Assembly: GCA_022641375.1 (NCBI GenBank)
Contig: JALCDF010000008.1
Span: 1-44,485 of the forward strand
DNA length: 44,485 bases
Reading direction: 5' to 3'
From: Megasphaera sp.
GTDB taxonomy: Bacteria; Bacillota; Negativicutes; Veillonellales; Megasphaeraceae
Part shown: piece by piece, positions 1 through 44,485 of the stretch
How positions within the stretch are numbered: the first letter of the stretch is position 1
How the letters are laid out: every line of letters begins with the position of its first letter
Notes under the pieces: generated by a model
What the model saw: only the letters and a program-made list of their open reading frames with translations
Databases searched by the model: none
Told to the model about the DNA's origin: nothing
Made by a program: the position numbers and the translations under genes

Positions 1-1
1 G

Positions 2-316
2 GAATTCAAAGACATGGATAAAGCGAAAAGCTTATTTTCCCTGTTGGAAGAACAGGATGTTGTGACCAATCTGCTTTATGATGGCGAGAATGACCAAAAT
101 CAGGCAGTGACGGTACGGATTGGCGAGGAAGCGAAATTATCTCCCATTAACGATTGCAGCATCATTGAAGCCACATTCAAAGCCAATGATGTCGTCATTG
201 GGAAAATTGCCGTTCTGGGTCCGACCCGGATGGAATACGGCAAGATAATCGGTCTTTTAGATTTTATGAAACAGCATGTAACCAATATCTTAGAGCATTA
301 TCATAATGATACATAG
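2..316 (+). CDS. hrcA: Heat-inducible transcription repressor HrcA, C-terminal part (5' end outside window)
   Basis: The reading frame is open from base 2, so only the last roughly 104 residues are present. The product resembles the C-terminal end of HrcA, with a conserved stretch GKIAVLGPTRMEYGKI and a final helix with QHVTNILEHY. HrcA represses class I heat-shock genes by binding CIRCE operators and depends on GroEL for activity. It sits first in a hrcA-grpE-dnaK-dnaJ arrangement typical of Firmicutes, 94 bp before grpE. The CIRCE operator expected upstream of hrcA would lie outside the window. Identity is firm because of motif and context together. Confidence 0.9.
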   Translation, partial: EFKDMDKAKSLFSLLEEQDVVTNLLYDGENDQNQAVTVRIGEEAKLSPINDCSIIEATFKANDVVIGKIAVLGPTRMEYGKIIGLLDFMKQHVTNILEHYHNDT

Positions 317-317
317 T

Positions 318-338
318 GTATCAGGGAATCCCTGGTAC
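318..338 (+). other. Intercistronic hairpin between hrcA and grpE
   Basis: Bases 318-326 pair with 330-338 (nine base pairs including one G-T) around a three-base loop. No T-run follows, so it is not a classical terminator. It could be an mRNA processing or stability element separating repressor from chaperone expression; that role is inferred. Confidence 0.45.
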
Positions 339-410
339 ATGATGAGGGAACGCTAAGAGCCATACAGATGCATGCTGGTGTCCACAATAGATGGGAGATA
401 GATAAGTGCT

Positions 411-1031
411 ATGAGCAAAGATACGAAAAAAGAAAACGAACAGGCAACGCAGGATGAAGCAGTAAAGGAAACAGCTGAAAAGGTGAATGAAGCAGCGGAT
501 ACACAGACTACAGATACTAAGGATACGGCAGATGAAGGAAAAGCAGCCGATACAGAAACAGCTGCTTCAACGGATGCCAAACAACAGGTGGAAGCAGCTG
601 TTGCGGATATGAAACAACGCTATATGCGCCTGCAGGCTGATTTCACTAATTTCAAGAAACGCACATCGACAGAAAAATTGCAGATTGCCGAAGTTGTAAA
701 AATGGATTTGTTAAAAAACATTTTACCTATTATGGATAACTTCGAACGGGCGCTGCAGGTACCGCAGGATAAGCAGACAGACGATGTCAAATCCTTTGTG
801 GATGGATATGCCATGATTTATAAGCAATTTACGACAGTCCTGGAAAAGGAAGGCGTTACTAAAATCGATGCTGTCGGCAAACCGTTTGATCCGATGTATC
901 ATGAAGCAGTCATGCGTGTCGCGAACGATGAATACGAAAACGACACCATTGTCGAAGTATTACAGGAAGGGTATCTGCTGGGTGATAAAACATTGCGCCC
1001 GGCTATGGTTAAAGTCGCATTTAACGGTTAA
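411..1031 (+). CDS. grpE: Nucleotide exchange factor GrpE
   Basis: GrpE releases ADP from DnaK and so resets the chaperone cycle. The 206-residue product has an acidic, low-complexity N-terminus (about residues 1-60, rich in E, T, A and D), then the long helical part with YMRLQADFTNFKKR, and the C-terminal beta domain with the signature VGKPFDPMYHEAV and a final KTLRPAMVKVA. Length is normal for the family. The Shine-Dalgarno-like GGGAG lies about 13 bases before the ATG, further than usual, but no better start is in frame. It lies between hrcA and dnaK, 32 bases before the dnaK start. Confidence 0.96.
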   Translation: MSKDTKKENEQATQDEAVKETAEKVNEAADTQTTDTKDTADEGKAADTETAASTDAKQQVEAAVADMKQRYMRLQADFTNFKKRTSTEKLQIAEVVKMDLLKNILPIMDNFERALQVPQDKQTDDVKSFVDGYAMIYKQFTTVLEKEGVTKIDAVGKPFDPMYHEAVMRVANDEYENDTIVEVLQEGYLLGDKTLRPAMVKVAFNG

Positions 1032-1063
1032 TTATCGTAATATATTAGAGGAGGAATTTTATC

Positions 1064-2929
1064 ATGAGTAAAGTAATTGGTATTGACTTGGGCACGACGA
1101 ACTCGGTTGTAGCTGTTATGGAAGGCGGCGAACCGACGGTTATTACGAACACAGAAGGTTCACGGCTGACACCGTCTGTTGTCGGTTTTTCCAAGACGGG
1201 TGAACGTCTTGTCGGCCAGCTGGCAAAACGTCAGGCTGTATCTAATCCGGAAAATACGATTGCATCTATCAAACGTCATATGGGCGAAAATTATACAGTA
1301 GATGTCAATGATAAAAAATATACACCGCAGGAAATTTCAGCTATGATTTTGCAAAAGCTGAAAGAAGATGCAGAAGCATATTTAGGCGAAAAAGTAACGC
1401 AGGCTGTTATTACCGTTCCGGCATACTTCAATGACGGGCAACGTCAGGCTACAAAAGATGCCGGTAAGATTGCCGGTCTTGATGTGCTGCGTATCGTCAA
1501 CGAACCGACAGCAGCAGCATTGGCGTATGGCCTTGATAAAGGCGGCGACGGCAAGATCCTGGTATTTGACCTTGGCGGCGGCACGTTCGATGTATCTATC
1601 CTTGAATTAGGCGAAGGCGTATTTGAAGTAAAGGCTACCAATGGCAACACCCATCTTGGCGGCGATGACTTCGATGAAAATGTCATGAATTGGATGATCG
1701 CTGAATTTAAGAAACAGACCGGCATCGACCTTTCCAAAGATAAAATGGCGGAACAACGGTTGAAGGAAGCTGCTGAAAAAGCTAAAATCGAATTGTCTAC
1801 TGTCCTTTCGACAAACATCAACCTGCCGTTTATTACAGCAGATGCTACGGGCCCGAAACATTTGGATTTGAATCTGACTCGTGCTAAATTCAACGAATTG
1901 ACAGAAGATCTGGTGCAGGCTACCATGGAACCGACTCGCAAGGCTATTGCTGATTCCGGCTTGTCCATCAATGAAATTGATAAAATTATCCTTGTCGGCG
2001 GTTCCAGTCGTATCCCGGCTGTCCAGGATGCCATTAAATCCATCCTCGGCAAAGAACCGAGCAAAGGTGTCAACCCTGATGAATGCGTTGCTATCGGCGC
2101 TGCTGTTCAGGCCGGCGTCCTCGTAGGCGATGTAAAAGATGTATTGCTGTTGGATGTTACGCCGTTGTCCCTGGGTATTGAAACCCTGGGTGGTGTATTC
2201 ACTAAGATTATTGACCGTAATACGACTATCCCGACTTCGGGCAGCCAGGTATTCTCTACGGCTGTTGATAACCAGCCGTCTGTTGATGTCCATGTATTAC
2301 AGGGCGAACGTGAAATGGCTGCAGATAACAAGTCCTTAGGCCGTTTTGAATTGACGGGAATCCCGGCAGCACCGCGTGGAGTACCTCGTATCGAAGTTAC
2401 ATTTAACATCGATGCTAATGGTATCGTCAATGTAGCTGCTAAGGATCTCGGTACTGGCAAGGAACAGAAGATTACGATTAAATCTTCTTCGGGACTCGAT
2501 AAAGGTGAAATCGACCGCATGGTCAAAGAAGCCTCTGCCCATGAAGCAGAAGATAAGAAACGTAAAGAAGGAATCGAAGCAAAGAACAATGCGGATTCTC
2601 TTATTTATCAGGCAGAAAAAACCATTAAGGATTTGGGAGATAAAGCAGATGCTTCCAAAGTTTCTGAAATCAAGAGCAAGATTGCCGAATTGAAAGAAGC
2701 CGTAAAGAGTGAAGATTCCGATAAGATCAAAGCAGCATCGGAAGCATTGACGAAACCGCTCTATGACTTGACCAGTGAAATGTACAAACAGGCTGATGCA
2801 CAGCAACAGCAACAGCAGGCACAGCCAGGTGCACAGCAGGCCGGTTCGCAGCAGAGTCAGGATACACAGCAGAAAGATGAAAAAGTAGTCGATGCGGATT
2901 ATAAAGTAGTCGATGACGACAAAAAGTAA
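1064..2929 (+). CDS. dnaK: Chaperone protein DnaK (Hsp70)
   Basis: ATP-driven cytoplasmic chaperone that folds and protects proteins with DnaJ and GrpE. The 621 residues contain the ATPase signature [11 protein letters not shown] near the N-terminus, [11 protein letters not shown], the third Hsp70 signature [13 protein letters not shown], the interdomain linker [15 protein letters not shown] around residues 357-371, and a substrate-binding domain with lid. The tail from about residue 577 is rich in glutamine and ends [14 protein letters not shown], related to the usual EEVDDKK end. A strong AGAGGAGG precedes the ATG. The 24-base gap to dnaJ shows co-transcription. Confidence 0.98.
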
Positions 2930-2953
2930 GATAGATAAGAGGGGCTGCCCATT

Positions 2954-4162
2954 ATGAGTAAAAAAGATTATTATGAAATCCTTGGTGTTCCCAAAGACGC
3001 CAGCGATGCTGAAATAAAAAAAGCGTTCCGTAAAATGGCTATCAAGTATCATCCTGATAAGAATCGTGACAACCCTAAAGCGGCAGAAGAAAAGTTCAAA
3101 GAAGTCAATGAAGCGTACAGCGTATTGTCTAATAAGCAAAAGCGTGCCCAATATGATCAGTTCGGCCCGGATGCCTTTCAAAATGGCAACGGGGCCGGCG
3201 GGTTCGGCCAGGGTGATTTTGGCGGCTTTGGCGGTTTTGGCCAAGGTGGTTTCAGCCAGGGAGATTTTGGCGGCTTTGGTGATATCTTTGATTCTTTCTT
3301 CGGAGGTCAGGGCAGCCGGCAGTCGAATAATGGACCACAACGGGGTTCGGATTTGCGCTTTGATGTGAATATTTCCTTTAAGCAGGCTGCTTTTGGTACA
3401 GATATGGAAATCGAAGTGCCGAAAGAAGAAACATGTGACCGCTGTCATGGTACGGGTGCCGAACCGGGCAGTAAAGTAGATACATGTCCGATTTGTCACG
3501 GTACCGGCCAGCAGCGGGTGGTACAAAATACGCCGTTTGGTCAGATGGTGAATGTCCGCACGTGTTCTCATTGCGGCGGGACCGGTAAAATCATTCATGA
3601 CAAGTGTAAGAAGTGCCATGGAACGGGAACCGTAAAGGTTCGCAAGAAATTAAAGATCAAGGTTCCTGCCGGTGTGGATGACGGCGCACGGCTGCGTGTT
3701 TCCGGTGAAGGTGAACCGGGAATCCGCGGTGGCGGTCATGGCGATTTATATGTATATATTTTTGTTCGCAAAGATCTACATTTTATTCGCCAGGGCAATG
3801 ACATTTTGTCAAAAGCAGAGATATCCTTTGCGCAGGCAGGGCTGGGAGCGACTATCCTGGTAGATACACTGGATGGCAAGGTGGAATTGAAGATCCCGGC
3901 AGGGACGCAGACAGGTACGATATTCCGTATCCGCGGCAAAGGGGTTCCTGTCCTCGGTTCTAAGAGCCGTCGGGGCGATCATCATGTTCAGGTCACGGTG
4001 GCTACACCGAAACACATCAATGCCAATCAGCGTGAACTGTTGAAAAAATTCGCCTATGCCGGAGGAGAAACCTGGGTGGGGGAGTCTGAAGCGGACAACC
4101 CACCGAAAAAAGAAACGAAAAAAAAAGAAGGATTATGGGATAAAATAAAAGACAGCATCTAA
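2954..4162 (+). CDS. dnaJ: Chaperone protein DnaJ (type I Hsp40)
   Basis: Co-chaperone that stimulates DnaK ATPase and hands over substrates. It has a J domain (residues 1-68, with H33-P34-D35), a G/F-rich linker (about 75-120) built of near repeats of GQGDFGGFG, and four CxxCxGxG zinc motifs between about residues 160 and 222 ([32 protein letters not shown]). The C-terminal substrate-binding domains follow, so this is the full-length class I form (402 residues). It ends the heat-shock set proper, but no terminator follows, so prmA and downstream genes probably share its transcript. Confidence 0.98.
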
Positions 4163-4232
4163 TTCACACGAAGCGTTCCGTAAGGCGTCTTTATATGGAG
4201 ACAAATTATCAGAGCGCCCGGAGGGTACCAAT

Positions 4233-5114
4233 ATGAAATGGAATGAAGTTGATGTCATTGTTTCCCCGAGGGTCACCGATTTGGTGGCCCTTCTTTTATA
4301 TGAATGCGGCAGTCATGGATCCGTGATCCATGATGATGAAAAAGATGAGCAAGGGTGTATCCGTATCACGGCATATTTCCCCGCAGATGTAAAAAATATA
4401 AGAGAAACAATAGACGAACATATGAAACAATTGCAAGAACGGACGCCGGATTTTGGATCATGGCGTATGTTGCAGCAGGATGCCGATGATTCATCGTGGC
4501 TGTATGTATGGCAGGATTATTTTCATCCCATCAAGGTTTCATCCCGATTTTGGGTGGAACCGGCGTGGGAAAAAGCTGTGCCGGAACCGGGAGAACAAGT
4601 CATCACGATTGATCCGGGAGTGGCTTTTGGCAGTGGCGTACATGATACGACAGCCATGTGCATCAGATATCTGGAACAGACGGTGAAATCGGGTGACCTT
4701 GTTTTTGATATCGGTACCGGTACGGGCATACTGGCCATTGCGGCGGCTAAGCTGGGGGCCTATCATGTATCAGCAGTTGATTTCGATGAGAAAGCGGTGC
4801 AGCAGGCGAATATCAACGTCGCCCTGAATGGCTGCGAAAGCGTTGTTGAAGTCATCGACAGCAATCTTCTGGCGGCGGTGTCACAGGGAAAGCGCAAAGC
4901 CGATGTTATTGTAGCCAATTTAGTCACCAATGCCGTGTTGGATTTGTTGCCAACTGTCGGTGCGTATATGCACAAGGGCTCCATCCTTATTGTCAGCGGC
5001 ATCATCGATGAACGCATCGATGAAGTCCGCAGGGCAGCTATACCGGCAGGATTTGACAGCGAAAACGAAACCGCCCAGGGTGGCTGGTATGCTGTTTGCT
5101 TAAGGAGAAAATGA
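4233..5114 (+). CDS. prmA: Ribosomal protein L11 methyltransferase PrmA
   Basis: S-adenosylmethionine-dependent methyltransferase that modifies ribosomal protein L11. The 293-residue product has the N-terminal recognition domain and a Rossmann methyltransferase with PGVAFGSGVHDTTAMC, the SAM-binding FDIGTGTGILAIAA, an acidic strand-2 residue in SAVDFDEKAV, and NLVTNAVLDLLP in the NILA-like position. The start at 4233 has GGAGG eight bases upstream. It follows dnaJ by 70 bases and overlaps the start of rsmE. The dnaJ-prmA-rsmE order is common in Firmicutes. Confidence 0.95.
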   Translation: MKWNEVDVIVSPRVTDLVALLLYECGSHGSVIHDDEKDEQGCIRITAYFPADVKNIRETIDEHMKQLQERTPDFGSWRMLQQDADDSSWLYVWQDYFHPIKVSSRFWVEPAWEKAVPEPGEQVITIDPGVAFGSGVHDTTAMCIRYLEQTVKSGDLVFDIGTGTGILAIAAAKLGAYHVSAVDFDEKAVQQANINVALNGCESVVEVIDSNLLAAVSQGKRKADVIVANLVTNAVLDLLPTVGAYMHKGSILIVSGIIDERIDEVRRAAIPAGFDSENETAQGGWYAVCLRRK

Positions 5115-5845
5115 TGAGAAAGATATTTACGGATTTTCCTATTTGTGGTACGTTTGAACTGTCAGCGGATGATGCCCATCATGTTGTCGTTGTCCTGCGT
5201 CATACCGTAGGCGATACGATCAATGTAACGGATTCCACAGGTGCGACATACGAATGTTTTATTACCGGCATGGAAGGTCATTCTGCATTTTTGACGCCGG
5301 CCCGGAAAGTATCCAGCGGCCTGCCAACCTCTGGGGCAGTGAGTATAGCTGCCGGGCTCCTGAAAAATGATAAATTCGACTGGATGGTCCAGAAGGCAGC
5401 GGAATTGGGAGCGGCATCCATCATTCCTGTACAAATGGAACATTGTGTAGTAAAATTAGATAACGCTCGTCAGCAGGCCCGGCAGCAGCGTTGGCAGAGG
5501 CTGGCACTGGAAGCAGCCAAGCAATGCGGCCGCGATGATATATCACATATTGAAGCGGTGACCGATTTCCAGAGTCTGATTGATACCTATGGCAGCAGTG
5601 CCCGTTTTGTCATTCCTTATGAAAAAGAAACGGCACCATTAGCCGATGTGTGTAAAGAAGTGCGTACCGGAGATGTCATCATCTGTATCGGCCCGGAAGG
5701 CGGCTTTGCCGATGCAGAGATTGACTATGCGAAAAAACATCTTCCCTGGTGTCGTACAGTCAGCCTGGGGCCCCGCATCCTGCGGGCAGAAACGGCGTCC
5801 TTAGCGGCGTTGTCTATTATCATGTATGAAAGAGGATTTAAGTAA
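5114..5845 (+). CDS. rsmE: 16S rRNA (uracil1498-N3)-methyltransferase RsmE
   Basis: SPOUT-class methyltransferase that methylates U1498 of 16S rRNA. The C-terminal trefoil-knot motifs are clear: IGPEGGFADAEIDYA and LGPRILRAETASLAALS. The N-terminal PUA-like part includes HHVVVVLRHTVGD, and LKNDKFDWMVQKAAELGA is typical of the family. Two adjacent ATGs (5111 and 5114) are possible. AAGGAG at 5102-5107 suits 5114 better, and either way translation is coupled to the end of prmA. Its stop codon shares a base with the mtaB start. Confidence 0.95.
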   Translation: MRKIFTDFPICGTFELSADDAHHVVVVLRHTVGDTINVTDSTGATYECFITGMEGHSAFLTPARKVSSGLPTSGAVSIAAGLLKNDKFDWMVQKAAELGAASIIPVQMEHCVVKLDNARQQARQQRWQRLALEAAKQCGRDDISHIEAVTDFQSLIDTYGSSARFVIPYEKETAPLADVCKEVRTGDVIICIGPEGGFADAEIDYAKKHLPWCRTVSLGPRILRAETASLAALSIIMYERGFK

Positions 5846-7182
5846 TGCCAACTATTGCTTTTGCTACATTGGGTTGTCGTGTCAATCAGTATGATACAGA
5901 CAGCATGCGCAGCCTTTTCATGACGGCAGGATTCAGTGAGTCCGATTTTAGTGACAGCTGTGATGTCTATGTCATTAATACGTGTTCCGTAACCCAGGCC
6001 GGTGAAAAAAAATCGCGTCAGATGATACGCCGGGCTAAAAAAAATAATCCCGCAGCTATTGTGGTAGTGACGGGATGCTATGCCCAGCTTAGTCCGAATG
6101 TATTAGCGTCGATGGAAGGCGTCGATGCCATTATCGGTACAGATGAAAAAAAGGGCATTGTTGATATCGTCAAAAATATACTGAAAAATCACCGTCGGGA
6201 ACCGGGTATTTCTCATGCGACGCCGGTTGTTGCCGTGCATGATGTGATGAACCCGGATGAGTTTGAAGAAATTCCCCTATATCCCAGTGCGGTGGAACAT
6301 ACGCGGGCTGATTTGAAGATACAGGAAGGGTGTAATAATTTTTGCACGTATTGCATCATTCCGTATACGCGGGGAGGACTTAAATCCCGGCGCCCGGATG
6401 CGGTCATCGCGGAAGCGCAACGCCTGATCCAGGCAGGGTTCAGGGAAATCGTATTGACTGGCATCCACCTCGGTGCCTATGGCAAAGAGTTGCCGGATAA
6501 ACCTACGTTAGCCCTTATCCTGCGCCGTCTCTTAACGGAGACGACGGTACAGCGCATCCGCCTGGGTTCGGTTGAATCACTGGAAGTAGACGATGATTTA
6601 ATCGCTGTCATGAATTCATCAGAACGTTTTTGTCCGCATCTGCATTTACCGCTCCAATCGGGCTCGGATGCTATTTTAAAAGCGATGCACCGGCACTATA
6701 CAAAGGCTGAATTCATTTCTCTTATCGAAGAATTACGGAGTAAAATTCATGGTTTGACCGTGTCTACCGATTTAATTTTAGGATTTCCCGGTGAAACGGC
6801 AGAGCTGTTTGAAGAAACGATGGAAACGCTGAAATTGCTTCATTTTTCGCATATCCATGCTTTTCCATACTCCCCGCGGCAGGGAACACCGGCAGCGAAG
6901 ATGAAAGGCCAGGTTGACAACAGCATCAAAAAAAAGCGTGTTGAGATCGTGAATGCGCTTTCTGCCCGCCAGAAAGATGAAATCTTACATGCGATGCTCG
7001 GACAGACTGCCAGGGTCCTTATTGAAACCCAGGACGGGGCCAGTGGTGAAGGGTTCTCCGAAAATTATGAACGGGTACGGGTCAGGAATTTGATGCGTCC
7101 CAGCAAGGGGGAAATCGTCCCCGTCATTCTTGAAGAAGTTCAGGATCATATCATATTAGGTAGGATAAAGGAGGAAATATAA
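5845..7182 (+). CDS. mtaB: tRNA (N6-threonylcarbamoyladenosine-C2)-methylthiotransferase MtaB
   Basis: Radical SAM enzyme of the MiaB family that converts t6A37 to ms2t6A37 in ANN-decoding tRNAs. The N-terminal UPF0004 domain has its three cysteines (LGCRVNQYDTD, NTCSVTQAGEKKSRQ, GCYAQ). The radical SAM cluster is C163-x3-C167-x2-C170 in CNNFCTYCIIPYTRG. A TRAM-like domain ends the protein. The start GCRVNQ places it in the MtaB rather than the MiaB subgroup. It needs two [4Fe-4S] clusters, which links it to the suf operon further right. It is translationally coupled to rsmE. Confidence 0.94.
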   Translation: MPTIAFATLGCRVNQYDTDSMRSLFMTAGFSESDFSDSCDVYVINTCSVTQAGEKKSRQMIRRAKKNNPAAIVVVTGCYAQLSPNVLASMEGVDAIIGTDEKKGIVDIVKNILKNHRREPGISHATPVVAVHDVMNPDEFEEIPLYPSAVEHTRADLKIQEGCNNFCTYCIIPYTRGGLKSRRPDAVIAEAQRLIQAGFREIVLTGIHLGAYGKELPDKPTLALILRRLLTETTVQRIRLGSVESLEVDDDLIAVMNSSERFCPHLHLPLQSGSDAILKAMHRHYTKAEFISLIEELRSKIHGLTVSTDLILGFPGETAELFEETMETLKLLHFSHIHAFPYSPRQGTPAAKMKGQVDNSIKKKRVEIVNALSARQKDEILHAMLGQTARVLIETQDGASGEGFSENYERVRVRNLMRPSKGEIVPVILEEVQDHIILGRIKEEI

Positions 7183-7183
7183 A

Positions 7184-7528
7184 ATGGAAGATTGCCTGTT
7201 TTGTAAGATCAGCAAAGGGGAAATCCCCAGCACAAAAGTATATGAAGATGATGATTTTTTTGCGTTTAAAGACATCAACCCGGTTGCACCGGTACATGTC
7301 CTGGTCGTTCCTAAAAAGCATATCGCCAATATTGCATCCTTAACAGCAGAAGATGCCGATATTGCCGGCAAGATGCTCTATGCCATTCAAAAAGTTGCTC
7401 ATATTCTGGACCTTGATAAAGATGGCTACCGCGTAGTATTCAATACGGGTGAAAAAGCCGGTCAGTCCGTATTGCATATGCATGCGCATATTTTAGGCGG
7501 AAAGGAAATGGCATGGCCCGGCGTATAA
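7184..7528 (+). CDS. HIT family purine nucleoside phosphoramidase (HinT-like)
   Basis: Small nucleotide-binding hydrolase of the histidine triad family. The 114 residues include CLFCKISKGEIPSTKVYEDD at the N-terminus and the catalytic triad H98-M-H100-A-H102 near the C-terminus. These match HinT-type phosphoramidases, which cleave P-N bonds in AMP conjugates; the exact substrate here cannot be read from sequence. AAAGGAGG lies just upstream, only two bases separate it from mtaB, and the last 16 bases overlap the next small gene. Confidence 0.93.
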   Translation: MEDCLFCKISKGEIPSTKVYEDDDFFAFKDINPVAPVHVLVVPKKHIANIASLTAEDADIAGKMLYAIQKVAHILDLDKDGYRVVFNTGEKAGQSVLHMHAHILGGKEMAWPGV

Positions 7529-7632
7529 CTTCTAAAAGAAGAAAACAGCAGGCAAGCCGCAAAGCAATTATACGGATTATTTCTATTGTTTTACTGATTG
7601 CTATCATTGTTTTCATGCACTTTAAGTTGTAG
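7513..7632 (+). CDS. Small basic single-helix membrane peptide, function unknown
   Basis: A 39-residue open frame starts inside the end of the HIT gene in another frame. AAAGGA at 7501-7506 precedes its ATG at 7513. The product has a very basic N-terminus (MARRITSKRRKQQASRKA) and then one hydrophobic helix (about residues 20-36, IIRIISIVLLIAIIVFMHF). It is the last frame before the terminator at 7664. It is not ribosomal protein S21, which often lies near mtaB in related genomes. The frame, start site and overlap support a real gene, but the family is not recognised. Confidence 0.55.
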   Translation: MARRITSKRRKQQASRKAIIRIISIVLLIAIIVFMHFKL

Positions 7633-7663
7633 ACTATTTCATTACTATTATGATGAATCAGAG

Positions 7664-7719
7664 AAACCCTTCCTGTCATAGAAACGGTACATGTACCTTT
7701 CTATGACAGGAGGGGTTTT
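7664..7719 (+). terminator. Strong hairpin terminator after the heat-shock/RNA-modification operon
   Basis: Bases 7664-7684 pair with 7698-7718 over 21 positions with one G-T pair, topped by a further palindrome (GGTAC/GTACC) inside the loop. A short T stretch lies at the foot of the right arm. It closes the operon that begins upstream of the window. The rest of 7633-7851 holds only this hairpin and a promoter candidate. Confidence 0.8.
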
Positions 7720-7781
7720 CCGTTCTAATGCAATTTTAATTTCCGGGATAGGATTTGCAGTATTTCTAATTATATTCTCAT

Positions 7782-7810
7782 TTGATTCTCAGCAAATTTT
7801 AATATGGATA
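7782..7810 (+). promoter_or_regulatory. Possible sigma-70-type promoter of yraN-yifB-dprA
   Basis: TTGATT at 7782-7787 and TGGATA at 7805-7810 are 17 bases apart in an AT-rich stretch between the terminator and yraN. The -10 box is a weak match, so this is tentative. Confidence 0.35.
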
Positions 7811-7851
7811 TGGTATGGTAGAGTAAATCAAGCTACAAAGGAGGCATATTC

Positions 7852-8223
7852 ATGAATGATTCATCATTAGGAAGATGGGGCGAAAGAGCAGCGGAGGAAT
7901 ATTTGCGGAAGCACAAACATTATATCATTTTGTATCGGAATTATCGCAATGCGATCGGGGAAATCGATTTGATTGCCATTGATGGCAATACGATTGTCTT
8001 CGTGGAAGTCAAAACACGCAGTACCTGCCGGTGCGGCCGGCCGTCTGAAGCGGTAGAAGCCCGCAAACAGCATAAGATCATAGCCGTGGCCAAATCGTAT
8101 CTGACACGGTTTGATTCGTGGGAACAACCGTGCCGTTTTGATGTGGTGGAGGTAATGGCGGCCGAGAAGGGGTTCATCGTGAATCATATTCCCAATGCGT
8201 TTATGGATGCGGGGAGGTACTGA
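7852..8223 (+). CDS. YraN family (UPF0102) putative endonuclease-fold protein
   Basis: The 123-residue product has the UPF0102 layout: LGRWGERAAEEYL at the start, GEIDLIAIDGNTIVFVEVKTR with the PD-(D/E)xK-like acidic and lysine residues (about 36-57), and FDVVEV near the C-terminus. The fold is related to Holliday-junction resolvases, but a biochemical role for the family is not settled. AAAGGAGG precedes the ATG. Its last base is the first base of yifB, so the two are coupled, and the yraN-yifB-dprA order is conserved in many bacteria. Confidence 0.9.
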   Translation: MNDSSLGRWGERAAEEYLRKHKHYIILYRNYRNAIGEIDLIAIDGNTIVFVEVKTRSTCRCGRPSEAVEARKQHKIIAVAKSYLTRFDSWEQPCRFDVVEVMAAEKGFIVNHIPNAFMDAGRY

Positions 8224-9740
8224 TGTTTGCGCGAATTTATGGGGCGACCACCTTTGGCCTTCATGGCAATATCATTACCGTGGAAACGGATATTTCCAAT
8301 GGGCTGCCGGTATTTGATATTGTCGGTCTGGCAGCGACGTCAGTGAAGGAATCAAAAGAACGGGTGCGTTCAGCCGTGAAAAACAGTGGGTATGAATTCC
8401 CTATGCGCCGTGTGACCGTAAACCTGGCACCGGCTGATTTAAAAAAAGACAGCGCCGGCCTGGATTTGCCCATCGCTATGGGAATGATGGTATCGAGCGG
8501 GCAAATACCCGCAGAAATTTGCCAGGATACTATTTTTATCGGCGAACTGGCATTAGATGGAAAGATACGGCCGGTCCCCGGTATCTTATCTATGGTCCTG
8601 CAGGCAGCCAGACAGAAATTTAAGTATGTTTTTGTCAGTCCTGAAAATACGGCGGAAGCATTATTGTGTCATGATATCATCGTGTATGACGTATCTTCTT
8701 TTTCAGAAATCATGGAACATCTGCTGGGAGTGCACCGGCTGAGCCCGGCGGAACCGGTGGAAATCGGTACCGATGATTTAGGGTACAGTACGGATTTTTC
8801 TGAAGTACAGGGACAGTTCCTGGCCAAAAGGGCGTTAGAAATCGCTGCTGCAGGCAGTCATAATGTATTGATGATCGGGCCGCCGGGAGCAGGAAAGACG
8901 ATGCTGGCCAAACGGATACCGACGATCTTGCCGCCGATGAACCGGCAGGAGTCGCTGGAAGTAACGAAGATATATAGTGTGGTCGGGCTATTCAATCAGG
9001 AAGGCATGCTGACCGAACGGCCCTTCCGCAGCCCGCACCATACGATTTCTACGGCCGGTCTTATCGGCGGCGGTTCGATACCCAAACCGGGGGAGGTAAC
9101 CCTGGGGCATCATGGGGTCCTCTTCCTGGATGAATTGCCGGAATTTCCGCGCGCTGTCCTGGAAGTATTACGCCAGCCCCTGGAAGACGGGGTCGTCCAT
9201 ATTGCCCGTGTCCATGCCGCATTATCCTACCCGGCCCGATTCATGCTGATTGCGGCGATGAATCCCTGCCCGTGCGGGTATTTGGATGATGCCGATCACA
9301 ACTGTACGTGTACTCCCGGTGAAATACGGCGTTACGCCCGCAAAATTTCCGGGCCTCTGTTGGATCGCATTGATTTACATGTCAAAGTAGAACGGCCTGA
9401 TTATGATGAATTGACGACGGTCATCCCGCAGGAATCCTCGGAGCAAATCCGGCAGCGGGTCATGGCGGCCAGAAAGATACAGGAAGAGCGGTTGCAGCCG
9501 TATGGGCTGACATGTAATGCCCATATGGGACATCAGGAGATCAGGGAGACCGCGCAAGTGACAACGGAAGCTCAGGAATTGCTACGGCAGGTTTTTGAAA
9601 AGCTGAGTCTCAGTGCCCGCAGTTATGACCGCATCATCAAGGTAGCCCGTACGATAGCCGATTTAGGAAATGATGAAAAAATTCGTAAGTGCCATATAGC
9701 AGAGGCCGTAAGTTATCGTAATTCGCTGCCAAGGATGTGA
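8223..9740 (+). CDS. comM: YifB/ComM family Mg chelatase-like AAA+ ATPase
   Basis: AAA+ ATPase of the ComM family; in naturally transformable bacteria ComM helps branch migration during integration of incoming DNA. The 505 residues start with a Lon-protease-like domain (MFARIYGATTFGLHG, VNLAPADLKKDSAGLDLPIA). The AAA+ core follows with Walker A GPPGAGKTM near residues 219-227, Walker B in GVLFLDELPEF, and a cysteine group (CPCGYLDDADHNCTC) typical of the family. The C-terminal Mg_chelatase domain ends in SARSYDRIIKVARTIADL. It sits between yraN and dprA, so a role in transformation is plausible. Confidence 0.92.
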   Translation: MFARIYGATTFGLHGNIITVETDISNGLPVFDIVGLAATSVKESKERVRSAVKNSGYEFPMRRVTVNLAPADLKKDSAGLDLPIAMGMMVSSGQIPAEICQDTIFIGELALDGKIRPVPGILSMVLQAARQKFKYVFVSPENTAEALLCHDIIVYDVSSFSEIMEHLLGVHRLSPAEPVEIGTDDLGYSTDFSEVQGQFLAKRALEIAAAGSHNVLMIGPPGAGKTMLAKRIPTILPPMNRQESLEVTKIYSVVGLFNQEGMLTERPFRSPHHTISTAGLIGGGSIPKPGEVTLGHHGVLFLDELPEFPRAVLEVLRQPLEDGVVHIARVHAALSYPARFMLIAAMNPCPCGYLDDADHNCTCTPGEIRRYARKISGPLLDRIDLHVKVERPDYDELTTVIPQESSEQIRQRVMAARKIQEERLQPYGLTCNAHMGHQEIRETAQVTTEAQELLRQVFEKLSLSARSYDRIIKVARTIADLGNDEKIRKCHIAEAVSYRNSLPRM

Positions 9741-9741
9741 T

Positions 9742-10842
9742 ATGATGAATGATATAGAAAATGAGAGGATATATGCTGCAGCCTTGGTATCCATACCGGG
9801 GCTGGGGTCGGCATCCATACGCAATCTGATAACGGTCTATGGGTCGGCAGCCGCTGTATGGGAAGCGGACAGCAGCGAATGGATACAGCATATCCGTTTA
9901 TCGGATAAGAAGAGTCCTGCTATGGAAACCTATAAAAAGACGTATGACTGGGATTACGCCGTGTCCGCTTTAGAACGGCATGCGATACAGATACGGCTGT
10001 TTACAGAAGAAACGTATCCGGCATATCTGCGACAGACCTTCAATCCGCCGGCGGTTTTATTCTATCAGGGCGAAGTAGGGGTACAGGATCAAACCATAGC
10101 TATCGTAGGAGCCCGTAAGGCGACTGCATACGGGTGCAATGCGGCCCGTTCTCTGGGGGCTGATATGGCGCGTAACGGCATTGTTGTTGTCAGCGGGGGA
10201 GCCAGGGGAATCGATACCCAGGCTCATCGGGGCGCCCTTTTGGCACAGGGAAGGACACTGGCGGTAGTAGCCAATGGGCTGGATATATCGTATCCGCCGG
10301 AAAACAAAAGATTATTCCAGGAAATCAGGGCCGGCGGCGGTGCGGTCGTAACGGAATTCCCCCTGGGGACACGTCCGCTGCCACAACATTTTCCGGCCCG
10401 TAACCGTATTATTGCCGGCCTGTCCCGCGGGGTTGCGGTTATCGAAGCGGCACTGAAGAGCGGGTCACTGATTACAGCTGATTTTGCGTTAGAAGAAGGC
10501 CGGGATGTCTTTGCCGTACCGGGCAGTATTTTTTCTGACAGAAGCAAGGGGACCAACAATCTCCTGCGCAAAGGGGCCATCGTATTGACCGGAGTGCAGG
10601 ATGTTTTAGATGAATATCAGTGGGGCGGTCCCATGAAGAAAAAAGAGAAGAGTATGATACCCTTGACGTTGGATGAAGCAGCCATACTCAGTCATATTCC
10701 CAAGGACGAAGCGATATCAGCAGAAAAAATTATTTCCCGGAGCGGAACAGCAGCGGCTGTTGTGAATTCTATCGTGTTACAACTGCAGTTAAAAGGGATT
10801 GTTGAAGACCGGGGGAATAGTATGTATGTGCAGAAAGGCTGA
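9742..10842 (+). CDS. dprA: DNA-processing protein DprA (Smf)
   Basis: DprA loads RecA on incoming single-stranded DNA during transformation. The 366 residues have a helix-hairpin-helix region near the N-terminus (SIPGLGSASIRNL), the Rossmann-like core (AIVGARKATAYG, VVSGGARGIDTQAHRGAL, PARNRIIAGLSRGV, SGSLITADFALEEGRDVFAVPG) and a C-terminal winged-helix-like part. AAGGA lies upstream and the start may be either of two tandem codons (9742 or 9745). Here dprA is followed by the mre cluster; topA, its frequent neighbour in Firmicutes, is absent from the window. Confidence 0.95.
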   Translation: MMNDIENERIYAAALVSIPGLGSASIRNLITVYGSAAAVWEADSSEWIQHIRLSDKKSPAMETYKKTYDWDYAVSALERHAIQIRLFTEETYPAYLRQTFNPPAVLFYQGEVGVQDQTIAIVGARKATAYGCNAARSLGADMARNGIVVVSGGARGIDTQAHRGALLAQGRTLAVVANGLDISYPPENKRLFQEIRAGGGAVVTEFPLGTRPLPQHFPARNRIIAGLSRGVAVIEAALKSGSLITADFALEEGRDVFAVPGSIFSDRSKGTNNLLRKGAIVLTGVQDVLDEYQWGGPMKKKEKSMIPLTLDEAAILSHIPKDEAISAEKIISRSGTAAAVVNSIVLQLQLKGIVEDRGNSMYVQKG

Positions 10843-10882
10843 GTGTTTCGGCAGATGACACCTTTTTTTCCCTCGGGATTTG

Positions 10883-10891
10883 TGCTAAAAT
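10883..10891 (+). promoter_or_regulatory. Possible extended -10 promoter of the mre cluster
   Basis: TG at 10883-10884 followed by one base and TAAAAT (10886-10891) forms an extended -10 element about 40 bases before the mreB-like start. No good -35 hexamer is visible, only a T-rich stretch. A run of seven Ts at 10863-10869 lies just upstream, after a weak hairpin that may end the dprA transcript. Confidence 0.4.
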
Positions 10892-10930
10892 ATACGTTGA
10901 TTATATCTCTGGTTTTGGAAAGGGTTTGTT

Positions 10931-11971
10931 ATGTCTTCGATTTTTTCTCCTTTGACTAAAAATATAGGTATAGACCTGGGTACGAGTACTACACAGGTCT
11001 ATGTAGAACGGCGGGGAATCGTGTTATCCGAACCGTCGATCATGGCGACTGATGAAAGAAATAAGAAAATTATTGCCGTAGGCCATGCCGCGGAGGATTT
11101 ATTGGCAAAATCTCCGGAAACGGTAAAAATTCATCGTCCGCTGTTAAATGGTGTCATTGCCGATTATGGGGTGACCCGTACGATGTTAGGGTATATCCTT
11201 AACAAATGTGTCCGCGGCGTGCATCGCCTGCGTATTATGGTAGGGGTGCCGGCGTCAGCTTCCAATGTTGAAAAGAGGGCGGTCATCGAAGCCATCTATC
11301 AGGCCGGTGCCAAAGAAGCCTTTCTGATCGAGACGGCGGCAGCAGCTGCAATTGGGGTGAATATGCCTATTTATGACCCTGTAGCCAATATGGTGATTGA
11401 TATTGGGGGAGGTACGACCAATATCGCTATATTGTCTTTGGGAGGAATCGTCATATCCCGCTCTATCCATTTAGGAAGTCTCGATTTCAATGAAGCGATT
11501 AAAGATTATCTGCGGGATCAATATGCTGTCGTGACCGATGATGTGACTATAGAAGAAATGAAGATTACAAACGGCTCGGCAGTGCTGCCGTTGGAAGATA
11601 AGGGATTTTACTTTATGGGCCGTGGGCTTGATGACGGCTTGCAAAAGGAAATATCAGTTAAATCGAGCGAACTCTATCATGTTATAGGGAAACCTCTTAT
11701 GAAAATTTTGGATTTGGTTTGTGATGTGTTGCGGGAGACACCGCCGGAACTATCTGCTGATATCATGGAACATGGTATTGTCCTTACCGGCGGCGGAGCC
11801 AAACTGCAAGGGATGGACCAATTATTTACGCAGGAACTGGGGGTCCCCGTTGTCATGGCCGCTGAACCTGAGCTGGCTGTTGCCAGAGGTACAGGCATTG
11901 CTGTTAAGAGACGGGAATCATTGGCTGCGCTCGTACAGGGGGCAGAATGCATTTATAGGAGGAGATTTTAA
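10931..11971 (+). CDS. mreB: MreB-family actin-like protein with altered catalytic site
   Basis: Bacterial actin homologue expected to guide lateral wall synthesis. The 346 residues show the MreB layout: GIDLGTSTTQVY (phosphate 1), IDIGGGTTNIAILSLGG (phosphate 2), the RPLLNGVIADY region and ERG-like HGIVLTGGGAKLQG (adenosine motif). It is divergent at functional positions: canonical MreB has LIEEP, where the second glutamate is the catalytic one, but here the string is LIETA with threonine 135 there. GGGTTE is GGGTTN, and the asparagine of DLGTANT is threonine. No gap is needed in that alignment. It heads mreC, mreD, PBP2 and rodA. It may assemble with little ATPase activity; this is inferred. 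Confidence 0.88.
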   Translation: MSSIFSPLTKNIGIDLGTSTTQVYVERRGIVLSEPSIMATDERNKKIIAVGHAAEDLLAKSPETVKIHRPLLNGVIADYGVTRTMLGYILNKCVRGVHRLRIMVGVPASASNVEKRAVIEAIYQAGAKEAFLIETAAAAAIGVNMPIYDPVANMVIDIGGGTTNIAILSLGGIVISRSIHLGSLDFNEAIKDYLRDQYAVVTDDVTIEEMKITNGSAVLPLEDKGFYFMGRGLDDGLQKEISVKSSELYHVIGKPLMKILDLVCDVLRETPPELSADIMEHGIVLTGGGAKLQGMDQLFTQELGVPVVMAAEPELAVARGTGIAVKRRESLAALVQGAECIYRRRF

Positions 11972-11973
11972 AA

Positions 11974-12894
11974 TTGTTTTCGTTCGGTAAAAGAAGCGTC
12001 GTCATTGTACTTATATTATTCATTATCATAGCTGTTGTAGGCTGGGCTTGGCGGCAACGTGATTCTTTGCCATTCGTGACCAAGCCTCTGCAAATCGTGG
12101 TGGCACCTTTTGAATATGGGGCCAGCCATCTTGTCGATTCTGTTACGTCCGGGATCCATATCGTGGATATCAGCCTGAAAAACAGAGTGGAATGGGAAGC
12201 GTTGGAAAAAGAAAATTCCGACTTGAAAGGCCGTACTGTCGATTATGATGAATTAGTAGCAGAAAATAATCGCTTGCGGGGCCTGCTTGATTTCAAAAAT
12301 AGTCATAATCAGTATAAAATGATAGCCGGTTCGGTGATTTCCCGCGATTATGGGACCTGGAGCAATACCATGATCATCGATGTGGGCACAGCTGACGGCA
12401 TAGATAAAGATATGCCGGTCGTAACACCTGACGGTGTCGTCGGCTTTATTAGTGATGCCTATCCGCATTCGTCGCGGGTGCAGCTCCTGACAGATCCGCG
12501 GACAAGTATAGGCGCTATTATCCAGCGTCCGGAATCACGGGTGGCTTCCGTCGTACGAGGAAATGGCAATGTACCGACAGAACCGCAGTTTGTCAATATT
12601 GCGAAAGATGCCGATGTCCTGGAAGGGGATAAACTGATTACTTCAGGATTTGGTTCTATTTATCCTAAGGGATTGTATATCGGTACCATCGTGTCTATCC
12701 ATCAAAATGAAAATGATTTCGTCAAATACGCTGTGATTCGTCCCAGTGTGGATTTCTCCAAATTGGAAGAAGTCTTTGTCATCATAAAATCATCCGATAG
12801 CGGTGCCTATGAAAAACCGGATGTAACGCCCAAATTAGTACCTCAGACGAATCGTGACAAGGTAGAAGGCATTAAAGGAGCCGCGGCATTATGA
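11974..12894 (+). CDS. mreC: Rod shape-determining protein MreC
   Basis: Elongasome component in the cell envelope that links MreB to the synthases PBP2 and RodA. The start is a TTG at 11974 preceded by AGGAGGAG; no ATG fits. The 306 residues comprise one membrane helix (about 9-27), a coiled coil (about 66-105, with ALEKENSDLKGR and NNRLRGLLDFKNS) and the beta-rich domains with SNTMIIDVGTADGIDKDMPV and SSRVQLLTDPRTSIGA, both typical of MreC. It is two bases from mreB and overlaps mreD by four. Confidence 0.95.
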   Translation: MFSFGKRSVVIVLILFIIIAVVGWAWRQRDSLPFVTKPLQIVVAPFEYGASHLVDSVTSGIHIVDISLKNRVEWEALEKENSDLKGRTVDYDELVAENNRLRGLLDFKNSHNQYKMIAGSVISRDYGTWSNTMIIDVGTADGIDKDMPVVTPDGVVGFISDAYPHSSRVQLLTDPRTSIGAIIQRPESRVASVVRGNGNVPTEPQFVNIAKDADVLEGDKLITSGFGSIYPKGLYIGTIVSIHQNENDFVKYAVIRPSVDFSKLEEVFVIIKSSDSGAYEKPDVTPKLVPQTNRDKVEGIKGAAAL

Positions 12895-13400
12895 AAAAAC
12901 TAAGCTGTGTCATGGCAGCATTCATTGTATTTGTTTTGCAGAGTGCTGTTTTTCCATTTTTGTTCAATGGCGTCAGCCAGCCCAACCTCATCTTTGTCTT
13001 TGTTGTACTCATGGCATTGCATCATGGCCAGCGTATTGGCATGGCAACGGCACTTTTGGGCGGCGTCTGCCAGGATGTCGTCATCGGTAATTTTTTTGGT
13101 CTCCATTTACTGCCGTACATCATCATAGCTTGTATTTGCAGCTATATCGGCCGCAATATAGATAAAGACCAGGAGATTTTGACGGTGCTGATCGTATTGG
13201 CGATGACGGAGCTGTGTCTTGTTATCAATTGTTTGATTCTATTTATGTCCGGACAGTATATTCATATTATGGCATATTTATTTACCTATAGTATACCTAT
13301 GCTTATTTATCATGGAATTTTGGCACTTCCTGTTGACCGTATTGTTTGGAGACTGCGTCGTGAAGACACATTTTACGGTTACCGGGGATATCGTTGGTAA
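12891..13400 (+). CDS. mreD: Rod shape-determining protein MreD
   Basis: Integral membrane protein of the elongasome. The 169 residues are almost wholly hydrophobic, with about five membrane segments, and include VSQPNLIFVFVVLMALHHG and GRNIDKDQEILTVLIVLAM. FFGLHLLPYIIIACICSY matches the usual MreD core. The ATG overlaps the mreC stop as ATGA. Sequence alone is weakly conserved in this family, but length, topology and the position between mreC and mrdA leave little doubt. Confidence 0.92.
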   Translation: MKKLSCVMAAFIVFVLQSAVFPFLFNGVSQPNLIFVFVVLMALHHGQRIGMATALLGGVCQDVVIGNFFGLHLLPYIIIACICSYIGRNIDKDQEILTVLIVLAMTELCLVINCLILFMSGQYIHIMAYLFTYSIPMLIYHGILALPVDRIVWRLRREDTFYGYRGYRW

Positions 13401-13419
13401 ATGAGAAGGAGAGGCCTCT

Positions 13420-15270
13420 ATGCTTGAAGCATTAATGAAAAAAAAGAATGATGACGGACGGTTTCGGGTTCTTTACTGGATTATTGTCGGGGTATTTGTT
13501 ATTCTGATCAGCCGGCTCGTTTATTTACAACTTTTTGTCGGAGATTATTATCATAATCTGGCGGAAGGGAACCGGCTGCGTGTTATCCCTATTTCAGCGA
13601 TGCGCGGTATCATGTATGATCGAAACGGGCAGATCCTTGTAGGCTCACGGCCTAGTTTCATGGTGACCTATGTACCTCCTAAGGGAGGGATGAGCGATGC
13701 CGAGTTAGATGAATTATCTTCTCTGATCAATGTGCCGCGGGCAACACTGAAGGAAAAAATAGACAAAGTAAAGAGTTCCTATGTACCTACTATTTTGGCC
13801 AGTGATCTGACTCAGGATCTGGTTACCAAAGTAGAAGAAAGACGGAATGAACTGCCGGGGATATCCGTTGATGTCCAGCCAATCCGGTATTACCCATATA
13901 ATACGATGGCAGCGCAGATATTCGGCTATGTCGGACAGATAGATGAAGACGACCAGAAACGCCTGGAAGGACAGGAAGGGGTTTCGTCTATTACCCAGGT
14001 CGGCCGGGCCGGGCTGGAATCATATTATGATGATTTACTTCGCGGTAAAGACGGCGGGCGTCAGGTAGAAGTAGATGCCAGCGGGCGTCCGGTCAAGGAA
14101 ATGGAACGAAAGAATCCGGTTTCCGGTCATAATGCCCATCTGACGATAGACCTTAATTTGCAGGAAGCGACAGAAAAAGCCATGGATGCACAGGTTGCCA
14201 ACGGCGTCGGTGTGCATGGTATTGCAGCTGTGGCTATTGATCCTAATACGGGGGCTGTCCTGGCGATGGCCAGCAGGCCGGCATATAATCCTAACTGGTT
14301 TACCCGGGGTATCACTGAATCGGAATGGTCTCAAATTAATGACAATCCGAATCATCCGATGGAAAATCGTGTCATTGCCGGCGAATATCCTCCCGGATCG
14401 ACATTTAAGCTGATTACTGGTTCCGCTGCGTTGGAATTGAAAAAAGTTACACCGGAAGAAACGATATTCGATAGTGGCCGCCATTGGCTCGTCGATATGC
14501 GTAACGCCGGCGGTGAAGCACTGGGATGGATTAATTTCACGGAAGCACTGGCTAAATCCGATAACGTATATTTCTATGAAATGGGACGACGTGTCGGCAT
14601 AGATCATCTGGCAGAATATGCCCGTATGTTCGGCATGGGCAAGAAGACCGGCATTGCTTTACGAGGTGAAGCACCGGGGCTGGTTGCCAGTGAAGAATAT
14701 AAGAAGAAAAACTTTAATCAGGACTGGTACTTAGGGGATACGTTCAACTCTGCTATCGGTCAGGGGTTCCAATTGGTCACACCGCTGCAGGCGGCGATGA
14801 TCGTAAGCCAGGTAGCGAACGGAGGTATTCAGTATCGTCCGTTCATTGTCAGCCGTATCGACAATTTGGATGGTACCCCGTATAAGATATTTGCACCGGA
14901 CCAAGTGGGAACCTTATCCGTATCGAAATCGACCCTGGACCTGATCCGGGAAGGGATGCGTAATGTTACAGAAGAATCCGGTACAGCAGCATCGTTGTTT
15001 GCCGGATTCCCTATCCAGGTAGCCGGCAAGACAGGTACCGCCGAAAACTTTGGCGGCGCCGATCATGGCTGGTTCGTAGCCTATGCACCGTATGATCATC
15101 CGCGTGTCGTTATCGCAGTATTGACAGAACAGGGTGGTTTTGGGTCCCTGTCATCCGGCCCGATTGTCCGGAGTATGCTGGAAGCGTATTTCCATGTGGG
15201 AGCGTATGCGGATGGCGGCTCGGCGACCAAGGCGAATGATAAGAGCAGCAATGCACAGGACCATCAATAA
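13420..15270 (+). CDS. mrdA: Penicillin-binding protein 2 (elongasome transpeptidase)
   Basis: Class B transpeptidase that cross-links peptidoglycan with RodA. The 616 residues have one N-terminal membrane helix (about 20-40), a dimerisation/pedestal domain (RGIMYDRNGQILV is the family box) and the transpeptidase with S327-TFK (catalytic serine in PPGSTFK), S380-D-N382 and K537-T-G. AAGGAGAGG precedes the ATG. The mreC-mreD-mrdA order supports PBP2 rather than the division protein FtsI. The tail after residue 600 is short and polar. Confidence 0.95.
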   Translation: MLEALMKKKNDDGRFRVLYWIIVGVFVILISRLVYLQLFVGDYYHNLAEGNRLRVIPISAMRGIMYDRNGQILVGSRPSFMVTYVPPKGGMSDAELDELSSLINVPRATLKEKIDKVKSSYVPTILASDLTQDLVTKVEERRNELPGISVDVQPIRYYPYNTMAAQIFGYVGQIDEDDQKRLEGQEGVSSITQVGRAGLESYYDDLLRGKDGGRQVEVDASGRPVKEMERKNPVSGHNAHLTIDLNLQEATEKAMDAQVANGVGVHGIAAVAIDPNTGAVLAMASRPAYNPNWFTRGITESEWSQINDNPNHPMENRVIAGEYPPGSTFKLITGSAALELKKVTPEETIFDSGRHWLVDMRNAGGEALGWINFTEALAKSDNVYFYEMGRRVGIDHLAEYARMFGMGKKTGIALRGEAPGLVASEEYKKKNFNQDWYLGDTFNSAIGQGFQLVTPLQAAMIVSQVANGGIQYRPFIVSRIDNLDGTPYKIFAPDQVGTLSVSKSTLDLIREGMRNVTEESGTAASLFAGFPIQVAGKTGTAENFGGADHGWFVAYAPYDHPRVVIAVLTEQGGFGSLSSGPIVRSMLEAYFHVGAYADGGSATKANDKSSNAQDHQ

Positions 15271-15309
15271 CTATAAGTAGTGTGTCAGGTATCGGAGAGG
15301 GGATAGGAC

Positions 15310-16332
15310 ATGTCAAAAATCATTTGTATTGCTTCAGGCAAGGGCGGTGTCGGCAAGACGCTGGTTACGGCAGCTCTTTCTATTGCATTGCAGCGACAGC
15401 ACTGTTCCGTTTTGGCTGTCGATGCAGATATGGGTCTGCGCAATCTCGATTTGATGTTTGGCGTGCAAAATTCAGTTCTCTATGATATGGGCGATATCTT
15501 AAAAGGAAGATGCCAGCCGCAAGATGCGGTGATTCCGTTAATGAATGGGTTGGATTTCCTGGCTGCCAGTCAGAAACGGACCTGGGAAAAAATCGATGCT
15601 TCGACGTTTCATTACACCGTAGAAACATTGGCCTCTAAATATGATTACACGCTTATTGATTGTCCTCCCGGCAGGGGGCTGCCGTATAAGGCAGCCGTAT
15701 CCATTGCGGACCGCATCTTTTTCGTCGTGGAGCCGACGTGGGCGTCCCTTCGCGATGCCGGCAGGGTCATGCAGTTTTGTGACAAGCATAAACAGTTCAA
15801 TTATGATATTTTATGTAATAATTTTTTCCGTAATGATCCGGCGTATGTGACGGTGGATGAAATGTTCAATGTGCTCAATCCGGAATCGATAGCCGGCATA
15901 CTGCCGCATGATAATGCGGTACAACAAGCGGTTAAAGAAGGCGATTTTATTCATATAGATGAAAGCAATCCGTTTTTCCGGGCATTGGAACAGACCGTCG
16001 CATATATTAAAGAGGGTACCAATCCCTCTGTGGAAAAATTGGTGAAATGGCTTCCGGATAGTGAATCGGAGACGGTGGCGGATTCCCCCCATGCCGGTTT
16101 GATCCAGAAACAAGAAAATCATGTCAAGGGAATAGCTGCAGCTGAATTAAAAAAGGCAGCTGCTATTTTCGCCAACGGTACTGCCGTTGAAGCGGCAGGT
16201 GAGACGAACGTTATCAGAACCGGGAATCAGGAAAACAATGATGAACAAGTAGTGGAGAAAGGCAAGGGAAAAAGGATGTCCCTGCGGCAACGCCGCCAAC
16301 AGTCCATGGCATGGCGTCATTATCATCGATAG
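15310..16332 (+). CDS. MinD-like P-loop ATPase with basic C-terminal tail
   Basis: Member of the MinD/ParA ATPase family. The deviant Walker A is GKGGVGKT (residues 10-17), with VDADMGLRNLDLMFG as switch I, typical of MinD, and LIDCPPG as Walker B. The ATPase domain covers about residues 1-245. A further stretch of about 90 residues is polar and ends in a strongly basic run (RMSLRQRRQQSMAWRHYHR), unlike the short amphipathic membrane helix of ordinary MinD. Many Clostridia have minC-minD-minE between mrdA and rodA; here only this gene remains, so classical Min function is doubtful. It could place a partner at the membrane or nucleoid. Confidence 0.85.
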   Translation: MSKIICIASGKGGVGKTLVTAALSIALQRQHCSVLAVDADMGLRNLDLMFGVQNSVLYDMGDILKGRCQPQDAVIPLMNGLDFLAASQKRTWEKIDASTFHYTVETLASKYDYTLIDCPPGRGLPYKAAVSIADRIFFVVEPTWASLRDAGRVMQFCDKHKQFNYDILCNNFFRNDPAYVTVDEMFNVLNPESIAGILPHDNAVQQAVKEGDFIHIDESNPFFRALEQTVAYIKEGTNPSVEKLVKWLPDSESETVADSPHAGLIQKQENHVKGIAAAELKKAAAIFANGTAVEAAGETNVIRTGNQENNDEQVVEKGKGKRMSLRQRRQQSMAWRHYHR

Positions 16333-16341
16333 GAGCTGGGT

Positions 16342-17442
16342 ATGTTTAAGAGAGAATGGAAAAATTTAGATAAAGTGATGTTAACCATGGCCTGTATGAT
16401 TGTCTGCATCAGCCTGTGTATCATTGGCAGTGCGACGCACATCAACAAGGGGGCCATTAATTATGATTTCGTTATTAAGCAGGGGACTGCGTTTGTCGTC
16501 AACTTAATGATCATCCTGTTTTTCAGCCGGTATGACTATACCAAACTCAAACGGTTCGCCAAGCCTTTATATGGTATCAATTTGATCGTATTGGCAGCCG
16601 TTATGTTTTTGGGGACATCTGCCCTGGGGGCGCAGCGTTGGATTCAATTGGGACCTATTATCATACAGCCGTCCGAATTTTCCAAGCTGATCATGATCGT
16701 TTGTTTGGCGGCCTTGTTATCAGATCGGATCGGTAAAATCAATACCGTAAAAAGTGTTGTACCTATCGGCCTGTTTGTGGGGATTCCGTTTCTGTTAGTA
16801 TTGAAACAGCCTGACCTGGGCACATCGCTGGTATTTTTAGCGATTGCGTTTGGCATGCTGTTTATATCACGGATTAAGATGTCTCTGCTGCGCAATGTAT
16901 TCCTGTTAGGGCTTGCGTTGGCACCAATAGGATGGCATTTCTTAAAGGACTATCAGAAATCACGTATTACGGTATTCATGAATCCGAATGCGGATCCGTT
17001 TGGCGCGGGATATCATATTATCCAGTCGAAGATTGCCATTGGTTCCGGGATGCTTTTTGGTAAGGGATTATTTCAAGGGACGCAAAGTCAGTTGGATTTC
17101 CTGCCGGAAAACCATACCGACTTTATCTTTTCCGTCATTGGGGAAGAATTAGGTTTCTTGGGCTGTTTATTCATTTTGTTCTTATATTTTGTATTAGTAT
17201 ACAGGGCACTGATGATAGCCAAGGATTGCAAGGACAGTTTTGGTATGCTCTTAGCGACGGGGATTACGTCTATGTGGGCATTCCAGATTCTGGTTAACGT
17301 AGGGATGACATGTGGAATTATGCCGGTTACGGGGATTCCACTGCCCTTTATGAGTTATGGTGTAAGTGCATTGACAACCAATATGATGGCGTTGGGAATT
17401 ATGCTTAGTATTTATATGCGTCAACAGACCATGATATTTTAA
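16342..17442 (+). CDS. rodA: Peptidoglycan glycosyltransferase RodA
   Basis: SEDS-family glycosyltransferase that polymerises lipid II for wall elongation with PBP2. The 366 residues carry about ten membrane helices. The SEDS signatures are present: GAQRWIQLGPIIIQPSEFSKL, FLPENHTDFIFSVIGEELGFLG with the catalytic aspartate D260, and GIPLPFMSYGVSALTTNM near the end. SEDS division protein FtsW is excluded mainly by context (mre cluster, PBP2). It starts ten bases after the MinD-like gene. Confidence 0.94.
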   Translation: MFKREWKNLDKVMLTMACMIVCISLCIIGSATHINKGAINYDFVIKQGTAFVVNLMIILFFSRYDYTKLKRFAKPLYGINLIVLAAVMFLGTSALGAQRWIQLGPIIIQPSEFSKLIMIVCLAALLSDRIGKINTVKSVVPIGLFVGIPFLLVLKQPDLGTSLVFLAIAFGMLFISRIKMSLLRNVFLLGLALAPIGWHFLKDYQKSRITVFMNPNADPFGAGYHIIQSKIAIGSGMLFGKGLFQGTQSQLDFLPENHTDFIFSVIGEELGFLGCLFILFLYFVLVYRALMIAKDCKDSFGMLLATGITSMWAFQILVNVGMTCGIMPVTGIPLPFMSYGVSALTTNMMALGIMLSIYMRQQTMIF

Positions 17443-17457
17443 ATAGGAGGACCAGGC

Positions 17458-19347
17458 GTGTCTCATACCGTACAGATAGATCCGATTTTACTCAGTAAAG
17501 TCACCAAACCAGCCCGCTATGTAGGCGGTGAATGGAATAGTGTCGTGAAAGACCATAATCAGGTGAAATTGACAGTTGCATATTGTTTTCCTGATGTATA
17601 TGAAGTGGCCATGAGCCATTTGGGCTTGCGTATCCTCTATGCGCTGTTGAATGAACGGGATGATGTAGCTGCTGAACGGGTATATGCCCCCTGGCCGGAT
17701 ATGGAACAGGTCATGCGCGATAATGGCTATCCGTTATATTCATTGGAAACAAAGACGGCCGTAGCAGATTTTGATATGGTTGGATTTACACTCCAATATG
17801 AAATGAGCTTTACGAATATTTTGAATATGCTTGATTTGGCCGGTATTTCCCTCTATGCCAAAGACAGGGGAGAAGATATGCCGATCATTGCTGCCGGCGG
17901 CCCTTGTGCTTTCAATGCCGAACCACTGGCTGATTATATCGATGTATTCTTTCTGGGAGAATCAGAAGAATCGACGCAGCTGCTGGCGGATACGATCATT
18001 GCCTGGAAGGAGCAGGGAAAACCGGGTGGTAAAAAGGGACTGCTGAAAATATTAGCGACGCAGCAGGGGAATTATGTGCCGTCATTTTATGAACCGCAGT
18101 ATACCGCCGCAGGTGATTTTCAGAAACTGGTTCCGTTAGAAGCAGAAGCTGCGGATCATATTGAAAAATGTGTCGTTTCCGATATGGAACAGGTATTCTT
18201 CCCGACGAAACCGATTGTTCCCAATATTGATATCGTTCATAATCGGGCGGTCCTGGAATTATTCCGCGGCTGCAGCCGTGGTTGCCGTTTTTGTCAGGCC
18301 GGTATGTTGTATCGCCCGGTCCGGGAAAAGACGCCGCAGCGATTGGTAGAAATGGCGAGAAAAATCATTGCGAATTCGGGCTACAATGAGATTTCTCTTA
18401 TGAGTCTCAGCTCGGCAGACTACTCGTGTCTGCCGGAACTGGTAGATATGCTTATCGATGAATTCAAGGATCAAAGGGTCAGCATCAGTTTACCGTCGCT
18501 TCGCGTCGACAGTTTTTCTGTCGATATTGCTAAAAAAGTTCAGCAGGTTCGTAAGAGCGGCCTGACGTTTGCACCGGAAGCAGGGTCGCAGCGCCTTCGT
18601 GATGTCATCAATAAAGGGGTCACCGAAGAAAATTTGTTGTCTGCCTGCGAAAATGCCTTTAGCAATGGCTGGTCGAAGGTAAAACTCTATTTTATGATGG
18701 GGCTGCCGACGGAAACGGACGAGGATTTGGCGGGTATTGCCGATTTGGCTTATAAAGTTTTGAATCTGTACCGTCATGTGACTGGCCGCAATAATGGTAC
18801 TGTGACTATATCCGTATCCAGCTTCGTTCCTAAATCGCATACGGCATTTCAATGGTTCGGCCAACAGCCTGTCGAAGAGATAGAACGAAAACAGCAGTTT
18901 ATCAAAAATCTTATTCGGGACAGGCATATCACCTACCATTATCATGATGCTAAGACGGGCCGTCTGGAAGCAGCATTTGCCCGGGGAGACCGCCGCATGG
19001 GCCGTGTCCTTTACGAAGCCTGGAAGTTGGGCTGTAAATTTGACGGTTGGACAGAAATGTTTAATTATGATACATGGATGCAGGCTTTTGCAGCAGCCGG
19101 AATCGATCCGGATTACTATGCTGCCCGGCAGCGCGATGTGGAAGAACCGCTGCCCTGGGATCATTTGAGCAACGGTGCGTCCAAAGCCTTTTTGCAACGG
19201 GAATGGAAGCGGGCCCATACGGGTGAACTGACACCGGATTGCCGGCATCAGAATTGTACAGGATGCGGTGTTTGTCTGCAACTTGGCGTCCACATCATTG
19301 ATAATAAGGAGGGCCGTGACCATGTTCAGGATACGTTTGGCTGTTAA
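17458..19347 (+). CDS. TIGR03960-type B12-binding-domain radical SAM protein
   Basis: The 629-residue product has an N-terminal region resembling a cobalamin-binding fold (AYCFPDVYEVAMSHLGLRIL, VGFTLQYEMSFTNIL, GGPCAFNAEPLADYID), then a radical SAM domain with C272-SRG-C276-RF-C279. A further cysteine set near the C-terminus (CRHQNCTGCGVC) could hold another cluster. The start is a GTG with AGGAGG upstream. The family is usually encoded with a DUF2344 partner, as here, near cell-shape or ribosomal genes. The substrate is not established as far as I know. It overlaps the next gene by 26 bases. Confidence 0.88.
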   Translation: MSHTVQIDPILLSKVTKPARYVGGEWNSVVKDHNQVKLTVAYCFPDVYEVAMSHLGLRILYALLNERDDVAAERVYAPWPDMEQVMRDNGYPLYSLETKTAVADFDMVGFTLQYEMSFTNILNMLDLAGISLYAKDRGEDMPIIAAGGPCAFNAEPLADYIDVFFLGESEESTQLLADTIIAWKEQGKPGGKKGLLKILATQQGNYVPSFYEPQYTAAGDFQKLVPLEAEAADHIEKCVVSDMEQVFFPTKPIVPNIDIVHNRAVLELFRGCSRGCRFCQAGMLYRPVREKTPQRLVEMARKIIANSGYNEISLMSLSSADYSCLPELVDMLIDEFKDQRVSISLPSLRVDSFSVDIAKKVQQVRKSGLTFAPEAGSQRLRDVINKGVTEENLLSACENAFSNGWSKVKLYFMMGLPTETDEDLAGIADLAYKVLNLYRHVTGRNNGTVTISVSSFVPKSHTAFQWFGQQPVEEIERKQQFIKNLIRDRHITYHYHDAKTGRLEAAFARGDRRMGRVLYEAWKLGCKFDGWTEMFNYDTWMQAFAAAGIDPDYYAARQRDVEEPLPWDHLSNGASKAFLQREWKRAHTGELTPDCRHQNCTGCGVCLQLGVHIIDNKEGRDHVQDTFGC

Positions 19348-20032
19348 AAAAGAAGGCTCCCTGTGTTTCTTATCTCATTTAGACTTTGCCAGGGCAGTCC
19401 GGTATGTTATCATCCGGGCCAAACTGCCAATCTGCTATTCCGAAGGCTTTAATCCGCACATGAAGCTCAGCTTTGCTTCGGCACTGGGCGTCGGGGTAGC
19501 CGCTGATTGTGAATATATGGAGATGGAATTGGCAGAAAGAGTACCAGTAGATTACGTTATAGAACGCATGAATGCTGTATCTCCGCACGGGTTTGCGGTC
19601 ATGAAGGGCTCGTATGTAGAGGCTAAAGCGGCTAAACTGATGGCTATGGCCAACTATGCTGTATATATCCTCATGGGACCGGCGGCAACAGCGTCTGTAG
19701 ATACGGATAGTGTCACGGCTGCCCTGGACCGTTTTAATCAGGCCCAAACCATTACGTATGAAAAGCAGTCGCCTAAAGGCAAGCATAAGATACGCTATAT
19801 TAATGTAAAAGATCATGTCATAGAACCCGTTACGGGGGATGTGCAAGATACCAATGTCTATGTTACAGTAGGCATTTATCAGACAGCTGAAGGCGCAATC
19901 AAACCTTCACAGGTATGGGAAGTATTGGCTGATCAATTCGGTCTGCCTGTCCATGCCGATATGATGCTGGCTCGCCGCAAGGCAGTTTATATGCGCCGTA
20001 ATGGCATAAATCATTCTCTTTTTGAAGAATAG
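19322..20032 (+). CDS. TIGR03936 family (DUF2344) radical-SAM-linked protein
   Basis: The 236-residue product begins MFRIRLAVKKEGSLCFLSHL and continues DFARAVRYVIIRAKLPICYSEGFNPHMK, both hallmarks of the DUF2344 family that accompanies TIGR03960 radical SAM proteins. Start chosen at 19322 because AAGGAGG lies at 19306-19312; a longer frame reaching back to 19268 has no ribosome site. In many Firmicutes ribonuclease G and rplU-rpmA follow this pair; here a terminator follows instead. Function unknown; partnership with the upstream enzyme is supported by overlap. Confidence 0.87.
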   Translation: MFRIRLAVKKEGSLCFLSHLDFARAVRYVIIRAKLPICYSEGFNPHMKLSFASALGVGVAADCEYMEMELAERVPVDYVIERMNAVSPHGFAVMKGSYVEAKAAKLMAMANYAVYILMGPAATASVDTDSVTAALDRFNQAQTITYEKQSPKGKHKIRYINVKDHVIEPVTGDVQDTNVYVTVGIYQTAEGAIKPSQVWEVLADQFGLPVHADMMLARRKAVYMRRNGINHSLFEE

Positions 20033-20041
20033 AATACGATG

Positions 20042-20086
20042 AGCAGTACCCCCCTGTGCCGATTCACAGGCCGGTGCTGCTTTTTT
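20042..20086 (+). terminator. Rho-independent terminator after the mre-rodA-radical SAM cluster
   Basis: AGCAGTACC at 20042-20050 pairs with GGTGCTGCT at 20073-20081 (nine pairs, one G-T), with an additional inner stem CTGTG/CACAG, followed by a T-run. It lies only 27 bases before the histidine kinase start. Confidence 0.85.
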
Positions 20087-20112
20087 AAAAAGCAGGCAAA
20101 GCAGGTGGAAGT

Positions 20113-21618
20113 ATGAAGATACAGGATTTACCGATACGGAAACGACTACTCCTTTCTAACTTTATTATGATTTTTATTCCCGTCATTTTCTTGGTGACGG
20201 TTGCTATTTCTATCTTTCTGATTTTACAGTTTGGCAATATCAACAGGGCGACGGTGATATCCTTTGTTTGGCCGGAAAGCGGGCCGACGTTATCAGTTCA
20301 ATTCGAATTGAGCCGCCTGCGGGTACGGGCGGATCGATATGAACGGGGAAACATGGAAGGATTGGAACAGGTTGCCGATCATTTGGAGGACCAGGGATTG
20401 ACGGTGGCTGTTTATGAAGGCAGTACCCTGTTATATAAGACGCAGCATAGTGACGCTGCAGCTACGGTAGCCGAAGCTCACGAAAAATCACCACAGGGAG
20501 ATGCGGCCGTTGCCTGGTCGGATCAGGGAATTGCTTTTTATTATGCTTCCGGGCATTCCGGGATTTCGGCGGCGGTTATCGGTCCGGTACCCTTACATCA
20601 TGCCAATGAATATATCGATATATCATCCAAGGAAATCCTGAAGATTGCTTTCTATCTGCTGCTCTTTTTCGGCATACTGCTGACCATTGCTATCGGGCTC
20701 ATTTTATCCCGTTGGCTGGCGCTGCAAATCATTGATCCCCTGGAAAAATTACGGGCCATAGCTGCTTATATCAGTAAGGGGAATTTGGACCATCCCATCA
20801 TCGTGAAAAATCGGGATGAAATCGGTGATACCTGTCAGGCGTTTGAATCCATGCGGTTGCAATTGAAAAATGCCAGGGATACGCGTGATAAATATGACCA
20901 TAACCGCAAAAAACTCATCGCCGGGATTTCGCATGACTTATCGACGCCGCTGACTAAAATTGAAGGATATGCCTGCGGCCTTCAGGATGGCATCGCCAAT
21001 ACGCCGGAAAAGAAGCATCATTATTTACAGATGATTGTGAATGCTTCACAGACGATGGGGAAATTGGTCAAGACGTTGTCTCTCTTTTCCAAACTGGATC
21101 TGGGGCAGGTGCCATTTTACTGGACGCAAGTGGATTTGTGCAGGTATGTGTCCGATTATCTGAATGAACAAAAGCAATTTCTTAAAAGCCGGGATATGAT
21201 GGTGACCTGTCATCCGGCTATCGACAAGGCGGTTGTTTTGATGGATCGCGATCAATTCCAACGTGTCATTGAGAATATCATCGAAAATAGTATAAAATAC
21301 AAATGTCATGATGTAGGCCATCTGGATATTGCCATCAATATAATGGAAAAAAATAAGGTGTGCCTGACTTTTGCCGATGATGGTTGTGGGGTACAAAGGG
21401 ATGAACTGTCTAAACTCTTTGATAGTTTTTATCGGACCGATAAAGCCCGCTCGAATGTCTCCAGAGGGAGCGGCCTGGGGCTGGCGGTGGTGAAACAGAT
21501 CATTACCGAAATGAAAGGGGATATCTGGGCAGAACAGACTGTTCCCAGTGGATTGACTATTTGTATCGAATTGCCGTTACAGGAAGGGAAGAGACATGAA
21601 ACAGATATTGATTGTTGA
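20113..21618 (+). CDS. Membrane sensor histidine kinase
   Basis: Two-component sensor of 501 residues. It has one membrane helix at about 14-38, an extracytoplasmic sensing region of about 140 residues, a second helix at about 177-199, a HAMP linker (IIDPLEKLRAIAAYISKGNLDHPI), a HisKA domain with the phosphorylated H274 in ISHDLSTPLTKIEGYA, and an HATPase_c domain with NIIENSIKY (N box), DDGCGVQ and SRGSGLGLAVV. The sensor part has no recognised signature. It overlaps its regulator by 23 bases. The terminator just before leaves almost no room for a separate promoter. Confidence 0.93.
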   Translation: MKIQDLPIRKRLLLSNFIMIFIPVIFLVTVAISIFLILQFGNINRATVISFVWPESGPTLSVQFELSRLRVRADRYERGNMEGLEQVADHLEDQGLTVAVYEGSTLLYKTQHSDAAATVAEAHEKSPQGDAAVAWSDQGIAFYYASGHSGISAAVIGPVPLHHANEYIDISSKEILKIAFYLLLFFGILLTIAIGLILSRWLALQIIDPLEKLRAIAAYISKGNLDHPIIVKNRDEIGDTCQAFESMRLQLKNARDTRDKYDHNRKKLIAGISHDLSTPLTKIEGYACGLQDGIANTPEKKHHYLQMIVNASQTMGKLVKTLSLFSKLDLGQVPFYWTQVDLCRYVSDYLNEQKQFLKSRDMMVTCHPAIDKAVVLMDRDQFQRVIENIIENSIKYKCHDVGHLDIAINIMEKNKVCLTFADDGCGVQRDELSKLFDSFYRTDKARSNVSRGSGLGLAVVKQIITEMKGDIWAEQTVPSGLTICIELPLQEGKRHETDIDC

Positions 21619-22285
21619 AGATGACAGGGATATTGCCGAATTGGAACAGGATTACCTGGAAGCGAATGGCTTTACCGTCGTCCTGTGCGGCGATGGAGAA
21701 CAAGGATTGCAAATTGCGTTAAACGATCCGTTTGATTTAATCATTCTGGATATCATGCTGCCGGGACAGGATGGTTTTCGGCTTTGCAAGCAGATACGGA
21801 AATATAAAAATATTCCCATCATCATGGTATCGGCTAAACAAGAAGATATTGATAAGATCCGGGGGTTGGGCTTAGGGGCAGATGACTATATTGTAAAACC
21901 CTTCAGTCCCAATGAACTGGTGGCCAGGGTAAAGGCCCATCTGTCCCGGTACGAACAGCTTACATCAAGAGAAATGCGGCAGGACGTATTACATTTCGGC
22001 GAGTTGGAAATCGATGAAGATTCACATCGTGTGTTTATCCGGGGAGTAGAAAAAATCCTGCCGAATAAGGAATTTGAATTGTTATTGTTTTTAGCTAAAA
22101 ATCCGGGAATCGTATTCAGTAAAGAAGTTTTATTTAATCGCGTATGGGGCGTCGATGCAGTCGGCGAAACGGCGACAGTATCGGTCCATGTAAATCGGAT
22201 TCGTGAAAAGATTGAAAAGGATTCGTCCAATCCCTGCTATATTGAGACCGTTTGGGGGGCAGGCTATCGGTTTAATACGCCATAG
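21596..22285 (+). CDS. OmpR/PhoB-family response regulator
   Basis: The 229-residue product has a receiver domain with D52 as phosphorylation site (LIILDIMLPGQDGF), MVSAKQ with the conserved serine, and K in DDYIVKPFSPNELVARV. The C-terminal winged helix ends NRIREKIEKDSSNPCYIETVWGAGYRF in the usual OmpR style. It overlaps and is coupled to the kinase gene. The antiporter nhaA follows 78 bases later, which suggests, but does not prove, that the pair responds to sodium, pH or envelope stress. Confidence 0.95.
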   Translation: MKQILIVEDDRDIAELEQDYLEANGFTVVLCGDGEQGLQIALNDPFDLIILDIMLPGQDGFRLCKQIRKYKNIPIIMVSAKQEDIDKIRGLGLGADDYIVKPFSPNELVARVKAHLSRYEQLTSREMRQDVLHFGELEIDEDSHRVFIRGVEKILPNKEFELLLFLAKNPGIVFSKEVLFNRVWGVDAVGETATVSVHVNRIREKIEKDSSNPCYIETVWGAGYRFNTP

Positions 22286-22363
22286 TACTCATAAAATAAT
22301 ATCAGAAGGTATTGTACCGGTCTATGATACACAACGCCGGGAAATACCCGTAGGAGGAATAAA

Positions 22364-23557
22364 ATGGCCAGAAAATCTATTCAAATGTGGGGCCGTCAAA
22401 TACAGTGGCTGACATCCGTTTTTCAATATTTTTATAAGAATGAATCTTCCAGCAGTATCCTTCTTTTAACGTGTGCTATCGCGGCCATGATTTTGGCCAA
22501 TTCATCATGGGCTGAAGAATATGCGGCCGGGCTCCACTCCTATATATCTATTGGAATCATGTCCATGTCGGTGTTACATTGGATCAATGATGGACTCATG
22601 GCTTTGTTTTTCTTTGTCATCGGCATGGAAATCAAGCGGGAATTCCTTTTTGGGGAGCTGAAGACCCCTTCGGCCATGCTGTTGCCGGTGGCTGCGGCTA
22701 TCGGCGGCATGCTGGTGCCAGCCTTGTTTTATACGCTGTTTAACTGGGGGCGGCCGTCCGTAGCCGGATGGGGGATTCCCATGGCTACCGATATTGCGTT
22801 CTCCTTAGGTATTTTATCTATTGCCGGGAAAAACGTTCCGCGCGGCGTCGTCGTTTTTTTGACAGCCCTGGCCATCGTCGATGATCTGGGTGGAATTTTG
22901 GTCATCGCGTTATTTTATTCATCTGGAATCCAGATAGGGATGCTGACGGCCGGCGCTGTGGTATTCGTGATTTTGCAGCTGTGTTGTCGTCGTAATATCT
23001 CCTCGGTCATCGTATATATTGGTTTAGGGCTCCTGTTATGGTATGCTTTTCTCCAGGGCGGTATCCATCCGACGATTGCCGGTGTCCTGTTGGGATTTTC
23101 TATTCCAGCCGGCAGCAAAGAAGGCGAAGAAAGCCTGCTGACCAGACTGGAACATGGTCTGACACCCTGGTCGGCGTATCTGGTCATGCCTGTTTTTGCG
23201 CTGGGGAATGCGGGAATCACGTTGGATGCCGGCAGTGTAGCCGGATTGGCATCGCCCATCGGTTTAGGGGTCATCTGTGGACTGTTTTTAGGTAAGCCGT
23301 TGGGAATTTTTGGCGCCGTCTATGGATTGTATCGCCTGGGACTGGTATCATTGCCGCCTAAAGCCCGCCTGATGCACTTCTTTGGCGCTGCTATCCTGGG
23401 CGGCATTGGCTTTACGATGTCGCTGTTTATTGCATCATTGGCGTTTGATGATGCTGCTAGTCTCATGACAGCAAAGATGTCTATTGTTTGTGCCTCGCTT
23501 CTGTCCGGTATTGCCGGGACACTGTTATTTATCCTTACAAGAAGGAAAAAAGCATAG
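22364..23557 (+). CDS. nhaA: Na+/H+ antiporter NhaA
   Basis: Electrogenic antiporter that expels sodium in exchange for protons in the cytoplasmic membrane. The 397 residues form about twelve helices. The ion-binding aspartate pair D173-D174 is present in ALAIVDDLGGI, with a further conserved aspartate in PMATDIAFSLGIL. FVIGMEIKREFLFGEL and PVFALGNAGI are family signatures. TAGGAGGAAT sits before the ATG. The adjacent two-component system upstream may control it. Confidence 0.95.
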   Translation: MARKSIQMWGRQIQWLTSVFQYFYKNESSSSILLLTCAIAAMILANSSWAEEYAAGLHSYISIGIMSMSVLHWINDGLMALFFFVIGMEIKREFLFGELKTPSAMLLPVAAAIGGMLVPALFYTLFNWGRPSVAGWGIPMATDIAFSLGILSIAGKNVPRGVVVFLTALAIVDDLGGILVIALFYSSGIQIGMLTAGAVVFVILQLCCRRNISSVIVYIGLGLLLWYAFLQGGIHPTIAGVLLGFSIPAGSKEGEESLLTRLEHGLTPWSAYLVMPVFALGNAGITLDAGSVAGLASPIGLGVICGLFLGKPLGIFGAVYGLYRLGLVSLPPKARLMHFFGAAILGGIGFTMSLFIASLAFDDAASLMTAKMSIVCASLLSGIAGTLLFILTRRKKA

Positions 23558-23587
23558 ATAGAAGATTTGTGCAGCCGATGTTTTACG

Positions 23588-23616
23588 TTGCTTATGATTC
23601 CCTTTGGGGGTATAAT
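23588..23616 (+). promoter_or_regulatory. Promoter of pncB
   Basis: TTGCTT (23588-23593) and a perfect TATAAT (23611-23616) are exactly 17 bases apart. The expected transcription start near 23623 gives a short leader to the TTG start at 23648. This also rules out a longer protein starting at 23567. Confidence 0.8.
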
Positions 23617-23647
23617 TAGAACAAATATCGATTTGGAGGCGAGTATA

Positions 23648-25099
23648 TTGTATACAGATGCGTTGTTAACTGATTTGTATCAGTTAACTATGATGCAAGG
23701 ATTATTTTTTGAAGGGAAACATGAGCAACTTTGTGTATTTGACCGTTATTATCGTGATAACCCATTTAAAGGCGGCTATTCCGTTGTTGCCGGATTGGAA
23801 CATTTAATCAAGTATGTACGCAATATCCATTTTAATGACGAAGATTTAGCATATTTAAAGAGTACGGGTATTTTCCGCGATTCTTTTCTGGATTATCTGA
23901 AGGGAATGCATTTTACCGGGGATATTTATGCCATGCCGGAAGGTACTGTCGCATTTCCGCAGGAAATATTGCTGCGTGTAGAAACTAAAAAAGCAGAATC
24001 CTTGCTTTTAGAAACATGTATGTCCATGATTATGAACCATGAAAGCCTGATTGCTACGAAAGCGCGTCGTGTCCGTACCGTAGCCGGCAATGATGCACTG
24101 ATGGAATTTGGCCTGCGTCGTGCCCAGGGAGAATCTGCCGGAGTCTATGGTGCCCGCTCGGCCATGATCGGCGGCTTCAACGGGACGAGTAATGTCCTGG
24201 CAGGAGCACTGTTTGACATACCTGTTTTGGGTACGATGGCACATAGCTGGGTCATGAGTTTCCCGACGGAATTAGAAGCATTTCGTGCGTATGCACGGCA
24301 GTATCCGAATAATATGATCCTTCTTGCGGATACATACAACACGTTGAAACAGGGTGTACCAGATGCCATTACGATATTCCAGGAAATGAAACAGGCGGGG
24401 ACACTGCCTAAATCTTTTGGTATTCGTCTCGATAGCGGTGATTTGGCATATCTGTCCAAAGAAGCCCATAAAATGTTTGCAGCGGCTGGATTTGGTGAAG
24501 CCGTCATTGCTGCCTCCAATGATTTGGATGAAAATCTTATTGCTGAATTGAAAATACAGGGTTGCAGTATTAACTCCTGGGGAGTTGGTACGAATCTGAT
24601 TACGGCAAAAGACAGTCCATCTTTAGGAGGCGTTTTTAAACTTACCGGCCAATATGACGGCGATACGTTTGTTCCCAAGATTAAAATGAGTGATAATGCT
24701 GAAAAGATTTCAAATCCGGGACGCAAGAATGTTTTTCGTATTTATGATAAAACAACGGGAAAAATGCGGGCCGATGTTATTGTCCTTGAAGGGGAAACGA
24801 TTGATCCCAGCCAGGATTTGCAGCTGTCCAGCGATAAAGCATCGTGGCGTTCCCGCGTTATCAAAGGCGGTACGTATACAGTCCGTACGATGCTCATACC
24901 TATTTTCCATCAGGGTAAATTAGTGTATCAGCAGCCGGCTTTAAAAGATATCATGAAATATGCCGATACAGAAATCCAGACCTTATGGCCGGAATACCTG
25001 CGCCTGGTCAATCCGGAACAGATGTGGGTACAGCGTAGTCCGAAATTATCAGCATTACGGGAAAAAATATTGAAGGAAGAATCTACTCACTTTTTCTAA
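23648..25099 (+). CDS. pncB: Nicotinate phosphoribosyltransferase
   Basis: NAD salvage enzyme that makes nicotinate mononucleotide from nicotinate and PRPP with ATP hydrolysis. The 483 residues include LLTDLYQLTMMQGLFFEGKHE, the histidine H199 that is transiently phosphorylated (GTMAHSWVMSF), and FGIRLDSGDLAYLSKEAHKM. The start is a TTG at 23648 with GGAGG eight bases before it and the protein then begins at the usual family position. It has its own promoter and its own terminator. Confidence 0.94.
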   Translation: MYTDALLTDLYQLTMMQGLFFEGKHEQLCVFDRYYRDNPFKGGYSVVAGLEHLIKYVRNIHFNDEDLAYLKSTGIFRDSFLDYLKGMHFTGDIYAMPEGTVAFPQEILLRVETKKAESLLLETCMSMIMNHESLIATKARRVRTVAGNDALMEFGLRRAQGESAGVYGARSAMIGGFNGTSNVLAGALFDIPVLGTMAHSWVMSFPTELEAFRAYARQYPNNMILLADTYNTLKQGVPDAITIFQEMKQAGTLPKSFGIRLDSGDLAYLSKEAHKMFAAAGFGEAVIAASNDLDENLIAELKIQGCSINSWGVGTNLITAKDSPSLGGVFKLTGQYDGDTFVPKIKMSDNAEKISNPGRKNVFRIYDKTTGKMRADVIVLEGETIDPSQDLQLSSDKASWRSRVIKGGTYTVRTMLIPIFHQGKLVYQQPALKDIMKYADTEIQTLWPEYLRLVNPEQMWVQRSPKLSALREKILKEESTHFF

Positions 25100-25128
25100 C
25101 GGTATGGTTCTAACAGTATAGATTACAA

Positions 25129-25165
25129 ACACTGTATGCTGAAATTGGTATACAGTGTTTTTTCA
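25129..25165 (+). terminator. Rho-independent terminator after pncB
   Basis: ACACTGTAT at 25129-25137 pairs with ATACAGTGT at 25150-25158, extended by an A/T-rich base, and six Ts follow. The next start codon is only 15 bases beyond the T-run. Confidence 0.85.
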
Positions 25166-25179
25166 AAGAGGGTGGAAAT

Positions 25180-25983
25180 ATGTTAGGGACAATGATTGGA
25201 GATATCGTAGGGTCTTCGTTTGAACGCAGTGCCGTCCCGATGAAAAATCGCGATTTTACCTGGTTCGGACCGGGCTCCCATTTTACAGATGATACGGTGA
25301 CAACGGTTGCTGTAGCGGCAGCTCTCCTGGAAGGGAAGCAGTCGCATTGTGGGTATATAGATCCCTTGCGCCGCCATCTCCGCTACTGGTGCCGCAAGTA
25401 TCCGCACTGTGGATATGGACGCCTGTTTGAACAATGGTTCCTTGCAGATCAGGGTGCGCCGTATGGAAGTTATGGCAACGGAGCGGCCATGCGGGTGGCT
25501 CCGGCTGCCTGGGCTGGCAGTTCTTTAGACGAAGTACAGGCTCTGGCCGAATTGACAGCGGTTGTCAGCCATGATCATCCTGAAGCGGTGAAAGGAGCCG
25601 TTGCAGTGGCCTCGGCTGTTTATTTAGCCCGTACAGGCAAGACGAAAGATGAAATCCGTACGTATGTGCAGCAGTATTTCTACCCGCTGAATCGGACCAT
25701 CGATGAAATCCGTCCGGGCTATCAGTTCACCTCCGCCGCGGCACAGAGTGTTCCGGAAGCGATAGAAGCGTTCCTGGACAGCGTCGATTTTTCAGATGCA
25801 ATCCGCAATGCCGTCTCTCTCGGCGGCGATACGGATACGCAGGCGGCTATGGCCGGCGCTATTGCCGAAGCGTACTTCGGAGTACCGGCCGAATTGTGGC
25901 AAAAGGCGCAGACATATATACCTGCAGATATGCAAAAGATAATCCTGTCTTTCCGGCAAGAATTCATGGAGCAGAAAAAATAA
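25180..25983 (+). CDS. ADP-ribosylglycohydrolase family protein (DraG-like)
   Basis: Metal-dependent hydrolase of the ADP-ribosylglycohydrolase fold, 267 residues. The magnesium-binding positions are visible: GDIVGSSFE near the N-terminus, FTDDTVTTVAVAAAL, NGAAMRVAPAAW and the C-terminal SLGGDTDTQAAMAGAIAEA with its D-x-D-T motif. Members remove ADP-ribose from proteins or small molecules. No DraT-type transferase is nearby, so nitrogenase-type regulation is unlikely on context. It sits after pncB and may take part in NAD turnover. Its end abuts larE. Confidence 0.88.
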   Translation: MLGTMIGDIVGSSFERSAVPMKNRDFTWFGPGSHFTDDTVTTVAVAAALLEGKQSHCGYIDPLRRHLRYWCRKYPHCGYGRLFEQWFLADQGAPYGSYGNGAAMRVAPAAWAGSSLDEVQALAELTAVVSHDHPEAVKGAVAVASAVYLARTGKTKDEIRTYVQQYFYPLNRTIDEIRPGYQFTSAAAQSVPEAIEAFLDSVDFSDAIRNAVSLGGDTDTQAAMAGAIAEAYFGVPAELWQKAQTYIPADMQKIILSFRQEFMEQKK

Positions 25984-26811
25984 ATGACAGCCATAGAAAC
26001 CAGTAAAAAGTACGAAACATTACGACAAATTATTCGGAATCTGGGCAGCGTAGTCATTGGATTTTCCGGCGGGGTGGACAGCACGCTGTTAACCTGGATT
26101 GCCCATGATGTCTTAGGGGATAAGGTATTGGCCGTAACGGCTGTATCACCGACCTTGCCTGAAGGTGAAGAAAAAAGTGCCCATGCGATGGCGGCTGCCA
26201 TGGGCGTTCCGTATATGACGATGCCATCAACAGAATTCAGCGATGCGGATTTTGTTAAGAATGCTCCGAATCGTTGTTACATCTGTAAGAAGATACGCTT
26301 TACGGCGTTAGCAGCGTTAGCCAGGGAACGGGGCTATGCCTGGGTGGCCGATGGCGGTAATATCGATGATCTCAGCGACTATCGTCCGGGCATGAAAGCC
26401 TTGAATGAACTGAAGGATACCGTTTGCAGTCCCATGATCGAAGCCGGTTTGGACAAAGCCGACATACGTGCTTTATCTAAAGAATTAGGGCTGCCGACGT
26501 GGAATAAGCAAAGTGCGGCCTGCCTGGCCAGCCGTATTCCCTATGGTATGGAATTGACGCCGCAGCGGCTGCATATGATTGATAAAGCAGAAGCGTTCAT
26601 AGCACCTTTTGTTACCGGTCCTATGCGTGTCCGCTATCATGGCGAAGTGGCCCGGATTGAAGTGTCAGATGCTGATACCGGCCATATCCTGGTTCATCGC
26701 CAGGCTATCGTGCAGGCCTTGAAGCAGTATGGGTTTACATATGTGACACTGGATTTGAATGGCTATCAAATGGGCATCTTGAACGAAACAATTCATACAG
26801 GAGAGGAATGA
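25984..26811 (+). CDS. larE: ATP-dependent sacrificial sulfur transferase LarE
   Basis: PP-loop ATPase that inserts sulfur into the nickel-pincer nucleotide cofactor of lactate racemase and related enzymes. The 275 residues contain the pyrophosphatase loop SGGVDSTLL, the family block C98-YI-C101-KKIRF, DGGNIDDLSDYRPG and C180 in AACLASRIPYG, the region of the sacrificial cysteine described in Lactobacillus. Other LarE proteins use a [4Fe-4S] cluster instead, and I cannot tell which type this is. No larA, larB or larC is in the window. It directly abuts the upstream hydrolase gene and is three bases from nth. Confidence 0.88.
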   Translation: MTAIETSKKYETLRQIIRNLGSVVIGFSGGVDSTLLTWIAHDVLGDKVLAVTAVSPTLPEGEEKSAHAMAAAMGVPYMTMPSTEFSDADFVKNAPNRCYICKKIRFTALAALARERGYAWVADGGNIDDLSDYRPGMKALNELKDTVCSPMIEAGLDKADIRALSKELGLPTWNKQSAACLASRIPYGMELTPQRLHMIDKAEAFIAPFVTGPMRVRYHGEVARIEVSDADTGHILVHRQAIVQALKQYGFTYVTLDLNGYQMGILNETIHTGEE

Positions 26812-26814
26812 CTT

Positions 26815-27450
26815 ATGGCGATAACAAAAAAGGTAAAACAGGAAATGCTGCAGCGTTTCCAGGACCAGTATGGCATCATGAAACCGGCACTTCATTACAG
26901 CTCGCCGTTCGAACTCATGATTGCGGTTATTTTATCTGCTCAATGTACGGATGAACGGGTCAATATCGTGACCGCAGGGCTGTTTCCCGAATATAATACA
27001 CCGCAGAAGTTGTTGGAATTGGGACAAAGCGGCTTGGAAGATAAGATTCGGACGTGTGGTCTATACCATAGCAAGGCCAAAAATATCATAGCCAATTGCG
27101 TCATAGTATGTGAACAATACGGCGGTGAAATACCGAAGACCTTTGACGAGCTGGTCAAACTCCCGGGAGTAGGTCGTAAAACAGCCAATGTCTTGGTGAG
27201 CATCTTATTTGATACACCGGCCATTGCTGTCGATACCCATGTATTCCGCGTATCGAATCGTCTCCAGCTGGCCATAGGGAAGACGCCGCTGGAAGTAGAA
27301 AAAGGGTTACAGAAAGCCATTCCTAAAGAATGGTGGAGCCGGGCCCATCATTGGCTCATTTGGCACGGCCGCCGGATTTGTAAAGCCCGCAAACCCTTAT
27401 GCGACCAATGTTTTTTAGCAGATATCTGCCCCGGCGGCAAGGGAAAATAA
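26815..27450 (+). CDS. nth: Endonuclease III
   Basis: Base-excision repair glycosylase/AP lyase for oxidised pyrimidines. The 211 residues have the helix-hairpin-helix LPGVGRKTANVLV with catalytic lysine K122, catalytic aspartate D140 in AVDTHVFRVSNRL, and the [4Fe-4S] ligands C189-x6-C196-x2-C199-x5-C205. The N-terminal IAVILSAQCTDERVN is typical. It follows larE by three bases and is the last gene before a promoter region. Confidence 0.96.
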   Translation: MAITKKVKQEMLQRFQDQYGIMKPALHYSSPFELMIAVILSAQCTDERVNIVTAGLFPEYNTPQKLLELGQSGLEDKIRTCGLYHSKAKNIIANCVIVCEQYGGEIPKTFDELVKLPGVGRKTANVLVSILFDTPAIAVDTHVFRVSNRLQLAIGKTPLEVEKGLQKAIPKEWWSRAHHWLIWHGRRICKARKPLCDQCFLADICPGGKGK

Positions 27451-27510
27451 GACCGGCATGATTCATGATGCTTTCGTAGTTTTACCTTCTGCAGCGCCCT
27501 GCCGTACACA

Positions 27511-27539
27511 TTGACAAATAGGTAAAAAGCAGGTAAGAT
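27511..27539 (+). promoter_or_regulatory. Promoter of the small DUF2262-like gene
   Basis: A perfect TTGACA (27511-27516) and TAAGAT (27534-27539) are 17 bases apart. The predicted start near 27546 gives a leader of about 55 bases. GTAAAAA at 27522 and TTTTTAC at 27552 form an imperfect inverted repeat across the -10 box, possibly an operator. Confidence 0.78.
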
Positions 27540-27599
27540 AAATATGCTTGGTTTTTACTTTTCAACAGATAAACCAGTGGCAGGGAGGGCTCATAATAT

Positions 27600-27995
27600 A
27601 TGGATCTACAATATGTAAAAGGCAGTTATATGGCTGAAATCATGTTTGAAGACAGACCTGTTTTATTTACTCTTGAAGGATTGGATGAAGGCAGGGATTC
27701 CGAGGCTCTCCGCTATAGTATGATGATATGGGACTGGGTAAAAGACCATCGTTCTCGTGTAATCGCCCATGCGCCGCTTATCGCTAACTTTAAAAATAAA
27801 AAGTGGCGGAATGATGATGAACCGGAAGTCTCTGCGGAAGAAATTGCCGATTCCTTACGATGCATTAATTCCGTTCATGCGAATTATGAAGGAAATTTTG
27901 ACATATTTTTTGATGCCTACGGCCTGTTCGAGGAACGGTCCCTGGTGGTCAGTATGGGTAAAAATTTCTTATTCAAAGGCTTCAAGATTCTTTAA
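27600..27995 (+). CDS. Small soluble protein, possible DUF2262 domain
   Basis: The 131-residue product is acidic, has no signal or membrane segment and includes ALRYSMMIWDWVKDHRSRV and a final block with GNFDIFFDAYGLFEERSLVV. That last block resembles the DUF2262 pattern of a tyrosine/phenylalanine-aspartate strand before a short L-F turn; this is a memory-based match and uncertain. GGGAGGG lies ten bases before the ATG. It has its own strong promoter. The SCIFF precursor promoter starts two bases after its stop, with no terminator between, so its transcript may run into the SCIFF operon. Confidence 0.75.
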   Translation: MDLQYVKGSYMAEIMFEDRPVLFTLEGLDEGRDSEALRYSMMIWDWVKDHRSRVIAHAPLIANFKNKKWRNDDEPEVSAEEIADSLRCINSVHANYEGNFDIFFDAYGLFEERSLVVSMGKNFLFKGFKIL

Positions 27996-27997
27996 TG

Positions 27998-28026
27998 TTG
28001 TAGAAACTCACGCAATGTGGTAGAAT
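27998..28026 (+). promoter_or_regulatory. Promoter of the SCIFF operon
   Basis: TTGTAG (27998-28003) and TAGAAT (28021-28026) are 17 bases apart, directly after the stop codon of the preceding gene and about 30 bases before the precursor start. Confidence 0.7.
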
Positions 28027-28056
28027 AGTAATAATCTTGACAGTGAGGTGAATACA

Positions 28057-28197
28057 ATGGCAAAACATATTATTACGATTAATACAGAATCGATTCAAAA
28101 GACAGCACAGCATGCCGGCTGTAGTGAATGCCAGACATCATGCCAGTCTGCCTGCAAGACTTCTTGCACGGTTGGCAATCAGATTTGTAACAAATAA
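28057..28197 (+). CDS. scfA: SCIFF ranthipeptide precursor (six cysteines in forty-five residues)
   Basis: A 46-residue peptide with GAGGTG as ribosome site. The leader part begins MAKHIITINTESIQKTAQ and the core has six cysteines at 22, 25, 29, 33, 37 and 44, with the very conserved SCQSACKTSCTVGNQIC. This is the SCIFF family (TIGR03973), the precursor of a thioether-bridged ribosomal peptide. In a studied clostridial homologue the maturase joins a cysteine to a threonine five residues on; the matching pair here would be C33 and T38. The maturase gene follows 63 bases later. Products of this family are widespread in Clostridia, but their role is unknown. Confidence 0.95.
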   Translation: MAKHIITINTESIQKTAQHAGCSECQTSCQSACKTSCTVGNQICNK

Positions 28198-28214
28198 TGA
28201 ATGATTAAGGGGAC

Positions 28215-28247
28215 ACCCTTTACCTCACGGTAAAGGGTATTCTTTTT
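28215..28247 (+). terminator. Hairpin with T-run between SCIFF precursor and maturase (likely partial terminator)
   Basis: ACCCTTTACC at 28215-28224 and GGTAAAGGGT at 28229-28238 form a perfect ten-pair stem with a four-base loop, followed by ATTCTTTTTG. It ends just before the maturase ribosome site (GGAGG, 28252-28256). It probably lowers maturase expression relative to precursor. Confidence 0.8.
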
Positions 28248-28260
28248 GTATGGAGGAACT

Positions 28261-29694
28261 ATGGCTGAGATAAAACCGATGATACATAAATATTGCCAAA
28301 ATGGAACCTATATGCTCCTTGATGTCAACAGTGGCATCATCAATGTCATTGATAAGATGACCTATGATGTATTGGATGTATATGATGGTACCAATAAGGC
28401 TGCTGTATATGCAAAATTTGCTGGAATATATGATAGAAAAGATTTAGATGAAACGTTGGAAGAATTAGATGGGCTGATTGCTAAAGAAATGCTTTTTGCC
28501 CCGATGACGGAAAACTTTAAAGTCGTTGCGGAAGAAGAACCGGTCATCAAGTCCTTGTGCCTGAATATTGCCCATGATTGTAACTTACGGTGTAAATATT
28601 GTTTTGCTTCGCAGGGAGATTACGATACGCACAAACGGGAACTGATGCCCTTTGACGTTGCCAAACGGGCCGTGGATATGCTGATCAAAAGTACGGAAGG
28701 AAAACGGCAGCATTGCGAAATCGATTTCTTTGGCGGCGAACCGCTCATGAATTTCGGGGTTGTCAAACAAACGATCGAATATATTCGGCAGCAGGAAAAA
28801 ATTCATGATAAGGTTTTTAAATTGTCCCTGACGACCAACGGGATGCTGCTCGATCCGGACAAGGTGAAATATCTGACAGATCATCACATCAGCCTGATCC
28901 TGAGCCTGGATGGCCGTCCGGAAATACACAATCGCATGCGCCCGGATGTCGGCGGGCATGGCTCCTATGATACGTGTGCCAAGAATCAGGTATATGCCGC
29001 CAAACACCGCCATGGGGAAGAATATTATGTGCGGGGTACCTATACCAAATACAATCTGGATTTCACCAAAGACGTAGAACATATGGCGGATCTGGGATTC
29101 GAAGGCTTGTCCATGGAACCGGTTGTGGGCGATGATCTTTCGTATGCCATTACAAAAGATGATTTGCCGCGTATTTTTGATGAATATGATCATCTGACAA
29201 AATTCTACTTACAACGCATGGATGAAGGACGTCCCTTCATCTATTATCACTTCATCATGGACTTATATCGCGGTCCCTGTATTGCCAAACGCCTTCGCGG
29301 CTGTGGTGCCGGCCATGAATACATGTGCATTGTTCCGAACGGGGATATCTATCCGTGCCACCAGTTTGTCGGGCAGGACGGCTATGTCATCGGCAACGTC
29401 TACGAAGGGGTTACCAATACGGAATTACCGCCGCTGTTCCGGGATATGCATGTATTGAATAAACCGGAATGCTGCAAGTGCTGGGCTAAATTCTTCTGCA
29501 GCGGCGGGTGTCATGCCAACAACATTAAATACGGCGGAAACATTCAGACACCGTATAAACTGAGCTGTGAAATTCAAAAGAAACGCATAGAATGCGCCAT
29601 GTATATACAGGCTGTATTGGCACTGAAGGGACAAAAAGCCCGCCTTTTCGGGGATGGACCGGAAGACTGTGGAGGATGTAGCGCCTGTGATTAA
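28261..29694 (+). CDS. scfB: SCIFF peptide maturase, radical SAM/SPASM thioether-forming enzyme
   Basis: Radical SAM enzyme that installs thioether bonds in the SCIFF peptide. The 477 residues begin with a peptide-recognition-like region (MIHKYCQNGTYMLLDVNSG), then the SAM cluster C107-NLR-C111-KY-C114, FFGGEPLMNF, and a SPASM/twitch region with further cysteines (CGAGHEYMC, GDIYPCHQF, ECCKCWAKFFCSGGC, LSCEIQKKRIEC), enough for two auxiliary clusters. The end is CGGCSACD. Start at 28261 fits GGAGG at 28252. A TTG at 28246 would put the ribosome site inside the gene. Matches TIGR03974. Confidence 0.93.
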   Translation: MAEIKPMIHKYCQNGTYMLLDVNSGIINVIDKMTYDVLDVYDGTNKAAVYAKFAGIYDRKDLDETLEELDGLIAKEMLFAPMTENFKVVAEEEPVIKSLCLNIAHDCNLRCKYCFASQGDYDTHKRELMPFDVAKRAVDMLIKSTEGKRQHCEIDFFGGEPLMNFGVVKQTIEYIRQQEKIHDKVFKLSLTTNGMLLDPDKVKYLTDHHISLILSLDGRPEIHNRMRPDVGGHGSYDTCAKNQVYAAKHRHGEEYYVRGTYTKYNLDFTKDVEHMADLGFEGLSMEPVVGDDLSYAITKDDLPRIFDEYDHLTKFYLQRMDEGRPFIYYHFIMDLYRGPCIAKRLRGCGAGHEYMCIVPNGDIYPCHQFVGQDGYVIGNVYEGVTNTELPPLFRDMHVLNKPECCKCWAKFFCSGGCHANNIKYGGNIQTPYKLSCEIQKKRIECAMYIQAVLALKGQKARLFGDGPEDCGGCSACD

Positions 29695-29881
29695 ATTAAA
29701 GCGATTCCTATGGGCCATCGTTTTTATCTATTTGCTATACGCGCTCATAAAAGATGGCGTGTCTATCGAGATTGGCGGCCTTTTCGCATTGGCCGTCGTC
29801 GTGTATCTGGTACAGGAATTGGTAAATAGCACAGCCTATAAAAAATGGAAAAATCATAAGATACAGAATCATAAAAGGTAG
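29687..29881 (+). CDS. Two-helix membrane peptide of the SCIFF operon, function unknown
   Basis: A 64-residue frame begins at a GTG that overlaps the end of the maturase gene by eight bases, with GGAGGA at 29671-29676. An ATG at 29654 in the same frame has no comparable site. The product has helix 1 (RFLWAIVFIYLLYALI), a short polar loop (KDGVSIEIGG), helix 2 (LFALAVVVYLVQELV) and a basic tail (KKWKNHKIQNHKR), so both ends probably face the cytoplasm. The terminator stem includes its stop codon. No known family is recognised; export, anchoring or protection linked to the peptide is possible but unproven. Confidence 0.7.
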   Translation: MIKLKRFLWAIVFIYLLYALIKDGVSIEIGGLFALAVVVYLVQELVNSTAYKKWKNHKIQNHKR

Positions 29882-29908
29882 GAGAATTTTTCTTCTATCT
29901 TTTTTTTT
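29872..29908 (+). terminator. Rho-independent terminator of the SCIFF operon
   Basis: AGGTAGGAGA at 29876-29885 pairs fully with TCTTCTATCT at 29891-29900 (ten pairs, three G-T) around a five-base loop, extended by four A-T pairs, and nine Ts end it at 29900-29908. The stem contains the stop codon of the upstream membrane peptide. Confidence 0.8.
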
Positions 29909-29953
29909 ATACAAAAGAGCACTTATTTTGTACAAATTCTAGCAAAAGGACAC

Positions 29954-30014
29954 TAAAAAGGTTGACTTTGTAAATAAAAAGGAGTACGATAAGTGCAGTA
30001 AAAAGGTATACTTT
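29954..30014 (+). promoter_or_regulatory. Direct repeat TAAAAAGGTnnACTTT flanking the suf promoter, candidate operator
   Basis: Copy 1 at 29954-29969 contains the -35 hexamer and copy 2 at 29999-30014 starts at the expected transcription start; they match at 14 of 16 positions and are 45 bp apart. Copy 2 is nearly palindromic (AAAGGTATACTTT). GCACTTAT (29919-29926) and ATAAGTGC (29989-29996) also form a perfect inverted repeat around the promoter. A regulator bound to either set could block polymerase. An iron or Fe-S sensor is the obvious guess, but the motif is not one I recognise. Confidence 0.5.
29962..29990 (+). promoter_or_regulatory. Promoter of the suf operon
   Basis: TTGACT (29962-29967) and TACGAT (29985-29990) are 17 bases apart. 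The predicted start is near 29997, giving a leader of about 60 bases to sufC. Confidence 0.7.
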
Positions 30015-30055
30015 AATATAACTATCTACATCAATATACTATAGGAGTGATCGTA

Positions 30056-30796
30056 ATGAGTGAATTATTAAGAGTCGAAGGATTACACATAGCTGTGGAA
30101 GGGAAAGAAATCCTGAAGGGACTTGATATAACGATACATACAGGGGAAACCCATGTCATTATGGGGTCGAATGGGGCCGGTAAATCCACATTGTTCAATG
30201 CCATTATGGGCAATCCCAAATATGTCGTCACCGCAGGGAAAATTTTCTTCGAAGGCCAGGATATTACGGAAGCCCCGGTCAATGAACGGGCGAAGGCCGG
30301 TATATTCATGGCGTTTCAATCCCCTATCGCCGTACAGGGCATCAGTGTAGAAAATTTTATTCGGAATGCCAGGAATACAGTTACCGGGAAGACCCAGCGT
30401 ATTATGCCATTTCGTAAGAAATTACACCAACAGATGGATGCCTTATCGATGGACCGGTCATATGCCGGACGCTATGTCAACGATGGATTTTCCGGTGGTG
30501 AACGGAAAAAGACAGAAATACTGCAAATGTGTATGTTAGAACCGAAACTGACCATGCTTGATGAAATCGATTCTGGCCTGGATGTGGATGCGGTCCGGAT
30601 CGTGTCGGAAACCGTTTCGAAATACCATGACGAAACCAATTCGATTTTGGTGATTACCCATCACAGTGAAATCTTACAGCATTTAAAACCGGATTTTGTC
30701 CATATCCTTATTGATGGAAAAATTGTTAAAACCGGGGATGCGTCACTGATCCAGGCGATTGAAGCCAACGGGTATGATGCATATAAACAGCATTGA
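30056..30796 (+). CDS. sufC: Fe-S cluster assembly ATPase SufC
   Basis: ABC-type ATPase of the SufBCD scaffold that builds iron-sulfur clusters in the cytoplasm. The 246 residues have Walker A GSNGAGKST (37-45), the signature FSGGERKKTEILQM, Walker B LTMLDEIDSGLDVDAV and a switch histidine in ITHHSEIL. It has no membrane domain, as expected for SufC. Start at ATG 30056 with TAGGAG eight bases upstream, rather than a GTG at 30047 that overlaps that site. Confidence 0.96.
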   Translation: MSELLRVEGLHIAVEGKEILKGLDITIHTGETHVIMGSNGAGKSTLFNAIMGNPKYVVTAGKIFFEGQDITEAPVNERAKAGIFMAFQSPIAVQGISVENFIRNARNTVTGKTQRIMPFRKKLHQQMDALSMDRSYAGRYVNDGFSGGERKKTEILQMCMLEPKLTMLDEIDSGLDVDAVRIVSETVSKYHDETNSILVITHHSEILQHLKPDFVHILIDGKIVKTGDASLIQAIEANGYDAYKQH

Positions 30797-30823
30797 TGGG
30801 GAAAGTAACAGTTATTTTTCCGA

Positions 30824-30850
30824 ATATATCGGTAAGCTTACCGGATATAT
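30824..30850 (+). other. Intercistronic hairpin between sufC and sufB
   Basis: CGGT at 30830-30833 pairs with ACCG at 30840-30843, and ATATAT at 30824-30829 with ATATAT at 30845-30850, with one bulged G. The palindrome CGGTAAGCTTACCG forms the top. No T-run follows. It may tune mRNA stability within the suf operon. Confidence 0.45.
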
Positions 30851-30878
30851 GAGTCAGAAATAAATGGGAGATACGAAT

Positions 30879-32327
30879 ATGGCAGATAAAAATAAACTTG
30901 CAGAAGAACTGAAACTACGGGAAGAACGGGATAAAATCAATTCTTTCTCGGATTTCAGCAACATGTATAATTTCAAAAAAGATTTTAAATATGATTATAA
31001 GACTGATGCCGGTTTGACGCCGGATATCGTACGGGAAATCTCGGAACAGAAGGATGAACCGCAATGGATGCTTGATTTTCGCCTGAAATCCCTCGATATC
31101 TTTAATCGGATGGCATATCCTGACTGGGGTCCGGATATTAGCGAGCTGGATATGGACAACATCGTGACCTATGTCCGGCCGAAGGCGCAGATGAAAGCCA
31201 ATTGGAATGATGTACCCGACGATATCAAGGATACGTTTGACCGGCTGGGGATACCGGAAGCAGAAAAGACTTCGTTGGCCGGTGTCGGAGCGCAGTATGA
31301 TTCGGAAGTCGTATACCACAGCATCCAGGATGAACTGGTCAAACAAGGGGTTATCTATACGGATTTTGATACGGCGCTGCGCGATTACGAAGATATCGTG
31401 CGGGCTCATTTCATGAAACTGGTACCGCCGACAGATCATAAATTCGCCGCATTGCATGGCGCTGTCTGGTCGGGCGGCTCGTATGTATTCGTTCCCGAAG
31501 GGGTAGATGTATCCATACCGTTGCAAAGTTATTTTCGGTTGAATGCTCCCGGTGCGGGGCAGTTTGAACATACGATGATCATTGTCAGCAAGGGCGCGAA
31601 GGTGCATTTCATTGAAGGCTGCAGCGCACCGAAATATAACGTTGCCAACCTGCATGCCGGCTGTGTTGAATTGTACATCGGCGACGATGCGACGCTGACG
31701 TATTCGACTATCGAAAACTGGTCGAAGAATATGTATAACCTGAATACAAAACGGGCTATCGTTGGCAAGAACGGTACGATTAACTGGGTCACGGGGTCAT
31801 TTGGTTCCCATACATCCTGTTTGTATCCCATGAGTATCCTTCAGGGTGAAGGAGCCCATTGTGAATTTACCGGGGTCACCTTTGCCGGCAAGGGACAGTA
31901 TCTCGATACGGGATCCAAAGTTGTCCATAACGCACCGCATACGACAAGTAATATCAATTCAAAATCAATCAGTAAGAGTGGCGGTGTCTGTATTTATCGT
32001 GGCAGTGTCGTCATTAATGAAAAAGCAGAAGGAGCCAAATCCAATGTCAGCTGTGAATCACTGATGCTTGATGAACAGTCACAGTCGGATACGATTCCGG
32101 CTATCGTTGTAAAAAATGACAATATCGATTTAGGACATGAAGCAAAAATCGGCCGGATTTCCGATGACGCTATCTTCTATCTGATGAGCCGCGGCCTCAG
32201 TGAAGAAGAAGCGCGGGCCATGCTGGTCCGTGGCTTTGTCGAACCGGTGTCCAAGGCGCTGCCGCTGGAATATGCCGTCGAAATGAATAACTTGATTAAT
32301 TTGGAACTAAAAGGTTCCTTGAAATAG
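30879..32327 (+). CDS. sufB: Fe-S cluster assembly protein SufB
   Basis: Scaffold subunit of SufBCD. The 482 residues show the beta-helix family blocks: VPEGVDVSIPLQSYFRLN, SKGAKVHFIEGCSAP, GSFGSHTSCLYPMSILQGEGA and AKSNVSCESLMLDEQSQSDT, the last carrying the cysteine used for cluster building. The end LFYLMSRGLSEEEA-like block (AIFYLMSRGLSEEEARAML) is standard. ATG 30879 is preferred because GGGAG lies eight bases before it; ATG 30864 has no ribosome site. Confidence 0.95.
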   Translation: MADKNKLAEELKLREERDKINSFSDFSNMYNFKKDFKYDYKTDAGLTPDIVREISEQKDEPQWMLDFRLKSLDIFNRMAYPDWGPDISELDMDNIVTYVRPKAQMKANWNDVPDDIKDTFDRLGIPEAEKTSLAGVGAQYDSEVVYHSIQDELVKQGVIYTDFDTALRDYEDIVRAHFMKLVPPTDHKFAALHGAVWSGGSYVFVPEGVDVSIPLQSYFRLNAPGAGQFEHTMIIVSKGAKVHFIEGCSAPKYNVANLHAGCVELYIGDDATLTYSTIENWSKNMYNLNTKRAIVGKNGTINWVTGSFGSHTSCLYPMSILQGEGAHCEFTGVTFAGKGQYLDTGSKVVHNAPHTTSNINSKSISKSGGVCIYRGSVVINEKAEGAKSNVSCESLMLDEQSQSDTIPAIVVKNDNIDLGHEAKIGRISDDAIFYLMSRGLSEEEARAMLVRGFVEPVSKALPLEYAVEMNNLINLELKGSLK

Positions 32328-32341
32328 GGAGGACGATACGA

Positions 32342-33469
32342 ATGGAAAAAGTATACTATAATGAATTGCCGCGTCCGACCTTCCGCTGGATGAAAGTAAA
32401 TCATTTGGAAATGGATCCGTTGGCAAGCGGAACACTCGTTCCGTATCAGCCGGAGATCAGGAAAGAGGGAGATGCAATCGCGATTCGTGCGTATCATGGT
32501 GAAGATTGGCCGGATACGGACACCTTTACCGGTGCGAATGCGTCGGAACTGGAACGGGCCGTTCACCACGGCAATACGGGTATAGGCATTACGGTGCCGG
32601 CCGGAACAACGGGTGCGGTATGGTTGAAATATACCTTGTCCGATGTAGAAAAGCGGATTGACGGTGTCTTAAAAGTACAAGTGGGCGATGATAGTGATGT
32701 ACAGCTGTTTTTGACCTTTGAAGGCGGCGCCGAACAGGGCAGCGTCAATTTGGCGGAATATTTTGAACTGGGCGATCATGCCAATATTAAAGTGAGCAAA
32801 ATCCAGTTGCATGATGATAATACCCGCCATGTAGAACATCGCTATGCCGTAGGCGGTAAAAAAAGTACGGTTGATTACGTCAGTGCAGAATTAGGCGCCA
32901 GTAAATCAATCATCTACTATAAGACAGATTTGAATCATGACGAAAACGAGTTTAACAGTCAGGCCATGTATATGGGCAATAAGGATCAGATATTTGATTT
33001 TTCCTATTGGGTGCCGACGCAGGGTGTCAAGACCAATACGAATATCCTGACTACGGGAGCCCTGATGGATACATCGAAAAAATATTTCCGCGGTACGATC
33101 GATTTTCTCCGTGGCGGTAAGAAAGCCGTCGGTTCGGAATCGGATGTATGTCTGCTCCTTGATAAAGGCGTTCATTCGATTTCGGTGCCCCTGTTATTAT
33201 GCAAGGAAGACGATGTCATCGGGAATCATGCTTCCAGTGCCGGTCAGATCGACAAAGATAAATTATTCTATCTCATGAGCCGGGGATTCAACGAAGCCGG
33301 TGCCCGGCTGATTATCGTCGAATCCAATATCCGTCCCGTCATCGATGCGCTGGGCGATAAAGAATTGGAAAACAAAGCCATACAGGCTGTCCGTGAAAAA
33401 ATGCAGTTTTGCCACAAGAAAGGTGATTGCTATGATAAATGTACGCAAAGATTTCCCCATTTTGACTAA
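32342..33469 (+). CDS. sufD: Fe-S cluster assembly protein SufD
   Basis: Partner of SufB in the scaffold. The 375 residues are less conserved but show the SufB/SufD beta-helix and the C-terminal block GNHASSAGQIDKDKLFYLMS, with the histidine proposed as cluster ligand, followed by RGFNEAGARLIIVE. The extra C-terminus is rich in cysteine (FCHKKGDCYDKC). It starts 14 bases after sufB and overlaps sufS by 38 bases. Confidence 0.93.
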   Translation: MEKVYYNELPRPTFRWMKVNHLEMDPLASGTLVPYQPEIRKEGDAIAIRAYHGEDWPDTDTFTGANASELERAVHHGNTGIGITVPAGTTGAVWLKYTLSDVEKRIDGVLKVQVGDDSDVQLFLTFEGGAEQGSVNLAEYFELGDHANIKVSKIQLHDDNTRHVEHRYAVGGKKSTVDYVSAELGASKSIIYYKTDLNHDENEFNSQAMYMGNKDQIFDFSYWVPTQGVKTNTNILTTGALMDTSKKYFRGTIDFLRGGKKAVGSESDVCLLLDKGVHSISVPLLLCKEDDVIGNHASSAGQIDKDKLFYLMSRGFNEAGARLIIVESNIRPVIDALGDKELENKAIQAVREKMQFCHKKGDCYDKCTQRFPHFD

Positions 33470-34652
33470 AGTCCATAATGGACATCCTCTTGTATATCTT
33501 GATAATGCGGCAACGACACAAAAACCGTATCAGGTGATCCATGCCATCGTAGATGTATTGGAACATCATAATGGCAATCCGCATCGCGGCGCCCATGTCC
33601 TCAGTGTCGAAGCGTCACAGCTGTATGATGACGCCCGCGAAGCGGTCCGTAAATTTATCAATGCCAACTATGCGGAAGAAGTCATTTTTGTCCGCAATAC
33701 GACAGAAGCATTGAATCTGGTAGCCCGCAGCTATGCGGAAACGCATCTTCATGCCGGGGATAAAATCGTCATTCCTATTTCAGAACATCACGCCAATCTG
33801 GTGACCTGGCAGCGGGTGGCCCGTGTTACCGGAGCAAAACTGGTATATATGTATCTCGACGACGAAGGTCATTTTACCGATGAGGATTTTGCCAAGATCG
33901 ATGATAAGACCAAAATCGTGGCCTTTGCTGCCGTCAGCAATGTACTGGGTATGAAGCGGCCTATTGAAAAGGTAATCCGCAAAGCCCATGCCGTCGGTGC
34001 TATTACCGTGCTGGACGGAGCCCAGGCGGCGCCGCATATGAAGAGCGATGTCCAAAAATGGGATTGTGATTTCTATGCATTCTCAGGCCATAAGATGTGC
34101 GGCTCTGCTGGTACAGGCGTGTTATATGGGAAACGGGATCTGCTCAATGATATGGAACCGTTCCTATTGGGCGGCGATATGATCGAATATGTACAGGAAC
34201 AAACGACGACGTTTAATGTGCTCCCCTTTAAATTTGAAGCCGGTACAGAAAACGTGGAAGGCGCCGTTGCACTTCATGCGGCCATCGATTATCTGGAAGA
34301 CATCGGGTTTGATGCCATTGGGGAACAGGAACATGAACTGACAGCCCGCTGTCTGGAAGGTATGAAGAAACTGCCTTATATTCATATTATCGGCAGTACG
34401 GATCCGAATGAAAAGACCGGCGTCATTTCGTTTACGATGGATGGCGTCCATCCGCATGATGTGGCGACGATCCTGGACAGCTATGGCATTGCTATCCGGT
34501 CGGGCCATCATTGTGCGCAGCCGTTGGCAGCGCATATCCATGCCGAAGCTTCCAATCGGGTCAGCTTCTATATCTATAATATGGTGGAAGAAGTAGACTA
34601 TTTTCTCAGCAAATTGCCGTTAGTGCGTAAACAGATGGGATTCAAAGACTAA
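33432..34652 (+). CDS. sufS: Cysteine desulfurase SufS
   Basis: PLP enzyme that takes sulfur from cysteine for cluster assembly. The 406 residues begin [31 protein letters not shown], a class II desulfurase start. PLP lysine is K221 in [10 protein letters not shown], and the persulfide cysteine is C361 in [12 protein letters not shown] 33432 gives the family-standard N-terminus; the frame runs further upstream inside sufD without a matching start. Sulfur is probably passed to SufU, encoded next. Confidence 0.95.
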   Translation: [406 protein letters not shown]

Positions 34653-34666
34653 GAGGTGCCGGAAAA

Positions 34667-35107
34667 ATGGAAAATATGAATGAATTGTATTCTGATATCA
34701 TCCTGGAACATAATCAGAATCAGGAAAACAAACGGGAACTGACGCCTTTTACACTTCAGGAACACGGCCATAATCCCAGCTGTGGCGATGACATCACCCT
34801 GCGTGCTGATATTGAGGACGGCGTCATTAAAGATGCGGCGTATACGGGGCATGGTTGTGCTATCAGTCAGGCGTCAGCAGATATCATGATTGATCTCATT
34901 AAAGGCAAGACTGTTGAAGAAGCGATGCGCCTGATCAATCTCTTTTTGGAAATGATCAAACGGGAAATAACGGACGATGACGAATTAGAAGCATTAGAAG
35001 ATGCCATTGCGCTGAAGAACATTTCCAATATGCCAGCCCGGGTGAAGTGTGCTGTCCTGGCATGGCATACATTGAAAGAAGCCATTGAAAAAGGGAAGAA
35101 AAAATAG
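34667..35107 (+). CDS. sufU: Fe-S assembly sulfur-transfer protein SufU
   Basis: Zinc-dependent sulfurtransferase that accepts sulfur from SufS in Firmicutes. The 146 residues carry the metal-site residues C39 (NPSCGDD, with D41), C64 (GHGCAISQ) and C128 (RVKCAVLAWH). The stretch between C64 and C128 has the extra helices that separate SufU from IscU scaffolds. GAGGTG precedes the ATG. It is the last suf gene and faces a bidirectional terminator. Confidence 0.94.
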   Translation: MENMNELYSDIILEHNQNQENKRELTPFTLQEHGHNPSCGDDITLRADIEDGVIKDAAYTGHGCAISQASADIMIDLIKGKTVEEAMRLINLFLEMIKREITDDDELEALEDAIALKNISNMPARVKCAVLAWHTLKEAIEKGKKK

Positions 35108-35129
35108 AAGGACAGTATATATGGATGAC

Positions 35130-35176
35130 AAATCCCCTGCCATGATGAACATGTGAATCATCATGACAGGGGATTT
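35130..35176 (+). terminator. Bidirectional terminator between sufU and lgt
   Basis: Bases 35130-35148 pair with 35158-35176 (18 pairs, one mismatch) around a nine-base loop. The genes on both sides converge on it, and the stem starts with AAATCCCC and ends with GGGGATTT, so it can serve both strands. Confidence 0.82.
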
Positions 35177-35202
35177 GCATAATTGCGGTATAGTTTGTAA
35201 AT

Positions 35203-35994
35203 TTAAGATATTCCGGCGGAATCTGTCGTTCCCTTGAATTGCAGATAGATGAATACGATGGCCGCAATGGACAAGGCGATGATACTGGTCATCTGGGCAG
35301 ATTTAAGAAGCCCCAGGGTGAGATTGACATAGTCACCCCGAAGCATTTCCAGGAAAAATCGTTCGATAGAATACAGCATGACATACAGACAAAAGACCTG
35401 GCCTTTTTTATGAGGGAAAGAACTATAGAACAATAAGGCCACAAAGACCAGGATATCACATTGTCCTTCCCAGACTTCTGCCGGCCACAACGGTTGATTG
35501 CCATACGTGTGATATGCCAGTGTCGTTTCCGGGTAAACAATGCCGAAATTCCCGCCGGTAGGGTGCCCGAAAGCATCGCCGTTCATCAGATTGGCCATGC
35601 GTCCGATAGATTGCCCGATGATAATGGCAGGAGCCAGCAGGTCACCGAAAGCCCAGGTGTCAATGTGATAATACCGTGTGTATAAAATACCGGCAATGGC
35701 GCCGAATATAAGACCGCCCTGAATGGCCATGCCGCCCTGCCAGACAAAGGGGATTTCTGTTAAATGATTATGATAGTAGGCCCAGTCAAAGAAAAAAACA
35801 TCCCATAACCTGCCGCCGACGATGCCGGCCAGGCCGCAGTACATGGTGAAATCAAATATATGGATATGCCAGCCGCGGCCATCCCGTTTCATGATATAAT
35901 AGGCGACGATTCCGGCCGATACGATACCCAGCATGAATAATAAACCATACGCCCGGATGGGAAAAGATCCTATATAAAATAAATATTGATGCAA
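35203..35994 (-). CDS. lgt: Phosphatidylglycerol-prolipoprotein diacylglyceryl transferase Lgt
   Basis: Membrane enzyme that adds diacylglycerol to the lipobox cysteine of prolipoproteins. The 263 residues span about seven helices and contain AYGLLFMLGI, WQGGMAIQGGLIFG, the signature GQSIGRMANLMNGDAFGHPTG, and SIERFFLEMLRGD near the end. The histidine of the E. coli HGG loop is glutamine here, as other Firmicutes also differ there. Start is a TTG (minus strand) with GAGGAGG eight bases before; a longer in-frame extension to 36081 is unlikely. It is the only minus-strand gene in the window. Confidence 0.93.
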   Translation of the reverse strand: MHQYLFYIGSFPIRAYGLLFMLGIVSAGIVAYYIMKRDGRGWHIHIFDFTMYCGLAGIVGGRLWDVFFFDWAYYHNHLTEIPFVWQGGMAIQGGLIFGAIAGILYTRYYHIDTWAFGDLLAPAIIIGQSIGRMANLMNGDAFGHPTGGNFGIVYPETTLAYHTYGNQPLWPAEVWEGQCDILVFVALLFYSSFPHKKGQVFCLYVMLYSIERFFLEMLRGDYVNLTLGLLKSAQMTSIIALSIAAIVFIYLQFKGTTDSAGIS

Positions 35995-36019
35995 TACAAA
36001 AGCCTCCTCTGTGGTATAA

Positions 36020-36074
36020 TAATAACCATGTATGTTATTATACATGATTTGATTTTTTTTTTCAGTACTATAAT
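36020..36074. promoter_or_regulatory. Divergent lgt / GH18 intergenic region with palindromes and -10 boxes
   Basis: TATAAT at 36069-36074 is a good -10 for the GH18 gene but without a clear -35. TAATAAC (36020-36026) pairs with GTTATTA (36034-36040), and CATGTAT (36027-36033) with ATACATG (36040-36046), so two alternative palindromes overlap here. On the minus strand the same stretch offers TATAAT-like boxes for lgt. Confidence 0.35.
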
Positions 36075-36095
36075 TTATCATAGGAGCGTTTATAT

Positions 36096-37661
36096 ATGAC
36101 TTATTACGTATCTTTGCGGACAGCCTGTCTGGCAGCGGTATTATGTCTGGCTGTCAGTACGGTTATGGCAGCGTCTGGTCCATCGAAAGCGGATGACCCG
36201 GCATTTGTTGTCCCCAAAGTATCGAATCCTATTCCGGCGGAAGAAATAAAAGACCTGCAAATTATCGAAGATAAAGGCCGTTGGCTTGTTTCGGATAAAG
36301 CACTGGAACAATATGGTGTATATCCGGCCAATGAAAAGAAGGGAACCTATTGGTTCCGCCTGCCGCCGGCTAATGATGGGCAGACCTTGTGGAATACGGA
36401 ACAGGTACCACTGGTTTTACCGGGGCAGGCCGTCAAAAATGGCCGGACGATTAACATCCGGTATGTACGCCGTCCCCTGGGCATCAGTTATGTCCTGGGC
36501 GAAGGGCAGAACGAATTGCTGCCGCCGGCGAAGGCAACACGAACGGCTCCCTTGTTGCAGAATCTGGATGAACCCGTCAGCGAATCAAAAGATATCTTTA
36601 AAGGGAATGCAGCCGACGAAAAAGTCGGGCTGGCCTTATTTTGGGATCCGGTCATGGATGAAAATGCCGATTTTCACCCTGTACCAGCCAAAAAATCGGT
36701 CATGTCACCCTGTGCCTTCCGCTTGTCTACAAAAGGGGTAGAATTGCGTGACCCTGATTTTGCCATGCTTGCCGGTGCATATCATGAAAATGGGTATGCG
36801 ATGTGGCCGCTGATCGACAATAATTTCGACCCGCAGGAAACGCATGCGGTCTTACATGATACGGGCTTACAGGACCAGATGATACGAGAACTGGTGGGAT
36901 ACGCACTATTATACCAGTTCAAAGGGTATAATATCGATTTTGAAAACGTCAATTATGCAGATAAAAATGCCCTGACGGCTTTTGTGGGAAAGATGTCTGA
37001 AGCCTTTCATACCTATGGCCTGACCGTATCCATGGATGTAACGCCGCCATCGGACAGCCCGAACTGGTCTATGGTGTATGACCGTAAGAACTTAGCACCC
37101 GCTTTGGATTATGTCATGCTCATGGCCTATGACCAGACCGGCCGTACCAGTCCTGTTGCCGGCCCGGTAGCAGCCTATCCGTGGGTGGAAAAAGCGGTCC
37201 AAGATACGCTGGAACTGGTACCTGCGGATAAGGTCGTCTTGGGGATGCCTTTATATACGCGGATCTGGTATGAATCAGAGAATGGCAAGCAACTACCTAA
37301 AGATTTGAATCAATGGCCGGCGGCGGTTCATCCTTCTGCAACCCAGTCTGCCGTGTCCGGAACAGCTGGGCAGGGAAAGAAATCAACGAAACTTTTTGTA
37401 CGGACCCTGACGATGGCTGATAGTGAAGTAATCATGAAGAAATATAAGGAATATATTTCTTGGAATAATGAACTAAATCTTCATTATATGGATTTGCCTC
37501 TGATTGGAGGACACGTAAAAATATGGTTTGAAGAAGAACAGTCATTGAAGAAAAAGATTCAATTAATTTCTCGATACCGTTTAAGCGGTGCAAGTTTTTG
37601 GAGAAAAGGCTTTGAATCTCAACAGTTTTGGCAAAGATTTGCTAAACATGAATTGACTTGA
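36096..37661 (+). CDS. Secreted GH18-family glycosidase (YaaH/SleL-like)
   Basis: The 521-residue product has a signal peptide (about 1-25, TACLAAVLCLAVSTVMAA), an unassigned N-terminal region and a GH18 barrel. The catalytic strand is GYNIDFENVNY with glutamate E283; TVSMDVTPP, DYVMLMAYDQTG and VLGMPLYTRIWYE are further GH18 blocks, and GASFWRKGFES ends it. The family cleaves N-acetylglucosamine polymers; spore-lytic and wall-processing members look alike, so a peptidoglycan substrate is likely but not shown. There is no LysM repeat. From about 37430 the gene turns AT-rich while the protein stays in family. Confidence 0.85.
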   Translation: MTYYVSLRTACLAAVLCLAVSTVMAASGPSKADDPAFVVPKVSNPIPAEEIKDLQIIEDKGRWLVSDKALEQYGVYPANEKKGTYWFRLPPANDGQTLWNTEQVPLVLPGQAVKNGRTINIRYVRRPLGISYVLGEGQNELLPPAKATRTAPLLQNLDEPVSESKDIFKGNAADEKVGLALFWDPVMDENADFHPVPAKKSVMSPCAFRLSTKGVELRDPDFAMLAGAYHENGYAMWPLIDNNFDPQETHAVLHDTGLQDQMIRELVGYALLYQFKGYNIDFENVNYADKNALTAFVGKMSEAFHTYGLTVSMDVTPPSDSPNWSMVYDRKNLAPALDYVMLMAYDQTGRTSPVAGPVAAYPWVEKAVQDTLELVPADKVVLGMPLYTRIWYESENGKQLPKDLNQWPAAVHPSATQSAVSGTAGQGKKSTKLFVRTLTMADSEVIMKKYKEYISWNNELNLHYMDLPLIGGHVKIWFEEEQSLKKKIQLISRYRLSGASFWRKGFESQQFWQRFAKHELT

Positions 37662-37681
37662 TGACGGACTCACACTATAAT
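37653..37681 (+). promoter_or_regulatory. Promoter of leuS
   Basis: TTGACT (37653-37658) and a perfect TATAAT (37676-37681) are 17 bases apart and overlap the stop codon of the GH18 gene. GACTTGATGAC occurs at 37655-37665 and again at 37691-37701. The leader of about 60 bases is too short for a T-box. Confidence 0.82.
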
Positions 37682-37748
37682 ATTAACAACGACTTGATGA
37701 CAGTCGGCAAATATGCAGACTGCTGATGTAAAATAGGAGGCCTGTGAC

Positions 37749-40232
37749 GTGGAAAAATATATTCCTCAAGAAATAGAAAAAAAATGGCAAAAAATTTGGC
37801 AGGACACAAAATGTGATTGTTGTCCTGATGATAATGGCAAACCACCATATTATGTATTGGAAATGTTCCCGTATCCTTCGGGAAATCTCCACATGGGGCA
37901 TGTCCGCAATTATACGATAGGCGATGTCATTGCCCGCTATCGTCGTATGAATGGCTACAATGTCCTTCATCCGATGGGCTATGATGCCTTTGGTATGCCT
38001 GCGGAAAATGCAGCAATCCAGCATAATATCCCGCCAGCGGAATGGACGTACAGCAATATCGAAAATATGACGCGGCAGCAAAAGGAACTCGGCTTATCGT
38101 ATGACTGGGACCGTGAAGTGGCTACGTGTCACGAAAAATATTACAAATGGACCCAGTGGGTCTTTGAACTCCTTTATAAACGGGGCCTGGCTTATCGCAA
38201 GGAAGCCAAGGTCAATTGGTGTGAACACTGCAATACCGTACTGGCGAATGAACAGGTTATTGACGGTAAATGCTGGCGTTGTGATACACCGGTCGTCAAA
38301 AAAGATTTGAAACAATGGTTCTTTAAGATTACGGACTATGCAGACCGGCTGCTGGATGATTTGAAACTGTTGCCGGGCTGGCCGGAACGTGTCAAGACGA
38401 TGCAGAAAAATTGGATCGGCCGCAGTGAAGGGGCTGATTTCACATTTGATATTCCGGAAATCAATGAAAAGTTGGAAATGTTCTCTACCCGTGTCGATAC
38501 GGTTTGCGGAGCATCGTTTGTCGTACTGGCTCCGGAACATCCATTTGTGGAACGGATCATCAAAGGAAAATCAAATGAAGCAGAATTACGGGCGTTTATC
38601 GATAAGCTGAAGAACCAAAGCGATATCGAACGTACGTCTGCAGATACAGAAAAAGAAGGTATGTTCACCGGTGCCTATGCAATCAACCCGATAACAGGGG
38701 ATAAGGTGCCTGTCTGGATAGCCAATTATGTCCTCGTTGATTACGGGACCGGGGCAGTCATGGGCGTTGCCGGTCATGACCAGCGTGACTTTGAATTCTG
38801 TAAAAAATATGATATTCCTATCCGGTACGTCATTCAGGATCCGGAAGGAAAAATCGATTATAGCTGTGATATCAAAGAAGCGTACACCGGTCCGGGATAC
38901 CTGATTAATTCCGGTGAATTTAACGGCTTGTCGATCAGCGATGGCCAGAAAGCCATTGTAAAATGGCTGGAAGAGCATCATCGCGGTCATGCGACCGTTA
39001 CATACCGCCTTCGTGACTGGCTGATTTCCCGTCAGCGGTATTGGGGTGCACCGATTCCGGTTGTCTATTGTCCTAAATGTGGTGAACAGCTGGTTCCGGA
39101 AGATCAATTGCCGGTTAAATTGCCGGAAGATGTTACCTTTACGGCCGGCGCGGTGTCTCCGTTGGCGACAAGTGAAAAGTTCATACATTGTACCTGTCCA
39201 AAGTGCGGCGGCCCGGCTACCCGGGAAACGGATACGATTGATACCTTTGTCTGCTCGTCCTGGTATTTCCTCCGGTATATCGATGCCCGCAATGATAAAC
39301 AGGCATGGGATCCGAAGAAAGCCAATCATTGGATGAATGTCGATCAATATATCGGCGGCATCGAACATGCTGTCCTGCATTTGATGTATTCCCGGTTCTT
39401 CATGAAAGTATTCCATGATGCCGGTTTGTGTGATGCTGTTGAACCATTTGAACGCCTCCTGACACAAGGGATGGTACTCCTCGATGGCAGCAAGATGTCC
39501 AAGTCCAAAGGCAATGTCGTATCGCCGGAAGAAATAGTCAATACCTATGGTGCTGATACGGGCCGGTTGTTTATCTTGTTTGCGGCACCGCCGGAACGTG
39601 ACCTGGCCTGGTCTGAAACGGGTGTAGAAGGTTCTTTCCGTTTCCTGAACCGTGTATGGCGGATTGTCCATCAGTTCAATGAATTATCGGCGAACGGGGA
39701 AGATGCAAGCCGTCCGTATACGAAAGATGAAAAAGAACTTCGTTTCCAGGAATTCACATCATTGGCTAAGGTAACAGAAGATATCAAAGGCACCGATGGT
39801 CATTATGCGTTAAATACGGCTGTCAGTTCCATCATGGAATATGTCAATGCCATGTATTCCTATGTAGATAAGAATACGACGATCCGGAAAGATATTGCAG
39901 TGGAATTAAACACCAATCTGTTAAAGGTGCTGGCTCCGTTTACACCGCATATTACGGAAGAATTGTGGCAGGATTGCGGCTTCAGCGGTTCTGTCCATCA
40001 GCAGGATTGGCCGGTCATCGATAAAGGCGCTCTTGTTGTGGATGAAATCGAACTGCCGATTCAGATCAATGGCAAAGTACGGGACCGAATCAAAGTATCC
40101 GTAGATGTCAGTAAGGAAGAATTGCAGGATAAAGTATTTACCCTGCCGCGGGTCCAGGAATTTACAGAAGGCAAAACTGTCGTAAAATTTATCCTTGTTC
40201 CCAAGAAAATTATTAATATCGTCGTGAAATAA
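37749..40232 (+). CDS. leuS: Leucyl-tRNA synthetase
   Basis: Class I synthetase that charges tRNA-Leu. The 827 residues include the HIGH motif as HMGH in PYPSGNLHMGHVRNY (about residues 41-55), an editing domain (CP1, with TVCGASFVVLAPEHP and DYGTGAVMGVAGHDQRDFEF), zinc-type cysteines (YCPKCGEQL, CTCPKCGGP) and KMSKS starting at K582. The start is GTG with AGGAGG eight bases before it. The C-terminal domain ends VPKKIINIVVK, as in bacterial LeuRS. It has a clear promoter of its own. Confidence 0.97.
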   Translation: MEKYIPQEIEKKWQKIWQDTKCDCCPDDNGKPPYYVLEMFPYPSGNLHMGHVRNYTIGDVIARYRRMNGYNVLHPMGYDAFGMPAENAAIQHNIPPAEWTYSNIENMTRQQKELGLSYDWDREVATCHEKYYKWTQWVFELLYKRGLAYRKEAKVNWCEHCNTVLANEQVIDGKCWRCDTPVVKKDLKQWFFKITDYADRLLDDLKLLPGWPERVKTMQKNWIGRSEGADFTFDIPEINEKLEMFSTRVDTVCGASFVVLAPEHPFVERIIKGKSNEAELRAFIDKLKNQSDIERTSADTEKEGMFTGAYAINPITGDKVPVWIANYVLVDYGTGAVMGVAGHDQRDFEFCKKYDIPIRYVIQDPEGKIDYSCDIKEAYTGPGYLINSGEFNGLSISDGQKAIVKWLEEHHRGHATVTYRLRDWLISRQRYWGAPIPVVYCPKCGEQLVPEDQLPVKLPEDVTFTAGAVSPLATSEKFIHCTCPKCGGPATRETDTIDTFVCSSWYFLRYIDARNDKQAWDPKKANHWMNVDQYIGGIEHAVLHLMYSRFFMKVFHDAGLCDAVEPFERLLTQGMVLLDGSKMSKSKGNVVSPEEIVNTYGADTGRLFILFAAPPERDLAWSETGVEGSFRFLNRVWRIVHQFNELSANGEDASRPYTKDEKELRFQEFTSLAKVTEDIKGTDGHYALNTAVSSIMEYVNAMYSYVDKNTTIRKDIAVELNTNLLKVLAPFTPHITEELWQDCGFSGSVHQQDWPVIDKGALVVDEIELPIQINGKVRDRIKVSVDVSKEELQDKVFTLPRVQEFTEGKTVVKFILVPKKIINIVVK

Positions 40233-40296
40233 GGTGCGGCTGATCGGTTTGCGTTAACGAAAATAGTATATTGCGCTGTGCATCAGTGCAGAACTG

Positions 40297-40333
40297 CTGC
40301 AAGGGACTGTCATTCAGCCTCTTGCAGTTTTTT
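40297..40333 (+). terminator. Rho-independent terminator after leuS
   Basis: CTGCAAG at 40297-40303 pairs with CTTGCAG at 40321-40327, followed by six Ts. The NUDIX start codon lies only 13 bases after the T-run, so this may act as a partial terminator. Confidence 0.75.
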
Positions 40334-40345
40334 AGAAAGGACATC

Positions 40346-40960
40346 ATGAATCATAAACCCTGGCCGGACCGCATCGTCCGGCAAAATACCTGTATGAATA
40401 CGGCCCAGACGGCTGTTTTGGTCCCGGTTGTAATGGTGGATGGGGAAGAACATCTCCTCTTCGAAGTACGTAGCAGCCGGCTGAGCTGGCAGCCGGGTGA
40501 TATCTGTTTTCCCGGCGGCGGCATCGAAAAAACGGATGCCAGTTCTTTGGATGCGGCATTGCGGGAAACGTGGGAGGAAATCGGCGTTCCGGCGTCACAA
40601 ATCCATGTACTGGCACCGCTGGATTATATGGAATCGCCGGTGGGCGTCACCGTATGGCCTTTTGCGGCCTTTGTCGAGGCTGATTCCTTCACGATCAATA
40701 CCGACGAAATCACGGAAATATTTACGGTCCCTGTAGACTGGTTCATATCCCGGGAACCGGAAATCCATCAAATCGAAATGGCGACGCGGCCGGCAAAGGG
40801 ATTCCCGGCCGATATGATGTTATCAAAGCAGCAGGGATGGAAAAAACGGCGTACCTATGACGTACTGCTTTATCGATATGGCAATCGGATCATTTGGGGG
40901 ATCACGGCTCATATCATCGCTAATTTCTTACAAATACGGGGACAGATAAATGATTTGTGA
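40346..40960 (+). CDS. NUDIX hydrolase, CoA pyrophosphatase (NudL-like)
   Basis: The 204-residue product has the CoA pyrophosphatase version of the Nudix signature: LSWQPGDICFPGGGIEK followed by SLDAALRETWEEIGV with the metal-binding REtxEE. Such enzymes split CoA and derivatives into phosphopantetheine and 3',5'-ADP. GAAAGG precedes ATG 40346; an upstream in-frame extension to 40271 crosses the terminator and lacks a ribosome site. It lies after leuS, apparently without its own promoter. Confidence 0.88.
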   Translation: MNHKPWPDRIVRQNTCMNTAQTAVLVPVVMVDGEEHLLFEVRSSRLSWQPGDICFPGGGIEKTDASSLDAALRETWEEIGVPASQIHVLAPLDYMESPVGVTVWPFAAFVEADSFTINTDEITEIFTVPVDWFISREPEIHQIEMATRPAKGFPADMMLSKQQGWKKRRTYDVLLYRYGNRIIWGITAHIIANFLQIRGQINDL

Positions 40961-41177
40961 AATAAAGCTCTAAATCATAGACGGCTGTATATGACAGAAT
41001 ATAATCTTAAAAAGATGCCGATGAGATAGGATGCGATACGGGTATATGTCATACTATATATAGAAAAATGCATCTAAATATGGTGAAAAACAGGTTTAAG
41101 TAGTACTAAAAAGACTAGCAAATGAATACCTATTACTAAATTGAATAGTGACATTGACCCTTAGTTTCTTTTTTCTA
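40961..41177. other. AT-rich intergenic stretch without a recognised gene
   Basis: No open frame with a ribosome site was seen. Two near-identical decamers, GTATATGACA (40987-40996) and GTATATGTCA (41042-41051), and a lone TATAAT at 41000-41005 without -35 occur here. It leads into the bcd promoter. Confidence 0.5.
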
Positions 41178-41206
41178 TTGATTTAATTTGTGAAAAGATG
41201 TACAAT
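41178..41206 (+). promoter_or_regulatory. Promoter of bcd-etfBA
   Basis: TTGATT (41178-41183) and TACAAT (41201-41206) are 17 bases apart. A leader of roughly 95 bases follows, with a small six-pair hairpin TTGTGT/ACACAA around 41229-41249 and AAGGAGAG before bcd. Confidence 0.72.
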
Positions 41207-41308
41207 TTAAATGTAAGCATTAAAGGCTTGTGTATGGTAAAAACACAACCAAGGATTATTTCTTAGTCTTCACTATTTAACACATATTTTTAAGGAGAGT
41301 GGAAAAAC

Positions 41309-42451
41309 ATGGATTTTGAATTGGATGATGTTCAACAGGAATTTGTAAGATTAGCACACAACTTTGGCGAAAAGAAATTGGCACCGACGATTATGGAACG
41401 TGACCACAAAGGTATTTATGATGAAAACCTTATCCAGGAATTACTGGACATGGGCATGGGCGGCATTTACTTCCCAGAACAGTATGCTGGTGCTGAAGCA
41501 GACGTTTTGAGCTATATCCTCGTTGTTGAAGAATTAGCTAAATACGATGCTGGCGTTTCTATCACATTGTCTGGCACGGTTTCCCTTTGCGCTAACCCGA
41601 TTTGGCAGTTTGGTACAGATGCTCAGAAAGAAAAATACCTCACTCCGCTTTGCGAAGGCACAAAACTCGGTGCATTCGGCTTGACCGAACCAAACGCTGG
41701 GACAGATGCTTCCGGCCAGCAGACTGTAGCAACCAAAGATGAAAATGGCGACTACATCCTGAATGGTTCCAAAATCTTTATCACTAACGGCGGCGCTGCT
41801 GACATCTATGTCGTATTCGCAATGACCGACAAATCCAAAGGCAACCATGGCATTACTGCTTTCATCATTGAAAAAGATATGCCTGGCTTCACATTTGGTA
41901 AAAAAGAAGACAAAATGGGCATCCATACTTCTCAGACCGAAGAATTGATTTTCCAGGACGTAAAAGTTCCTAAAGAAAACCTCCTCGGCCAAGAAGGCAA
42001 AGGCTTCAAGATTGCTATGATGACCTTGGACGGCGGCCGTATCGGCGTTGCTGCTCAGGCTCTCGGCATTGCAGAAGCAGCTTTGGCAGATGCAGTTGAA
42101 TACTCCAAACAGCGTGTACAGTTTGGCCGCCCGATTTGCAAATTCCAGTCCGTTTCCTTTAAACTGGCTGACATGAAGATGCAGATTGAAGCAGCTCGTA
42201 ACCTCGTTTACAAAGCAGCTACACGTAAACAGGCTGGTATTCCGTTCTCCATTGATGCAGCTATCGCTAAGAGAGTTGCTTCTGATGTTGCTATGCGCGT
42301 TTCCACAGAAGCAGTTCAGATCTTCGGTGGTTATGGCTACAGCGAAGAATATCCGGCTGCCCGTCATATGCGTGATGCTAAGATTACACAGATTTATGAA
42401 GGCACCAACGAAGTTCAGCTGATGGTAACAGCAGGTTCTTTGTTACGGTAA
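41309..42451 (+). CDS. bcd: Butyryl-CoA dehydrogenase (short-chain acyl-CoA dehydrogenase)
   Basis: FAD enzyme that reduces crotonyl-CoA to butyryl-CoA with electrons from EtfAB. The 380 residues show AFGLTEPNAGTDASGQQ, LNGSKIFITNGGAADIYV, the MMTLDGGRIGVAAQALGIAEAAL helix region, AVQIFGGYGYSEEYPAARHMRDAKITQIYEGTNEV and catalytic glutamate E364 within YEGTNE. It is very similar to what I recall of the Megasphaera elsdenii enzyme. It leads etfB and etfA. Codon use is clearly adapted to high expression (many GCT, GGC, TTC, AAC) compared with the genes to the left. Confidence 0.94.
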   Translation: MDFELDDVQQEFVRLAHNFGEKKLAPTIMERDHKGIYDENLIQELLDMGMGGIYFPEQYAGAEADVLSYILVVEELAKYDAGVSITLSGTVSLCANPIWQFGTDAQKEKYLTPLCEGTKLGAFGLTEPNAGTDASGQQTVATKDENGDYILNGSKIFITNGGAADIYVVFAMTDKSKGNHGITAFIIEKDMPGFTFGKKEDKMGIHTSQTEELIFQDVKVPKENLLGQEGKGFKIAMMTLDGGRIGVAAQALGIAEAALADAVEYSKQRVQFGRPICKFQSVSFKLADMKMQIEAARNLVYKAATRKQAGIPFSIDAAIAKRVASDVAMRVSTEAVQIFGGYGYSEEYPAARHMRDAKITQIYEGTNEVQLMVTAGSLLR

Positions 42452-42468
42452 TTTAGACATGTTTGAAG

Positions 42469-42496
42469 CAGGCTTGGCCGATTACGACCAAGCCTG
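42469..42496 (+). other. Intercistronic hairpin between bcd and etfB
   Basis: CAGGCTTGG at 42469-42477 pairs perfectly with CCAAGCCTG at 42488-42496 around a ten-base loop. It is followed by TTAAATAAAAG, not a T-run, so it is more likely an mRNA-protecting or weak attenuating element than a full terminator. Confidence 0.65.
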
Positions 42497-42529
42497 TTAA
42501 ATAAAAGATATTTTAGGAGGCAAACGTAA

Positions 42530-43342
42530 ATGGAAATATTGGTATGTGTCAAACAAGTTCCGGACACAGCAGAAGTTAAGATTGACCCAGAAAAACATAC
42601 CGTCATTCGTGCTGGTGTTCCTAACATTTTCAATCCTTTTGACCAGAACGCTTTGGAAGCAGCTCTCCAGATGAAAGATGCTGATAAGGATACTAAAATC
42701 ACTTTGCTTACAATGGGACCACCTCAGGCAGCTGACGTATTGCGCGAAGGCCTGGCTATGGGTGCAGATGATGCTTATTTGTTCACGGACCGCAAAGTTG
42801 GCGGATCTGATACATTAGCTACAGGTTACAGCATTTCCCGCGTTATCAAGAAGATTGCTACTGAAAAAGGTATTGATATGTTTGATATCATTCTTTGCGG
42901 CAAACAGGCTATCGATGGCGATACAGCACAGGTTGGCCCGCAGATTGCTTGCGAATTGGATGTTCCGCAGGTAACATATGCAGCTCATATCGATGTTGAT
43001 GCAGCAGCTAAAAAAGTTACTGTAAAACAGCAGAATGAAGAAGGCTATATCGTTACAGAAGCTAATTTCCCTGTTTTGATCACAGCTGTTAAAGAATTGA
43101 ATGAACCGCGTTTCCCGACCATCCGTGGTACTATGAAAGCAAAACGCCGTCAGATTCCGGAAGTCCATGTTGACGATCTCGAAATCGATGAAAGCCGTCT
43201 TGGTTTGAGTGGTTCCCCGACAAAAGTCCGTAAAATTTTCACTCCGCCTCAGAGAACACAGGGTCTGGTTATCAACGAAGAAGATCCGCAGGTAGCTGTA
43301 GATACGTTGATGGAAAAATTGACGGAAAAGAAGATACTTTAA
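42530..43342 (+). CDS. etfB: Electron transfer flavoprotein beta subunit EtfB
   Basis: Subunit of the EtfAB heterodimer that, with Bcd, couples NADH oxidation to crotonyl-CoA and ferredoxin reduction in butyrate formers. The 270 residues contain MEILVCVKQVPDTAEVKID, GVPNIFNPFDQNALEAAL, LREGLAMGADDAYLFTDR, CGKQAIDGDTAQVGPQIA and FPTIRGTMKAKRRQI. The length and start match Etfs of the bifurcating type. AGGAGG precedes the ATG; etfA follows closely. Confidence 0.95.
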   Translation: MEILVCVKQVPDTAEVKIDPEKHTVIRAGVPNIFNPFDQNALEAALQMKDADKDTKITLLTMGPPQAADVLREGLAMGADDAYLFTDRKVGGSDTLATGYSISRVIKKIATEKGIDMFDIILCGKQAIDGDTAQVGPQIACELDVPQVTYAAHIDVDAAAKKVTVKQQNEEGYIVTEANFPVLITAVKELNEPRFPTIRGTMKAKRRQIPEVHVDDLEIDESRLGLSGSPTKVRKIFTPPQRTQGLVINEEDPQVAVDTLMEKLTEKKIL

Positions 43343-43363
43343 TTCTAAGGAGGATATGTGAAA

Positions 43364-44371
43364 ATGGATTTAGCAGAATACAAAGGCATTTATGTAATTG
43401 CTGAACAATTTGAAGGCAAATTACGTAACGTATCTTTCGAACTGTTGGGTCAGGCACGCAAATTGGCTGATACCATCGGTGACGAAGTAGGCGCTATCTT
43501 GATTGGCTATAATGTAAAACCGTTGGCTCAGGAATTAATTGCTAATGGTGCTCATAAAGTATATGTATTTGATGATCCGAAATTGGAACATTACAATACG
43601 ACTGCATATGCAAAATGCATTTGCGATTTCTTCGAAGAAGAAAAACCGAACGTATTCCTCGTTGGCGCTACGAATATCGGCCGTGACCTCGGCCCTCGTG
43701 TTGCCAATACCTTGAAAACTGGCCTTACTGCAGACTGCACTGGCTTGGCTGTTGATGATGACAAGAAAACCATCGTTTGGACTCGTCCGGCTTTGGGCGG
43801 CAACATCATGGCTGAAATCATCTGCCCGGACAATCGTCCGCAGATGGGTACTGTTCGTCCGAACGTATTCAAAAAACCAGTTCCTGATGCTAGCGCAAAA
43901 GGCGAAGTAATCGAAAAGACAGCTAAATTAACTGATGCTGATTTCATGACAAAATTCGTTGAACTCATCAAAATGGGTGGCAGCGGTGTTAAATTGGAAG
44001 AAGCAGACGTTATCGTTTCCGGCGGCCGTGGCATGAATGGTCCTGATCCTTTCACAGGTATGTTGAAAGAATTAGCAGATCTCATGGGTGGTGCTGTTGG
44101 TGCATCCCGTGCAGCTGTTGATGCTGGCTGGGTCGATGCTCTTCATCAGGTTGGCCAGACAGGCAAAACTGTAGGTCCTAAGATCTACATTGCTTGCGGT
44201 ATTTCCGGTGCTATCCAGCATTTAGCTGGTATGTCCGGTTCTGACTGCATTATTGCCATCAACAAAGACGAAGATGCTCCTATCTTCCAGGTTTGCGATT
44301 ATGGTATCGTTGGTGATGCATTCACTGTCGTTCCTAAATTGACAGAAGCTATCAAAAAATTCAAAGCTTAA
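43364..44371 (+). CDS. etfA: Electron transfer flavoprotein alpha subunit EtfA
   Basis: FAD-binding partner of EtfB. The 335 residues begin [20 protein letters not shown] and carry the C-terminal FAD site: [19 protein letters not shown] and the loop [21 protein letters not shown], which helps hold the FAD. ATG 43364 gives the usual family start, ten bases after AAGGAGG; a GTG at 43358 is an alternative two codons longer. No ferredoxin domain is fused to it. It ends the operon at a terminator. Confidence 0.95.
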
Positions 44372-44389
44372 GTTATAATCATTGCTTAC

Positions 44390-44419
44390 AAAAGAGCTGT
44401 CCTTAGGGCAGCTCTTTTT
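44390..44419 (+). terminator. Rho-independent terminator after etfA
   Basis: AAAGAGCTG at 44391-44399 pairs with CAGCTCTTT at 44409-44417, with two more pairs at the loop (CC/GG) across one bulged T and a tetraloop TTAG. A T-run follows. The last 65 bases show nothing further. Confidence 0.85.
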
Positions 44420-44485
44420 GTTTTAATACTGCCAGCTAACCAGAAAAATGTTTTCAATTATTGTCTGTCAATAGAAAATCAAAAT

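Follow-up and report, generated by a model that had tools for sequence, protein, structure and literature searches.

A SCIFF ranthipeptide operon of Megasphaera and the small membrane protein gene that adjoins it in Megasphaeraceae

Introduction

SCIFF (ranthipeptide) systems are best known in Clostridia, where they have been credited with a role in signalling or quorum sensing; sporulation genes and the agr locus are reportedly affected (PMC8102284; PMC8326336). In the published SCIFF chemistry, a thioether joins the fourth cysteine of the precursor to a threonine two or five residues further on (PMC8326336), and proximity of a maturase gene, within about 500 bp, has been applied as a criterion for SCIFF precursors (PMC5300114). 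In the open literature we found no paper on SCIFF in Negativicutes. A metatranscriptome study reported a “sactipeptide-like” radical SAM cluster of Veillonella parvula that is up-expressed at low pH (PMC6284299), and this cluster is possibly a SCIFF system.

The locus described here lies in a 44,485-nt stretch of Megasphaera sp. DNA (contig JALCDF010000008.1, our contig C8), hereafter the window, from a genome that is 78.8% complete. The features described for the window are all on the plus strand. The class sample used for comparison held 250 Negativicutes genomes, including 61 of Veillonellales.

Results

An earlier note on this DNA had claimed a complete SCIFF precursor and maturase pair in a member of the Negativicutes, and the family searches bear this out, as both proteins exceed the curated cut-offs. 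The precursor gene scfA (28057..28197) encodes 46 residues that match TIGR03973 over its full length (positions 1-43 of 43; 76.2 bits, cut-off 50, E = 1.3e-21) and PF13165 (79.4 bits, cut-off 27, E = 1.8e-22). In its six cysteines (Cys22, 25, 29, 33, 37 and 44), its 46 residues and its place upstream of the maturase gene, ScfA resembles known SCIFF precursors of TIGR03973/PF13165 with no difference of note, and scfB starts 63 nt past its end, inside the published 500-bp distance. Thr35 and Thr38 sit two and five residues past the fourth cysteine, Cys33; these three residues correspond to Thr34, Thr37 and Cys32 of CteA, respectively (PMC8326336).

The maturase gene scfB (28261..29694) encodes a radical SAM/SPASM protein of 477 residues that scores 575.7 bits against TIGR03974 (cut-off 425), and residues 6-451 align to the solved maturase CteB, 5WGG (5WGG/5WHY, 503 bits). 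Like CteB, it retains the radical SAM CX3CX2C cysteines, here within CNLRCKYC (C107, C111 and C114), and the SPASM-region cysteines (C340, 348, 366, 404, 407, 413, 417 and 436), all of them invariant in a 14-sequence alignment. Judged by this likeness, ScfB should link Cys33 of ScfA by a thioether to a downstream threonine, either Thr35 or Thr38. Unlike CteB, it carries a clade-specific C-terminal tail, QKxRLFGD..CxGCxAC (29636-29694), which was seen in 7 of 16 loci from Megasphaeraceae. The tail recalls either the way cysteines are spaced in the SCIFF core or a cluster-binding motif, and the DNA encoding it includes the start of the small gene described below.

The earlier note called the system best known in Clostridia and drew attention to a diderm Negativicutes version of it. 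Such a version is not unusual, SCIFF being near-universal in the class. ScfB exceeds its cut-off in 231 of the 250 genomes and in 14 of 15 from the genus of the window, and scfA was found in 58 of the 61 Veillonellales; the pair was therefore to be expected in this genome. So wide a presence across the sampled Negativicutes is easier to reconcile with a core role than with an antimicrobial role.

The full set of elements proposed for the locus, namely a promoter, scfA, a hairpin, scfB, an overlapping two-helix reading frame and a terminator, could be located. The promoter (27998..28026) consists of TTGTAG and TAGAAT separated by 17 nt, with an extended -10 (TGG), and the same spacing occurs in 10 loci; among the scf promoters of 10 species TTGTAGA does not vary at all and TGTGGTAAAATA hardly varies. 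A simple consensus scan did not pick it up because its -35 element is weak. This single conserved promoter would transcribe scfA.

The gap between scfA and scfB holds a terminator-like hairpin (28215..28247), with a stem at 28215-28238 followed by a T-rich tail. A hairpin is present at this place in 10 of 10 compared loci, with an entirely different stem sequence in three of them (L003-L005). We propose that it acts as a leaky attenuator or terminator favouring precursor over enzyme: placed 3' of scfA, it would stop most transcripts and leave the precursor in excess, while read-through would yield ScfB. Four Veillonella-like loci (L018, L019, L027 and L134) have a scfA-scfB gap of about 220 nt or more and second-promoter-like sequences upstream of scfB. 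At the far end of the locus, folding places an intrinsic terminator at 29873..29911 (stem 29873-29903 plus a T-run), which overlaps the last codons of the small reading frame; a comparable terminator directly 3' of this frame is not evident in L003-L005 and L007.

The small reading frame (29687..29881) encodes 64 residues with two predicted transmembrane helices, and its description as an unrecognised membrane peptide tightly coupled to scfB is confirmed. It overlaps the end of scfB by 8 nt (GTGATTAA), and a GGAGG lies about 11 nt upstream of its start, which is most likely the GTG at 29687 rather than an in-frame ATG further upstream. Translation would proceed from the scfB message through this start-stop overlap. 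The frame, the length and the two-helix pattern are retained across nine relatives, and dN/dS is about 0.1-0.25 for pairs with estimable dS; the small frame is a real gene. Its product evolves much faster than ScfB, with 64% identity between the window and locus L002 against 91% for the maturase. From the distribution of charges, the protein probably forms a hairpin whose two termini are cytoplasmic, with a basic C-terminal tail. No family of Pfam or NCBIfam covers it. A candidate identity, TIGR04086, was rejected, as none of ten small proteins matched it at E<=0.1, and family scans gave no match to SecDF. Structure prediction from 17 sequences yielded a three-helix model of low confidence (pLDDT 68, pTM 0.34), for which the PDB contained no match at E<=10. 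A search of plasmids for homologues found none.

The earlier note would have given up the coupling had the membrane peptide been absent or non-conserved beside scfB in close relatives. Such is not the case: the small gene lies directly 3' of scfB in every one of the 16 Megasphaeraceae genomes containing the two genes, at a spacing of -8 to +24 nt in each locus read and with a start-stop overlap in several. By profile search the family is single-copy and occurs in 52 of the 61 Veillonellales genomes, and none was found among the non-Veillonellales genomes of the 250-genome sample. Megasphaeraceae and orphan members align over both helices with an hhalign probability of 97%, a score to be read with the caveat that, for short two-helix proteins, homology is less readily established than a profile score suggests. 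The orphan proteins (Dialister-like, Veillonella-like and f3) share with the Megasphaeraceae ones the motif Y..Y.(I/L)...G, the two transmembrane helices and the basic tail; they differ in being unlinked to scf and, in the Veillonella-like members, in longer, charged C-termini. The neighbours of their genes vary by group: sucD or a PAP2-type gene in the Dialister-like genomes, the exonuclease III gene xthA in the Veillonella-like ones and a peroxiredoxin gene in f3. Names for these neighbours, as for the anonymous families, were read by eye.

A dedicated SCIFF component would be expected to be linked to scfAB wherever both occur and to be absent when SCIFF is absent. Linkage is found in 16/16 Megasphaeraceae genomes and in 0/34 genomes of other Veillonellales families that have both; in 10 of these 34 the two are separated by 139-1601 kb on one contig, and in 24 they are on different contigs. 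Genome G193 (99% complete) retains the small gene and lacks scfA and scfB, as does the incomplete G247 (75%), and eight SCIFF-bearing genomes have no detectable copy. The claim of a third SCIFF component thus stands as to adjacency within Megasphaeraceae and falls elsewhere, on the 0/34, on retention without SCIFF and on the eight genomes without a copy; the small protein is probably just a neighbour and not a third SCIFF component. One apparent co-loss, in G235, was rejected, since sufB of the same region was also not found and the genome is 82% complete, so that the joint absence of scf and small gene carries no weight.

Discussion

We consider it likely that the locus is an ordinary SCIFF operon followed by a co-transcribed gene whose product, a small membrane protein, probably has a different function. 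The protein would be a member of a two-helix inner-membrane family that extends across Veillonellales and works independently of SCIFF, and its gene would have settled behind scfB no later than the common ancestor of Megasphaeraceae and then stayed. The comparison also defines this family of small membrane proteins in Veillonellales, which has no name as yet.

The most durable of the other explanations is that a two-helix protein already present was recruited in Megasphaeraceae to partner SCIFF, for example by anchoring ScfB or ScfA in the inner membrane or by passing the modified peptide on to an exporter. It draws on the unbroken adjacency and translational overlap in this family and on the fate of the surrounding block: a DUF2262-like gene, scfA, scfB and the small gene form the Megasphaeraceae arrangement, which is kept while the genes flanking it differ between two genera (g1 and g2), and this may hint at some selection for togetherness. 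Membrane neighbours also recur, since the clostridial locus L034 has TIGR04086 upstream of scfA and SecDF downstream. Such clostridial SCIFF loci likewise place membrane-protein genes beside scfAB, but these are of different families, neither of which the small protein matched in the scans; a search of Megasphaera genomes did not detect TIGR04086, and where other Negativicutes have it, the listed positions are distant from scfB or on a different contig. The unlinked homologues, the SCIFF-free genomes that retain the gene and its divergence, much faster than that of ScfB, argue against recruitment as well, and we regard it as unlikely. A shade more doubtful is the specific claim that, in Megasphaeraceae, the translationally coupled protein, once a member of a free-standing family, brings the maturase, or what the maturase produces, to the inner membrane; if true, this placement would give a first handle on the site of action of SCIFF in diderm Negativicutes.

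The DUF2262-like gene (27600..27995, 131 aa; Pfam PF10020 at E = 1.9e-5, below the cut-off) lies directly upstream of scfA, and it adjoins scfA in 16/16 scf-bearing Megasphaeraceae genomes. With the small gene on the other side equally constant, the block could be regarded as a small operon of Megasphaeraceae that carries SCIFF as one passenger, with the DUF2262-like protein, the SCIFF pair and the two-helix protein serving one process. Yet scfA is served by a promoter of its own, immediately 3' of the DUF2262-like gene, and in f3 the DUF2262-like gene is unlinked to scfA (four genomes) and to the small gene. We consider a shared process very improbable. In G217 the DUF2262-like gene is in two overlapping pieces (G217:C22:30251-30639), suggesting a frameshift. 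A chance frame over the end of scfB and the terminator, to which the shortness of the frame, its GTG start and its 3' end within the terminator stem might point, can be dismissed almost with certainty, being ruled out by the codon pattern, by the features kept in nine relatives and by the free-standing homologous genes elsewhere.

The preferred reading, an ordinary SCIFF operon with a probably independent neighbour, also draws support from the genes behind scfB in other lineages. The comparison that the earlier note had called for, across Negativicutes and Clostridia, went against a general membrane peptide, as the gene that follows scfB depends on the lineage. It is hypF in Veillonella and a number of further families, CggR/gapA in still others and SecDF in Lachnospiraceae, whereas Dialister-like and f3 genomes have genes for exported proteins without a name. 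No gene behind scfB common to the whole class was found. A tight, family-wide operon link between a small reading frame and a RiPP maturase can be lineage-limited, which here became visible through a wider comparison. Three exported-looking proteins of locus L127 had no family in Pfam; they come from a run behind scfB (L127:6332-9455) of proteins of about 150, 400 and 480-550 aa, a run also seen in L126 and L128-L131 of Dialister-like and f3 genomes.
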